A stretch of 50,615 nt of DNA. Origin: Verrucomicrobiaceae bacterium (lineage in GTDB: Bacteria > Verrucomicrobiota > Verrucomicrobiia > Verrucomicrobiales > Verrucomicrobiaceae). Shown here piece by piece: positions 1 through 50,615 of this stretch; the first letter of the stretch is position 1; every line of letters starts with the position of its first letter. Location of the stretch: contig JAIYDW010000033.1 of NCBI GenBank assembly GCA_027487315.1, positions 1-50,615 of the forward strand. Reading direction: 5' to 3'. Below the pieces are notes generated by a model, which was not told the origin of the DNA, searched no databases, and saw nothing but the letters and a program-made list of their open reading frames with translations. The translations under genes and the position numbers were made by a program.

Positions 1-1
1 C

Positions 2-220
2 GCCATCGTCGGCGACCCCGACCAAGTCCTCGCCAAACTCAACCGCTACATGGACCTCGGCATCCGCGCCTTCATCCTCAGCGGCTACCCCCACCTCGAA
101 GAGTGCGACCTCTTCGCCCGGCACGTCCTCCCCAAACTTCCCACCACCCGCCTGAACGAACTCCAAAATCGCCGCGTTCCCAACCCCGTCACCCCCCTCA
201 CCACCGCCCCCCGCACCTAA
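2..220 (+). CDS. ssuD: Alkanesulfonate monooxygenase (SsuD-type), C-terminal fragment
   Basis: Only the last 72 residues are in the window; the reading frame is open from base 2 to the TAA at 218-220. The fragment has the signature of the C-terminus of FMNH2-dependent alkanesulfonate monooxygenases of the bacterial luciferase-like family: a V-G-D-P-D-Q-V turn, then a helix, then DLGIRAFILSGYPHLEE. The family releases sulfite and an aldehyde from alkanesulfonates in the cytoplasm during sulfur starvation. The last 20 or so residues are proline-rich and probably a disordered tail. It is 21 bases upstream of the next gene on the same strand, so the two may be co-transcribed. A different luciferase-like monooxygenase cannot be excluded from so short a piece. 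Confidence 0.72.
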   Translation, partial: AIVGDPDQVLAKLNRYMDLGIRAFILSGYPHLEECDLFARHVLPKLPTTRLNELQNRRVPNPVTPLTTAPRT

Positions 221-241
221 CCCTCCTCGCCCCGCCATCCC

Positions 242-1285
242 ATGAATCAAGTCCGCTTCGCCCTCGCCGGTTTCGGTGCCTGGGGCAAACTCCACGCCAA
301 GTCCATCCACGATAATCCCGACGCCTCCCTCGTCGCCATCACCGCCCCCTCCGAAGCCTCCCGCGCCGAAGCCCGCCAACTCTACCCCCACGCCCAAATC
401 TTCGCCGACGCCCAGGACATGATCGCCCAGGCCGACTTCGACCTCATCGACATCGTCACCCCCAGCCACACCCACCGCGACATCGCCCTCGCCGCCATGG
501 CCAAAGGCAAACACGTCCTGCTGGAAAAACCCATGGCCATCACCCTCGACGACTGCAAAGCCATCGTCGCCGCCGCCCGCCAGCACAACGTCCACCTCGC
601 CGTCGGCCACGAACTCCGCCTTTCTTCCCAATGGGGCGAAATCAAAAACATCATCGACTCCGGTACCATCGGCGATCCCCAATACGTCCTCGTCGAACTC
701 TCACGCAAACCCTACCGCCAAGGCGCCTCCGGCTGGCGCTACGATCAAGACCGCGTCGGCTCCTGGGTCCTCGAAGAACCCATCCACTTCTTCGACCTCG
801 CCCGCTGGTATCTCGCCTCCAGTGGCGACCCCGTCGAACTCTACGCCTACGGCAACTCCCGCGACCCGCAGCGCCCCACCCTCTTTGACAACTTCAGCGC
901 CATGTTCAAATACCCCAATGGCAGCTACGCCGTCGTCTCCCAAACCCTCGCCGCCTTCGAACATCATCAAACCATCAAAGTCAGCGGCACCCGCGGCGCC
1001 CTCTGGGCCGGCTGGAGCGGCGCCCTCGACCGCACCCTCGAACCTGAATACTTCCTCAAAGTCTTCGACGGCGAAAATCTCACCCACGTCGACATCAAAA
1101 CCCACAGCGGCGAAGTCTTCGAACTCCGCGCCGAAATCGCCCAATGCATCGAAATGGTCCGCACCGGCAAGCCCCCCATCGCGACCGGCCTCGACGGCCT
1201 CTGGTCCGCCGGCCTCTGCCTCGTCGCCGAAGAATCCATCCGCCAAAACAAAACCCTCCCCGTCGGCGACATGCTCAAGTTTTAA
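242..1285 (+). CDS. Gfo/Idh/MocA family NAD(P)-dependent oxidoreductase
   Basis: A 347-residue cytoplasmic protein of typical family length. The N-terminal Rossmann fold begins at once, with the dinucleotide loop GFGAWG at residues 10-15. The family EKP motif is seen as EKPMA at 95-99; its Lys is the usual catalytic or substrate-contacting residue. A second conserved site, EEPIHFFDLARW near 179-190, gives the His (183) and Asp (186) that family members use in catalysis. The C-terminal half is the alpha/beta substrate domain. Members oxidise or reduce sugars, inositols or related polyols; the substrate cannot be told from sequence. It follows the SsuD-like gene closely on the same strand. The ATG at 242 places the Rossmann strand directly at the N-terminus, as expected. 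Confidence 0.9.
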   Translation: MNQVRFALAGFGAWGKLHAKSIHDNPDASLVAITAPSEASRAEARQLYPHAQIFADAQDMIAQADFDLIDIVTPSHTHRDIALAAMAKGKHVLLEKPMAITLDDCKAIVAAARQHNVHLAVGHELRLSSQWGEIKNIIDSGTIGDPQYVLVELSRKPYRQGASGWRYDQDRVGSWVLEEPIHFFDLARWYLASSGDPVELYAYGNSRDPQRPTLFDNFSAMFKYPNGSYAVVSQTLAAFEHHQTIKVSGTRGALWAGWSGALDRTLEPEYFLKVFDGENLTHVDIKTHSGEVFELRAEIAQCIEMVRTGKPPIATGLDGLWSAGLCLVAEESIRQNKTLPVGDMLKF

Positions 1286-1391
1286 TTTCCACGGTCACTG
1301 ATACCACCCAATTCAGGCATAATTCAGAAATCGCGCTGCCGCTCGATCCTGTCTTGGCATATCCAAAATCCCACCCATCTTTTCGGTGGCG

Positions 1392-2330
1392 ATGACTCCC
1401 CGCGACTCTCGATCTTTCTTGGCCACTCTGATAGGCGATGGCAGATCGCTCATTCTCCTCACCGCAATTGCCCTGGCCTTCGCTGGCGGCGGCGCCGTTT
1501 TCCTCTCAGTCACAGGTCACTTTCTTCCCCACGACGTCGAGTTCCTCGGCATGCAACCGATCACCCTTTGTGGACTGAACCAATGCCGCATCGTCCACTT
1601 CATGATCCATGACCGAGCTTCATTCGGCGGGGTTCTATTGGCCATCTCGGTTCTCTACACTTGGCTCGCCATGTTCCCCCTGCGCGAGGGAGAAAGCTGG
1701 GCTTGGTGGACTCTCGTGCTGACCAACGCCACCGGCTTCGGCTCTTTCCTCACCTATCTCGGCTACGGCTACCTCGACAGTTGGCACGCTTGGTCCACGC
1801 TCCTTCTACTTCCAGTGACGGTCGCAGGCTTGTGTCTCACTCGCCGTCTATGTATCCGACCCCTCACTTGGGAACCAAGCTGGCGACCTGTAAAATGGCT
1901 TTCACGTTCCACCCTAGGTTGGCTGATCTGGCTTACTTGGGGCGGCGGCATGGTGGCAGCAGGGGCTACCATCATGATCGTCGGCATGACTGAGGTCTTC
2001 GTTCCCAGTGACCTCGAATTCATCGGCTTCACCGTGGACCAACTCAACGCGATCAACCCTCGTCTCGTGCCATTGATTGCCCATGACCGCGCTGGTTTCG
2101 GCGGAGGTGTCTTCACGACTGGCTTGCTCATCCTTTGCCTCGTCTGGAAAGCCCCTCCCTCACGTCACCTCTGGCAGGCCCTCGTCCTCGCAGGTGGCAT
2201 CGGCTTCGCCCTCGCTCTCGGCGTCCACTACCCCATCGGCTATCTCGACGCCGAACATCTCGTGCCAGCCTGGACCGGCGCTCTTGCACTCGGAATCGGT
2301 GCCTGGCTTTCGTGGCCACGAATGCGCTAG
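1392..2330 (+). CDS. Integral membrane protein with two-fold internal repeat
   Basis: A protein of about 312 residues with roughly seven or eight hydrophobic segments and no family I can name. It is built from two similar halves. Near residues 47-90 it has HDVEFLGM, then a Cys/Arg stretch, then IHDRASFGG; near 206-250 it has SDLEFIGF followed by IAHDRAGFGG. A second pair is LGYGYLDSWHAW and YPIGYLDAEH after the following membrane segment. The polar, strongly conserved HDRA(S/G)FGG loop in both halves suggests a functional site at a pseudo-two-fold axis. I chose the ATG at 1392; an in-frame GTG lies two codons upstream at 1386. Codon use is less C-rich than in neighbours. Function is unknown; a transporter or membrane enzyme are both possible. 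Confidence 0.75.
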   Translation: MTPRDSRSFLATLIGDGRSLILLTAIALAFAGGGAVFLSVTGHFLPHDVEFLGMQPITLCGLNQCRIVHFMIHDRASFGGVLLAISVLYTWLAMFPLREGESWAWWTLVLTNATGFGSFLTYLGYGYLDSWHAWSTLLLLPVTVAGLCLTRRLCIRPLTWEPSWRPVKWLSRSTLGWLIWLTWGGGMVAAGATIMIVGMTEVFVPSDLEFIGFTVDQLNAINPRLVPLIAHDRAGFGGGVFTTGLLILCLVWKAPPSRHLWQALVLAGGIGFALALGVHYPIGYLDAEHLVPAWTGALALGIGAWLSWPRMR

Positions 2331-2383
2331 AGTAGAGTGCTGGTTGAAAGTTCACCGTCCGGCTAACGGTTCATTAGGCTGCC

Positions 2384-2449
2384 ATGCCCACCCGCCGCTC
2401 CTTCCTCACGACCACACCCACCTCAGCAGGCACCACACTCCCAATCTAA
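2384..2449 (+). pseudogene. Possible remnant of a twin-arginine signal peptide
   Basis: An ATG at 2384 opens a 21-residue frame starting MPTRRSFLTTT and ending at a TAA at 2447-2449, eleven bases before the MFS transporter start. The R-R-x-F-L pattern within six residues of a Met is the classical Tat motif, and this leader style is very common in Verrucomicrobiota and Planctomycetota secreted enzymes. There is no hydrophobic core of full length and no mature protein, so this may be the stump of a deleted gene, a short leader peptide, or chance. Confidence 0.35.
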
Positions 2450-2460
2450 CGCCTCCACCT

Positions 2461-3720
2461 ATGGACAACCGCAAATGGTACTCCGGCGTCACACGCTATC
2501 AATGGCTCGTCCTCCTCGTCGCTTCCCTCGGTTGGGTGTTCGACGCTTTCGAAGGTCAACTCTTCAACCTCACCCGCGGGGCCATGCTCTCCGAAATCCT
2601 CGGCGTCAATCCCGGTGACCCCGAGGCCAAAAAATGGGGCGACATCTTCCTCGGCATCTTCCTCGCCGGCGGCACCTTCGGTGGCCTGCTCTTCGGCTCC
2701 CTCGGCGACAAAATCGGCCGCCAGCCCGTCATGGTCCTCACCATCCTCTTCTACTCCGTCTTCTCCGGCCTCACCTACTTCGCCACCGAACTCTGGCACG
2801 TCGGTATCCTTCGCTTCTTCGTCGCCATGGGCGTCGGTGGCGAGTGGGCCGTCGCCGCCGCCCTCGTTGCGGAAATCTTCCCCAAACACGCCCGCACTCA
2901 CGCCGGCGGCATCTTCCACGCCACCGGTGTCCTCGGCACCTGGCTCGCCGCCCTCACCGCCATGGAAGTCGCCAACGAATGGCGCATCGCCTACCTCGTC
3001 GGCATCCTCCCCGCCCTCCTCACCGTTTGGGTTCGCAGTTCCATCAAAGAACCCGACTCCTGGCACGAGGCCAAATCCAGCGGCAAACCCATGGGCAGCT
3101 TCGCCGAACTCTTTGGTGATTCCCGTTGGCGATCCCGCGCTCTCCTCGGCATGTCCCTCGCCGCCGTCGGCCTGGGCACCTTCTGGGGCGTCTGCGTCGC
3201 CACTCAGGACCTCACCCGTGAACTCCTCCTATCTCTCGGCATCCAACCCGTCGAAGCCGACAAAAGCTCCAAGTTTGCCTACGGCATCATTCAGGTTATC
3301 GGCGCAGGCATCGGTCAGCTCAGCTTCGGCCCCCTCTGCGCCCGCCTCGGTCGCAAACGCACCTTCGCCATCATGCACCTCTTGAGCTTCCTCATGGTGC
3401 TCGCCGTCTGCTACCTGCCCCAAAACTACTCCCAAATGCTCATCCTCCTGCCCCTCTTCGGCTTCGTCACCCTCAGCATCCATGCCGGCTACGCCATCTA
3501 CTTCCCCGAACTCTTCCCCAACCACCTCCGCTCCACCGGCGCCAGCTTCTGTTTCAACGCCGGCCGCCTCCTCGCTGCCCCCATGCTCTTCCTCTCAGCC
3601 TACATCAAAACCCTCACCACCCTGCCGAACGCCATCGCTCTCATGGGCTGCCTCTTCCTGCTTGGCATGTTCATCCTCTCCTTCCTCCCAGAAACCAAAG
3701 ACACCGACCTCCCCGAGTAA
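2461..3720 (+). CDS. MFS transporter (sugar/organic acid type)
   Basis: A 419-residue inner-membrane transporter with about twelve hydrophobic segments. The MFS motif A is plain in the loop after TM2 (GSLGDKIGRQPV, about residues 79-90), with a weaker copy in the second half (ARLGRKRTF). The first segment carries the acidic D-A-F-E pair seen in many proton symporters of the sialate/aromatic acid/sugar phosphate groups. The open frame extends upstream to 2077, inside the preceding membrane protein gene, but that extension is in the wrong frame for that gene and reads as low-complexity sequence. The ATG at 2461, which starts MDNRKWYSGV, fits the usual short cytoplasmic N-terminus. The substrate cannot be deduced. 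Adjacent genes give no clear pathway. Confidence 0.88.
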   Translation: MDNRKWYSGVTRYQWLVLLVASLGWVFDAFEGQLFNLTRGAMLSEILGVNPGDPEAKKWGDIFLGIFLAGGTFGGLLFGSLGDKIGRQPVMVLTILFYSVFSGLTYFATELWHVGILRFFVAMGVGGEWAVAAALVAEIFPKHARTHAGGIFHATGVLGTWLAALTAMEVANEWRIAYLVGILPALLTVWVRSSIKEPDSWHEAKSSGKPMGSFAELFGDSRWRSRALLGMSLAAVGLGTFWGVCVATQDLTRELLLSLGIQPVEADKSSKFAYGIIQVIGAGIGQLSFGPLCARLGRKRTFAIMHLLSFLMVLAVCYLPQNYSQMLILLPLFGFVTLSIHAGYAIYFPELFPNHLRSTGASFCFNAGRLLAAPMLFLSAYIKTLTTLPNAIALMGCLFLLGMFILSFLPETKDTDLPE

Positions 3721-3753
3721 CCCCAACCCTCCTCCACCGCCCAAACCTCCCCC

Positions 3754-3781
3754 TTGACTCCCTCATCGCCCCGCCTATTCT
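3754..3781 (+). promoter_or_regulatory. Predicted sigma70-type promoter of metK
   Basis: TTGACT at 3754-3759 and TATTCT at 3776-3781 are separated by 16 bases, a good match to a housekeeping promoter in an otherwise C-rich stretch. Transcription would begin near 3788, about 50 bases before the metK ATG, and would place the tandem octamer at 3795-3810 at the start of the transcript or just downstream of the polymerase site. Confidence 0.6.
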
Positions 3782-3794
3782 GCGCCCGCCAAAG

Positions 3795-3810
3795 ACGCAT
3801 CAACGCATCA
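3795..3810 (+). promoter_or_regulatory. Tandem octamer ACGCATCA x2, shared word with the ahcY promoter
   Basis: ACGCATCA is repeated head to tail exactly, and related ATCA words follow at 3815-3825. The 11-base word ATCAACGCATC (3799-3809) occurs again exactly at 6694-6704 in front of ahcY, the other methyl cycle gene in the window. In both places it lies just downstream of a predicted promoter. I read it as a binding site for a shared regulator; no riboswitch fold was recognised. Confidence 0.5.
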
Positions 3811-3840
3811 GCATTCATCAATATCAAACTCTGACCCACC

Positions 3841-5082
3841 ATGTCACGCTCATACATCTTTTCTTCCGAATCCGTCGGCGAAGGCCATCCTGACAAAGTC
3901 GCCGATACCATCTCCGACGCCATCCTCGACGCCTGCCTCGCCATCGACCTCAAAAGCCGCGTCGCTTGCGAAACCTTCGTGAAAAGCAACGTCGTCGTCG
4001 TCGGCGGTGAAATCACTATCCCCAAACTTCAAAACAAAAAACTCGGCACCACCAAGCCCATCGACGAAGTCATCAACGTCGGCCAAATCATCCGCAATGC
4101 CGTCCGCGGCATCGGCTACACCAACGCCGACGACGTCTTCCACGCCGACCAAATCTTCATCAACAACTACCTCACCATCCAAAGCCCCGACATCGCCCAA
4201 GGTGTCGACGCCGCTGAAGCCGAAGGCAAAAAACACGCCGAACAAGGCGCCGGTGACCAGGGCATCATGTTCGGTTACGCCTGCGACGAAACCCCCGAGC
4301 TCATGCCAGCTCCCATCATGTTCGCCCACCGCCTCGGCCGCGAACTCACCCGCATCCGCAAAGCAGGCAAACTCGCCAAATGGCTGCGCCCTGACGCGAA
4401 AAGCCAAGTCTCCGTGGAATACGTCGACGGCAAGCCCACCCGCATCGTCAACGTCGTCATCTCCACCCAGCACGAGGCACCTGCCCCCGGTGTGACTGAC
4501 AAGGAGCAACACGCGATGATCGAAAAATTCTGCATCGAGCAAGTCATCAAGAAGGTCCTTCCGAAGAACATGCTCACCAAGGAAACCGAGTGCCTCATCA
4601 ATCCCACCGGCAAATTCGTCGTCGGCGGTCCTCAAGGCGATAGCGGCCTGACCGGTCGTAAAATCATCGTCGACAGCTACGGCGGCATGGGCCGTCACGG
4701 TGGTGGTGCCTTCTCCGGCAAAGACCCCTCCAAAGTGGACCGCAGCGCCGCCTACATGGGCCGCTGGGTCGCCAAAAACGTCGTCGCCGCCGGCCTCGCC
4801 GCCAAGTGCGAAGTCCAGTTCGCCTACGCCATCGGTCACCCGCTGCCAGTCAGCGTCCACATCGACACCTTCGGCACCGGCACCATCAGCGACGACAAAA
4901 TCCTCGACGCCGTCCTCGCCGTGTTCTCCTTCAAGCCTGCTGACATCGTAAAGCAGCTCAACCTCCTCCGCCCCATCTACTCTAAGACCACCAACTACGG
5001 TCACTTCGGCAAAATCAACGACCCAGACATCACCTGGGAAATCACCAACAAAGCCGAAGCCCTCAAAAAGGCGGTCAAGTAA
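3841..5082 (+). CDS. metK: S-adenosylmethionine synthetase MetK
   Basis: A 413-residue cytoplasmic enzyme that makes S-adenosylmethionine from methionine and ATP, releasing phosphate and pyrophosphate. The family landmarks are all present. The N-terminus is [13 protein letters not shown] with the catalytic His. The ATP-binding [12 protein letters not shown] is near residues 137-148. The P-loop-like [19 protein letters not shown] lies near 287-305. The length is slightly above the E. coli enzyme (about 384), mainly through small insertions. It has its own promoter upstream and a strong intrinsic terminator 20 bases after the stop, so it is probably a single-gene unit. A 412-residue open frame lies antisense to almost the whole gene; it is a codon-bias shadow. 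Confidence 0.98.
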
Positions 5083-5102
5083 GACCAACCCAGCCCAATC
5101 TC

Positions 5103-5135
5103 AAAGCCGCGCAGGGAAACCCGCGCGGCTTTTTT
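5103..5135 (+). terminator. Intrinsic terminator of metK
   Basis: AAGCCGCGC at 5104-5112 pairs perfectly with GCGCGGCTT at 5123-5131 across a ten-base loop, followed by T5130-T5135. On the minus strand the hairpin is followed by only three T, so it would serve the convergent sulfatase gene weakly. Confidence 0.9.
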
Positions 5136-5139
5136 GCGT

Positions 5140-6573
5140 TCACCGCGGAAACATCTCACCCAACTGCTTCTCTGCCGCAGACAGCACCGCCGCCTGAGCC
5201 GGATCACTCGCATGATTCTTGAGCTCCGCAGGATCCTGCTCCGTCAAATACAACTCTCTCGCCGTGACCTCCTTCGTCACCCAGTCACGCCACTCCGTGT
5301 ACCTCACTTGGTCCGTTCGAATGCTGTAGCCCATCGCCTTCGGTTGCTTGCTCGGCTCCCGATCATAATACGCCGGACGCGGATGCTGCGTGAAGGCCGC
5401 CGTCTTCACCGACTGCACCGGATCCCTCAAAACAGGCACCAAACTCACCCCATCCAGCTTCCCCGGTTGAGGCAATTCACAAAGATCCACCAACGTCGGA
5501 AACAGATCCACCAACTCCGCCAGAGCACGCGTCTTCTTGCCCCGATGCTCCGGCCTCAAATCGCTGATCAGCAGTGGCACATGCGCATCAAATTCAAAAT
5601 CAGACGTCTTCCCCCACAGGCTGTGCTCCCCAATGTGGTAACCATGATCCGCAAAGAAAACGATGATCGTATTGTCAGCCGCCCCACTTTTCTCCAACGC
5701 CTCAAGCACCTTCCCAATCTGCGCATCCATGTAACTGATGTTCGCAAAATACCCATGTCGCATCTCCGCCGCCAACTCCTCTGAAACCGGCGTCTGCTTG
5801 TTCACCGGACCCAAAATCTCGGTGCTCTGATGAAAAGCAATCTCCGGTGCCCCCTCAGGTCGCGCCCCATTCAACACCGGCAACTTCGAACGCTCATACA
5901 GATCCCAATACTTCTTCGGCGCATTGAACGGCGCGTGCGGCTTCCAAAAACCCACTGCCAAAAAGAACGGCTCATTCTTCACCTCCGACATCACACGCAC
6001 CGCCTCGACCGCCACCCGCCCATCGTAATAAGCCTCATCCGGCACATCGTAACAGGACGTGATGCCCTGCTCCGGATACCCGCGCCCACCTCCCATCTTC
6101 ACCAAATTCGGCGGCAGCGCCCCCTGAATCTGCGGCGTGTCCGCCCCATGATTCGCATAGTGCAAAAACTCATCCGCACTCCAGGACCTCCGATCTCCCT
6201 TCTCCGCCGTGTGCCAGTTGTGAAAAACCTTCCCCACACACCGCGTCGTGTATCCCTGCTCCTTGAACCAAAGCGGCAGGGTCGTCACCTCAGGATTCAA
6301 CTCCCGAAAATGCGTCCCATTGTTCCAAAGCCGCAGCGTGTCAGGCCTCAACCCCGTCAACAGTGACGACCGTGACGGATTGCACACCGCCTGCTGACAA
6401 TACGCCCGCTCAAACTGCACACTGCGAGCCGCAAGCTTATCAAGATGGGGCGTAAGCGCAGTCGACCCATAGGACCCCATCTCCGGGCGAAAATCATCCG
6501 CCATGATGAACAACACATTCGGCTTCGCCGCATAAATCGAAGACGCAAAGAACAGCAAAAAGAGACATCGCAT
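5140..6573 (-). CDS. Secreted sulfatase, iduronate-2-sulfatase-like
   Basis: A 477-residue protein with a signal peptide (MRCLFLLFFASSIYA, cleavage before AKPN). It then has the alkaline-phosphatase-superfamily sulfatase fold: calcium-binding Asp pair in MADD (residues 26-27), the formylglycine signature C-N-P-S-R with the Cys to be oxidised at residue 64, GKVFHNWH, a GFWKPHAPF stretch, and ADHGYHIGEH. GKVF and FWKPH place it near the iduronate-2-sulfatase type rather than the arylsulfatase A type. It would remove sulfate esters from polysaccharides in the periplasm or outside. A TTG three codons upstream (6582) is an alternative start. It lies alone on the minus strand between metK and ahcY. 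The SUMF1-like protein encoded at 30350-33217 does not look like its activating enzyme. Confidence 0.93.
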   Translation of the reverse strand: MRCLFLLFFASSIYAAKPNVLFIMADDFRPEMGSYGSTALTPHLDKLAARSVQFERAYCQQAVCNPSRSSLLTGLRPDTLRLWNNGTHFRELNPEVTTLPLWFKEQGYTTRCVGKVFHNWHTAEKGDRRSWSADEFLHYANHGADTPQIQGALPPNLVKMGGGRGYPEQGITSCYDVPDEAYYDGRVAVEAVRVMSEVKNEPFFLAVGFWKPHAPFNAPKKYWDLYERSKLPVLNGARPEGAPEIAFHQSTEILGPVNKQTPVSEELAAEMRHGYFANISYMDAQIGKVLEALEKSGAADNTIIVFFADHGYHIGEHSLWGKTSDFEFDAHVPLLISDLRPEHRGKKTRALAELVDLFPTLVDLCELPQPGKLDGVSLVPVLRDPVQSVKTAAFTQHPRPAYYDREPSKQPKAMGYSIRTDQVRYTEWRDWVTKEVTARELYLTEQDPAELKNHASDPAQAAVLSAAEKQLGEMFPR

Positions 6574-6665
6574 GACCCTCAAAAACGCACCAATGCCCCC
6601 GAGCTTGCACCCATCACTCCTCCATCACCCATTCCGCAACATCCGCTCCACCCTCAAATACCCGT

Positions 6666-6716
6666 TTGACACCAGGGCATCCCTTTGGAACATATCAACG
6701 CATCGTGATACGTTGC
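6666..6716 (+). promoter_or_regulatory. ahcY promoter with imperfect palindromic operator
   Basis: TTGACA at 6666-6671 is a consensus -35 box; the -10 region is less clear (around 6690-6698, CATATC/TATCAA). The palindrome covers 6696-6715: the arms CAACGCATC and GATACGTTG pair at 8 of 9 positions, and the two central bases do not pair. Its left arm contains the 11-base word shared with the metK upstream region. A palindrome at or just after the -10 is the usual place for a repressor site. Confidence 0.55.
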
Positions 6717-6760
6717 TACGTTAATTTTCACTACAAACTAGAACCCAAGACCCAGACCCT

Positions 6761-8164
6761 ATGACCGACTACAAAGTTAAAGACATCGCCCTCGCCGACT
6801 TCGGCCGCAAAGAACTCGACGTTGCCGAACACGAAATGCCAGGCCTCATGGCCACCCGCGAGAAATACGGCCCGAAAAAGCCTCTCGCTGGCGTCCGCAT
6901 CACCGGCTCCTTGCACATGACCATCCAAACCGGTGTCCTCATCGAGACCCTCAAGGAACTCGGCGCCGATGTCCGTTGGGCCTCCTGCAACATTTTCTCC
7001 ACCCAGGACCACGCCGCCTCCGCCATCGCAGCCTCCGGAACCCCCGTCTTTGCCTGGAAGGGCGAGACCCTCGAAGAATACTGGTGGTGCACCTGGCAGG
7101 CCATCATCTTCCCAGGCAACAAAGGCCCTCAACTCATCGTCGATGACGGTGGCGACGTCACCCTCCTCATCCACAAGGGCTACGAAATGGAAAACGGCGA
7201 CAAGTGGGTCGAGACTCCCTCCGACAACCACGAAGTGAAGGTCATCAAAGACCTCCTCAAAGACATTGCCGTGAAACAACCCGGTATCTTCCACGAGATC
7301 GTCAAAGACCTCAAAGGCGTCTCCGAAGAAACCACCACCGGCGTCCACCGCCTCTATGAAATGGCCCGCGCAGGCAAACTGCTCTTCCCTGCCATCAACG
7401 TCAACGACAGCGTCACCAAGTCCAAGTTCGACAACCTCTACGGCTGCCGCGAATCCCTCCTCGATGGCATCAAGCGCGCCACCGACGTCATGATCGCCGG
7501 CAAAGTCGGCGTCGTCTGCGGTTACGGCGATGTCGGCAAAGGCTGCGCCGCTGCCCTCCGCGGCATGGGTGCCCAAGTCATCGTCACCGAGATCGACCCC
7601 GTCTGCGCCCTCCAGGCCGCCATGGAAGGCTACCGTGTCATGCCCATCGAAGACACCCTCGGCACCGGCGACATCTACGTCACCACCACGGGCAACAAAG
7701 ACATCATCACCCTGGAACACATGGAGTTGATGAAGGACCAAGCCATCGTCTGCAACATCGGCCACTTCGACAATGAAATCCAAGTCGACCGCCTCAATGC
7801 ACGCACCGACGTCAAGCGCCTCAACATCAAGGCTCAGGTGGACAAATACACCTTCCCGGCCGGCAACAGCATCTACATGCTCGCCGAAGGCCGCCTCGTG
7901 AACCTCGGCTGCGCCACCGGTCACCCAAGCTTCGTCATGAGCAACAGCTTCACCAATCAGACGCTGGCTCAAATCGAACTCTGGGAAACCAAAGACAGCC
8001 GCGAAATCGGCGTCACCGTCCTGCCGAAGAAGCTCGACGAAGAAGTCGCCCGCCTCCACCTCGCCAAAATCGGTGTCAAACTCACCGTGCTCTCCAAAGA
8101 CCAAGCCGACTACATCGGCGTCGCCGTGGACGGCCCCTACAAGACCGAGCACTACCGCTATTAA
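6761..8164 (+). CDS. ahcY: Adenosylhomocysteinase AhcY
   Basis: A 467-residue cytoplasmic enzyme that cleaves S-adenosylhomocysteine to adenosine and homocysteine, using bound NAD. The gene product of metK feeds it through methyltransferases. The family motifs are clear: [16 protein letters not shown] early on, the Asn/Cys-rich [12 protein letters not shown], the NAD-binding loop [10 protein letters not shown] near residues 252-261, and the C-terminal KTEHYRY that contacts the neighbouring subunit's cofactor. Length fits the long bacterial form. The ATG at 6761 gives the expected N-terminus. It appears to be transcribed alone, with a promoter and possible operator upstream and a strong terminator after it. 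Confidence 0.98.
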
Positions 8165-8199
8165 TCCAGGCATCACTCTCCGAGTGATCAGAACCTCAG

Positions 8200-8231
8200 A
8201 GCGCGGATGGCCAAAAGCCGTCCGCGCTTTT
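8200..8231 (+). terminator. Intrinsic terminator of ahcY
   Basis: AGCGCGGATGGC (8200-8211) pairs with GCCGTCCGCGCT (8217-8228) with one G-T wobble, followed by TTTT. A smaller perfect hairpin, ATCACTC/GAGTGAT, lies just before it at 8172-8188 but has no T-run. Confidence 0.88.
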
Positions 8232-8241
8232 CATTTCCCCC

Positions 8242-9315
8242 TCACCCCCCCGTCCCAGACCCACCCCATACCTGCGCAAAATGATGCGCCAATCGCAACT
8301 TCTGCGCCACCCGCACCGAAATCGTAAACGGATACAAAGGTTGCTCTCCCATGCTGTGCGAGATCTCATTCAATACGGGCGACAAACACATCCATCGCTG
8401 CAGCCACGCCAGGAATGACCCGTCTAACATCCCCACTTGCGGCAGCATCTCCGGCAATGTCCCCGCCTCTCCCGGCAACATCGTCAAGGGTATGGCCAAG
8501 TGCCGCACATCAATCCCCAAACTCTCGCACGTCTCCAGTCCATCCACGATTTGAAGGTAATGCGCCCACGTCTCAGCCCAATCTTCCCAAGGATGGGATG
8601 CCGCATACGCACTGATGTATTGTTCCTCCCATCCCTTCGCCAAACCACGGTCATAATGCGACTTCAACGCCACCCCGTAATCCAGCCACTCATCTCCAAA
8701 TCGCGCCCGAAACGCCAGCCGCAACGGATCGTCCCAGTTCAAATTCGACAAGAATCGCTGCCACAGATAGTGCGCACTCTCATGTCGAAAATGCCCCAGC
8801 AGCGTCCGGCTGTTCTCACCCAATTGCTGCCGGTTAATCTGCCGATACGTGTCGTCCGCCTCCTCCAGGTTAACCGTGATCACCCCATTCAAATGACCCG
8901 TCGTAACATCAGGATTGGCCACCGTACTGATGATGTCAAACGCCAGCGAATCTCTCCGCCCTCCCCCCGGTACTGACACTCGAATCCCAAGCCGCATCAG
9001 CGTGTAAATCATTCGTCTCTTGGCCTGTTCCATCTTCCCCCACAGCATGCGATTCCGATCCAGCCTCAAATCCGGAATCACCCGATTCATCTGGCACGCC
9101 TGACAAAGCCCCAAGCCCAGAGCCGGATCACTCGAAACAGCCCAGTTGCAAACCCCATACTGCGTCCCATTCCAGCATCGCTTGTAGAATCCGCCACCGC
9201 CTAGCGTCACCATTTCCCCAGCCTGCGGATCATAACCCACCTCCGCTCCGCACTTCAAACACACCGAACTGCCAAAAAACAAGGGGTTGCCGCAATCGCA
9301 GTGAAAGTGTTGCAT
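8242..9315 (-). CDS. Zinc-ribbon plus HExxH metallopeptidase-like protein
   Basis: A 357-residue protein of the putative zinc-binding metallopeptidase type (I believe the DUF2248/Peptidase_Mx family, from memory). The N-terminal 80 residues are Cys-rich with C-D-C, CLKC and CQAC pairs, which look like one or two zinc ribbons. The peptidase-like part has HESAH at about residues 178-182, within the stretch GHFRHESAHYLW, and a later W-A-E-T-W-A-H-Y stretch that can supply the third zinc ligand. No signal peptide is seen, so it should be cytoplasmic. The ATG at 9315 is preferred because the residues upstream of it in the open frame are not conserved-looking and the Cys motif starts directly after. 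It converges on ahcY and diverges from the aminotransferase gene. Substrate unknown. Confidence 0.8.
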   Translation of the reverse strand: MQHFHCDCGNPLFFGSSVCLKCGAEVGYDPQAGEMVTLGGGGFYKRCWNGTQYGVCNWAVSSDPALGLGLCQACQMNRVIPDLRLDRNRMLWGKMEQAKRRMIYTLMRLGIRVSVPGGGRRDSLAFDIISTVANPDVTTGHLNGVITVNLEEADDTYRQINRQQLGENSRTLLGHFRHESAHYLWQRFLSNLNWDDPLRLAFRARFGDEWLDYGVALKSHYDRGLAKGWEEQYISAYAASHPWEDWAETWAHYLQIVDGLETCESLGIDVRHLAIPLTMLPGEAGTLPEMLPQVGMLDGSFLAWLQRWMCLSPVLNEISHSMGEQPLYPFTISVRVAQKLRLAHHFAQVWGGSGTGG

Positions 9316-9439
9316 GGTTGAACAGGGTCTCTCAAAGGATCCCTGCCCTTCAGTCGCCCAGTTTTGTTCCAATGTCACGAAGTCTCATCTTTTGTCTCAT
9401 CCCACTTGGCTTTCCCCCAATTGCCGCCAACTTGAGCCC

Positions 9440-10282
9440 ATGATCGTCTGGTGGAACAACGCTCTGCTCCCAATCGAAGAGGTCCGGCTCTCGCCCACTG
9501 ACCACGGCTTCCTCGTCGGCGACGGAGTCTTCGAAACCCTCCTCGCCCGCAACGGCCAAACCTACGCCGTTACCCGCCATTGGAAGCGTCTCGCTCGTTC
9601 CTGCGACGCCATGAATCTGTCCCCTCCCTCGATCAATCTGGTTCGCGACGCTTTCGCCAAACTCCTTGAAGCCAATCACCTCTCCGAAGCTCGCCTTCGC
9701 CTCACACTCACCAGCGGCGCCGGCCCCGCAGGCAGCGAACGCGGCCTCAACTCCGCCCAAACCCTCTGCATCACCGCCACCCCACTCAACACCTGGAATC
9801 CTACCGAACAACTCCACATCAGCCCCTGGCCCCGCCTTTCAGCCGGGGCCCTCACCGGAGTCAAATCCGTCTCCTACGCGGAAAACGTCCGCGCCCTCGC
9901 CCTCGCTCGTTCAAACGGCGCCGGCGAGTGCCTCTTCGCCAACGAACACGGCGAGTTATGCGAAGGCACTGGCAGCAACATTTTCATCATTCGCAACGGC
10001 TGCCTCGAAACCCCACCCCTCAGCAGTGGTTGCCTCGGCGGCGTCACCCGCTCTCTCGTTCTCGAACTCGCCCTTCGCTTGGACATTCCCATCTTCGAGC
10101 ACCCCATTCCCTTGACCGATCTGACCGAAGGACCAGTCGCCGAAGTCTTCCTCACCTCCACCACTCGCGACGTCCACCCTGTAAGTCGCATCGGCGAGCG
10201 AACATTTGATTCCCCCGGTCCGATCACACAACGACTCCGAAGCGCGTTTCTAGACTGGCAAAGCCAGGCCGCCGATCCTTAG
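9440..10282 (+). CDS. Class IV PLP aminotransferase/lyase (PabC/IlvE-like)
   Basis: A 280-residue fold-type IV PLP enzyme. The start MIVWWNNALLPIEE followed by DHGFLVGDGVFETL is the family N-terminus; the PLP lysine is in GVKSVSYAENVRAL (about residue 142) and the phosphate/carboxylate end in CEGTGSNIFI. The family covers 4-amino-4-deoxychorismate lyase (folate), branched-chain aminotransferase and D-amino acid aminotransferase. The short length and lack of long insertions favour the first. Folate genes folP and folC lie elsewhere in the window at 36159-38266, which is compatible but not proof. The frame is open upstream to 9314; the ATG at 9440 is chosen because homology begins exactly there. 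Confidence 0.82.
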   Translation: MIVWWNNALLPIEEVRLSPTDHGFLVGDGVFETLLARNGQTYAVTRHWKRLARSCDAMNLSPPSINLVRDAFAKLLEANHLSEARLRLTLTSGAGPAGSERGLNSAQTLCITATPLNTWNPTEQLHISPWPRLSAGALTGVKSVSYAENVRALALARSNGAGECLFANEHGELCEGTGSNIFIIRNGCLETPPLSSGCLGGVTRSLVLELALRLDIPIFEHPIPLTDLTEGPVAEVFLTSTTRDVHPVSRIGERTFDSPGPITQRLRSAFLDWQSQAADP

Positions 10283-10314
10283 CCCTGCCTATTAACTAGA
10301 TCAACGATGCCAAA

Positions 10315-13300
10315 TCAAGGCACCGGCGCTATTGAGACCTGTCCGCTCAACTCCGGCGTTGCAAGCACGGTCACACCGGGCTGAGGAGGCTGTGCCATCA
10401 AGTAATATCCCGCCGCAAAAAAGCTCCCAGAAGGCAACCGGACAAACATCCCTTGATAGACAGCCTTTCGGTCCAACACCTTCGTTACACCCGGCAGAGT
10501 AAACGACCCATTGAACGCTCCAGCAACTCTTGCATCCAAAGCAAAACCAATCTTCGCAGGATTCGGATTCACCGGAAGCGCTGCGTTGAACAACGGAACC
10601 GTGACCTTCTGCTTCACACCCCCAGCGTTTTCGATCCTGAAGACCAAATCCGCCACGTTCCCCTCGATCAAGGCCCGGTTTTCAAACGACACCTTCGCAT
10701 TCCCGCTCTTATTGGGTAGCCCCGCAATGATCCCACCCGATGCAGGCCCCTGGTAAAGCCCTCCGACGACATTCAACGCTACCGGTCCAAATCCAGCCCG
10801 ATAGCTCCGCGTTTTGGAGACACTCGAAGCCGCCGCACGCGTCCAAGCCAATCCACCTTCCAAACCATCGTTCAACGGAGCCTGTCTAACCTCGGCCATG
10901 CCCGCTACGCCACCCGCCGTTCCAACGGACCCAACAGAAAGAAACACCGGCAAATCCCCTTCCCTACCCATCACCGCCGCAGCCGTGTACGCAGAGCCAT
11001 CCGCAGCACGCCCAACCAACGTCGCACGTCCTGTAGCCAACAAGTTGCAAGTCCCAAACCCATCCCCCTGTGGCACCGCTAGGACGCCGTCATGCACCTC
11101 ATCCAACAATAAGCCAAAAGTATACATCCCCACCCGAGCTGGTTCCACCGTAGCCAACTTCACACCTTCAACCGTTCCAGGTTGACCTGTGCCTGACACC
11201 AAAATAGGGCCTGAAATTTCAAGTTGGCCAACCAACGGTGCACCCACCACAATCAAATCTGCCACAATACTCGGCGAACCCGCACGAACAAAAGTCGCCA
11301 CAATCCTTAGGCTGGCTCCATCCAAAGACACATTCACCGGTCCCCTCGCCGTGCGGGAGTCCGTTCCCGAAATCAAGCTTGCCGAGAAACTCCCGGATGG
11401 CGTTATCGCCAAATCCACTCGCCCACCCACTCCACCTCCCGGCATGCCATCCACCTTGCCGAACCAACCACCGTAAGTCCCAACCAATGCTGGCGGAAGC
11501 GTCTTGATCGTTAACAAACTCACTCTTTGCGTCGTCCCCTGAGGATTACCTGCCACAATCGTAATGGCCTTATCCACAACCGGAGCTGTTGGCACCCCAG
11601 AAATCCTACCGTCCGCACTCGCCACCATCCCTTTAGGCAATCCCAAAACAGTGAAAATTTGAGCTTCTCCCTCCGGCAAATTCGACGATCCCAATTCAAA
11701 AGAATAGGAAGCCCCCACATATCCATCCGGCAAACGGGTCTGCGTAACAATTGGTGAAGCCGTCACCAAATTGAGTGTCACTAGGCAGTCTAAATCCCCG
11801 ACTCCAGCCATGGAAACCGTGCACTCATAAACTCCACCATCCATCGCAACTGGTGTCGCCAAATTCAATGGATTCGTCGTTCCCAAGACCGTTGCATTAC
11901 CCTCCTTGCGCCACGCAAACGCAAGCCCCGACCCTGCGCTGGAAATGGGCAAACTCACAGGCAACCCTGCCCGCCCCAACACCCTCCTCGCAGCAGTATC
12001 CACCACCGCCAACTCAGCCGCTCCTGTGACGACCAATCCACTCGCTAAGGTCACATCCACCGAGTATGAACCCGCATCCGTCAGCTTCACCGCAGCAAAA
12101 CTCAAACTCGCTCCCGTCGCACCCGTGATCTTCTTCCCAGCCTTCTTCCACTGATAGCGCTTTGTGCCCAATGCATTGACGCCTGCCGACAGTGTGGCCC
12201 CTCCTCCTAACTCAGCCAAAACCGAGGCAACGGTTGTCGTAAACGGCCCATCATCATCTTGCACCAGCAAATCGTGACTGCTTGGCGCGTCAATCGTTAC
12301 CGTCCCCAAACTCGGTGTTCCCAAATTCAATCGCACTACCTCATCACTCTCAGGGATGCCATCATTGGCCACATTCACAACCGACCACGCCCGAGTTTGT
12401 CCAGCCGCAAACACCACATTCGCCCCTGCGGCCGAATAATCACTCCCCAAAATCGCCGTGCTACCACCAAAGGTCATCGGAATGCTGAACCCACTTGGAG
12501 CCGGAGCCGATAACTGCACCTCAACTCTCGCCGCCCCGCGACTCTCAACAACAGACGAACTCCCTGAAACAAAACTCGCCAACAAAGGCCCAACAGCCGT
12601 TCCCTGCGTCGTCACTCGCTTAGTCTCAGTCACAGCACTTCCCGCCGAATTCGAAACTCGAATCTTAACCTCATAAGCGGTTCCAGCCAGCAACCCCGTC
12701 AGCGAGGCATTCACGGGAACCACTCCCACAACTGGCGACAAAGCAGGCCTGCTTAACAAAGCCCACGCACCCGAGTTCCCTACCGCCCGATACTCAACCG
12801 ACACACTCGTCTCACCCGCACCCACATTCACACTCACCTTGCCCGCCACATCAGCCGAGGTTTCTCCAGTAGCCACCAAACTATCCCACGCAACCGTTGG
12901 CAAAATCCTTCCCCGCAACCTCCACCCATCACTAAACGCCCTCGTCCCTGCCGCTCCACCGAAAATCCAAAAGTGCCCCGAAGGTTCCATGAATCCTACA
13001 CTACCGCCACGCGCACCCGGCGTGTTCGAAGCAGATGCCACGCCCTTCTGACCATAAACACCCACCTGATTGGCCCTCGCATGCCCCTTCAACCAGGTCC
13101 AATTCGACGAAACGGGATCGAATGACCACACATCATTGAATGATCCTGCCCCAGCTCCTCCAAACAACATCAACTTTCCGTCCGGAGCCAAACTCGCCAC
13201 CGCGCCCGACCGCGCAGACGGAAAATTCGTCGCCGCCGCCACACCAAGCACCCCATTCACCCCCACCAAATTAGTCCTCTCCAGACCGGGTGACGTCGCC

Positions 13301-15954
13301 CATCGCGAACTTGCCGTCCGGTACACCCCGCCCCGCCACTCTCCCGAATCAGGATTGAAGGCCCACAAATCATTCAAGAAACCCGCCGCCCCACTGCCAG
13401 CCAATCCCTGTCCGCCAAACAAATACATCATCCCATCCACCCCCATCCAAGCACTAGCACCGGATCTTCCCCCCGGACCTTGATCAATCACTTCGACCGT
13501 ATCCGAACCATATCGACCCAAGGCGTTGATACCCGTCGATCCCTTGCAATGCGTCCACTGACCCACGCCCGCATCAAAACGCCAAAGGTCGTTCAACAAC
13601 CCGCTCGTCGCACCCGAAACGCCACGTCCCCTCCCCCCAAATACCCACAGATGCCCCGCCCCATCCTGCCATCCAGCCGCGCCGGATCGTCCACCTGGCA
13701 GGTTCCCTCCGGCAGCAACGCCCGTTGTCCCGTAAACCCCATTCGCATTGACCCCCGTCCCACCACTGATCCAAGCCCATTGCCCAACCCCAGGATCAAA
13801 ACGCCACAAATCATTCAACTCCCCAGTCAACGCCCCATTGCTCCCGCGTCCAAACCCACCGAACATCCACACTCGCCCCAAGTCATCGACCCAAAGCACC
13901 GCCCCCGAACGCCCCCCTGGCACGTTGCCCGCCCCAGCCACTCCCAAGCTTCCATACACACCCGCAGCGTTCAGGCCCTTGCCTCCGGCAACCCAAGCCC
14001 ACTGATTAGCCGAAGCATCAAAACGCCACAAATCATTGAGTAAGCCTTGCGCTCCAATTTCACCCCTTCCCAAACCTCCGAACACATACATCACCGGGCC
14101 TTTGGAGGCACTCGCGCTCAGACTCCTCGCACCTGGGCGATTGCCAACACCACCCACGCCTTGGGTTCCATACACACCATTCAAATCTGTCGCTTGCTCC
14201 CCATTCATCCACGCCCAGCCAGGACTCTGCGCCCTGACCACCACCACGACCAAAACAGGCGTCGAACTCAAGAGCCCGTCGTTCACTGTGAAAGTGAAGC
14301 TATCATCTCCTATGAATAGATGATCAGGATGATACAAAAAACTTCCGTTCGATTGCATCGTCAACGTCCCATTCACAGGCCCCGTACCGACCGCAAACGT
14401 GAGGGCACTATCCTCCGGATCACTTCCCTGCAACACACCACTCAAAAGATCACTCTGTGAAACTTCAAACGACGCAGGCACACCCACCGGCGGCAGCCCA
14501 CCAGGGGCACCAGCGATCGTAATTGAAATCGTCGCCTCATTCGAATCCGCATTGCCATCATTCGCTTTGAAATTAAACGAATCCGCACCCGTTTGCCCGA
14601 CCGTTGCCGTGTAAACAAACGATCCATCCGGTTGCACAACCACTGTGCCTTTAGTCGGATTACTCGTCTTCACAAAGGTCAAAGGCGAATTCTCCAAATC
14701 CGACGCCACCAATTGCCCCGCCTTCCCTACTCCCGCCACTGCTGGTAGAGTGCCCCCAGTCGCCACCGGCGGCGCATTGATCGTGATCGAAATCGTCGCC
14801 TCATTCGAATCCACACTCCCATCATTCGCCTTGAAATTGAACGAATCCGCCCCGGTCTGCCCCGCCGTCGCCGTGTAAACAAACGACCCATCCGTTTGCA
14901 CCACCACACTCCCCTTGGTCGGATTACTTGTCTTCTGGTAGGTCAACGGCGAATTCTCCAAATCGGACGCCTCCAACTGCCCCGACTTCCCTACCCCCGC
15001 CACCGCTGATAGATTGCCACCACTCGCCACCGGCGGCGCATTGATCGTGATCGAAATCGTCGCCTCATTCGAATCCAGGCTCCCATCATTCGCTTTGAAC
15101 TTGAACGAATCTGCCCCCGTCTGCCCAGCCGTCGCCGTGTAAACAAACGATCCATCAGTCTGCACCACCACACTCCCCTTGGTCGGATTACTTGTCTTCT
15201 GGTAGGTCAACGGCGAATTCTCCGCATCCGTCGCCGCCAACTGCCCACTTCTAGCTGCTCCCGCCACTGCCGCTAAAACTCCTCCGCTCGCCACAGGCGC
15301 CTGATTCACCGGAACAGGTCCGGTTCCCATCATCCGGAAAATCGTCGCCGCCGCACTGCCCGGAAAGCTGTAGGTGTGCGTCTGAGGCCCGGAAAACCCC
15401 GCAAACAAAGTCCCCGAAGTCGGCCTCAAAAAGATCGAGTCAGGTCCCGCTGGCAACCCAACTTCAGGATCCGTCGCAAACGTCGCGCTCAATTTCATCA
15501 ACAAATACTCCGTCGCTGCCGTCCTCGACGTCCCCTTGTAAAGCCAAAGAAAGATACTGCTTCCCCCAAAGGCATTCTGCGAAGCCCGCGTATCTTGACT
15601 CCGATCAACCTCAAAGGCCCCCTGGGCCAGGGAACCCAAGTCAAACGCTCCACTGGTTGAATCAAACGGCACAAAAGCTGCATTCAGACCCGTCATATCC
15701 CCCGCCATCACCAAAGCTGTCACCGCCGAATCAGAAATCGTCATTCGCCCAATAAATCCCCCTGAACCAGTCCCTCCCAACAAAGTTCCACTGTTGTCTG
15801 CCACTCCGTGAAACCCATCGGCAGCAGTTGTGCCATTCGAGATTGTCAAAGTGGCACCCGTAGCCGGCAAAACCCACATCACAGCAAACACACTCGCCAG
15901 AAGACAGCGCAAAGCTACACTCATCGCCCGACCAAAACTCTGGATCTGAAACAT
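10315..15954 (-). CDS. Giant secreted protein: cadherin-like, kelch, FN3, Calx-beta, Ig, C-terminal module
   Basis: An 1879-residue exported protein. Signal peptide to about residue 33 (cleavage near ATG-A|TLT; a second Met at residue 11 gives a more usual leader). Residues 34-214 are an unassigned head. About 217-575 are four cadherin/Big-like units; the first three repeat every 88 residues almost unchanged, each with GSFVYTATAGQTGADSF. About 585-1010 hold six kelch units, each with NDLWRFD-type and FGG motifs, which should close as a six-bladed propeller. Then come an FN3-like domain (1018-1115), Calx-beta (1125-1236), two Ig-like domains (1240-1395), a putative-Ig domain (1400-1485, with GLPKGMVASADGRISG), and the shared C-terminal module (about 1486-1879). 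Probably an extracellular adhesin or carbohydrate-binding surface protein. It follows the TIGR02597-like gene by 60 bases and is likely co-transcribed. Confidence 0.85.
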   Translation of the reverse strand: MFQIQSFGRAMSVALRCLLASVFAVMWVLPATGATLTISNGTTAADGFHGVADNSGTLLGGTGSGGFIGRMTISDSAVTALVMAGDMTGLNAAFVPFDSTSGAFDLGSLAQGAFEVDRSQDTRASQNAFGGSSIFLWLYKGTSRTAATEYLLMKLSATFATDPEVGLPAGPDSIFLRPTSGTLFAGFSGPQTHTYSFPGSAAATIFRMMGTGPVPVNQAPVASGGVLAAVAGAARSGQLAATDAENSPLTYQKTSNPTKGSVVVQTDGSFVYTATAGQTGADSFKFKANDGSLDSNEATISITINAPPVASGGNLSAVAGVGKSGQLEASDLENSPLTYQKTSNPTKGSVVVQTDGSFVYTATAGQTGADSFNFKANDGSVDSNEATISITINAPPVATGGTLPAVAGVGKAGQLVASDLENSPLTFVKTSNPTKGTVVVQPDGSFVYTATVGQTGADSFNFKANDGNADSNEATISITIAGAPGGLPPVGVPASFEVSQSDLLSGVLQGSDPEDSALTFAVGTGPVNGTLTMQSNGSFLYHPDHLFIGDDSFTFTVNDGLLSSTPVLVVVVVRAQSPGWAWMNGEQATDLNGVYGTQGVGGVGNRPGARSLSASASKGPVMYVFGGLGRGEIGAQGLLNDLWRFDASANQWAWVAGGKGLNAAGVYGSLGVAGAGNVPGGRSGAVLWVDDLGRVWMFGGFGRGSNGALTGELNDLWRFDPGVGQWAWISGGTGVNANGVYGTTGVAAGGNLPGGRSGAAGWQDGAGHLWVFGGRGRGVSGATSGLLNDLWRFDAGVGQWTHCKGSTGINALGRYGSDTVEVIDQGPGGRSGASAWMGVDGMMYLFGGQGLAGSGAAGFLNDLWAFNPDSGEWRGGVYRTASSRWATSPGLERTNLVGVNGVLGVAAATNFPSARSGAVASLAPDGKLMLFGGAGAGSFNDVWSFDPVSSNWTWLKGHARANQVGVYGQKGVASASNTPGARGGSVGFMEPSGHFWIFGGAAGTRAFSDGWRLRGRILPTVAWDSLVATGETSADVAGKVSVNVGAGETSVSVEYRAVGNSGAWALLSRPALSPVVGVVPVNASLTGLLAGTAYEVKIRVSNSAGSAVTETKRVTTQGTAVGPLLASFVSGSSSVVESRGAARVEVQLSAPAPSGFSIPMTFGGSTAILGSDYSAAGANVVFAAGQTRAWSVVNVANDGIPESDEVVRLNLGTPSLGTVTIDAPSSHDLLVQDDDGPFTTTVASVLAELGGGATLSAGVNALGTKRYQWKKAGKKITGATGASLSFAAVKLTDAGSYSVDVTLASGLVVTGAAELAVVDTAARRVLGRAGLPVSLPISSAGSGLAFAWRKEGNATVLGTTNPLNLATPVAMDGGVYECTVSMAGVGDLDCLVTLNLVTASPIVTQTRLPDGYVGASYSFELGSSNLPEGEAQIFTVLGLPKGMVASADGRISGVPTAPVVDKAITIVAGNPQGTTQRVSLLTIKTLPPALVGTYGGWFGKVDGMPGGGVGGRVDLAITPSGSFSASLISGTDSRTARGPVNVSLDGASLRIVATFVRAGSPSIVADLIVVGAPLVGQLEISGPILVSGTGQPGTVEGVKLATVEPARVGMYTFGLLLDEVHDGVLAVPQGDGFGTCNLLATGRATLVGRAADGSAYTAAAVMGREGDLPVFLSVGSVGTAGGVAGMAEVRQAPLNDGLEGGLAWTRAAASSVSKTRSYRAGFGPVALNVVGGLYQGPASGGIIAGLPNKSGNAKVSFENRALIEGNVADLVFRIENAGGVKQKVTVPLFNAALPVNPNPAKIGFALDARVAGAFNGSFTLPGVTKVLDRKAVYQGMFVRLPSGSFFAAGYYLMAQPPQPGVTVLATPELSGQVSIAPVP
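14516..15308 (-). repeat. Three tandem 264-bp cadherin-like coding repeats
   Basis: Inside the giant gene, three successive units have an exact period of 264 bases (88 codons): the same ATCATTCGC word falls at 14557, 14821 and 15085. DNA identity between units is very high by eye, including silent positions. This points to recent duplication or gene conversion rather than old domain shuffling. Confidence 0.85.
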
Positions 15955-16014
15955 AAAAAATGGAATGAAGTAGCGTGAAAACGAAAGGAAGGGGAACTCT
16001 CCGAAGGGACAGGC

Positions 16015-17031
16015 TCAATAATTGCCCTGATTCAAAACCACCTCCGTCGGTGCCCCACGCCTCTGAATCACGAAAGCCCCATCTGGCATCGGCACCGCCC
16101 CCTGATCAGTAGACCCCGCCCCAATACGCCTCCACCCGGTCCCCACCAATCCACCCGTCGCATAGTAATATTGATTGTAGCCGGTTCCATTCCAGATCAA
16201 TACCAGGTCCGCCAACGCCGAAACTCGACCCGCAGTCAGGAAACTTTGCATTCCCGATGTCGCCAATGTCAATCCAGCCGCTGAAGGCGACGTTCCTCCG
16301 GCATTCACCGGACACAGATTCGCCAAAAAGTTCCGTCCCGTCTGCAAGGTCACCCGGGTCTTTCCTGTCTTCACCTGACCCGACAAAACCAGAGACCGTG
16401 CCCCAAGCGCCTGAATCACCAGCCCGCCACCAAACGGAACCCTAACGCCCGACTGATCCACCACACCACCACTCGCCAATCGCCAACCCACCCCTTGAGC
16501 CCCTCCGGTCGAATAAAAATAATTCACAAACTCCGTCCCATTCGAAACCATGATGAGATCCGCCGAACTAGCAGCTGTCCCACCCACCAGGCCCGCTGTA
16601 TTCGTCGCTCCAAAAACCTCTCCCAGTGTCCACAACTTCCAAATCCGAATGCTCGCACCATCCGCCACACCGGCTGGCACTGGGTTTGTCAAAACCAATT
16701 CCCGTCCGGTGGCAAGGGTCTGCGAGATAACCGAATGCATGCCTTCAGCAACTCCCGAATCAATGAACTCCACCACGTGGGTCGCCTGAACCCCCGAACC
16801 GAATTGTCCATCCGTCACAGGTGCCGAAGCCGGTAGAAAAATCCGATTCCGCTGTGTCGTATGGATCGTCACAGCCACCTGCAATTCCAAAATGGGCTGC
16901 AAGGCAAATCCCACAAAGTTAGTCCCCTGCACAAGATTCAAAGTAATCCCACCAACCACAGGCGTGGTCACCGTTTGGGCTTGTAAAGCCGTCACAAAAA
17001 AAAGGACAATTGCGGCAAAGAAGTTTTTCAT
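16015..17031 (-). CDS. Secreted TIGR02597-like protein with internal repeat
   Basis: A 338-residue exported protein. The start at 17031 gives the signal peptide MKNFFAAIVLFFVTALQAQ; an upstream Met at 17061 would give an over-long leader. The mature protein is built from two similar halves. Each has an ADL(I/V)-x-NGT stretch, then YFYSTGG or YYYATGG, then GWR, then a VDQSG/TDQGA turn, then GGLVIQ or GAFVIQ. This matches my memory of TIGR02597, a family found in Verrucomicrobiota with no known function. The beta-rich pattern suggests a surface or matrix protein. The giant kelch/cadherin gene begins 60 bases after its stop on the same strand, so the two probably work together. An ACTCAAA palindrome lies just upstream. 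Confidence 0.78.
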   Translation of the reverse strand: MKNFFAAIVLFFVTALQAQTVTTPVVGGITLNLVQGTNFVGFALQPILELQVAVTIHTTQRNRIFLPASAPVTDGQFGSGVQATHVVEFIDSGVAEGMHSVISQTLATGRELVLTNPVPAGVADGASIRIWKLWTLGEVFGATNTAGLVGGTAASSADLIMVSNGTEFVNYFYSTGGAQGVGWRLASGGVVDQSGVRVPFGGGLVIQALGARSLVLSGQVKTGKTRVTLQTGRNFLANLCPVNAGGTSPSAAGLTLATSGMQSFLTAGRVSALADLVLIWNGTGYNQYYYATGGLVGTGWRRIGAGSTDQGAVPMPDGAFVIQRRGAPTEVVLNQGNY

Positions 17032-17059
17032 GATTCGTGTCAGCCAAATAGAATGGAAC

Positions 17060-17091
17060 ACTCAAAGTCCGAAATGACTCAAATTTTGAGT
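17060..17091 (-). promoter_or_regulatory. ACTCAAA direct and inverted repeat, possible operator
   Basis: ACTCAAA at 17060-17066 recurs at 17077-17083 (17-base step) and is followed at once by its inverse, TTTGAGT at 17085-17091, with a single T at the centre. The 15-base palindrome lies about 46-60 bases upstream of the TIGR02597-like start codon, where a regulator could control that gene and the giant gene after it. Confidence 0.4.
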
Positions 17092-17176
17092 GTGGAAGGC
17101 TAAGAATAACCCAGTTTCGCTCAAAAAACGAGAGAATAACAACCTTTGCGCCACGATTTAGCACGATTCCACCGCT

Positions 17177-20100
17177 TCAACCGCTCACCTCGGCATCGGC
17201 CAATTCCCTAATCCGGCGAAGATCCATTTTTCCCGTTCCAAGAACCGGAATCGAATCAACCCGAACAAACTGATCCCGCTTCGGCTTCCATAAATTGGGC
17301 AAATCGGTTCCCGCCAACCTTTCTAGGACGATCTCCAATACTGCAACCTCAAGGGTATGAATCACCATCAGTTTTTCTCCCTTTTTCTCATCAGGCAGAC
17401 CAGTCACCGCAAACGTCTGAATCGTCACCCCAGCCAATTCATGCAACCGCTCCTCCACCTTGATGTGCGGCACCATCTCTCCTCCAATCTTGCTAAACCG
17501 GCTCAATCGATCCGTGATGAACACAAAACCCTCCTCATCCATCGCCGCAATGTCACCCGTCACATACCAACCTTCTTTCAATACCTCAGCCGTCTTCTCC
17601 GGCCGCCCAAGATACCCACTCATAATGTTTGGCCCTTTCAATAGCATCAAACCTGATTCCCCAGCCTTGCGCATGGCCCCAGTTTCAGGATCCACAATCC
17701 GCACCGCCATCCCCGGCAATGGATGCCCTATGGACCCCCTCTTGGCTCCCACCTGCCGAAACCCCGCACCTCGGAAATCCAAGGTATTCACTGCCACCGC
17801 CGGGGAGCACTCCGTGCAACCATAGGCTTCCATCGGTCGCACTCCAAACTGAGTCTCGAACGCCTCCGCCAATCGATCCGGCAACTTCTCCGCGCCCACC
17901 ATCACAAACCGCACACTCCCAAACTGCTCCGCCTTGCATCCTCTCAGGTAGAGTTGCAAAAACGTCGGCGTTGCCAGCAAAAACGACACCGCATTCCGAT
18001 GCACCAATTCGCCCACAATCTTCGCGTCCGTGGGGTTGTAGTGATAGACCACTCCCAATCCCAAGACTGCAGGCGCCGCCAACGTCCCCGTGAATCCAAA
18101 CGAATGAAAAAACGGCAGAATCCCCAGTAACCGATCATTCGACCGAAACGATATCGCTTGATTGATCTGCTGAATGTTCGCAACCACATTGGAATGCGTA
18201 AGCATCACACCCTTTGGCTCCCCCGTGCTTCCACTGGAGAAGATGATCGTCGCCAAATCTTCAGCCCCAGGAACCCGTTCCGCCCCCAACCATTTCCCCA
18301 ACCAAGCGGCCGGACAAAACAGCGCCATCACTGACGCCATAACCTTTTCAGCCGCACTAGGCTTCGCCGCGATCTCCTCGATCATCACCATCTCATTCGG
18401 CAGACTCAGATTGAGTCGCTCCAAAAACTTCGCGGTCGACACCACCTTCGTGATGCCACATTGCGCCACGCACGAAGCAATCGCATCAGGCGACAACGTA
18501 TAATTCAAATTCACCGGCACCTTGCCCAAAAGCAATGCCGCATGATTCACCACCGCCCCTCCCACTGAAGGCGGCAGTAAGATCCCCACCTTCTCTTCAC
18601 CCGCCCAAACCGTCCGCAATCGCCTCGCCAAAAACACACTCTTCACCAGCAATCCCAAAAAGCCCACTCCCGGCGTGTTGGCATCGGCGGCTGCCATCCG
18701 AAATGGATGCCTCCGAGCCGTCCGAATCAAGGCCCGATTCAATGGCTCAATCCGCATGCCTCGATCCGGCCAGGCTTCTGCCCCCAACTCCATCACCGCC
18801 TGCCGCACCGTCTCAGGCGCCGTGGTCGGTGGCATCCCCTCTCCAAAACTCACCGTCACCGGATACGGTATCCGCCGTGGCAACTTCGTGTAAAACCGCC
18901 CCTTTTCAAAACTGAAGATACTCCCCCATACATTGTCCAAATGCACGGGTATGATCGGTGCCTCGACTCCCTTCAAGATCCGGCTCATCCCGCCCTTGAA
19001 CGGCAGCATTTGCCCCGTCCGAGTGATCTGTCCTTCCGCAAAAATACAAACCAACTCTCCATTCTTCAAACACTCCGTCGCCGCATTCAGCGACTTCAAC
19101 ATCTCTCTAGGACGAGCCTCGGAGGTAATCGGAATCGTCTTCAACATCGTCGAAATCGGCTTCACCCACCATTGATCATGAACCTCCTGATGCACAATGA
19201 ATCGAATCGGACGATGCGTCGATGCGATCATGAAACACGCATCCGCCAATGAAACATGATTGCACACCAGAAGCGCAGCCCCCTCCTCAGGCAGATTCTC
19301 AACCTTCCTCACGCGCACCCGATAAAACGTGTGGGTCACCAACCACAAGACCAACCGCACCAGCGAATCCGGCACCAGTCGCATCGCAAAGATCGTGCCC
19401 CCCAACGTAACAATCGCCCCCGTCAGGAAAATCGCACCCGCACTCATCCCAAAAACCTCGCGCAACAGCCAAAATGCACCAGACGCAACGAACACACCTG
19501 CAGAGGACAACCACTCATTAGTCGCAATAACGGTCCCCTTATCCTCAACCTTCGGCCGGTGCTGAATCAACGCATTGATCGGCACCGTGAAGAACCCGCC
19601 TGAAACCCCCAGCATTCCCAGCAGAATTCCCACCTGCCAAGCCCCCCATCCCGGCACCGCCATCAGTCCCGCACAAAGAGCTAACCCAAACGCCCCCAAC
19701 GGCACCAACCCATACTCGATCTTCTTTCCCGATAACTTACCCGCTAAGAAACTCCCCACTCCTATGCCCACCGCCAAACAGGATCTGAGGAGACTGATTT
19801 CCATGTCGTTCAATCCTAACTCATCTCGTCCATAAACTAAGATTGTCGGCTCCCCAAACAACGCGCCAATAAACCAGAAATAAACACTCCCGATCACCGC
19901 AAACAATAGCACCCGATCCAAACGCACCGTCTGCATGTTCGACCAAACCTCCGCCAGAAAATTGATCCGATAAACCTTCTCTGGATTCGCCTGCACCCCG
20001 ACAGGAAGCCGCCACGCAAACACCAGCCCAATCATCGCCAAAAACGTCAACCCAAGCCCCGCTAACCAAACCTGCCCCACCTCCACTGCGCCGGACACAG

Positions 20101-20590
20101 CGCCAGCCGCAATCCCGCCAGCGATGATCGCCGAAAACGTCCCCAACCCAAAAACACCGTTCCCCCATGACAATCGCGACTCCGGTAATATCTCCGGCAA
20201 AAGCGAATACTTCGACGGACCAAAGAACGCACTGTGCACACTCATCAAAAACACGACCCCGAACAACACTGGTAGACTCTGCAGCCACAATCCCCACGCC
20301 CCCAAAGCCATCACCACAATCTCCAATGTCTTTGTACCAATCACCACAGAACGCTTGTGAAAGCGGTCAGCAAAATATCCCCCCGTCATCGCAAACAGCA
20401 AGAATGGAAGACTGAATGCCGCCAAAACCAAAGATATGTAGCTATCCCTGTCACTCTCGGCGACCAATCGATTCACCAAAAAAAGCACCAGGAATTTGAA
20501 CACGTTGTCGCTAAAGGCACCCTGAAATTGCACCACAAAAAGTGACCAAAAACTGCGTGGGACGTGATCTGTCGATTGCGTGGAATTCAT
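17177..20590 (-). CDS. aas: LplT-PlsC-Aas triple fusion (lysophospholipid transporter/acyltransferase/acyl-ACP synthetase)
   Basis: An 1137-residue inner-membrane protein in three parts. Residues 1-410 are an MFS domain of the LplT type (about twelve membrane segments, with FADRFHKR in the motif A position). Residues 425-620 are a PlsC-type acyltransferase with the catalytic NHVSLAD (H-x4-D) near 444-450 and FAEGQITRTG. Residues 635-1130 are an AMP-binding acyl-ACP/acyl-CoA synthetase with FSSGSTGEPKG near 784-794 and YVTGDIA further on. In E. coli LplT flips lysophospholipids inward and Aas re-acylates them; the fusion should couple the two steps. A TTG three codons upstream (20599) is an alternative start. 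The upstream membrane gene stops 12 bases before this ATG, so the two form an operon. Confidence 0.92.
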   Translation of the reverse strand: MNSTQSTDHVPRSFWSLFVVQFQGAFSDNVFKFLVLFLVNRLVAESDRDSYISLVLAAFSLPFLLFAMTGGYFADRFHKRSVVIGTKTLEIVVMALGAWGLWLQSLPVLFGVVFLMSVHSAFFGPSKYSLLPEILPESRLSWGNGVFGLGTFSAIIAGGIAAGAVSGAVEVGQVWLAGLGLTFLAMIGLVFAWRLPVGVQANPEKVYRINFLAEVWSNMQTVRLDRVLLFAVIGSVYFWFIGALFGEPTILVYGRDELGLNDMEISLLRSCLAVGIGVGSFLAGKLSGKKIEYGLVPLGAFGLALCAGLMAVPGWGAWQVGILLGMLGVSGGFFTVPINALIQHRPKVEDKGTVIATNEWLSSAGVFVASGAFWLLREVFGMSAGAIFLTGAIVTLGGTIFAMRLVPDSLVRLVLWLVTHTFYRVRVRKVENLPEEGAALLVCNHVSLADACFMIASTHRPIRFIVHQEVHDQWWVKPISTMLKTIPITSEARPREMLKSLNAATECLKNGELVCIFAEGQITRTGQMLPFKGGMSRILKGVEAPIIPVHLDNVWGSIFSFEKGRFYTKLPRRIPYPVTVSFGEGMPPTTAPETVRQAVMELGAEAWPDRGMRIEPLNRALIRTARRHPFRMAAADANTPGVGFLGLLVKSVFLARRLRTVWAGEEKVGILLPPSVGGAVVNHAALLLGKVPVNLNYTLSPDAIASCVAQCGITKVVSTAKFLERLNLSLPNEMVMIEEIAAKPSAAEKVMASVMALFCPAAWLGKWLGAERVPGAEDLATIIFSSGSTGEPKGVMLTHSNVVANIQQINQAISFRSNDRLLGILPFFHSFGFTGTLAAPAVLGLGVVYHYNPTDAKIVGELVHRNAVSFLLATPTFLQLYLRGCKAEQFGSVRFVMVGAEKLPDRLAEAFETQFGVRPMEAYGCTECSPAVAVNTLDFRGAGFRQVGAKRGSIGHPLPGMAVRIVDPETGAMRKAGESGLMLLKGPNIMSGYLGRPEKTAEVLKEGWYVTGDIAAMDEEGFVFITDRLSRFSKIGGEMVPHIKVEERLHELAGVTIQTFAVTGLPDEKKGEKLMVIHTLEVAVLEIVLERLAGTDLPNLWKPKRDQFVRVDSIPVLGTGKMDLRRIRELADAEVSG

Positions 20591-20602
20591 AGTCGTCAAA
20601 GT

Positions 20603-21271
20603 TTAGGCTGCTCGGGAAAAGAGGCGGTTCAGTAAGACATGCGTGGGAACGTACACACAACAGGTCAATCCGCCTATCCATAAGGCTAGATAGGTCATTG
20701 GCGTGAATCGAGTCTGCGGTGCCGAATCATCCATGCCAAACACATAATTCACGTTTCTCGGCAGATTGGGATCGTCTAAAACGGCGCCCGCTGGCGGAAG
20801 CAAAAAGAACGCCACCCCACACAACCCTATCGCCAATCCCGTCCACCCTGCAAGTGCCCGGCGGTCATATCCCAACTTGGCCACCGCAAAAACCAGCAAC
20901 CAAGGCAACCACCCATGGAATAGCGACAAGGCCCTCAGGTAAAATGGCCGACTCGCATCAAACATATAGGTCGTCATCCCCGTCAACTTTCCTCCAGCCA
21001 GTTCAAATCCAAAATCCACACACCAGAGAATTTGGGGCAAGACAATCCCAACCGCCGCCAGTGAAATCAGCAGCCGATTCTCTTTCCACAACCCCATCCA
21101 CGTCACAAACAAAGCCACATCACAAAAATACAAAAAGTTCGTCAACCCATAGTGATACCAATACACCGGCACCAGCACCGCCATAAAGGCCGTGTAGCCC
21201 CATTTGATCCAAAGAGGAATGCGCCCAACCGTGGCAGGCAACTGAGTTTCAGAAAAGGTAGCGATTTTCAT
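20603..21271 (-). CDS. Polytopic membrane protein, function unknown
   Basis: A 222-residue protein with six or seven hydrophobic segments and no recognised domain. Features that may help identification are NFLYFCDVALFVTW near residue 45, FHGWLPWLLVFAV near 118 and a soluble-looking loop LPRNVNYVFG near 170. The aromatic-rich segments with W, Y and H resemble small membrane proteins annotated only as hypothetical in many bacteria. It is directly upstream of the LplT-PlsC-Aas fusion with a 12-base gap, which suggests a role in phospholipid turnover, by context only. The ATG at 21271 gives a soluble N-terminus of about 20 residues before the first membrane segment. Confidence 0.72.
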   Translation of the reverse strand: MKIATFSETQLPATVGRIPLWIKWGYTAFMAVLVPVYWYHYGLTNFLYFCDVALFVTWMGLWKENRLLISLAAVGIVLPQILWCVDFGFELAGGKLTGMTTYMFDASRPFYLRALSLFHGWLPWLLVFAVAKLGYDRRALAGWTGLAIGLCGVAFFLLPPAGAVLDDPNLPRNVNYVFGMDDSAPQTRFTPMTYLALWIGGLTCCVYVPTHVLLNRLFSRAA

Positions 21272-21361
21272 GCACCGCCATTTTCAGTCGACTCCCCTCT
21301 CAATTCGAATCGATAGAAAATGCCGGACCATCGATCCTATCAATGATCCTCTGCCCCCTAG

Positions 21362-22438
21362 TCAAGACCACGCCTGCCTCAAAACCCTCAAAAAGTTCCC
21401 GCTCATGATGCCCTCCACATCCGCCTGCGAATAACCCCGACCTTGCAGCAAGCCTACCAACATTTGCAAATCAGCGATCGTCTCCAAATCCATCGGGCTC
21501 TGCTCCTTCCCGAAACCTCCATCCAGGTCGCTCCCAATCCCACAATGCCTCGCACTGCCCGCCAACTGGCAGATGTGGTCGATATGCTCCACCACATGCT
21601 CCATCTTCACCCCCATCTCCTCCGGCCTGGTCTCCCCCCGAACCCAACCCGGAACCACCATCCAGGCATCAAAAACAGCCCCAATCACCGCATCCCTTTC
21701 AATCAATACCCTGATTTGTTCATCACTGAACTGCCTCACGTCCGGCACCAACCGTCTGCAGTTCGAGTGACTCGCCCATACCACTCCCTCAAAGATCTCC
21801 AATGCCTCGTTGAATGATTCGTCACTCAGATGGGTCACATCCAAAATCATCCCGAGTCGATCCATCTCCTTCACCAAATCCCGCCCCTCAGGCTTCAACC
21901 CTCCTTCTCGATCATGCCCCATCGCATATCGACCCTCCCCATAGTGCGCCGGTCCAATCGCCCGCAACCCATCCTGCCAAGCTCGTTCTAGATATCGCAG
22001 CGTCACCATCGAGTCCGCCCCCTCCAAACTCAGCACATACCCGATCGCCTCCCCTCGCTCCGCCGCCGCCTCAGGATCAGCCCACTTCTCTAAATGCGAC
22101 TCCAACTCGGCCAACCCCCGAATCTGCCTCATCTCCCCCAACTCCTCCATCACTTCATACCAAACCCGTTGCGCCTGCGTCATCGCCCAAGCTTGTGCCG
22201 GCGACTCCCAACAAGCCACGGGACCTCGCGGTTTCATGCATCCCCCAATCTGTGTCGCCACACACAATCCCACCTGCCCCCGCCTCATATCCGGAAACGC
22301 CACTGTCCCTCTCCCTGTCCCTTTCAGCCCGCTTTCCCCCGCTTCCAACCCACGAATGTGTTCCACAGACATCCGAAGATCGCGATTCCACTCCATCGCA
22401 TTCAAACTCAGGTCCAAATGAGCATCAAAGATCAACAT
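21362..22438 (-). CDS. Membrane dipeptidase (peptidase family M19)
   Basis: A 358-residue metal-dependent hydrolase of the renal dipeptidase family. The two-zinc site motifs are present in order: DAHLDL (residues 5-10), the bridging Glu in LEGAD (about 134-138), the His in DVTHLSD (about 199-205), the His in ASHSNCR (about 222-228), and GIGSDLDGG near the C-terminus. No signal peptide is visible, so it is likely cytoplasmic despite the family name. It would cleave dipeptides, perhaps from cell wall turnover or protein uptake. It diverges from the giant beta-propeller gene over 205 bases that must hold both promoters. It is 90 bases from the membrane protein gene downstream on the same strand. 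Confidence 0.92.
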   Translation of the reverse strand: MLIFDAHLDLSLNAMEWNRDLRMSVEHIRGLEAGESGLKGTGRGTVAFPDMRRGQVGLCVATQIGGCMKPRGPVACWESPAQAWAMTQAQRVWYEVMEELGEMRQIRGLAELESHLEKWADPEAAAERGEAIGYVLSLEGADSMVTLRYLERAWQDGLRAIGPAHYGEGRYAMGHDREGGLKPEGRDLVKEMDRLGMILDVTHLSDESFNEALEIFEGVVWASHSNCRRLVPDVRQFSDEQIRVLIERDAVIGAVFDAWMVVPGWVRGETRPEEMGVKMEHVVEHIDHICQLAGSARHCGIGSDLDGGFGKEQSPMDLETIADLQMLVGLLQGRGYSQADVEGIMSGNFLRVLRQAWS

Positions 22439-22643
22439 CAGCAGAGACTAGATCTTACCCAACTTGAGCCACAATCAAAATTTCATCGACTCACCACCTT
22501 TTTAACTTAGCGCGAAGAAACCCCATGTTATCTCGTTCCCCAACCGCAACTAGAACCTACGAAACGAGTTACCTCCTGAATCAACTCCCGTTCGGCATTC
22601 TTTGTCCTCCCACGTATCCCAGCAAACACTTCATCTCTTCCTT

Positions 22644-25600
22644 ATGATTTTCCTCAAACCACTACGCTGTTTCGTCTCCACACTCGCCACCTTGACGGTG
22701 CTAACATCGTTCTCCCTCGTCCAAGCACAGACTTCCACTTGGCGCACCCTAGCCGATCCCCGTTCCAATAACGCCGTTTGGATGGCTTCAACCACTGTCG
22801 GTTGGACAGTCGGAGCCTCGGGACTCATCAGCCAAACCACCGATGGCGGTGCGACCTGGATCCCCCAACCTTCCGGAGTCACAGTCGACCTCAACGGCAT
22901 CTGGGGCACCTCCGACACCAGTGTCTGGGCTGTCGGCAATGGCGGAACCGTCCTTTTTTGGAACGGAACCGCATGGACAGCTCAAACCACTGGCGTCACG
23001 TCAAATCTTTCGGCTATTGCAGGCTTCAACGCCAGCAACGTCTGGGCCGTCGGCGCTGCAGCTGAAATCATCAAATGGAACGGCACCGCCTGGACCACTC
23101 AAGATGCTCCAACTAACGCCACTGAAAACCTCAATGGCGTCTGGGCAGCCAACGCCAATACCGTCATTGCCGTCGGGGACAACGGGCAAACCCTTCGAAC
23201 CCTCAATAGCGGCACGGCCTGGAACAATTTCGACAGTTTCACATCGGCAACCACTATCGACCTCCAAGCCGTCTGGGGCAGCGCTGGCAATAGCATTTGG
23301 ATCGTCGGCACAGATAATACAGTCCGCTTCTGGAACGGCACCACCTGGGGCGCCCAAACCAGTGGCCTCCCTGCCAACAGGACTCTGTTCAGCATCTCTG
23401 GAGCGAACGCCACCAACGTCTGGTCCGCTGGCACAAACGGCGAAATCATTCGCTTCAATGGCACTACTTGGTCCAATCCAAACAGCGATACCACCCAGAT
23501 CCTCAACGGCATCCATGTCGTCGATACCTCCAACGTATTCGCTGTCGGTGCCAGAAAGTCCTACACCCGCTGGAATGGCACCACCTGGTCCGCCACCCAA
23601 TCCCCGGTCCCCGGCCGCACATTCACCGATGTCTGGGCCTCAGATGACGACAAAGTCTGGTTCAGCAATGAAAACGGCAATATCTTCCGTTGGAACGGCA
23701 CCAACTTCGCCAATACCACCTCAGGGGTAACCACCGCCCTAACCGCTATCTGGGGTTCAGACGATGCCAACATCTGGGCCGTCGGCGCCGCAGGCGTCAT
23801 CCTCAAATGGAACGGCACCGTTTGGTCCTCCCAGACCTCCGGCGTCAACGTCCTTCTCAACGACGTCTGGGGCACCAGCGCCACCAACGTCTGGGCCGTT
23901 GGCAACAACGGTACCATCCTGCGCTGGAATGGCACGGCCTGGACCAGAATGACTTCTGGCACTACCCAGGATCTCAACGCCATCTGGGCCCGTGACTCCG
24001 CCAACGCCTGGGCCGTCGGTGACCGTGGAACCATCCTCAAGGGCAATACCACCAGTTGGTCAGCACAAACCTCCGGCATCACCAGCAACCTCAATTCCGT
24101 CTGGGGTTCTCTCACCAATGTCTGGTCCGCCGGCGCTGCTGGAGTCATCCTCAAACTGACCGGCACCTCCTGGGCCTCCTCCACCTCAGGCACCACCAAT
24201 AACATCGCCAAACTCACCGGCACTACCCTCGGCACCACCCAACTCTGGGCTGGTGCTGGCACTGCCATCCGCTCGAGCGACGGCACCTCGCCCTGGGCAG
24301 TCGATGGCTCAACGAATGTGTCACTCGCCGTTGCGGGTTTTTGGGCTCTCGCCCCAACCTCCGTCTTCCTCACGACCACTGATGGTATGATCTTCACCAA
24401 CGCCCCTTCCTCCATCCCCCAAATCAATGTCCTGCGACCCGCCGTGCCCCAGCCTCTCCCCCTTTCCGACGCCCGCAGCACCCTCGACCTCGGCCCCACC
24501 AACACCGGCACCACCACCACCGTCACCCTGACCATCCGCAACACAGGCACCTCTCCCCTAGCCGACCTAGCCATCACCAGCAAAGATGGCACCCACCTGT
24601 CCGAGTTCACCGTGACCGAACCACTTCTTTCCTCCTTAAACGCGAACCAAACCACCACCTTCGACGTGACCTTTACCCCCACGGCTGACGGCATCCGCAC
24701 CGCCTCCTTCCGCATCGCCAGCAATGATCCCACCGAACCCTCCTTCCTGATTTCCTTAGCTGGCACCGGCCAAACCCTGCCCACCTTCCCTACCCCTCCC
24801 TCGAGCCGCTCCATCAACCCGGGCGCTTCCACCACCTTCTCCGTCGTCGTCGCCGGCACCAAACCCATCACCTACCAATGGCGCAAAAACGGCGTCGACA
24901 TTACCGGCGCCACCGCTTCCTCGTACACCCGATTAAGAGTCACTGAATTCGATCAGGACGTCTACGATGTCGTCGCCACCAACATCGCAGGCTCCGTCGA
25001 CAGCCCCGACGCCACCCTCTCCGTCAACGATCCCATCGTCATCACCGTCCCTCCTATCACTCAATCCGCCATCGCCGGCACCTCCGTCACCTTCTCGGTT
25101 GTCGGCACCGGAACCCCTCCTTTCACTTATCAATGGACCAAAAACCGTGTCTCCATTGCAGGGGCCACGTCGGACACCTTTGTCATCCCCTCCGCTCAGG
25201 TGACCAACGCCGCCGCTTACGCCGTCGTCGTCCGCAACGTCGTTGGCCCAGTCACCAGCACGTCCGCGAACCTCGCCGTCGCCGATCCTGCCATCCGCAT
25301 CCTCGCTCTCCCTACAGGGGCCACCGCCACCATCGCTGCTCCTATCTCCGGCACCTTTACCTCCTTCGTCTGGACACAGGGCAGCAGCGCACTTCCAATC
25401 GGCCCCCTTACGGCCGATCCCCGTTACACGGGCTTTGCCGGTAAAACCCTGAAAATCACCAAACTCATCGAATCGGACTCCTCCTTCCTCCGCCTCGACG
25501 TGGTCGCCCCCGGAACCCCGCCTACCACCCTCACCACCCAAACCCAGCTCATCGTTTACAACGCCCCACCCGCCATCACCCTCCCCGGCGCGCCACCCAA

Positions 25601-27047
25601 CGATGTCCTCCTCCTTCCCGACGCTCAAGTCGCCGCCCCCTACGCGCCTTACAACCTCCCCTACGACTCAGATCCGCTCAAAACGCCCACCGCCTTCTCC
25701 GTCACCGGTCTCCCCACTGGCCTCAAAATCGATCCCAAAACCGGCATCGTCTCCGGCAAACCCTCCGTCGCCCTGACCGCTCCACGCACCTATCCCCTCA
25801 CCTTCACCGCCTCTAACGCCAAAGGCAAGTCCACGGCCAAAGGCTCGATCACCCTGCAGCCTCTGCCCCCGGGAACCACCGGAACCTTCACCGGACCCAT
25901 CGCTCAAGAAACCACGATCAACCTCGATCTCGGTGGCCGCATCGATGCCACCCTGACCTCCACCGGAAGTTTCAGCGGCAAGATCATCCTCGGCTCCCTC
26001 ACCTACAGCTTCAAAGACGTCCTGGTCTCCGCCATCGGCAACCCTCAACCCACCGCTGTCGCCACCATCCTCCGCCGCGGACTCCCCAATCTCACCGTGT
26101 CCTTCACCGTCGATGGCCCCAATCACCGCCTCATCAACGGCCAAATCTCCGACAGCACCCAAACCGCCACCTTCGTCGCCTGGAAAAACCGCTGGAACAC
26201 CTCCATCCTTCCCCCTGAACTCACCACTCTCCGCACCGAATACCCAGGTTACTACACCTTCGCTCTGCCAGCCGCCACACCTCTTTCGCCCACCGTCCCT
26301 CAGGGCGCTGGCTCAGGCAGTTTCACCCTCTCCGCCTCCACAGGAAAACTCACGGTCTCTGGTCGCCTAGCCGATGGCACCGCCTTCACCACCGCCACCT
26401 TCGCCGGTCCCCTCGGCGAAATCCTCGTCTACCAAAACCTCCACTCCAAACTCGGCTCCATCCTGGGCACACTCGACATCACTCCAGGATCCTCCATGTC
26501 TGTCCCGCCCTTTGGCGACAACACCCTCGGCGGAAACCTCACCTGGAAAAAGCCCGCCTCCACCTCCCGCACCTATGGTGACGCCCTCACGACGACCTTG
26601 ACCACCGTCGGAAGTCGCTACATCGCCCCAGCCAAAACCGAAGTCGTCATGGACCTCATCGATAACGGCACCACCAACAACGCCAGCCTTAAATTCACCG
26701 AAGGCGGTATCAGCGACGTGTTCAACAATCCCGATGTCGACGTCCGAATCAGAGTTGGCGGCAGCGTCATCCGTCCCCTCCTCTCCCCCGCCGCCCCATC
26801 CCTCACCATCACCCCCACCACCGGCCTCTTCACAGGCAGCTTCACCCGCATCGACCAGAATCCCGCCGTCCCAGGCACCACTATCACCCGCACCTCAAGC
26901 TACCGGGGCTTTCTCGTCCGCACCCCATCCGGCTGGGTCGGCTCAGGCTACTTCCTCCTCGCCAAACGCCCCGCCGCCATGACCACCGAAAAAGTCACCA
27001 CCACCGACATCCTCTCCGGCCTAGTCGAGCTCAAACCCCTCCCCTAA
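22644..27047 (+). CDS. Giant secreted protein: WNGT beta-propeller, HYDIN-like, Ig, C-terminal module
   Basis: A 1467-residue exported protein. Signal peptide MIFLKPLRCFVSTLATLTVLTS to about residue 28; the frame extends to a TTG at 22602, but the ATG at 22644 gives a normal leader. Residues 30-590 hold about eleven repeats of 40-44 residues with the pattern LN-x-(V/I)WG, then VWAVG, then G-x-I-x-RWNGT-x-W, the style of photosystem II assembly factor/BNR propellers. Residues 605-708 are an ASPM/SPD-2/Hydin-like domain. Two Ig-like domains follow (about 718-797 and 800-882), each with a YQW core. A less clear beta unit covers about 885-972, and a putative-Ig domain covers 973-1073 (GLPTGLKIDPKTGIVSG). 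The C-terminal module covers about 1074-1467. It is probably a surface or extracellular protein. The gene appears to be a single unit. Confidence 0.85.
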   Translation: MIFLKPLRCFVSTLATLTVLTSFSLVQAQTSTWRTLADPRSNNAVWMASTTVGWTVGASGLISQTTDGGATWIPQPSGVTVDLNGIWGTSDTSVWAVGNGGTVLFWNGTAWTAQTTGVTSNLSAIAGFNASNVWAVGAAAEIIKWNGTAWTTQDAPTNATENLNGVWAANANTVIAVGDNGQTLRTLNSGTAWNNFDSFTSATTIDLQAVWGSAGNSIWIVGTDNTVRFWNGTTWGAQTSGLPANRTLFSISGANATNVWSAGTNGEIIRFNGTTWSNPNSDTTQILNGIHVVDTSNVFAVGARKSYTRWNGTTWSATQSPVPGRTFTDVWASDDDKVWFSNENGNIFRWNGTNFANTTSGVTTALTAIWGSDDANIWAVGAAGVILKWNGTVWSSQTSGVNVLLNDVWGTSATNVWAVGNNGTILRWNGTAWTRMTSGTTQDLNAIWARDSANAWAVGDRGTILKGNTTSWSAQTSGITSNLNSVWGSLTNVWSAGAAGVILKLTGTSWASSTSGTTNNIAKLTGTTLGTTQLWAGAGTAIRSSDGTSPWAVDGSTNVSLAVAGFWALAPTSVFLTTTDGMIFTNAPSSIPQINVLRPAVPQPLPLSDARSTLDLGPTNTGTTTTVTLTIRNTGTSPLADLAITSKDGTHLSEFTVTEPLLSSLNANQTTTFDVTFTPTADGIRTASFRIASNDPTEPSFLISLAGTGQTLPTFPTPPSSRSINPGASTTFSVVVAGTKPITYQWRKNGVDITGATASSYTRLRVTEFDQDVYDVVATNIAGSVDSPDATLSVNDPIVITVPPITQSAIAGTSVTFSVVGTGTPPFTYQWTKNRVSIAGATSDTFVIPSAQVTNAAAYAVVVRNVVGPVTSTSANLAVADPAIRILALPTGATATIAAPISGTFTSFVWTQGSSALPIGPLTADPRYTGFAGKTLKITKLIESDSSFLRLDVVAPGTPPTTLTTQTQLIVYNAPPAITLPGAPPNDVLLLPDAQVAAPYAPYNLPYDSDPLKTPTAFSVTGLPTGLKIDPKTGIVSGKPSVALTAPRTYPLTFTASNAKGKSTAKGSITLQPLPPGTTGTFTGPIAQETTINLDLGGRIDATLTSTGSFSGKIILGSLTYSFKDVLVSAIGNPQPTAVATILRRGLPNLTVSFTVDGPNHRLINGQISDSTQTATFVAWKNRWNTSILPPELTTLRTEYPGYYTFALPAATPLSPTVPQGAGSGSFTLSASTGKLTVSGRLADGTAFTTATFAGPLGEILVYQNLHSKLGSILGTLDITPGSSMSVPPFGDNTLGGNLTWKKPASTSRTYGDALTTTLTTVGSRYIAPAKTEVVMDLIDNGTTNNASLKFTEGGISDVFNNPDVDVRIRVGGSVIRPLLSPAAPSLTITPTTGLFTGSFTRIDQNPAVPGTTITRTSSYRGFLVRTPSGWVGSGYFLLAKRPAAMTTEKVTTTDILSGLVELKPLP

Positions 27048-27096
27048 ACTTCTTCCACGCTAGCCCCATCTTCGATTCCCTTCTAACCACGGATTA

Positions 27097-27111
27097 ACGG
27101 CTTATAGCCGT
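27097..27111. other. Small perfect hairpin after the propeller gene
   Basis: ACGGCT and AGCCGT form a six-base stem with a TAT loop in the 200-base gap between two convergent genes. There is no T-run on either side, so it is at most a weak terminator or an RNA-end structure. Nothing else was seen in the gap. Confidence 0.35.
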
Positions 27112-27246
27112 CACATATCCCGGTCCTCGGTCTATGATAACCCATTCTTCCCGGAACTCTAACAGCAACGATTGAGTCCGTTATGGCCTTCCACTCAGCC
27201 AAACCTGAGTCTCCAACCATCCTCCCAAACCACCTCTCACCTCATC

Positions 27247-28161
27247 TCACTGCGCCCCACCCTTTAACGCCTGCTCCCGCTCCCGCCTCAGTTCCTCCAA
27301 TCGACCCGCCGCCAATTGCTGCTGCTGACGATCCCTCAACTCCTTGATCCGCACAAAGTGATTGTTCATCCCCAGCTTCGACCACGGTCCCGCCGGAATC
27401 TCACCCACATCCACAAATCGCCAATCCACCGTCGCCCCACTCGGCATCCCCAGATAGTCACGCACCGCAGGTGACACATCGATTCCCGCACCCTTGTTGT
27501 GCGGATTCTTTGGCCTCGCTGTTCCGAAAACATAGTTCGGATCATCCGTCAGAAACGGCCCACAATCCTCCCATTGCGCATAGCACACCTGGTTCCCATA
27601 TCGGATCGCCAGCCAAGTCCCACGCAACACCGACCGCCCGGGTTTCACAAAACTCGTCTTGAACCAAGGAATAATCTTCGCCGCCTCCGGCTTGTGCCGC
27701 TTGTAACTCAAACAGTCGTTGTAAGGCAGCGCCACATAGAACGGGTTCAACCCGGGCGTAAAACCCTTCGGCGTGAAAGCCGCCGTCCGCTGTGCCGGAT
27801 CCGGATTGTCGTAGCCTCCAAAATTCTTCGCCCACTCGACGTCCCAGGAACTCTGATGATTCGGTGTCGGATTGTTCGCCGTCGGCATCTCCCCCGCCCA
27901 AAAAACCGTCGCCACAATGTCCGTCTTCCACGGATACCGAGTGTAAGCGGTACGCGGTAAACTCGGCGCAAACACCTTCGGACCCGCCACCGCTCCTGCC
28001 GAAGAAAGCGGCACTCCAGCCCCACCACTCTTCACCACCTTCGAGGTCGACGGCAGCGTCTGACCCATGGCCCAGCCTGACAAAATCATCACGCCCAAAG
28101 ACACAACGCACACTCTCTGCGAACGAGTCGCAGGCAGGCTAAAAAATGAACGAACAAGCAT
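27247..28161 (-). CDS. Secreted protein with possible double-psi beta-barrel fold
   Basis: A 304-residue exported protein. The ATG at 28161 gives a leader whose hydrophobic core (VCVVSLGVMILSGWAMG) starts about 17 residues in; a TTG four codons upstream is an alternative. The middle has features of double-psi beta-barrel proteins such as RlpA and expansins: NPFYVALPYND, then CYAQWEDCGPF, then GAGIDVSPAVRDYLG followed by a hydrophobic strand and a W-R-F-V stretch. The C-terminus is a charged Gln/Arg-rich helix (RDRQQQQLAAGRLEELRRE). In such folds the Asp of DVSPA is often functional, so an activity on cell wall glycan is possible. Its upstream neighbour on the same strand is an L,D-transpeptidase, which supports a cell envelope role. 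I do not recognise a named family. Confidence 0.68.
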   Translation of the reverse strand: MLVRSFFSLPATRSQRVCVVSLGVMILSGWAMGQTLPSTSKVVKSGGAGVPLSSAGAVAGPKVFAPSLPRTAYTRYPWKTDIVATVFWAGEMPTANNPTPNHQSSWDVEWAKNFGGYDNPDPAQRTAAFTPKGFTPGLNPFYVALPYNDCLSYKRHKPEAAKIIPWFKTSFVKPGRSVLRGTWLAIRYGNQVCYAQWEDCGPFLTDDPNYVFGTARPKNPHNKGAGIDVSPAVRDYLGMPSGATVDWRFVDVGEIPAGPWSKLGMNNHFVRIKELRDRQQQQLAAGRLEELRREREQALKGGAQ

Positions 28162-28377
28162 GGCAGAGGTCAACGGGGTCTCCCGTCAGGGCAGATTAGA
28201 ACCTTCAGCCTAGCACATTGCTCAATTCCCGCCACATCGAATCATTTCAAACCACCATTTCCACCATACCTATTGGACTTTATTCGATATTCCACCATTC
28301 AAAGCGCCCCTCTGAATCCAGTTCAACGAACTCATCTCCCCACCCCAAGAGTCCCATGCTCCCCGTGCCCGTTCCCA

Positions 28378-29217
28378 TCACTCCTGACTACCAGGAGCCG
28401 ACGGCGCAGGAACTGGCTCGACCGTTCCCGCTGCTCCAGCAGGCACTTCCACAGCCGCCTCAGGAACTTTCATTTCAGGCGTCGCCACTGGGGCCGCTCC
28501 ACCTTCACTCTCCCCAGTCTTCACCTCGCCCGCCGGTGCCCCTTCAGCCGCAGGCGTCTCCACAGGTTTCGGTTTCGGCTTGTACTTCGGCGGCGACCAC
28601 CTCGGCCCATCTCCCACCACCGACACTGGCGTTCCAATGTCAACAAACGCATACAGCGTCTTCACAAATCCCGAATGCACTCGGATACACCCATGCGAAG
28701 CCCGCTTCCCGGGCCGCGGAATCGGCCCCTGATGCATCCCAATTCCATCCCCAGTCAAACGCATCCAATACGGCATGCTGGCTCCTTGAAACCGCCCCCC
28801 CTCAGGCACTGAATCCCGCCCCGCCTTCGCATCCGAAACCGATACCTTTCCACTGCTGCTGTAAATTTTCCCCCACAAATTCGACCGCTTATCAACCGTC
28901 TTCTCCAACACCTTAAAACTCCCCGTCGGCGTCGGGTGCGAGTAAATCCCCGTCGCCACTGTCGTCCATCCCACCTCTTTTCCATCCCGATACAAAAACG
29001 CCTTCTGCTGGTCAATATCGATCTTCACCGACTTCGCCCCCTCCACTCCCTCACCGAACCATTCAAACAAAGGCTTCGGCTTTGCCAACTCCTCAGGCGT
29101 CGGCGGTGGTGGCTCCGGCACCTTATGAGCACAGGAACTCAATCCCAGCAATCCGATCAAGACCCATAACACTCCCTGCGTCAGAGAGACTCCATTGTTT
29201 TGTGCGCACTTTTCCAT
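28378..29217 (-). CDS. L,D-transpeptidase (YkuD/ErfK) lipoprotein
   Basis: A 279-residue lipoprotein. The leader ends with the lipobox L-S-S-C, putting the lipidated Cys at residue 29; Pro-rich linker to about 45. The YkuD domain (about 62-190) contains the catalytic SHGCIRVH with His175 and Cys177, and HPTPTG near 94-99. It would cross-link peptidoglycan by 3-3 bonds or attach a lipoprotein to peptidoglycan, on the periplasmic side. The last 80 residues are Pro/Ala/Glu-rich and probably disordered. The preceding gene on this strand is the HAD phosphatase (56 bases away), and the following one encodes the DPBB-like secreted protein. A cluster for cell wall maintenance is plausible. Confidence 0.92.
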   Translation of the reverse strand: MEKCAQNNGVSLTQGVLWVLIGLLGLSSCAHKVPEPPPPTPEELAKPKPLFEWFGEGVEGAKSVKIDIDQQKAFLYRDGKEVGWTTVATGIYSHPTPTGSFKVLEKTVDKRSNLWGKIYSSSGKVSVSDAKAGRDSVPEGGRFQGASMPYWMRLTGDGIGMHQGPIPRPGKRASHGCIRVHSGFVKTLYAFVDIGTPVSVVGDGPRWSPPKYKPKPKPVETPAAEGAPAGEVKTGESEGGAAPVATPEMKVPEAAVEVPAGAAGTVEPVPAPSAPGSQE

Positions 29218-29273
29218 TTTGCCATTCTAGATTAGCCCCAATCAACGCCCGAACAAGCACACAAATCACCTTC

Positions 29274-29927
29274 TCACCCCAGCAAAATCTTTTCGAGAGC
29301 CCCCGCATCCTCCACCACCTCACTGGCCCCCGACTTCCAGAGTTCCTCCCGATCCCGAAACCCCCAGGCCACCCCAATGGCCCGCATTCCCGCCGCATTC
29401 GCAAAAGCCATGTCCACCCCCGAGTCACCCACATAACAGCACGACTCGATCCCCACCCCAAACCGAGCCGCCGCCTCAAAAGCCGCCGCTGGATCCGGCT
29501 TCCTCGCCACCCCTTCTCGTTGCCCCAATACCAACTCAAACCTTGCCTGGGGAAAAAAATGCCCCACACACAGCTGTGTAAACCGGTGCGGCTTGTTCGA
29601 AATCACCCCCAGTTTCACCCCACCCTGCGCCAACCGCTCCACCACTTCATCCATCCCCGGATACACCCTCGTCTGATCTCTCCACCCTGCTTCATAGTGC
29701 ATCTGATAAAGCCCCAAAGCCCGCTCCACCAACGCCTCATCGCCCTGAAACGCCACCGGCAACGCCCGCTCCACCAACCTCCGCGCCCCCTCCCCAATAA
29801 ACTCCCGACACCGCTCCACCGACTGTTCAGGAAACCCCAAATCCGCCAACATCCGGTTCACCGCCTGCCCCAGGTCCGCCAAAGAATCGATCAACGTCCC
29901 GTCCAAATCAAAAAACACTGCCTTCAT
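29274..29927 (-). CDS. gph: HAD phosphatase, phosphoglycolate phosphatase-like
   Basis: A 217-residue cytoplasmic HAD-superfamily hydrolase. It starts MKAVFFDLDGTLIDS, with the nucleophile Asp7 and acid/base Asp9. It has a helical cap (about 15-90), motif II/III around GVISNKPHRFT, and motif IV as YVGDSGVDM. The N-K-P-H stretch is typical of the Gph group, which hydrolyses 2-phosphoglycolate formed during DNA repair or photorespiration-like reactions. Related enzymes act on other small phosphates, so the exact substrate is not certain. The frame reaches a TTG at 29945, but the ATG at 29927 begins exactly at the first beta strand. Confidence 0.85.
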   Translation of the reverse strand: MKAVFFDLDGTLIDSLADLGQAVNRMLADLGFPEQSVERCREFIGEGARRLVERALPVAFQGDEALVERALGLYQMHYEAGWRDQTRVYPGMDEVVERLAQGGVKLGVISNKPHRFTQLCVGHFFPQARFELVLGQREGVARKPDPAAAFEAAARFGVGIESCCYVGDSGVDMAFANAAGMRAIGVAWGFRDREELWKSGASEVVEDAGALEKILLG

Positions 29928-30021
29928 CCCAACCCCATCACCCAAGTCTCACCCTTTTCAAGCCCATCTCGAGCCCGCATTTCTCAAAGTAATCGTCGAG
30001 CGGCTCCCGCAGCACCAAGGT

Positions 30022-30043
30022 GGGACAAGCATCTTGCTTGCCC
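30022..30043. repeat. Hairpin word GGGACAAGCA-TCT-TGCTTGCCC
   Basis: The arms pair over nine bases with one bulged A and a three-base loop. Words of this kind (AAGCATCTTGCTT inside GGGA...CCC) look like the short dispersed palindromes found in many bacterial intergenic regions. Only one copy was seen in this window. Confidence 0.45.
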
Positions 30044-30198
30044 TGCAAAGTGGAGCCAACTCCCCCAGCCAGAAACACAAAGCCACCCCACCAAAAAAAC
30101 GTGAAAAAATGGCTACCTAACGTGACCAGATCGAACCCGACATTCGAGGTGCTCAAGAGGCGCAAAGGCTTGCTTGCTCAAGTCTTTCCAGTCCATAG

Positions 30199-30224
30199 GG
30201 GCGGCATCTTTTAGGATGCCGCCC
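30199..30224. repeat. Perfect 10-bp stem hairpin GGGCGGCATC/GATGCCGCCC
   Basis: A perfect ten-base stem with loop TTTTAG. There is no T-run after it on either strand, so it is not a typical terminator. It resembles a REP-type palindrome, and a RAYT transposase gene lies at the end of the window. It sits about 125 bases beyond the stop of the SUMF1-like gene. Confidence 0.5.
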
Positions 30225-30349
30225 AAGGAGTGGACAGCTTGAACAGCCAATACTCAAGCCTATCAGGCGCCTAGTGGATGACACTACCAACGTGCCAGCT
30301 CCGCCGCCGGGCATGGTGACATGCATTTCGAGAACAGGTCTAGGTCTGG

Positions 30350-33217
30350 TTAGGGCAAACCAATCCTAGCTGAACCCGAGAGCTGCAACGAAGTCGTTGG
30401 AGATGGCAGTAGCTGGTTCAGCAAAAAGTAGCCAAATCCAACACCCACTCCCATCGAATCTCTCACAACAATACCCTGATAGGTAACGGGGCGACTGACC
30501 AAATCGAGCAGCGTAAATCTCCCTGTGAAGAGACCCGTCTTCGGATTGAGTGACAACGTTGTTCCCGCAAAGTTCACAGGCGGTGCGGGCACCGTCATCC
30601 GGTGCGCAGAAGACAGCACAAAAGAGGCATTTGGTGTCCTCGCGGAAACACCAAGATCCCCACCCCCAGCAAACGCAAAAGTGTAAACGGGCGTTGTCAC
30701 ATCGCTGCCAAGAGCGTTCGTTCCTGGTGCGACTGGATTGTATTTCCGTCCGATCACAGTCATGTCATCCTGAAACGGTGCGGGATAGTTCCTCACAGAT
30801 GCGGGCTGCTGCTTTTTCAACCAGTTGATGGAGCCACCGACAGTATTGCTGACATAACTTGGAGCCACACCGGCAGAAGTGATTTTCATCGGGCTTGCCG
30901 AAGAAGAGACAATCGATCCCAAGTTCTTATAGAGGCTTTGGTAAAGAGCGATCTCGCCCAAAGGACCAGCAAATGTTGCAAACGTGTAAGGCGTGTTGTC
31001 CGGCAGTCGTCCCGCTACAGTCAGCGCCCCACCCTTGGCAACTGTAAACGAGCCAAACCCATCCCCCTCCGGCACCACTCCTCCCGGCGTCGTCATGTCC
31101 AGTCGGAAAGTATGGTAACCCATGAAAGCCTCACCAAAAACCGCAGGATCCGTCGACTTCGAGTTCCACTTGTTCCTCCACCCTCCAAAACTTGCCGTGT
31201 TCGGAACAGCTTCACCATCGACCACAGTTCCCGAAATCGTGTTCGGATTCGCATCCGTTGCCAGTTGAACACTCCAAGTCAAAGTCAGTGGCGACAAACC
31301 TTTCCGCACGACCTGAATAGTCTTGGGATTATTCACTCCCACATTCATGTCCAATCGTCCACCCTTGAACGAATAGCTACTCCCTCCAAGCACAACGCGC
31401 CCTGAATAAGCTCCAGCCGTTGTTGATGTGATTTCCAGCCTGCCGCCAAGATTCGCGTTCAGCAATGGCTCCCTGGCGATGATACCCACGAATCGGCCCA
31501 CAGCTTCCACAGGGATCGGCTGGACCGTCAACTGAATCTCCACGGTCGTACTCGGTCCAATCGCGTTCCGTGCCGTGATCTTCACCGTATACACCTTCGG
31601 AACCAATGTCACTGCCGTCGGCGATCCAGAAATCTCGCCTGTCGAGGCATTGATCCTCATTCCGGCAGGCAACCCAGTTGCACTGTAAGTCCCTGGCACC
31701 TTGCTATCCCCAGACACCACCGTAATCACCTTTGGCGTGTAAACCCCACCAACCATCGCATCGTCCAGCGTCTGCCCAGGACTGATTTCAGGAACCGCAT
31801 TGACAATGAAAAGTGTCTGCGGCGCGCTCGCCAACATCCCCGCCACGCCCGTCACCTCACAAGTGTAAACCCCCGCATCTGTCGCCTTTAGCTTCTTAAT
31901 CGTGAGCTTCTTCGTCGTCACACCCGAAAACCGCGTGGCATCATCAATCACAAGATCTAACCCGTCCTTTTTCCAAAGAAAACCTGTCGCATTTCCAGCA
32001 ACCCCTGCGGTCATCGAAACCGTTTGGGTCTCCTTGAAAACATGCTTCACCGCTGTGGTCGTGTCCACCACCACCAGGTCCGCTGGCGAACTCGTCACCG
32101 AACCAACGATGTTCGTACCCCTTAACGTATACGCACCCGCATCAGTCAGTTTCACAGCCGCAATGTTGTAACTCGAGGAAGTCGCTTCAACGCTCGTGCC
32201 GACATTTACCGTCCCTCTCCTCCACTGAAGCTTTGCTCCCAGCCCAACCACCGATGCCGTGAAACTGGCTGGCGAGTTCAAAGGCAAAATCAGGGCTGCG
32301 GGGTTCGCGTCCGGCACCAGCGGCGCAACCGCTGCCACCCGAAATCCCGTCTCATCAACTTCAGCGTCGTTTAACCAAACCCTGGCACCGTAAGACCGAA
32401 TCAAGGTGTCGACACCACTGTTAGCATAGGACCCACCAACAAAGACTGACAACCCGAGTTCGATCAATTCAGATGCATTTCCACTTTGATCAAGTGTGCC
32501 ATAAAAAGATCGCGACGCAGGATACGAACCCACTGGTGCCAGAAACCGCCCGACTAATCCAAAAATGCTATTGGTCAAAGCATAGCCGCCATTGATTCCA
32601 TTTCCCGAAATTTCGTCATCAAAATAATGATTCGCCGCATTCGTCAGTGTCGTCGATGGCCTGGCGCTCGCCGGACGCGCGTCATTCCGGGTCGCGTAAT
32701 TGTAAAACCCCGCTCCACCCGGCTTTTCAGGGCTGTAAAATGCCGCCTTTTCCCACTCGAATTGGTTTGGAACCCAGACCAAAGCGCCAAGATTCCTGGC
32801 TGGGGAGCCTCCACTAGCCATGTCGTAAGCTCCGGTCTCAGTGCTCCCTGTTCCCTTCCCATTGTGCAGCCAGTTGCAATACCGCCTCGCATCATCACTT
32901 CTCACCAAAACCACCGGATGCTTCGCAAAGCTGGCGAACGCGCGATACGTGAAGGAACCCGGTCTCCCAGACCGAATAATCGAGGGATTGCCAGTATTCC
33001 CCATCCTGATGTTGTACAATCCATTGGCATCAGTCTTCGCCACCGCATTCAGAAACTCGGCATATTGCTCGTTGGTGATTTCAAACTTGGACATCGAAAA
33101 CGTTTCGGTGACAAAGCCAAATCCTGGATTTCCCACGGTGACCCAGGTGGGACTAGCGCCAATGACGGAGCTCGAGGCACCAAAAATGGCCAGACAAAAA
33201 AGAAGGGCATGCTTCAT
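30350..33217 (-). CDS. Secreted protein: SUMF1-like head, Ig domains, C-terminal module
   Basis: A 955-residue exported protein with signal peptide MKHALLFCLAIFGASSSVIG. Residues 23-297 form a formylglycine-generating-enzyme-like (SUMF1) domain: FSMSKFEITNEQYAEFLNAV, ARRYCNWLH, VPNQFEWEKAAF, and GGSYAN near the end, then DETGFRVAA. The usual GNVWEW motif is replaced by GNASELIE and there is no Cys pair, so it should not convert Cys to formylglycine; a binding or structural role is more likely. Residues 303-385 and 390-472 are Ig-like domains, 473-565 a putative-Ig domain (GLPAGMRINASTGEISG), and 568-955 the C-terminal module shared with the giant proteins encoded at 10315-15954 and 22644-27047. 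It is the smallest of the three. Confidence 0.86.
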   Translation of the reverse strand: MKHALLFCLAIFGASSSVIGASPTWVTVGNPGFGFVTETFSMSKFEITNEQYAEFLNAVAKTDANGLYNIRMGNTGNPSIIRSGRPGSFTYRAFASFAKHPVVLVRSDDARRYCNWLHNGKGTGSTETGAYDMASGGSPARNLGALVWVPNQFEWEKAAFYSPEKPGGAGFYNYATRNDARPASARPSTTLTNAANHYFDDEISGNGINGGYALTNSIFGLVGRFLAPVGSYPASRSFYGTLDQSGNASELIELGLSVFVGGSYANSGVDTLIRSYGARVWLNDAEVDETGFRVAAVAPLVPDANPAALILPLNSPASFTASVVGLGAKLQWRRGTVNVGTSVEATSSSYNIAAVKLTDAGAYTLRGTNIVGSVTSSPADLVVVDTTTAVKHVFKETQTVSMTAGVAGNATGFLWKKDGLDLVIDDATRFSGVTTKKLTIKKLKATDAGVYTCEVTGVAGMLASAPQTLFIVNAVPEISPGQTLDDAMVGGVYTPKVITVVSGDSKVPGTYSATGLPAGMRINASTGEISGSPTAVTLVPKVYTVKITARNAIGPSTTVEIQLTVQPIPVEAVGRFVGIIAREPLLNANLGGRLEITSTTAGAYSGRVVLGGSSYSFKGGRLDMNVGVNNPKTIQVVRKGLSPLTLTWSVQLATDANPNTISGTVVDGEAVPNTASFGGWRNKWNSKSTDPAVFGEAFMGYHTFRLDMTTPGGVVPEGDGFGSFTVAKGGALTVAGRLPDNTPYTFATFAGPLGEIALYQSLYKNLGSIVSSSASPMKITSAGVAPSYVSNTVGGSINWLKKQQPASVRNYPAPFQDDMTVIGRKYNPVAPGTNALGSDVTTPVYTFAFAGGGDLGVSARTPNASFVLSSAHRMTVPAPPVNFAGTTLSLNPKTGLFTGRFTLLDLVSRPVTYQGIVVRDSMGVGVGFGYFLLNQLLPSPTTSLQLSGSARIGLP

Positions 33218-33823
33218 GTTTTTAATTCGTTAACGGTTAGGCGGGAGTCTTTCACGTTGCCCTCCACCCGCCAAAAAAGCAAGCTATTGCAGCACATATT
33301 TAATCACTTGTTTGCCATCTTTGCGATATTCTTTCATTAGCAACTTCACCTAAACGCAAAGCATGATGAGAATCAGAACACTCCACCGCTCACCCTCAAT
33401 TCATTGGCTCAGCCAATCAGACCGCTCCACAGCGATAGAAGGCGAAAATCCTTGACCTCCATTGGGTGTCCTTAAGGGCACGCAGTATCTTTGAAACCAC
33501 TCCAGCCCTCACTTGCAAAACCCCAATCCATAAAACACCAACCTTTTCGATTCAACCGCTTGTCTTCAGCCCCCACTCCCTGCTGACACGATCGCCAAAC
33601 ACCCCTAGCACCTACCTTGCTTCGGCATTTTCGCACCCAATTCTCCAACCTAATCCAGCAAGAGGTTCAATCATTACCACCAGTTCGATCTCCGTGATTG
33701 ATGCGTGAGACCGCCCCCTAAATCCGCTCGGTCTCATCCGCGAACACCTCATTTGTGAATCAACCGAAGCCCTCCTTTATGTCGCAGAATGCTACTCACA
33801 AAGGCCTCCGAGAACTCGCCCCC
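33218..33823. other. 606-base intergenic region
   Basis: No gene recognised; an 80-residue plus-strand open frame at 33466-33708 has no start context or recognisable content. The right part (near 33290-33370) is comparatively AT-rich and should carry the promoter of the SUMF1-like gene on the minus strand. A leader hairpin is listed separately. The left-over sequence between 33400 and 33820 shows nothing I can name. Confidence 0.5.
33240..33272 (-). promoter_or_regulatory. Leader hairpin upstream of the SUMF1-like gene
   Basis: GGCGGG (33240-33245) pairs with CCCGCC (33267-33272), 22 bases upstream of the start codon of the minus-strand gene, preceded in the transcript by a T-run (CTTTTTTGG). 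It may be a 5-prime leader structure that affects translation or mRNA stability. Confidence 0.3.
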
Positions 33824-34366
33824 CTATTGACCCTGTTGAACATCAATCCCCACCCCCTGCCTTACCTGTCCATCCGGCATGATCACATTCGGTCCCTGCG
33901 ACTTCCCATGATTCTGCCCGGACTCCACTACCCAAGGTTGCAGCCAGCGATAAGCACTGTTCGGCATCTCATCAAATAACGTCACCCCATACGACACCAT
34001 CAATTCCTCGGTGTTCTCATTGTCGTGCTCATGCCCATCACGATCTGCCGGACACAGCCATGTCGCCCGAGTCACTCCGTAAGGCTTCAATGTCTCAAAC
34101 CACCAGGAACTCAACTTGTCCTCGTCATCCTCATCACCCGCTTCTCTAAGGTCATGTGGATACTGCGGCCAAACCATCCCGTTATCTTGAGTATAGGTGC
34201 TGAGTCCAGCATGGAGAGCTTTCAAATTGGCAACACACCCGGCAAACTGCATCTTCGCTTTGACAAAAGAATAGGCAGGGAACGTCAACGTAACCAGCAA
34301 TGCAACAACGGCAATGCCCACCATCAATTCAACGAGCGACCAGCCTCGCGGTGAAAAACGCTTCAT
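33824..34366 (-). CDS. Type II secretion/type IV pilin-like pseudopilin
   Basis: A 180-residue prepilin-like protein. The start at 34366 gives the short basic leader MKRFSPRG, then the cleavage point before W-S-L-V-E-L-M-V-G-I with the Glu at mature position 5, then a hydrophobic helix (VVALLVTLTFPAYSFV). This is the N-methylated class III signal handled by PilD-type peptidases. The rest is the short globular head of the kind common in Verrucomicrobiota and Planctomycetota H-G-type pseudopilins: CVANLKALHAGLSTYTQDNG, WLCPADRDG, and an I-M-P-D-G end. Longer starts up to 34435 exist but would run through the terminator hairpin. It lies downstream of the secreted protein encoded at 34436-35287 on the same strand. 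Confidence 0.85.
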   Translation of the reverse strand: MKRFSPRGWSLVELMVGIAVVALLVTLTFPAYSFVKAKMQFAGCVANLKALHAGLSTYTQDNGMVWPQYPHDLREAGDEDDEDKLSSWWFETLKPYGVTRATWLCPADRDGHEHDNENTEELMVSYGVTLFDEMPNSAYRWLQPWVVESGQNHGKSQGPNVIMPDGQVRQGVGIDVQQGQ

Positions 34367-34370
34367 CCTC

Positions 34371-34407
34371 AAAAAAGAAACGGACACCTGCGATAAACAG
34401 GTGTCCG
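34371..34407 (-). terminator. Intrinsic terminator between secreted-protein gene and pseudopilin gene
   Basis: On the minus strand CGGACACCTG pairs perfectly with CAGGTGTCCG (ten base pairs, seven-base loop) and is followed by TTTCTTTTTT. The T-run ends only four bases before the pseudopilin ATG at 34366. It should end transcription from the upstream gene, so the pseudopilin either depends on read-through or has a very compact arrangement. Confidence 0.88.
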
Positions 34408-34435
34408 AGTAAACTAATTCGTTCCGATGTGTCAC

Positions 34436-35287
34436 CTAAAAGAATCGGCGATTTCCCGTAACTCGCACCGGATGAGTCTCTGTCAAATCCTGTTGACTTG
34501 ATGTATCAAGACGGGTCTGCAGCGCAGTCAATGCAGCCTCGATCGCAACCTGCGCTTCGCTATACACAAGCGGGCTATCACCGTCTGCGTTACTGACTGA
34601 CTGAACAATGGCATCAAGCAAGCCTGAATACGCCGTGGTCGCCAGCTGCTGCACATCTCTTCCAGTCTCAACAACGCTCATTTCACCCTTGCCTCTAAAC
34701 CGCAGATTGGGCCGGGTATCAATGATCTTACCCGTCCAGCCAATGTTCAGAATGTTCCCAGTCGCGTTGATCACCAAAGGCTGCTGTGTCGTAGCCGTCT
34801 GCGAAGCGTTGATCAATCCACCCGTGTTTTGAGACAAAGTCTGTTGGGTGATCTGCTCGTTACTGCTGGCGTTGCAAGTCCCTTGCACGTCACGTGCCTC
34901 AGGATCCACAAATCCAAAGCACCCACCGACATAAGTCACTCCCTTGAAGTAAAACACTGACCGGTTAGCGTTGTGAAAAGGAGCCGTATTAGCCCCCGAG
35001 TTTTGCGTGTACAACGAACCCCGGTTAAAAATGCCAATCTGCTGACTGCTCGAAGCTCCAGTGTTGTTCGCATTCGGCAAGTTTCCACCCAGATACGAGT
35101 CCGGAGTGAAAAGACCATACCCATTTCCATTCCGAAACGAGAACTGGCACTGATAAAATCCACCACGCTCCATCAACACCCCACCCGGATCACCATTGTC
35201 AAAAGGTCCTCCCGCCAGAGCCCACACATTGCTGTTGCTCATCAGAGCCACACTCACGATTGTCAGAAAGATTTTCTTCATCATCAT
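34436..35287 (-). CDS. Secreted protein of unknown function
   Basis: A 283-residue exported protein. The signal peptide is KKIFLTIVSVALMSNSNVWA; three ATG codons in a row (35287, 35284, 35281) leave the exact start open. The mature part opens with a Gly/Asn/Phe-rich region (GGPFDNGDPGGVLMERGGFYQCQFSF) and continues with many aromatic and Asn residues, one GGCFGFVDPEARDVQGTC stretch that could hold a disulfide, and a Gln/Thr-rich middle. No domain is recognised. In the transcript a purine-rich GGAGGAGG stretch lies 30-40 bases upstream. It precedes the pseudopilin, but a strong terminator separates them. A surface or matrix protein exported by the pseudopilin-type system is a guess only. Confidence 0.62.
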   Translation of the reverse strand: MMMKKIFLTIVSVALMSNSNVWALAGGPFDNGDPGGVLMERGGFYQCQFSFRNGNGYGLFTPDSYLGGNLPNANNTGASSSQQIGIFNRGSLYTQNSGANTAPFHNANRSVFYFKGVTYVGGCFGFVDPEARDVQGTCNASSNEQITQQTLSQNTGGLINASQTATTQQPLVINATGNILNIGWTGKIIDTRPNLRFRGKGEMSVVETGRDVQQLATTAYSGLLDAIVQSVSNADGDSPLVYSEAQVAIEAALTALQTRLDTSSQQDLTETHPVRVTGNRRFF

Positions 35288-35343
35288 TACAAGACTAGCC
35301 TGCTCAACCTCCTCCGGGCAAGATTTTTTTTCTTTTTTTCACC

Positions 35344-36162
35344 GTGCTCACTGACTACCACACCCATACCCCCCTCTGCCGCCACGCCGAAGGCCTCCCC
35401 ACCGACTACGCAGCCGCCGCTCTCGCCGCCGGACTCGCCGAAATCGGCTTCTCCGACCACAACCCCATGCCCCAACCCTTCGACGACTGGCGCATGAACC
35501 TCGAAGAGTTCCCAAAATACCTCGAACTCGTCGCCGCCGCCCAGTCCACCTTCCCCACCCTTCCCATCCGCCTCTCCCTCGAATGCGACTACCTCGAAGG
35601 TAGCGAGTCGTGGCTCGAAACCACTCGCACCATGGCCCCCTGGGACTACCTCATCGGCAGTGTCCATTACATCGCCCCCGGCTGGGATGTCGATAACCTC
35701 AAACACCTCTCCCGGTGGAAAGAATCCGGTGCCGTGGAAGAAATCTGGGCGCTCTACTGGCATCTCTACGAAAAATGCATTCGTAGCCGTCACTTCGACT
35801 TCTGCGCCCATCCCGACCTCGCCAAAAAATTTGGCTTCCGCCCCCAAGGCGACCTCCGCCCCTACTACGAACCCGTCATCCAAGCCTTCGTCGACACCAA
35901 CACCATCATGGAGGTCAGCACCGCTGGCCTCCGTAAAGACGTCCGCGAAATCTATCCCTCCAAGGATCTTCTCGAACTCGCCTTCTCCGCTGGCGTCCAG
36001 ATCGTCATCAACTCCGACTCCCACGCTCCCTCCGAAGTCGCCCAAGACTTCGATCAAGCCCTCAAACTTGTTCGCAGCGTCGGTTACACCCACACCGTCC
36101 GCTTCAACCAAGGCCAACGCCAAGTCGTCCCTCTCCCCACCTCCTGGCCTCCAACCCTATGA
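35344..36162 (+). CDS. hisJ: PHP-family histidinol-phosphatase
   Basis: A 272-residue PHP metallophosphoesterase. The N-terminus is MLTDYHTHTPLCRHA, with the metal-binding D-Y-H-T-H. Later ligands are seen in FSDHNPMP, SLECDYLEG, IGSVHYI, FDFCAHPDL and INSDSHAP. This is the pattern of the HisJ-type (histidinol-phosphatase) family, which removes phosphate in the penultimate step of histidine synthesis. Other PHP phosphatases share the fold, so the substrate assignment is probable, not certain. The start codon is GTG at 35344, directly after a pyrimidine/T-rich run (35323-35339) that lacks a Shine-Dalgarno site. Its stop overlaps the next gene's start by four bases (ATGA), so the two are translationally coupled. 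Confidence 0.84.
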   Translation: MLTDYHTHTPLCRHAEGLPTDYAAAALAAGLAEIGFSDHNPMPQPFDDWRMNLEEFPKYLELVAAAQSTFPTLPIRLSLECDYLEGSESWLETTRTMAPWDYLIGSVHYIAPGWDVDNLKHLSRWKESGAVEEIWALYWHLYEKCIRSRHFDFCAHPDLAKKFGFRPQGDLRPYYEPVIQAFVDTNTIMEVSTAGLRKDVREIYPSKDLLELAFSAGVQIVINSDSHAPSEVAQDFDQALKLVRSVGYTHTVRFNQGQRQVVPLPTSWPPTL

Positions 36163-37031
36163 TCTGGCGCGCCCGTCATCACATCCTCGCCTTCCCCCGA
36201 CGCCCGCTCATCATGGGCATCGTCAACATCAATGACGACTCGTTCTGCGGCGATGGCACGCTCGACCCCTCCATCGCCCTCGCCCAGGCCGAACAACAAC
36301 TCAAAGCCGGTGCCGACATCATCGACTTCGGCGCCGAAAGCGCCCGCACCAACCGCGGCCCCATCAGCATCCAGGAAGAAGTCGATCGCCTGATCCCCGT
36401 CATCGAAGCCTTCCCCTCCCTGGTCGCCCGTCTCGGTCGCCCCATGTGGGACCACCAACAAGCTTGGCCCCCTCTCCTCTCCATCAACACCTGGCGCCCC
36501 GAGGTCATCGCCTCCGTCCTCCCCTTCGGCGTCGACCTCATCAATGATATCAGCGCCCTCCCCGACGCCACCAACGCCAGCCTCTGCGCTCAATATCAAA
36601 CCAGCCTCCTCATCATGCATAGCGTCGGCCTGCCCAAGGTCCCGCACACCCATGTCGGTTACCCAAACATCATCGAAACCCTCACAGCCTTCTTCGACGA
36701 AAAAATCCGCCTCGCCCTCAGCGCCAACCTCTCCCTCGAACATCTCATCCTCGACCCCGGAATCGACTTCGCCAAACAAAGCGACGACAACCTCCTCATC
36801 TACCGCGAACTCGCCACCCTCCATCAATTCAACCGCCCCATCCTCCTCCCCGTCTCACGCAAGACCGTCATCGGCCAAGTCCTCGATCTCCCCGACCCTC
36901 TCTCCCGCGACCCCGGAACCCTCGCCTGCATCGCCTCAGGCATCAGCCGTGGCGCGCAAATCTTCCGCGTCCACAACGTCCCCGCCGCCGCTTCCGCAGT
37001 AAAAACGCTTTGGTCCGTGCAATCTCACTGA
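36159..37031 (+). CDS. folP: Dihydropteroate synthase, divergent
   Basis: A 290-residue TIM-barrel enzyme of the DHPS family, which joins p-aminobenzoate to dihydropterin pyrophosphate in folate synthesis. Family landmarks in order: IMGIVNINDDSF (loop 1), ADIIDFGAESA (loop 2), DLINDI, IMHSVG, DPGIDFAKQ, PVSRKTVIG and FRVHNV. Several conserved positions deviate: the usual E-S-T-R-P-G is E-S-A-R-T-N, N-V-T-P-D-S-F is N-I-N-D-D-S-F, and R-V-H-D-V is R-V-H-N-V. It is nevertheless too complete to be a decayed gene. It overlaps the phosphatase gene by four bases, and converges with folC with a seven-base overlap of 3-prime ends. A paralogue with altered substrate is possible. Confidence 0.85.
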   Translation: MIWRARHHILAFPRRPLIMGIVNINDDSFCGDGTLDPSIALAQAEQQLKAGADIIDFGAESARTNRGPISIQEEVDRLIPVIEAFPSLVARLGRPMWDHQQAWPPLLSINTWRPEVIASVLPFGVDLINDISALPDATNASLCAQYQTSLLIMHSVGLPKVPHTHVGYPNIIETLTAFFDEKIRLALSANLSLEHLILDPGIDFAKQSDDNLLIYRELATLHQFNRPILLPVSRKTVIGQVLDLPDPLSRDPGTLACIASGISRGAQIFRVHNVPAAASAVKTLWSVQSH

Positions 37032-38266
37032 CTGCTCTTCTCAAACACCCCCGCCCCCGCCACCAGCAACCCCCTCGCCTCCCCCACCAAATAAAGCGAT
37101 CCACACACCAACACCGGCCCACCCTCAAGTCCCGCCGCCTCCAAAGCTACCCCCACCTGCGCATGACACGTGATCTGCGCATCCGGTATCCCAAGCCCTT
37201 GCAATCGCTCCCTCAATTCCTCCGCAGGCACGGCCCGGGGCGATTGAAAATCCGTCAAATGCCAGTGCCCCACCACCTCTCCCAATCCCCTCAGCATCTC
37301 CTCCACCGCCTTCTCCCGCACCATCCCCACCACTGCCGCCGCCTTCTGCTGCCCAAACACCTCCCGCCACGTCCTCACCAGCGCCCGTATCCCATCCTCA
37401 TTGTGCGCCCCATCCAACACCACGCCCCCAGCCAACCGCTCAAATCGCCCCGGCCATCGCACCGCCCCCAACGCCGCCGCAATCCGCTCCTCACTCAGAG
37501 AAATCCCCACGGCCCGCACCGCCGCCACCGCCAGCGCCGCATTCCACCGCTGATGCTCTCCCGCCAACCCTAGCTCAGCCCCTCCCCACGGCGCCACCAC
37601 TTCAATCAAACGACTCCCCTTCTCCTCTGCAACACGCCTCAACACCGCCATCACCTCCGCCGCTTGCGGCCCCGTCACTACCGGCACCCCCGGCTTGATG
37701 ATCCCAGCCTTCTCTCCCGCGATCGCCTCCAGCGTATCCCCAAGCATGTCCATGTGATCCATCCCAATCCGCGTGATCACACACACCTCCGGCATCACCA
37801 CATTCGTCGCATCCAGTCGCCCCCCCAATCCCGTCTCCATCACCCCCCAAACACACCTCCGCCTCTTGAACCACATCACCCCCAAAGCCAACGCGAGTTC
37901 AAAGAACGTCGGCTGCGGCTCCCACTGCGCCGTCACCTCGCGCAACTCCCCCAAAAGCTCCCTCAATTCCCCTCCCGTGATTTCCCCCCGCTCATCTCGA
38001 ATCCGCTCATTGAACCGCACCAAATGCGGCGACGTAAACAATCCCACTCCCACCTCCCCACTCTCCACCAGCAACGCCTGCACAAACGCACACGTCGACC
38101 CCTTCCCATTCGTCCCCGCCACATGCACATACCGCAGTTCCCTCTCACTCAATGCCAACGCCGCCAGCAATCGCCGCACATTCTCCAGCCCTAGCTTGAC
38201 CCCCAGCCGCTGCATGCTGTAAAGCCATTGCAAAGCCTGTTCCTCACTGTCAAATCTCGCCTCCAT
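37025..38266 (-). CDS. folC: Folylpolyglutamate synthase/dihydrofolate synthase FolC
   Basis: A 413-residue Mur-ligase-type ATP-dependent enzyme that adds glutamate to dihydropteroate and to folates. The P-loop is VAGTNGKGST (about residues 49-58), followed by FTSPHLVRFNERI (the omega-loop Ser-Pro-His region), VMETGLGGRLDATN, ITRIGMDHMDMLGDT with metal ligands, and VLDGAHNEDG in the C-terminal domain. Length matches the family. It is the next folate enzyme after the folP product, but on the opposite strand, and the two 3-prime ends overlap by seven bases. Its start codon is only 56 bases from the start of the divergent glycosyltransferase. Codons on this strand end in G far more often than those of plus-strand genes. 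Confidence 0.95.
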   Translation of the reverse strand: MEARFDSEEQALQWLYSMQRLGVKLGLENVRRLLAALALSERELRYVHVAGTNGKGSTCAFVQALLVESGEVGVGLFTSPHLVRFNERIRDERGEITGGELRELLGELREVTAQWEPQPTFFELALALGVMWFKRRRCVWGVMETGLGGRLDATNVVMPEVCVITRIGMDHMDMLGDTLEAIAGEKAGIIKPGVPVVTGPQAAEVMAVLRRVAEEKGSRLIEVVAPWGGAELGLAGEHQRWNAALAVAAVRAVGISLSEERIAAALGAVRWPGRFERLAGGVVLDGAHNEDGIRALVRTWREVFGQQKAAAVVGMVREKAVEEMLRGLGEVVGHWHLTDFQSPRAVPAEELRERLQGLGIPDAQITCHAQVGVALEAAGLEGGPVLVCGSLYLVGEARGLLVAGAGVFEKSSQ

Positions 38267-38322
38267 GGTGACCTCCGCCTACCCTGTTTTCCCGCCTCTT
38301 CAAACTCAAATCTTCACCGCCT

Positions 38323-39615
38323 CTGAAAATCGCCCTTCTCCCCTTCGGCTCCGCCGGTGACGTCCTGCCCTTCGTCTGGCTCGCTCGTCACCTCCGCGCC
38401 CACGGTCACGAGCCTCTCCTTATCACCGCCAGCCTCTTCAAAAAAGCCGCCCACGCCGCCGACATCCCCTTCATCCCCATCGGCCAGGATGCCGACTTCG
38501 AAATCCTCATGCGCGATCCCCGCATCTGGAAACTCGGCTCCGGCACCAAAGCCATCCTCGAATACGCCGCCCAATCCGCTGAGGTCTTCTACCACACTCT
38601 CGCCACCCACTCCGCCTCCGATGGCCCCCCCGACCTCATCCTCGCCCCTGTCACCGCCTTCGGGGCCCGTTTGACGCGCGAAAAACTTCGCATCCCCCTC
38701 GTCACCGTCCACCTCCAACCCGCCGTCATTCTCAGCGCTCACGATACCCCCATCATCGTCCCCTCCGTCCATCGCCTGCTTCAACTCCTGCCCGTCAAAC
38801 TCAAAGCTTTCCTCTTCCGCCACGGTCCCAACCCCCTCGACCTCTTCGCCGGCCCCATCCTCCGCCGCCTCTGCCAAAACCTCGAAATCCCTGCTCCAAA
38901 AAGCTTCTTCCACCAGTGGTGGGACTCCCCCGATGGCTCACTCCTCCTCTTCCCCCACTGGTTCGCCCCCCCTCAGCCCGACTGGCCCCAACCCCATCTC
39001 CAAACCACCTTCCCCCTCGAAGATCTCGCCAGCGAAAATCCCCTCTCCCCGGCCCTCCAATCCTTCCTCGATCGCCACCAAGCCTCCCCTCCCATCGTCT
39101 TCACCGCCGGCAGCGCCAACGTCCAGGCCTCCCCCTTCTTCGCCACCGCCGCCGCAGCCCTCGCCAAACTGAACCGCCCCGGCGTCTTCGTCACCCGCGA
39201 CCTCACGCAACTCCCCCCCAACCTCCCCGACTCCATCCACGCCGCCGATTACGTCGCCTTCAGCCCCCTCCTCCGCCACGCCAGCGCCTTCGTCCACCAC
39301 GGCGGCATCGGCACCCTGAGCCAAGGCTTCGCCGCCGGCATCCCCCAGCTCATCATGCCCATGGCCCACGACCAGCCCGACAACGCCGCTCGCCTCCATC
39401 GCCTCAACGCCGGCACCTCCCTCACCCCCAGCCAATTCACCCCGGACCGCCTCGCCAACGCTCTCTCCAAAATACTCCACGACCCCTCCATCATCGCCAG
39501 CGCCCGCCAACTCGCCTCCCAAGTCTCCGCCTCCCACGCCACCGCCTCTCTCCCCACCATCATCGACTGGCTCAAAACCCGAGCCGCTACTTCTGCGACA
39601 GCAAATCCGGCTTGA
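38323..39615 (+). CDS. UGT/MGT-type glycosyltransferase with probable CTG start
   Basis: A 430-residue GT-B glycosyltransferase (family GT1-like). The N-terminal Rossmann unit reads KIALLPFGSAGDVLPFVWLA right after a CTG codon at 38323. The donor-binding end has FVHHGGIGTLSQGFAAGIPQ at about residues 324-343, then MAHDQPDNAARL. The first ATG in frame, at 38509, would delete 62 residues including the whole first beta-alpha-beta unit. Between the in-frame stop at 38269 and that ATG there is no ATG, GTG or TTG, so CTG (38323, or less likely 38284) is the best start. Such enzymes glycosylate lipids, sterols or natural products; the acceptor is unknown. The 3-prime end overlaps the convergent amidase gene by 29 bases. 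Confidence 0.85.
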   Translation: MKIALLPFGSAGDVLPFVWLARHLRAHGHEPLLITASLFKKAAHAADIPFIPIGQDADFEILMRDPRIWKLGSGTKAILEYAAQSAEVFYHTLATHSASDGPPDLILAPVTAFGARLTREKLRIPLVTVHLQPAVILSAHDTPIIVPSVHRLLQLLPVKLKAFLFRHGPNPLDLFAGPILRRLCQNLEIPAPKSFFHQWWDSPDGSLLLFPHWFAPPQPDWPQPHLQTTFPLEDLASENPLSPALQSFLDRHQASPPIVFTAGSANVQASPFFATAAAALAKLNRPGVFVTRDLTQLPPNLPDSIHAADYVAFSPLLRHASAFVHHGGIGTLSQGFAAGIPQLIMPMAHDQPDNAARLHRLNAGTSLTPSQFTPDRLANALSKILHDPSIIASARQLASQVSASHATASLPTIIDWLKTRAATSATANPA

Positions 39616-40594
39616 CCGGTGGCCCATGCAACTCAGGCCCCTCGGTCTTCGGCAAATCCAATCCCCTCGCCGGATCCAACTCCTGCCCATGCAAAAAAGT
39701 CGCCACACCGCGCGCAATCCCCCCCGCTAGTTTCTCTTGATAAGCCCGCGTCTTCAGAAGCGTCGCCTCCTTCGGATTCGAAATGAACCCGCACTCCACC
39801 AGCACCGCCGGACACGACGTTCCATGCACTACCGTGTAAGCGCGCTCCTTGGTCCCCCGATCCCCGCTCCCTGTCCCCTGACACACCTGCCGCTGCACCG
39901 CCGCCGCCAACTTCTCTCCCCGGCGATCCCTCAATCCCACGGTCGTCTTCAGCTGGAACGCCGCCTGCAAAGCCCGCACCGCCGGCAAACTCTTGTTCAG
40001 GCAGTAATACGTCTCAATCCCCCGAACCCCCGACTCATTCCCCGCTGAGTTAAGATGCACACTCACAAACGCATCCGCCTTCACCCGGTTCGCCAGCGCC
40101 GCCCGATTCTCCAGCGAAACAAACACATCCTTCGATCGCGTCATCTGCACATCGATCCCCAATTTCTCCAGCTGCGCCTTCAACTTCAACGCCAGCGTCA
40201 AAGCCAGATTTTTCTCCACAATACCATTCCACACCGCCCCTCCATCGCCCCCACCATGCCCCGCATCCACCACCACCAGCGGCCGCTCTCGCTTCACCAC
40301 CTTCCCTCCCTCTTCTTCCCCTTTCACATCCCCCACCATCTCCTCACCACCCTTCTTCTCTTCCTCAACTGCCACCTTCTCTCCCACCTCTCCCTCGTCG
40401 ACTCCACCCTCTTCATGCCACTCCGGTGACACTTCCCATCCCGCCGACGTCCGAGGTTGATCCTCTCTCAACAAAACCAGCCAAACCAAACATCCCAGCG
40501 CCAACAACAACCCGCCAAAAGAAGCGAGATTGCGGACAAACGCTCGGAAGATAGACACCATACCCCAGTCACTATACGATTCTGCACGAATCAT
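39587..40594 (-). CDS. N-acetylmuramoyl-L-alanine amidase (Amidase_3), membrane-anchored
   Basis: A 335-residue periplasmic amidase that cleaves the bond between muramic acid and the stem peptide. An N-terminal anchor (about residues 22-43) is followed by an acidic, Glu/Gly/Val-rich linker to about 104. The catalytic domain has DAGHGG (zinc His113), IVEKN (Glu127), SVHLNS (His180) and VECGFISN (catalytic Glu267). These fit the AmiA/B/C/CwlM fold. A second Met at 40561 is an alternative start that keeps the anchor. It diverges from the LysM protein gene over 55 AT-rich bases; the two may share regulation and both concern peptidoglycan. The 3-prime end overlaps the glycosyltransferase gene by 29 bases. 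Confidence 0.94.
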   Translation of the reverse strand: MIRAESYSDWGMVSIFRAFVRNLASFGGLLLALGCLVWLVLLREDQPRTSAGWEVSPEWHEEGGVDEGEVGEKVAVEEEKKGGEEMVGDVKGEEEGGKVVKRERPLVVVDAGHGGGDGGAVWNGIVEKNLALTLALKLKAQLEKLGIDVQMTRSKDVFVSLENRAALANRVKADAFVSVHLNSAGNESGVRGIETYYCLNKSLPAVRALQAAFQLKTTVGLRDRRGEKLAAAVQRQVCQGTGSGDRGTKERAYTVVHGTSCPAVLVECGFISNPKEATLLKTRAYQEKLAGGIARGVATFLHGQELDPARGLDLPKTEGPELHGPPVKPDLLSQK

Positions 40595-40615
40595 TCACGA
40601 ATAAAGATTTTCAAA

Positions 40616-40643
40616 TTGAATTAATTATTAGATTCACTAAAAT
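40616..40643 (+). promoter_or_regulatory. Predicted promoter of the LysM gene, giving a leaderless transcript
   Basis: TTGAAT (40616-40621) and TAAAAT (40638-40643) are 16 bases apart in an AT-rich island. The expected first transcribed base is about 40650, which is the G of the GTG start codon. If right, the mRNA has no 5-prime leader. Confidence 0.5.
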
Positions 40644-40649
40644 AAGCCA

Positions 40650-41867
40650 GTGAACTATTTCTCCTCGAAATCAAGATCCGCACCGACCAGGCTCGGCTCA
40701 ACCCGCCACCTCCTCCCAGCAACCGTCGCTTGCGCTCTCCTCGGTTCTCTGGTCACCGCCCCTGCTCAAACCAAACTCTCCTCCAGCCAGGTCCGCTCCG
40801 AAGTCTCCCGACTCTCCGCCAACGACCAACGCCAGGACCTCCGCCTCTACAGCCTCGAAAAAGACGTCGACTACCTCCAAAGAAAAGTCGCCTACAGCCC
40901 GCGCGGCCCTTCCTCCATCTCCGCCAAAGCCCCCGTCGAACCCCTTCCCACCGCCACCACCTACACCGTCCGCCCCGGTGACACCGTCTGGCGCATCGCC
41001 ATGAATCATCGTGTCAGCCCCGGTGAAATCATCCAGCTCAACGGCCTCAAATCAGACACCGTCACCACCGGCCAAACCCTCAAAATCCCCGCCAAAGGCG
41101 CCATCCAACCGCCCCCTTCCGCCGCCGTCTCGACCTCCACCAAATCCAATTCATCCGCAACACCAAAGTCCTCACCCGGCGGCACCCACACCATCCAAAG
41201 CGGCGAAACCTTCTCCCAAATCGCCCAGAAATACGGCCTCAGCCAAACCGCTCTCAAACAAGCCAACCCCAAGGTCAATCCCAACGTCATCGTCGTCGGT
41301 GCCAAACTGAACCTCCCTTCCGGCACCACCGCCAAAACAACACCTCCCGTCTCCACACCCACTCCCTCCAACGCCACCCCTCCCGTCGCCACCACCTCAG
41401 ACACCCAACGCCACACCGTCCGTTCCGGCGACACCCTCAGCAGCATCGCCTCCACCTACCGCGTCTCCACCGCCTCCATCCAACGCTCCAACACCCTCGT
41501 CAATCCCGACCGCCTCAAAATCGGCCAAGTCATTACCATCCCCTCCGGCACCCCTCAATCCCAGCCCGCCGTCAGCACCGCCGCGACCCCCGCCACCAAT
41601 ACCACGCCCTCCTACCCCACCACCCCGCTCACCAACACCCCATCCCCAGCTCTCAATCCCAAAATCTCCCCCGGCCCCGCTCCTCAGACCAACCCTCGCG
41701 GCGTCCTCAGCTACCGCGTCCACAGCACCGACACCCTCGAATCCATCGCCTCCACCTTCGGCACCACCCCCGACAAAATCCGCGAACTCAATCGCAAACC
41801 CGCCAACTCCAAGGTCACCACCGACGAAGAAATCCTCGTCCCCGCCATGGCCGCCGTCAGCCTTTGA
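40650..41867 (+). CDS. Exported four-LysM-domain protein
   Basis: A 405-residue exported protein with a leader ending near TAPAQ (residue 40) after the hydrophobic LLPATVACALLGSLV. A short helical, coiled-coil-like part follows (about 42-80, SEVSRLSANDQRQDLRLYSLE). Four LysM domains lie at about 102-146 (TVRPGDTVWRIA), 179-224 (TIQSGETFSQIA), 252-297 (TVRSGDTLSSIA) and 352-400 (RVHSTDTLESIA), joined by Ser/Pro/Thr-rich linkers. LysM binds N-acetylglucosamine in peptidoglycan; no catalytic domain is attached, so it may hold or localise partners such as the divergent amidase. The start codon is GTG at 40650, with no Shine-Dalgarno site and a promoter that ends almost at the start codon. Confidence 0.9.
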   Translation: MNYFSSKSRSAPTRLGSTRHLLPATVACALLGSLVTAPAQTKLSSSQVRSEVSRLSANDQRQDLRLYSLEKDVDYLQRKVAYSPRGPSSISAKAPVEPLPTATTYTVRPGDTVWRIAMNHRVSPGEIIQLNGLKSDTVTTGQTLKIPAKGAIQPPPSAAVSTSTKSNSSATPKSSPGGTHTIQSGETFSQIAQKYGLSQTALKQANPKVNPNVIVVGAKLNLPSGTTAKTTPPVSTPTPSNATPPVATTSDTQRHTVRSGDTLSSIASTYRVSTASIQRSNTLVNPDRLKIGQVITIPSGTPQSQPAVSTAATPATNTTPSYPTTPLTNTPSPALNPKISPGPAPQTNPRGVLSYRVHSTDTLESIASTFGTTPDKIRELNRKPANSKVTTDEEILVPAMAAVSL

Positions 41868-41870
41868 TCT

Positions 41871-42039
41871 AAACCCAGATTCCGCGATTCGAAGTGGTTC
41901 AGGCGCTGCCTCGCTTGCGTTTCCAGGGCTTCGCGACTCGCAGTCCCTGTATCAAATCGATACCAGGCAAGAGTTGCGCAGCTCTGGAAACGCAATGGGG
42001 GTGGCGGATGGGCCACTTCCAATCGCGGAGTTTGGGTTA
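41871..42039. repeat. Long imperfect inverted repeat (about 168 bp hairpin element)
   Basis: Two arms of about 80 bases are inverse copies with mismatches. AACCCAGATTCCGCGATTCG with GAAGTGG on the left matches the inverse of CCACTTCCAATCGCGGAGTT with TGGGTT on the right. TTGCGTTTCCAG on the left pairs with CTGGAAACGCAA on the right, and the centre is GTATC-AAATC-GATAC. It lies in the gap after the LysM gene and contains no convincing gene. It looks like a miniature inverted-repeat element or a large REP-type palindrome. A RAYT transposase lies 8 kb away. Confidence 0.75.
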
Positions 42040-42212
42040 AAGAATCGCACCTCTCCCCTCATTTCCTCATCGCAGTGAATTGACAAACCCCGCGAAAAAG
42101 CCAATCTAGCGCCTTGTCACCCAGCGCTGGTGTCAATCGGCACTCTGTTGAAATCACCCTCACCATTGTTCCGGCCTCAGTATCACAGTCGACTCCCTCC
42201 TCAAAGATCCAG

Positions 42213-42668
42213 ATGAATCTCTATGTTAGCAACCTGACGTACACGCTCACAGACGAAGAGCTGCTGAACGAGTTCGCCGCCTACGGCACCGTGACACACG
42301 CCCGTGTCGTAAAAGATCGCGAAACCGGACGCTCCCGCGGCTTCGGCTTTGTGGACATGCCCAATGACAACGAAGCGCGCATCGCTATGGAAGGCCTCAA
42401 CAACGCTGCCGTCGGCGGCCGCCCGTTGAAAGTCGTCGAAGCACGCCCCAAAGAAGAAAGCCCCCGTCGCCCAGGTGGCCCACCCCCAGCTCGCCGTGGC
42501 CCACCCCCTCCCCGCCGTGACTTCGGCGATGACGGCCCACCTCGCGGTGGCGGCGATGATCGTCGTGGCGGAGATCGCCGTGGCGGTGGCGGTGGTCGTG
42601 GTGGCGATCGGGATCGCGGCTTCTCACGCGGTGGCAAACGCGAGTTCAGCGACTTCGACGAGGATTAA
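42213..42668 (+). CDS. RNA-binding protein, RRM domain plus Arg/Gly-rich tail
   Basis: A 151-residue RNA-binding protein. The RRM (about 1-80) has RNP2 as LYVSNL (residues 3-8) and RNP1 as RGFGFVDM (42-49), with an ETGRSRG turn. The tail (about 85-145) is rich in R, G, P and D, with repeated RRGG and GGG runs, an RGG-box-like region that binds RNA and may promote phase separation. Small RRM proteins of this type are known in cyanobacteria and several other phyla and are often cold-induced. The open frame reaches 42114, but the ATG at 42213 matches the domain start and is preceded by a leader of about 90 bases. A strong terminator follows, so it seems to be a single-gene unit. Confidence 0.92.
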   Translation: MNLYVSNLTYTLTDEELLNEFAAYGTVTHARVVKDRETGRSRGFGFVDMPNDNEARIAMEGLNNAAVGGRPLKVVEARPKEESPRRPGGPPPARRGPPPPRRDFGDDGPPRGGGDDRRGGDRRGGGGGRGGDRDRGFSRGGKREFSDFDED

Positions 42669-42695
42669 ACTCCCCCCACCCTGAAACCACTTTCC

Positions 42696-42735
42696 AAAAG
42701 CCCGTCACGCCCCAAGTGTGACGGGCTTTTCTTTT
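42696..42735 (+). terminator. Intrinsic terminator of the RRM gene
   Basis: AAAAGCCCGTCAC (42696-42708) pairs perfectly with GTGACGGGCTTTT (42718-42730), followed by CTTTT. The stem is 13 base pairs, the longest terminator stem in the window. Confidence 0.9.
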
Positions 42736-42748
42736 CCCCCACCACCTG

Positions 42749-43660
42749 ATGCCTCCGCTCGCCCCTCCCCCGGAGACCCTCTACATCGTCGGCCCCACCG
42801 CCTCCGGCAAAACCACCGCCGCTCTCCACCTCGCCCTCCAACTCAATGGCGAAATCGTCAACGCAGACGCCTTCCAACTCTACCAAGGCCTCGACCTCAT
42901 CACCGCCAAACCCACCCCCGAACAACTCGCCCTCATCCCCCACCATCTCTTCAGCCACCTCCCCTCCACCGACCCCTGCGACGCCCAACGCTACCGCTCC
43001 CTCGCCCTCCCCATCCTTCACGACATTGCCTCCCGCGGCCGCATCCCCATCGTCGTAGGCGGCTCCGGCCTCTACCTCAAAGCCCTCACTCACGGACTCG
43101 ATCCCCTCCCACCCGGCGACCCCGCCCTCCGCCTCCATTTTGCCACTCTCACCCTCGAAGAAAAAGTCGCCCAACTCCTCTCCCTCGACCCCGCCTCAGC
43201 TGAAAACGTCCCCCTCCAAAACCCCCGCTACGTCGAACGCGCCCTCGAAATCTGCCTCCTCACCGGCCAACCCCAATCCACCCTCCGCACCGCCGCCACC
43301 CGCCCCCAGCCCAGCGTCCAAGGCTTCTGCCTCACCTGGCCGCGCGAAAGCCTCCATCAACGCATCAACGACCGCGTCCATCTCATGATCAACGCCGGCG
43401 CCATCACCGAAATCCAAAACGCCGAACCCATCACCGGCGCCCTGTTGAAAGCCATCGGCGTCCGCGAAATCCAATCCCACCTCCGTGGCGAAATCTCCCT
43501 CCCCGACACCATCTCCGCCATCCAGCAGGCCACCCGCCGCTACGCCAAACGCCAAATGACCTGGTTCCGGCGCGAAGCCTGCTTCCAAACGATTTGCTTG
43601 CCTGATCATCCCACGCCAGAATCCCTTTCCGCCTTCATCCGGGCCACTTCCCATGCCTGA
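42749..43660 (+). CDS. miaA: tRNA dimethylallyltransferase MiaA
   Basis: A 303-residue cytoplasmic enzyme that adds the dimethylallyl group to A37 of tRNAs reading UNN codons. The P-loop is GPTASGKT (residues 15-22). NADAFQLYQGLD holds the catalytic-site Asp and Gln, GGSGLYLKAL is present, and the C-terminal TRRYAKRQMTWFR binds tRNA. Length is normal. The Asp in the family S-A-D-S-R-Q motif is kept as N-A-D-A-F-Q, a mild variation. It starts just after the RRM gene terminator and overlaps aroB by eight bases, so miaA and aroB (and perhaps dprA) form an operon. Confidence 0.96.
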   Translation: MPPLAPPPETLYIVGPTASGKTTAALHLALQLNGEIVNADAFQLYQGLDLITAKPTPEQLALIPHHLFSHLPSTDPCDAQRYRSLALPILHDIASRGRIPIVVGGSGLYLKALTHGLDPLPPGDPALRLHFATLTLEEKVAQLLSLDPASAENVPLQNPRYVERALEICLLTGQPQSTLRTAATRPQPSVQGFCLTWPRESLHQRINDRVHLMINAGAITEIQNAEPITGALLKAIGVREIQSHLRGEISLPDTISAIQQATRRYAKRQMTWFRREACFQTICLPDHPTPESLSAFIRATSHA

Positions 43661-44777
43661 TTCCACCGACATCCCCCTCCCCCAAAGCGTCCGCGTCGAT
43701 CTCGACTCCCGCAGCTACGACGTCCTCGTCGGCCCCAGCCTCCTCGACGAACTCGGCCCCCGCGCCGCCGACCTCTTCCCCGGCAAAAATCGCGCCGCCC
43801 TCGTCACCGACTCCAACGTCTCCCCCCTCTACGCCGCCAACGCCCTCGCCAGCCTCCGCATCGCCGGCATCGAAGCCGCCCTCATCACCGTCCCCGCCGG
43901 CGAAGCCTCCAAATCCCTCGACACCGCCGAAGCCGTCCTCAGCGACATGGCCCGCGCCGGTCTCGATCGCAAAAGCTTCCTCGTTGCCCTCGGCGGCGGC
44001 GTCATCGGCGACCTCGGCGGCTTCTGCGCCGCCATCTACCAGCGCGGCATTCCCTACATCCAAATCCCCACCACTATCCTCTCCCAGGTCGACAGCTCCG
44101 TCGGCGGCAAAACCGGCGTCAACCTCCCCGCCGCCAAGAACATGGTCGGTTCCTTCCACCAACCCGCCCTCGTCCTCGCCGACACCCGCACCCTCGATAC
44201 CCTCGCCAAAACCGAGTGGAACGAAGGCTTCGCCGAAATCATCAAACACGCCGCCATTCGCGATGCCGACATGTTCCCCCTCATCGACGCCGTCGCCCAG
44301 GGTCGCGCCGACCTCCCCACCCTCATCCGTCGCAACATCGCCATCAAAGCCCGCATCGTCGAAGCGGACGAATACGAAACCAAAGGCCTCCGCGCCCTCC
44401 TCAACTTTGGCCACACCCTCGGCCATTCCATCGAAGCCGCCGCCGGCTACGGCGGTTACCTCCACGGCGAAGCCATCTCCCTCGGCCTCCGCGCCGCCGC
44501 CCACCTCTCCGTCACCCACTCCACCCTCCCCCCCGAAGACGCCCTCCGCATCGAACAATGCCTCGCCGCCTTCAAACTCCCCCTCACCCTCCCCGACGAC
44601 CCCCGCTTCACCACCGACGCCCTCATCCAAGTCGCCCGCAGCGACAAAAAATACGACCAGGGCCGCATCCGCTTCGTCCTCCTCCGCTCCCTCGGCGACG
44701 CCTTCGTCTCCACCGACATCACCGAAACCGACCTCCGCAACGCCCTAGACCACCTCCGAACTCCCCCTGCTCAATAG
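43653..44777 (+). CDS. aroB: 3-dehydroquinate synthase AroB
   Basis: A 374-residue NAD- and zinc-dependent enzyme that turns DAHP into 3-dehydroquinate, the second step of the shikimate pathway. Landmarks: ALGGGVIGDLGGFCAA (NAD/substrate loop, about residues 112-127), PTTILSQVDSSVGGKTGVN, WNEGFAEIIKHA (zinc Glu and Lys), and LNFGHTLGHSIEA with the zinc His. The length is slightly longer than the E. coli enzyme. The ATG at 43653 overlaps the miaA stop, a sign of translational coupling. The C-terminal SDKKYDQGRIRFVLL is the conserved Lys/Arg region that closes on substrate. Confidence 0.97.
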   Translation: MPDSTDIPLPQSVRVDLDSRSYDVLVGPSLLDELGPRAADLFPGKNRAALVTDSNVSPLYAANALASLRIAGIEAALITVPAGEASKSLDTAEAVLSDMARAGLDRKSFLVALGGGVIGDLGGFCAAIYQRGIPYIQIPTTILSQVDSSVGGKTGVNLPAAKNMVGSFHQPALVLADTRTLDTLAKTEWNEGFAEIIKHAAIRDADMFPLIDAVAQGRADLPTLIRRNIAIKARIVEADEYETKGLRALLNFGHTLGHSIEAAAGYGGYLHGEAISLGLRAAAHLSVTHSTLPPEDALRIEQCLAAFKLPLTLPDDPRFTTDALIQVARSDKKYDQGRIRFVLLRSLGDAFVSTDITETDLRNALDHLRTPPAQ

Positions 44778-44783
44778 CCACCC

Positions 44784-44817
44784 CAATCCGCAATCCGAAA
44801 TCCCCAATCCGAAATCC
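44784..44817 (+). repeat. Short repeat: three CAATCCG words
   Basis: CAATCCG occurs at 44784, 44791 and 44805; the last two copies extend to CAATCCGAAATCC. It fills the 42-base gap between aroB and dprA. The role is unknown; it may be only replication slippage. Confidence 0.5.
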
Positions 44818-44819
44818 AA

Positions 44820-45923
44820 ATGACCCGCACCGAGGCCTACCTGGCCATCAACCTCATCCCCAACATCGGCCCGGTGCGCCTCCGCAAACTCGTCGACTAC
44901 TTCGGAACCCCTGAAGACGCCCTCCGCGCCAAAGCCTCCCAAATCGCCGCCATCAACGGCTTCGACCAAACCCTCGCCGACACCATCGCCGACTGGGAAA
45001 ATCAAATCGACCTCCTCGGCGAACTCCGCAAAATCACCGACCACCAATTGACCCTGCTCACCCAGGAAGACGAACTCTACCCCGACCTGCTCCGCCAGGC
45101 ACCCGGTGCCCCCTTCCTCCTCTACGTCTGGGGCACCCTCACCAAGCGCGACCACAATGCCATCGGCGTCGTCGGCAGCCGCCAGGCCACCCACTACGGC
45201 CTCTCCACCGCCAAAAAACTCAGCTTCCAGATCGCCTACGCCGGCTACACCGTCATCAGCGGCCTCGCCCGCGGCATTGACACCGCCGCCCACGAAGCCG
45301 CCCTCGCCGCCAAAGGCCGCACCATCGCCGTCATCGGCTCCGGCATCGGCAAACTCTACCCCCCCGAAAACCAGGCCCTCGCCGAACGCATCGCCGAAAA
45401 CGGCGCCGTCATCAGCGAGTATCCCGTCGACCGCCTCGCCGACAAACAAACCTTCCCCTACCGCAACCGCATCGTCGCCGGTTGGAGCAGCGGCCTCCTC
45501 GTCGTCGAAGCCCCCGGCCGCAGCGGTTCCCTCATCACCGCCCAGCAGGCCGTCGAAACCGGCCGCACCGTCTACGCCGTCCCCGGCCCCATCGACAAAC
45601 CCACCTCCCTCGGTTGCAACCGCCTCATCCAGCAAGGCGCCAAACTCGTCGTCGATGGCAATGACATCCTCGATGACTTGATGACCCTCTTCCCCACCGC
45701 CCCCCAAGCCCCCAAAACCGAGCAACCCCCACCCCCCGTCACCGACCTCAGCCTCGACGAAAAAATCCTCTACGACGCCCTCGGCACCGACGAAAACCAC
45801 ATCGACGACCTCATCTCCCGCTCCGGTCTCACCCCCGCCACCGTCTCCGCCACCCTCATGCGCCTCGAAATGAAGCGCCTCCTAAAACCCCTCCCCGGCC
45901 GCCGCTACGTGCGCCTGATCTAG
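44820..45923 (+). CDS. dprA: DNA processing protein DprA
   Basis: A 367-residue single-strand DNA-binding RecA loader, used in natural transformation. The N-terminal part is helical, SAM-like, with NIGPVRLRKLVDYFG. The extended Rossmann domain (about 85-290) has VVGSRQATHYG, ISGLARGIDTAAHEAAL, AVIGSGIGKLYPPEN, ISEYP, FPYRNRIVAGWSSGLLVVEA and SGSLITA. The C-terminal winged-helix part (about 310-365) is short, with LDEKILYDALG. The gene follows miaA-aroB on the same strand with a gap of 42 bases and may be read with them. DprA is also present in bacteria not known to be competent, so it is not proof of competence here. Confidence 0.96.
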   Translation: MTRTEAYLAINLIPNIGPVRLRKLVDYFGTPEDALRAKASQIAAINGFDQTLADTIADWENQIDLLGELRKITDHQLTLLTQEDELYPDLLRQAPGAPFLLYVWGTLTKRDHNAIGVVGSRQATHYGLSTAKKLSFQIAYAGYTVISGLARGIDTAAHEAALAAKGRTIAVIGSGIGKLYPPENQALAERIAENGAVISEYPVDRLADKQTFPYRNRIVAGWSSGLLVVEAPGRSGSLITAQQAVETGRTVYAVPGPIDKPTSLGCNRLIQQGAKLVVDGNDILDDLMTLFPTAPQAPKTEQPPPPVTDLSLDEKILYDALGTDENHIDDLISRSGLTPATVSATLMRLEMKRLLKPLPGRRYVRLI

Positions 45924-46006
45924 CGAACCCCAAACCCACCTCCCGATCCCAGATCCCGGCCCCAAAAGTCACCTTCCTCACCAAATCCAGTCAGCTCCCA
46001 CTCGTC

Positions 46007-46480
46007 ATGGAAGAACCACTCGAAAAAAGCGGAAGCTTTCAGTCTTCGCTGCTCAAAAGAATAATCCGAGGCCTTTTGAAAATGACCGCCGTCATTCTCG
46101 CCGTCTCATTTTTAGCGCTCTGCGCCCTTGATTACACAGCAAAAGCCGGGAAAGAAAGTCGGAAAATGACCGCCGACGCTTACGCTATCGCAATATCGCT
46201 CGTCGCATACAAGAACACCCACGACGGTCAACTACCCACGTCTTTATCGGACCTCGATTTCATCGAACCGCTACGAGCCTTTCATCCTAACGAACCAGGA
46301 CCATCGCTCCACCGCTTCCACCTTTGCCCTTCCGGAACCATAATAGGAAAACCGTCAGTCGAAGTGTTTGCCATCGGCAGCGCCTATTATGGAGATCAGA
46401 TTCCAATCATCTATGTTGATGGATCAGTGGGCTACGCGTTAACGAACAACGTTCCGATCAAATTCGAGTTCAAGAAATAA
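46007..46480 (+). CDS. Small membrane-anchored protein with pseudopilin-like head
   Basis: A 157-residue protein. A basic N-terminus (to about residue 25) is followed by one membrane segment (TAVILAVSFLALCAL, about 27-41) and a soluble domain. That domain starts with DAYAIAISLVAYKNTHDGQLPTSLSDLDF, the helix-then-(N/G)G-x-x-P pattern seen in the heads of type II secretion and type IV pilins, then strands ending in a VDGSVGYA hairpin. No cleavable prepilin signal is present (the Glu at +5 and Gly at -1 are missing), so it is not processed in the usual way. Base composition is clearly less C-rich than in neighbours and codon use differs, which hints at a foreign or fast-evolving gene. No family recognised. 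It is alone between dprA and the cytochrome gene. Confidence 0.6.
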   Translation: MEEPLEKSGSFQSSLLKRIIRGLLKMTAVILAVSFLALCALDYTAKAGKESRKMTADAYAIAISLVAYKNTHDGQLPTSLSDLDFIEPLRAFHPNEPGPSLHRFHLCPSGTIIGKPSVEVFAIGSAYYGDQIPIIYVDGSVGYALTNNVPIKFEFKK

Positions 46481-46913
46481 AAAGAGGCCTAAACGCGAGA
46501 GCACCATTTAACCTAAAAACGGAGATGGAAAGGAGTGAAGATGGCGTCGTGCGTGGCTCCACAAGGCTTTCCGGCTCGCAACGGTTGCATCGATAAGGTG
46601 ATGCCACCCGAGAAGCGGCCATTCATGCCAGCTATTTATGCCAGGCATTTTTCATTCCTTCCCACCCTCCCTCACTCACCCCGCACCAACACAATCTCCT
46701 CAAATCCCTCAAAATCAGCACCTTAAATCGCCCCTCACCTCGCAAAAACTCCCCCATTCTCCAATCAGTCTCGCATCGGAACGACGGCGCAATTACCCCG
46801 ATCCCCCGCCCCCCACCCTATCTCCCCCCCCTTTCTTGCCCTACCCTCCCTCTTTCTTGTTCTACCCCGCTTCCTTCGTGACATCTCAAGCTAAACCGCG
46901 GTAAACTGACCGC
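46481..46913. other. 433-base intergenic region with a G-rich islet
   Basis: From 46481 to about 46635 the plus strand is G-rich and C-poorer, opposite to most of the window. It has an AAGGAG with five-base spacing in front of an ATG at 46541, opening a 61-codon frame; the translation looks neither conserved nor globular. The 15-base word at 46638-46652 is listed separately. From 46660 to 46913 the sequence returns to C-rich and shows nothing I can name except the short cytochrome gene leader at the end. Confidence 0.5.
46638..46652. repeat. 15-bp word ATGCCAGGCATTTTT, copy 1
   Basis: An exact second copy lies at 50173-50187. Both copies have a further ATGCCA 7-8 bases upstream of the palindrome ATGCCAGGCAT. 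The second copy lies just before the RAYT gene. Short palindromes followed by T-runs may be REP-type repeats or terminators. Confidence 0.5.
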
Positions 46914-47345
46914 ATGAATAAAGGCTTCTTCCTCCCCCTTCTCGCCTGGCTCACCATCGGCAGCCTCTCCACCGCCTGCAAACCCGCCTCAACCAGCGCC
47001 ACCCTCCCCAAACTCAGTTTCACCACCGACGTCCGCCCCGTACTCGAAAAACACTGCGTCAACTGCCACCACGACGGCGCCCTCATGGGCGACCTCAAAC
47101 TCCAGTCCCGCGCCACCGCCTTCGCCACCCGCGCCAAAGGCCCCGTCATCCTCCCTGGCGACCCCGAAAACAGCCCCCTCTTCAAAGTCCTTGTCCTCCC
47201 TGGAGCCGACCCCAAAGCCATGCCCCCCGAAGGCCACCAAATCCCCGTCGAACAAATCGCCCTCATCAAACGCTGGATCCTCGAAGGCGCCGACTGGCCC
47301 GAAGGCCCCGAAGGCACCGTCAAACCCTCCCAGTCCCTGCAATAG
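46914..47345 (+). CDS. Cytochrome c lipoprotein (planctomycete-type cytochrome C)
   Basis: A 143-residue lipoprotein. The leader MNKGFFLPLLAWLTIGSLSTAC has a lipobox with Cys22. The mature part has a single heme-binding CVNCHH (Cys48, Cys51, His52) in a FTTDVRPVLEKHCVNCH setting. The likely axial Met is in KAMPPEGH, and the domain ends RWILEGADWP. This matches the cytochrome C domain (PSC1-like) that is fused to large proteins in Planctomycetota and Verrucomicrobiota; here it stands alone. It should sit on the periplasmic side of a membrane and carry electrons or act as a heme sensor. The partner is not visible. It precedes rpoZ by 129 bases. Confidence 0.87.
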   Translation: MNKGFFLPLLAWLTIGSLSTACKPASTSATLPKLSFTTDVRPVLEKHCVNCHHDGALMGDLKLQSRATAFATRAKGPVILPGDPENSPLFKVLVLPGADPKAMPPEGHQIPVEQIALIKRWILEGADWPEGPEGTVKPSQSLQ

Positions 47346-47474
47346 ACGTCTTTAAGGCTGGGCACCCCCACCATTTCCACTTGCGTTCTGGGCTGACACC
47401 CCTATTTTGCGGGTCCCCCTCATGCCGCTCTTGGCGCCGATTGTTCTAGACCCCCTTCCCATTTCTCGCCCCCT

Positions 47475-47690
47475 ATGAAAGCCGAACTCGTGGACCAAGC
47501 CGCCCTCATCATCCCGCACCCACCCATCCTGATCAACCTCGTCTCCAAGCGCGTCAAACAACTCGCCGCAGGACGCCCCGCCCTCGTTGATCGCCGCCCT
47601 GGCATGCGCGATGCGGACATCGCCCTCACCGAAATCATCGAAGGCAAGATCCGCCCCGAATTCCCCGCCAAAGACGAGTCCGAGGATTAA
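47475..47690 (+). CDS. rpoZ: RNA polymerase omega subunit RpoZ
   Basis: A 71-residue protein. The pattern PILINLVSKRVKQLAAGRPAL, then an Arg-Pro-Gly stretch, then DIALTEIIEGKIRP fits the omega subunit, which helps assemble RNA polymerase by holding the beta-prime subunit. It is short but normal for phyla outside Proteobacteria. It is 48 bases before smpB on the same strand. The ATG at 47475 is the first good start, with the conserved helix starting about 15 residues later. Confidence 0.88.
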   Translation: MKAELVDQAALIIPHPPILINLVSKRVKQLAAGRPALVDRRPGMRDADIALTEIIEGKIRPEFPAKDESED

Positions 47691-47738
47691 TCCCTTCCAG
47701 GCGCCTCCTCGCCCTCACTTCCCGACTGCGGACGACTC

Positions 47739-48203
47739 ATGTCTGCCGAAATCGCCACCAATCGAAAAGCCGCTCGGGACTTCCATATCCTCGAACGCTA
47801 CGAAGCCGGTGTCGAATTGCGCGGCACCGAAGTCAAGTCCATCCGCCAGGGCAAAATCAACCTCTCCGACGCCTTCGCCCGCGTCGAGCGCGGCCAGGCT
47901 TGGCTCTACAACTTCGACATCCAGACCTACGACAAAGCCAGCCACACCCAGCACGAACCTCGCCGCACCCGCAAACTCCTCCTCCACAAGCGCGAGATCC
48001 AAAAACTCACCGTCCTCACCCAGCAAAAAGGCCTCACCCTCCCCGCCCTCCGCGCCTACTGGAAAGGCCCCCTCGTTAAAATCGAAATCGGCGTTGGCAA
48101 AGGCAAAACCAAGGGTGACCAGCGCCAGGACCTCAAAGGCAAAGCCATGGACCGCGAAGCCGCCCGCGCCGTCTCCAACTTCAACGAAAAACGCGGCCGC
48201 TAA
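47739..48203 (+). CDS. smpB: SsrA-binding protein SmpB
   Basis: A 154-residue protein that binds tmRNA and brings it to stalled ribosomes. ATNRKAARDFHILERYEAG, VELRGTEVKSIRQGKINLSD, and HEPRRTRKLLLHKREI are the conserved OB-fold elements. The C-terminal tail is KGKTKGDQRQDLKGKAMDRE, which is basic but differs from the usual K-K-x-x-D-K-R-E, partly by an apparent shuffle of the same residues. The tail lies in the ribosomal mRNA channel, so the change could be functional or neutral. Genomic context rpoZ-smpB-rsmD-waaA is a compact run of housekeeping genes on one strand. The tmRNA gene itself is not in the window. Confidence 0.95.
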   Translation: MSAEIATNRKAARDFHILERYEAGVELRGTEVKSIRQGKINLSDAFARVERGQAWLYNFDIQTYDKASHTQHEPRRTRKLLLHKREIQKLTVLTQQKGLTLPALRAYWKGPLVKIEIGVGKGKTKGDQRQDLKGKAMDREAARAVSNFNEKRGR

Positions 48204-48227
48204 GCCCGCCCCACCGCCTCTCCGACC

Positions 48228-48827
48228 ATGCGCATCATCGCCGGAACCGCTGGAGGCATCCCCCTCAAAGTCCCACAGGGCGACACCCGCCCCACCACCG
48301 ATCGCGTCAGGGAAGCCCTCTTCTCCATGCTCAGCGACCGCATCGAAAACGCCCGCGTCCTCGACCTCTTCGCAGGCTCCGGCTCCCTCGGTATCGAAGC
48401 CCTCAGCCGCGGTGCCGCCTCCACACTCTTCATCGAACAAAACCGCGCCGCCACCGACGTCCTCCGTGCCAATCTCCAGAAAGCACGACTCCAAAACGCC
48501 ACCCTCCGCCAGAGCGACGTCTTCAAAACCCTAGCCGACCTCGCCAAAAACGCCGAACCTTCCTTCAACCTCGTCTTCGCCGACCCCCCCTACACCCATC
48601 GCCCCACCGACACAGACTTCGCCCGCACCCTCCTCGACTCACCCCACCTCCCCCATCTTATAACCCCCGATGGCGACCTCATCCTCGAGTGCCTCGCCTC
48701 CAAACACCCTTTCGAAATCCCCTCCCCTTGGACCCTCCACCGCCAGCGTGACTACGGCACCACCCGCATCCTCTGGCTCCGCCTTCAATCCACTGCCCAC
48801 CTTCCCGTTGAGCCTGCTCCTCTATAA
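48228..48827 (+). CDS. rsmD: 16S rRNA (guanine(966)-N(2))-methyltransferase RsmD
   Basis: A 199-residue SAM-dependent methyltransferase acting on G966 of 16S rRNA. It has MRIIAGTAGG at the N-terminus, TRPTTDRVREALFSML, the SAM-binding loop DLFAGSGSLGIEALSRG, and the catalytic-site DPPY in LVFADPPYTH. Its SAM use links it to metK and ahcY in metabolism, not in operon structure. It is 24 bases downstream of smpB. The 3-prime end overlaps the likely waaA start by 20 bases, so the two are probably co-translated. Confidence 0.94.
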   Translation: MRIIAGTAGGIPLKVPQGDTRPTTDRVREALFSMLSDRIENARVLDLFAGSGSLGIEALSRGAASTLFIEQNRAATDVLRANLQKARLQNATLRQSDVFKTLADLAKNAEPSFNLVFADPPYTHRPTDTDFARTLLDSPHLPHLITPDGDLILECLASKHPFEIPSPWTLHRQRDYGTTRILWLRLQSTAHLPVEPAPL

Positions 48828-50142
48828 CCTTCTCTTCCCCCTCGCCCTCCTCGCCATGCTGCCTAGCGCCCTGCGCAAGCTTCGGGAGCGCGGCGGCAAC
48901 TGGTCCGACCTCCGCCAGCGCATCGGCGTCCTCGACGCCCCCCAGCGCACCGCCCTCGCCTCCATCTCCCATTACGACCAACGCTTCTGGTTCCACGCCG
49001 TCAGCGTCGGCGAAGTCGGTGTCGCCCTCAAAATCATCGCCCCCCTACTCAAACGCTCCCAAAACGCCGCTGTCGTCCTGACCACCACCACTCCCACAGG
49101 TCATCAAATCGCCTCCAACTTTGCTGCCAAACAAAACGGCCGCGTCGCCATCCTCTACAGCCCGCTCGATCTCGCCCCCGTCGTCCGCTCCCTCCTCCTC
49201 GAAATCGCCCCCTGCCGCCTTGTACTCGTCGAAGCCGAAGCCTGGCCCAACCTCGTCACCCAAGCCAGCCGCCTCCACATCCCCATCACCCTCGCCAACG
49301 CCCGACTTTCCCCTCGCTCCAAAAAACGCTTCCAACGCTTTAGCTTCCTCACCCGAACCATCTTCTCCCAACTCGACCAAGTCCTCGTCCAGGAACCCGA
49401 AGACGTCACCCTCTGGGCCGAACTCGGAGCCAACCCCCGACACATCCACCTCACCGGCTCCGTCAAATACGACCCCGAAGGCAATCCCGTCTCACCACAA
49501 AAACTCGAACACTTCCGCTCCCTCCTCACCACCATCGGCATCCACCCCGGCAAACAACCCATCATCATCGCCGCCAGCACCCACCCCGGAGAGGAACTCG
49601 CCCTCGCCCAAAGCTTCCTCACCCTGCTCCAAAACGCCCCCACCCCTGCCCCAGCGCTCCTCATCGTCCCCCGCCACTTCGAACGCTCACCCGCCATTGC
49701 CAGAGAACTCACCGCCATCGGCCTCACCCCCATCCTCCGCTCCACCCTCACCCCCGACACCCCACCTCGCCCCTTCTCCCCCCAACACCCCCTCATCATC
49801 GACACCACCGGCGAACTCAACGCCTGGCAAAACCTCAGCGACATCGTTATCATCGGCAAAAGCTTCCTCGCCCACGGCGGCCAAAACCCGGCCGAAGCCG
49901 CCCTCGCCCGCAAACCCGTCATCTTAGGCCCCCACATGGAAAACTTCGGGCCCCTCGTCGCCCTGCTCCTCCAAGCCAAAGGCGCCATCCAGGCACCCAA
50001 CCTCGAAGCCCTCCCCCACCTCCTCCAGTCATTCCTAAACGATCCCCAACAAGCAACCACCCTCGGCACCTCCGCCCACAACGCCCTCTCCCGCCACGCC
50101 GGCGCCGCCCAACGCACCCTCACCCACCTCCTCCCCCAGTAG
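48808..50142 (+). CDS. waaA: 3-deoxy-D-manno-octulosonic acid transferase WaaA (KdtA)
   Basis: A protein of about 444 residues that transfers Kdo to lipid A precursor at the inner membrane. The leading hydrophobic segment (LLLYNLLFPLALLAMLP) is the usual anchor, followed by GGNWSDLRQRIG, WFHAVSVGEVGVA, the catalytic Glu in LVEAEAWPNL, and HGGQNPAEAALARKPVILGPH at the donor site. The open frame reaches an ATG at 48670, deep in rsmD and in another frame; that extension is Ser/Pro-rich nonsense. I chose the TTG at 48808, which begins exactly at the anchor. An ATG at 48856 would remove most of it. The gene shows that the organism makes LPS. Confidence 0.92.
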   Translation: MSLLLYNLLFPLALLAMLPSALRKLRERGGNWSDLRQRIGVLDAPQRTALASISHYDQRFWFHAVSVGEVGVALKIIAPLLKRSQNAAVVLTTTTPTGHQIASNFAAKQNGRVAILYSPLDLAPVVRSLLLEIAPCRLVLVEAEAWPNLVTQASRLHIPITLANARLSPRSKKRFQRFSFLTRTIFSQLDQVLVQEPEDVTLWAELGANPRHIHLTGSVKYDPEGNPVSPQKLEHFRSLLTTIGIHPGKQPIIIAASTHPGEELALAQSFLTLLQNAPTPAPALLIVPRHFERSPAIARELTAIGLTPILRSTLTPDTPPRPFSPQHPLIIDTTGELNAWQNLSDIVIIGKSFLAHGGQNPAEAALARKPVILGPHMENFGPLVALLLQAKGAIQAPNLEALPHLLQSFLNDPQQATTLGTSAHNALSRHAGAAQRTLTHLLPQ

Positions 50143-50154
50143 CCCAGCACGCAC

Positions 50155-50190
50155 TAAACAATGCCATAAACAATGCCAGGCATTTTTTAT
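50155..50190. repeat. Tandem 12-mer and palindrome after waaA, with 15-bp word copy 2
   Basis: TAAACAATGCCA occurs twice in tandem (50155-50166 and 50167-50178) and runs into ATGCCAGGCATTTTTT (50173-50188), then ATTGTTT, which can pair with the AAACAAT of the first unit. It may be the waaA terminator. Its exact 15-base match at 46638-46652, and its position 34 bases before a RAYT gene, also fit a transposase-linked repeat. Confidence 0.5.
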
Positions 50191-50223
50191 TGTTTCCTTT
50201 CTCACCCCCGCTATCCTCCCCCC

Positions 50224-50615
50224 ATGAAAACATCGCCCAGCCCCCTTCCCACCGACCCTTCCTCCCCTGACCCACTCCTCCCTATCAACGCCAAAACCTC
50301 CCTCTTCCCTCCCGCGCGTTCCTGGTCCGGCGGCCGCAAACGCATCCTCGGCCCCGCCTCCCTCCAAGCCAACTTCTACCACGTCATGTCCCGCACCTGC
50401 GGCGGCGACATCTTCTTCGACCCCACCGAAAAAGAAGCCCTCCGCCGCATTCTCCACCGCGTCGCCGACTTCTGCGGCATCCACCTCCTCACCTTCTGCG
50501 TCATGGGCAATCACTTCCACCTCCTCGCCTCCGTCCCCCATCGCCCCACTTGGATCGCTCGCTTCGATGGCCCCGATGGCGAACAACGCCTCCTCTCCCA
50601 CCTCCGCACCCTCTA
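50224..50615 (+). CDS. REP-associated tyrosine transposase (RAYT, Y1 type), N-terminal part
   Basis: The first 130 codons of a gene that runs off the window. A Pro/Ser-rich start of about 40 residues precedes the Y1_Tnp fold: NFYHVMSRTCGGDIFFDPTE (residues 50-69), an EALRRILHRV helix, and FCVMGNHFHLLASVP with the HUH-like metal site His97 and His99. This is the pattern of RAYT proteins, which are single-copy relatives of IS200/IS605 transposases that act on short palindromic repeats. The catalytic Tyr would lie beyond the window end. The ATG at 50224 is the first in the frame near the domain. Flanking terminal repeats of an IS are not visible. Confidence 0.9.
   Translation, partial: MKTSPSPLPTDPSSPDPLLPINAKTSLFPPARSWSGGRKRILGPASLQANFYHVMSRTCGGDIFFDPTEKEALRRILHRVADFCGIHLLTFCVMGNHFHLLASVPHRPTWIARFDGPDGEQRLLSHLRTL

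Follow-up and report, generated by a model that had tools for sequence, protein, structure and literature searches.

A conserved palindromic tag upstream of long RAYT-type transposase genes in Verrucomicrobiaceae suggests a one-sided mobile unit

The contig analyzed here ends within a gene for a putative RAYT-type transposase, which is preceded by a 15-nt word, ATGCCAGGCATTTTT, with a palindromic nine-base core, TGCCAGGCA. The evidence leans towards a one-sided mobile RAYT unit that carries a recognition tag at its 5' end and is present in multiple copies in Verrucomicrobiaceae, a reading that we consider somewhat better than even. It is based on the conservation of the tag, the approximate limits of the unit, its occurrence at multiple sites, a pair of occupied and unoccupied sites, and micro-duplications at the tag. 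To our knowledge, no transposases other than RAYTs have been linked to REP sequences, and their mode of action in vivo is unsettled.

Results

The RAYT gene and its predicted product

The window, i.e. the whole stretch of DNA that was analyzed (50,615 nt), contains the following features:

46506 to 46618, + strand: truncated MITE-like repeat, left two thirds, 90% identity
46621 to 46646, + strand: imperfect 13-nt tandem duplication (ATTCATGCCAGCT / ATTTATGCCAGGC), extending into the tag at 46638
46638 to 46652, + strand: stranded tag ATGCCAGGCATTTTT, exact match, no RAYT behind it; orthologous site in genome G001
50155 to 50178, + strand: perfect 12-nt tandem duplication, TAAACAATGCCA twice (50155 to 50166 and 50167 to 50178)
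50173 to 50187, + strand: tag ATGCCAGGCATTTTT before the RAYT gene, exact match, core TGCCAGGCA at 50174 to 50182
50190 to 50217, + strand: candidate promoter, -35-like TTGTTT (50190 to 50195), 16 nt, -10-like TATCCT (50212 to 50217)
50224 to 50615, + strand: predicted RAYT-type Y1/HUH transposase gene (Pfam PF01797), first 130 codons

A RAYT-like reading frame starts with the ATG at 50224, and the contig end (50615) cuts it off after 130 of approximately 384 codons. The 130 visible residues matched the Pfam family Y1_Tnp (PF01797, E = 2.9e-5) and include the HUH motif NHFH, while the motif YIDLNP was seen only in full-length relatives. A full-length homologue from the same genus (L040, 383 aa, 95% identical across the shared part) matched Y1_Tnp in two stretches; its match to the REP-associated tyrosine transposase model NF047646 (E = 8.5e-16) was likewise split into two stretches by an insertion, and its score of 58.2 bits lies below the curated cut-off of 80. 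The HUH-to-Y distance in close relatives was 116–132 residues. In an AlphaFold model based on 13 relatives (mean pLDDT 79.8, pTM 0.81), four extra helices (residues 107–165, approximately 60 residues) lie between the HUH strand and the next core helix (169–188), and a long C-terminal region (249–383) is present; the window copy ends before the insertion region. Among all PDB chains, the predicted fold was closest to 4er8, the E. coli RAYT with its REP hairpin (E = 1.1e-4), followed by the transposases of IS608 and ISDra2, and a sequence search of the PDB gave no significant match. Judging from its motifs and modeled fold, the gene encodes a RAYT-type Y1/HUH transposase; a preceding sequence-only reading had already proposed a RAYT gene starting at 50224, and both the Y1_Tnp match and the 4er8 match are in line with it.

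The -10-like element of the candidate promoter ends 6 nt before the ATG and would give a leaderless mRNA. This promoter is weak, since the mean score of 44 leaders (7.2) was barely above that of shuffled sequences (6.6).

RAYT copies in the genome

The genome to which the window belongs (G000, 5.87 Mb, 256 contigs) holds at least three RAYT copies, all interrupted by assembly gaps. Two 5' ends were found (C44:50224, in the window, and C8:9372), along with three 3' ends (contigs C50, C16 and C119). The fragments on C44 and C8 are 98% identical at the amino acid level over 130 residues. Both stop at one and the same base, which is typical of an assembly broken within a repeat. At the other end of the gene, C50 and C16 are nearly identical until 2 nt after the TGA and unrelated beyond it. 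The C16 copy and its orthologue in G003 (C102) have a common downstream flank and different RAYT 3' sequences, which makes exchange between copies likely; C16 therefore need not be a new insertion, and its 3' end may reflect gene conversion instead. An empty site for the C8 copy was sought in G001 and G002 with no match, an uninformative result, and the kdtA-side flank was not found in G001 or G003.

Occurrence of the repeated word

The sequence-only reading had placed the word ATGCCAGGCATTTTT at 46638 and 50173, and both coordinates proved exact, both copies lying on the + strand with no third exact copy within the window. It had also called for a genome-wide count. In the whole genome, four exact copies were found against 0.015–0.022 expected under Markov models of orders 1–5 built from a 588-kb sample, a number far above chance, and the reversed control word had 0 copies in the same 5.87 Mb. 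The proposal thus withstands the refuting condition set in that reading: the word occupies four sites instead of only two, and genomes that lack the RAYT do not have it as often. For the bare 11-mer ATGCCAGGCAT (7 copies vs. 2.8–4.2 expected) the excess is not clear, and non-randomness in this genome is clear only for the longer ATGCCAGGCATTTTT.

Two of the four copies stand directly upstream of the two RAYT 5' ends, and the other two lie away from them. Outside the RAYT copies, the core was found five times in 5.87 Mb (0.85 per Mb), the same as the background in non-carrier genomes, and a k-mer survey of 588 kb revealed no high-copy palindrome. The tag matched no known RNA family in an Rfam search (the sole Rfam match lay elsewhere), and a literature search for the tag string retrieved only unrelated primers and papers. 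In addition, a second ATGCC stands 12–13 nt upstream of each ATGCCAGGCATTTTT copy; the earlier reading mentioned neither this nor the high-copy repeat at 46506–46618.

Conservation of the tag and its density in relatives

The tag survey comprised 49 rows corresponding to 48 distinct loci (one appears in two rows). They were drawn from the genus and family of the window and from two other families, and their proteins are approximately 50–95% identical. At 48 of 48 loci, the best match to TGCCAGGCA in the 110 nt before the RAYT start had at most one mismatch; it was exact in 46 of the 49 rows and carried one mismatch in 3. The tag is a perfect dyad, TGCC-A-GGCA, and the bases upstream of it are A-rich. 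No GTAG or GGAG foot was present beside it in the flank bases of the 49 rows, in agreement with the earlier remark that the classical tetranucleotide of REPs had not been located. When right arms were shuffled among loci, the 8 outer positions per side formed 206.6 ± 7.1 pairs, compared with 212 in the data (p = 0.24). There is thus no covariation between the outer arms, the palindrome is in essence limited to the nine-mer, and an extended hairpin with compensatory arms was rejected. Folding of the sites at 46638 and 50173 was weak (z about -1 to -2.3). Long perfect palindromes were seen at a few single loci (L095, L041, L042 and L120).

Across 57 genomes, in which RAYT matches (E < 1e-25) were tabulated by hand, RAYT number was correlated with core density (Spearman 0.79). 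The correlation persisted when one core per RAYT was subtracted (Spearman 0.60, p = 9e-7, a value that overstates independence since the genomes are related by descent), and also within one genus (Spearman 0.69, n = 16). Extra cores, with RAYT-attached ones excluded, averaged 2.4 per Mb in carriers vs. 0.77 per Mb in non-carriers. Dispersed cores were numerous in some relatives (41 in G029 and 39 in G032), and many tags in G029 bound repeats of approximately 110–150 bp as inverted pairs, in a REPIN-like arrangement that was also seen in G032. The initial proposal of a REP-like word tied to the RAYT therefore stood in part: the 48 of 48 loci and the density correlation speak for the tie, whereas the scattered REPs were not borne out in G000, where the core is at background density.

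Limits of the proposed mobile unit

The left flanks of RAYT copies are unrelated past the tag, and the 3' flanks of paralogues diverge at the stop codon or within approximately 30 nt of it. Nearly every gene has an exact tag upstream, while none was found within 1 kb downstream of any complete RAYT gene, and the search for a right-end recognition site, tag or inverted repeat found none. The tag behaves as the left-end tag of a mobile gene, and less as a classical REP hairpin.

An occupied and an unoccupied version of one site could be compared between the genes for thiolase and sdhC, which have a RAYT between them in G027 and G070 and are adjacent without it in G059, G073, G029, G085 and G067. 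In G070, an intergenic stretch of approximately 57–65 nt lies on both sides of the insertion, its arms being 49/65 (75%) identical at this one locus; the copy on the right matches the empty site of G029 at 96% identity. No simple IS200/IS605 model predicts such a flank duplication. RAYT paralogues outside the window's genus are mostly 60–70% identical (approximate values), so many insertions are old, and no recent insertion with an exactly resolved junction was obtained. Along with the lack of a right-end site and the possible gene conversion at C16, these observations weigh against the proposed unit.

Two alternative placements of the junction were considered and rejected. The division of the tag into a flank target site (ATGCC) and an element start (GGCAT) was unsupported: the A-rich stretch in front of the tag accompanies it from locus to locus, and between thiolase and sdhC the bases before the tag (CGAAATA) differ from those of the empty site (TATCTCC). 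For insertion into an older tag, the GGCAT remainder expected at the right end was not seen.

The solo tag at 46638

The site orthologous to 46638 in G001 (C290) reads GCGCCATTC-ATGCCAGGCATTTTTCATTCC. The tag and approximately 190 nt to its right are 90% identical between the two genomes, and the DNA to its left in G001, after dprA, is unrelated to that of G000. Since the tag is kept in G001, it is older than the divergence of the two species; it lies at the edge of a rearranged segment. Together with the copy at C26:3383, it is probably a tag left behind or moved without its gene. The neighboring MITE-like repeat (full length approximately 165 bp, ends CCTAGAAACGG...CCGTTTTTAGG) has 21 full or nearly full copies in G000, and an empty site was also found for it; at 46506–46618 it breaks off 2 nt before GCCATTCATGCC. 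Although it adjoins the tag, it is a separate family.

Tandem micro-duplications

The duplication of TAAACAATGCCA ends at the center of the tag at 50173, and all four ATGCCAGGCATTTTT copies in G000, including those on C8 and C26, are preceded by a 12–14-nt tandem duplication ending at the tag center. A micro-duplication was defined as 10 or more matches in 12 bases at a period of 10–22. All retrieved sequence together contained 167 non-redundant TGCCAGGCA sites, and at 19 of them such a duplication ended at the central A of the tag, compared with 2–4 at eight control offsets. The duplications were absent at the orthologous sites in G001 (for 46638) and in G003 (for C8). The duplicated flank is locus-specific, indicating that the duplication arose locally. 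The micro-duplications are possibly the scar of nicking.

Discussion

Proposed mechanism and alternative explanations

The proposed unit would begin with a few A-rich bases followed by the tag TGCCAGGCA; a short leader would link the tag to the gene, and the right boundary would fall at the stop codon or immediately behind it. The transposase would recognize the tag in single-stranded DNA, the tyrosine of YIDLNP would make a nick at or near the tag center, and the tag-plus-gene segment would then be transferred. Failed or partial events could leave solo tags and short duplications, and the tandem duplication might arise if repair or slippage ensued at a nick near TGCCA^GGCA. The full version of this scheme, in which the transposase of a one-ended unit of tag and gene with no right-end site nicks the center of the nine-base tag, the duplications are in vivo scars and the tag replaces the REP hairpin as partner of a TnpAY1 subclass believed to lack one, is offered tentatively, being in our judgment doubtful as a whole.

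A tag conserved beside a promoter could have a regulatory role instead, serving the RAYT gene as operator or as part of its promoter (e.g. in autoregulation by a dimer that binds the palindrome), with the solo copies as remnants of decayed RAYTs or products of chance. The constant position shortly upstream of the start and the perfect dyad would fit such a role, as would a TTG often found 8–10 nt to the right of the tag, which could be a -35 box. Yet in relatives there are tags away from any RAYT that border MITE-like repeats or are found at micro-duplications, and on the left side the homology between copies starts at the tag; moreover, the corresponding motif of a sister group (GGGACAGG, at -87 to -98) is not palindromic, and promoter scores barely exceeded shuffled ones. 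We regard this explanation as unlikely. Still less probable is a classical REP/RAYT system, in which the word would be a REP palindrome scattered in G000 and copied by the RAYT: the type of protein, the palindromic core and the existence of solo copies agree with it, and so do the numerous tags of G029 and G032, many of which bound repeats of approximately 110–150 bp in inverted pairs, but in G000 the bare core stays at background outside the RAYT copies and the 588-kb survey gave no high-copy palindrome, and the tag has no GTAG/GGAG foot, arms without covariation and weak folding (z about -1 to -2.3). That the two words of the window are a chance repeat is hardly credible, given that four copies of the 15-mer were found where 0.02 were expected and that the core is present at 48/48 loci of relatives, a conservation that already refutes chance, even though the 11-mer is only slightly above expectation in G000 (7 vs. 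2.8–4.2).

Comparison with known systems

The proposed mobile unit with a 5' tag shares with the RAYT/REPtron systems and their REPINs (E. coli TnpAREP, Pseudomonas; PMC3116915, PMC8266576) the Y1 fold and a palindromic partner, and the inverted tag pairs approximately 110–150 bp apart in some relatives recall REPINs. It differs from them in that the RAYT is multi-copy, there is no GTAG foot, and G000 has no dispersed REPs. With IS200/IS605 elements (IS608, ISDra2) it has in common the HUH and Y1 fold, a multi-copy mobile gene and a recognition sequence at the left end; however, the protein is more than twice as long and carries NHFH and YIDLNP, no right-end hairpin or site was found, in contrast to the subterminal hairpins at either end of IS200/IS605 elements, and the left flank is A-rich instead of a fixed TTAC/TTGAT-type sequence.

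The TIRYTs of TIRtrons (De Nocera group 2013, PMC3733652) likewise resemble RAYTs, are long and have an upstream sequence that is not a REP. Their genes were described as flanked on either side by terminal inverted repeats with the consensus GGGGWSAS, whereas the tag described here is TGCCAGGCA, on the upstream side only, with no exact tag in 1 kb downstream. In more distant relatives from Desulfobacterales, GGGACAG(G) was found 87–98 nt upstream in 7 of 11 loci, and an eighth had it at -204. This motif, GGGACAGG, with its context GACAGGCAAATTATGCTTGACA equivalent to TGCCAGGCATTCAGTGCTTGATT, fits GGGGWSAS (PMC3733652) and is non-palindromic; no inverted partner was found downstream of these loci. 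The conserved tag, together with its non-palindromic Desulfobacterales counterpart, suggests that these proteins do possess a recognition sequence whose essential feature is not a hairpin, and the recurrent duplications at the tag center constitute a testable prediction of the cut site.

By motifs and architecture, the long Verrucomicrobiaceae RAYT resembles TnpAY1 subclass 2.3 (Quentin et al. 2018, PMC6006769), which is characterized by an insertion of approximately 55 aa between beta3 and alphaC, a long C-terminal domain, the motifs NHYH, WE and YVDLNP, and a length of 325, and for which, as for subclass 2.1, also among the longest RAYT subclasses, no REP-like sequence was found near the genes. 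The likeness extends from the Y1/HUH core, the large helical insertion after the HUH strand, the long C-terminal extension and the Y-DLNP form of the Y-motif (here YIDLNP) to the presence of several copies per genome with moderate identity. The differences lie in the motifs (here NHFH and WM), the length (approximately 384 aa), the host phylum (Verrucomicrobiota) and, as compared with the published subclass, an upstream tag conserved at every examined locus. A subclass 2.3-like RAYT, of a type reported without a DNA partner, thus likely gains a candidate tag.

Repeat families

The MITE-like repeat, approximately 165 bp long with ends CCTAGAAACGG...CCGTTTTTAGG and inverted arms of 67 nt inside it, was represented by a truncated copy in the window and by complete copies elsewhere, for example:

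Window 46506-46618: MITE-like repeat, truncated copy
Locus L187:1501-1675: MITE-like repeat, complete copy
G000:C129:8132-8305 (another contig of the window's genome, G000): MITE-like repeat, complete copy

Full or nearly full copies numbered 21 in G000, and the related genomes G001 and G003 had at least 40 copies each. At one site pair, filled in G003 and empty in G000, an apparent 5-bp duplication (TCTAA) was found, and 5-bp AT-rich repeats were also present at several other copies. Tandem coding-like repeats were observed in the window as well, with three copies of 264 nt (14515-15306), several of 222 nt (13363-14178) and several of 114-117 nt (22857-24191).

Tags of the sequence TGCCAGGCA, which is also found upstream of RAYT genes, were clustered at L163:1348-5562 (G029:C41, a further relative), L164 and L177. 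The repeats between them (~110-150 bp) carried ATGCCAGGCATTTTTTAAA at one end and ATGCCAGGCATGAATGGCACTTAATTAAG at the other, the latter end type being found in G000:C21 too. Near one of the tag clusters of G029, Rfam returned an Acido-Lenti-1 RNA (RF01687) match at L165:872-904 (minus strand), with a score barely over the cut-off (37.2 bits).

RAYT copies

Comparison of G000:C16 with G003:C102 (L247 and L246) showed orthologous 3' flanks carrying different RAYT 3' alleles, a sequence pattern which suggests gene conversion among RAYT copies. At L253 (G070:C97, another relative), a RAYT insertion between thiolase and sdhC was flanked by a ~57-65-nt duplication of intergenic DNA. In a Desulfosudis MAG (L056), two RAYT-like genes were arranged in direct tandem, the tag of the second (GGGACAG) lying 42 nt past the stop codon of the first.
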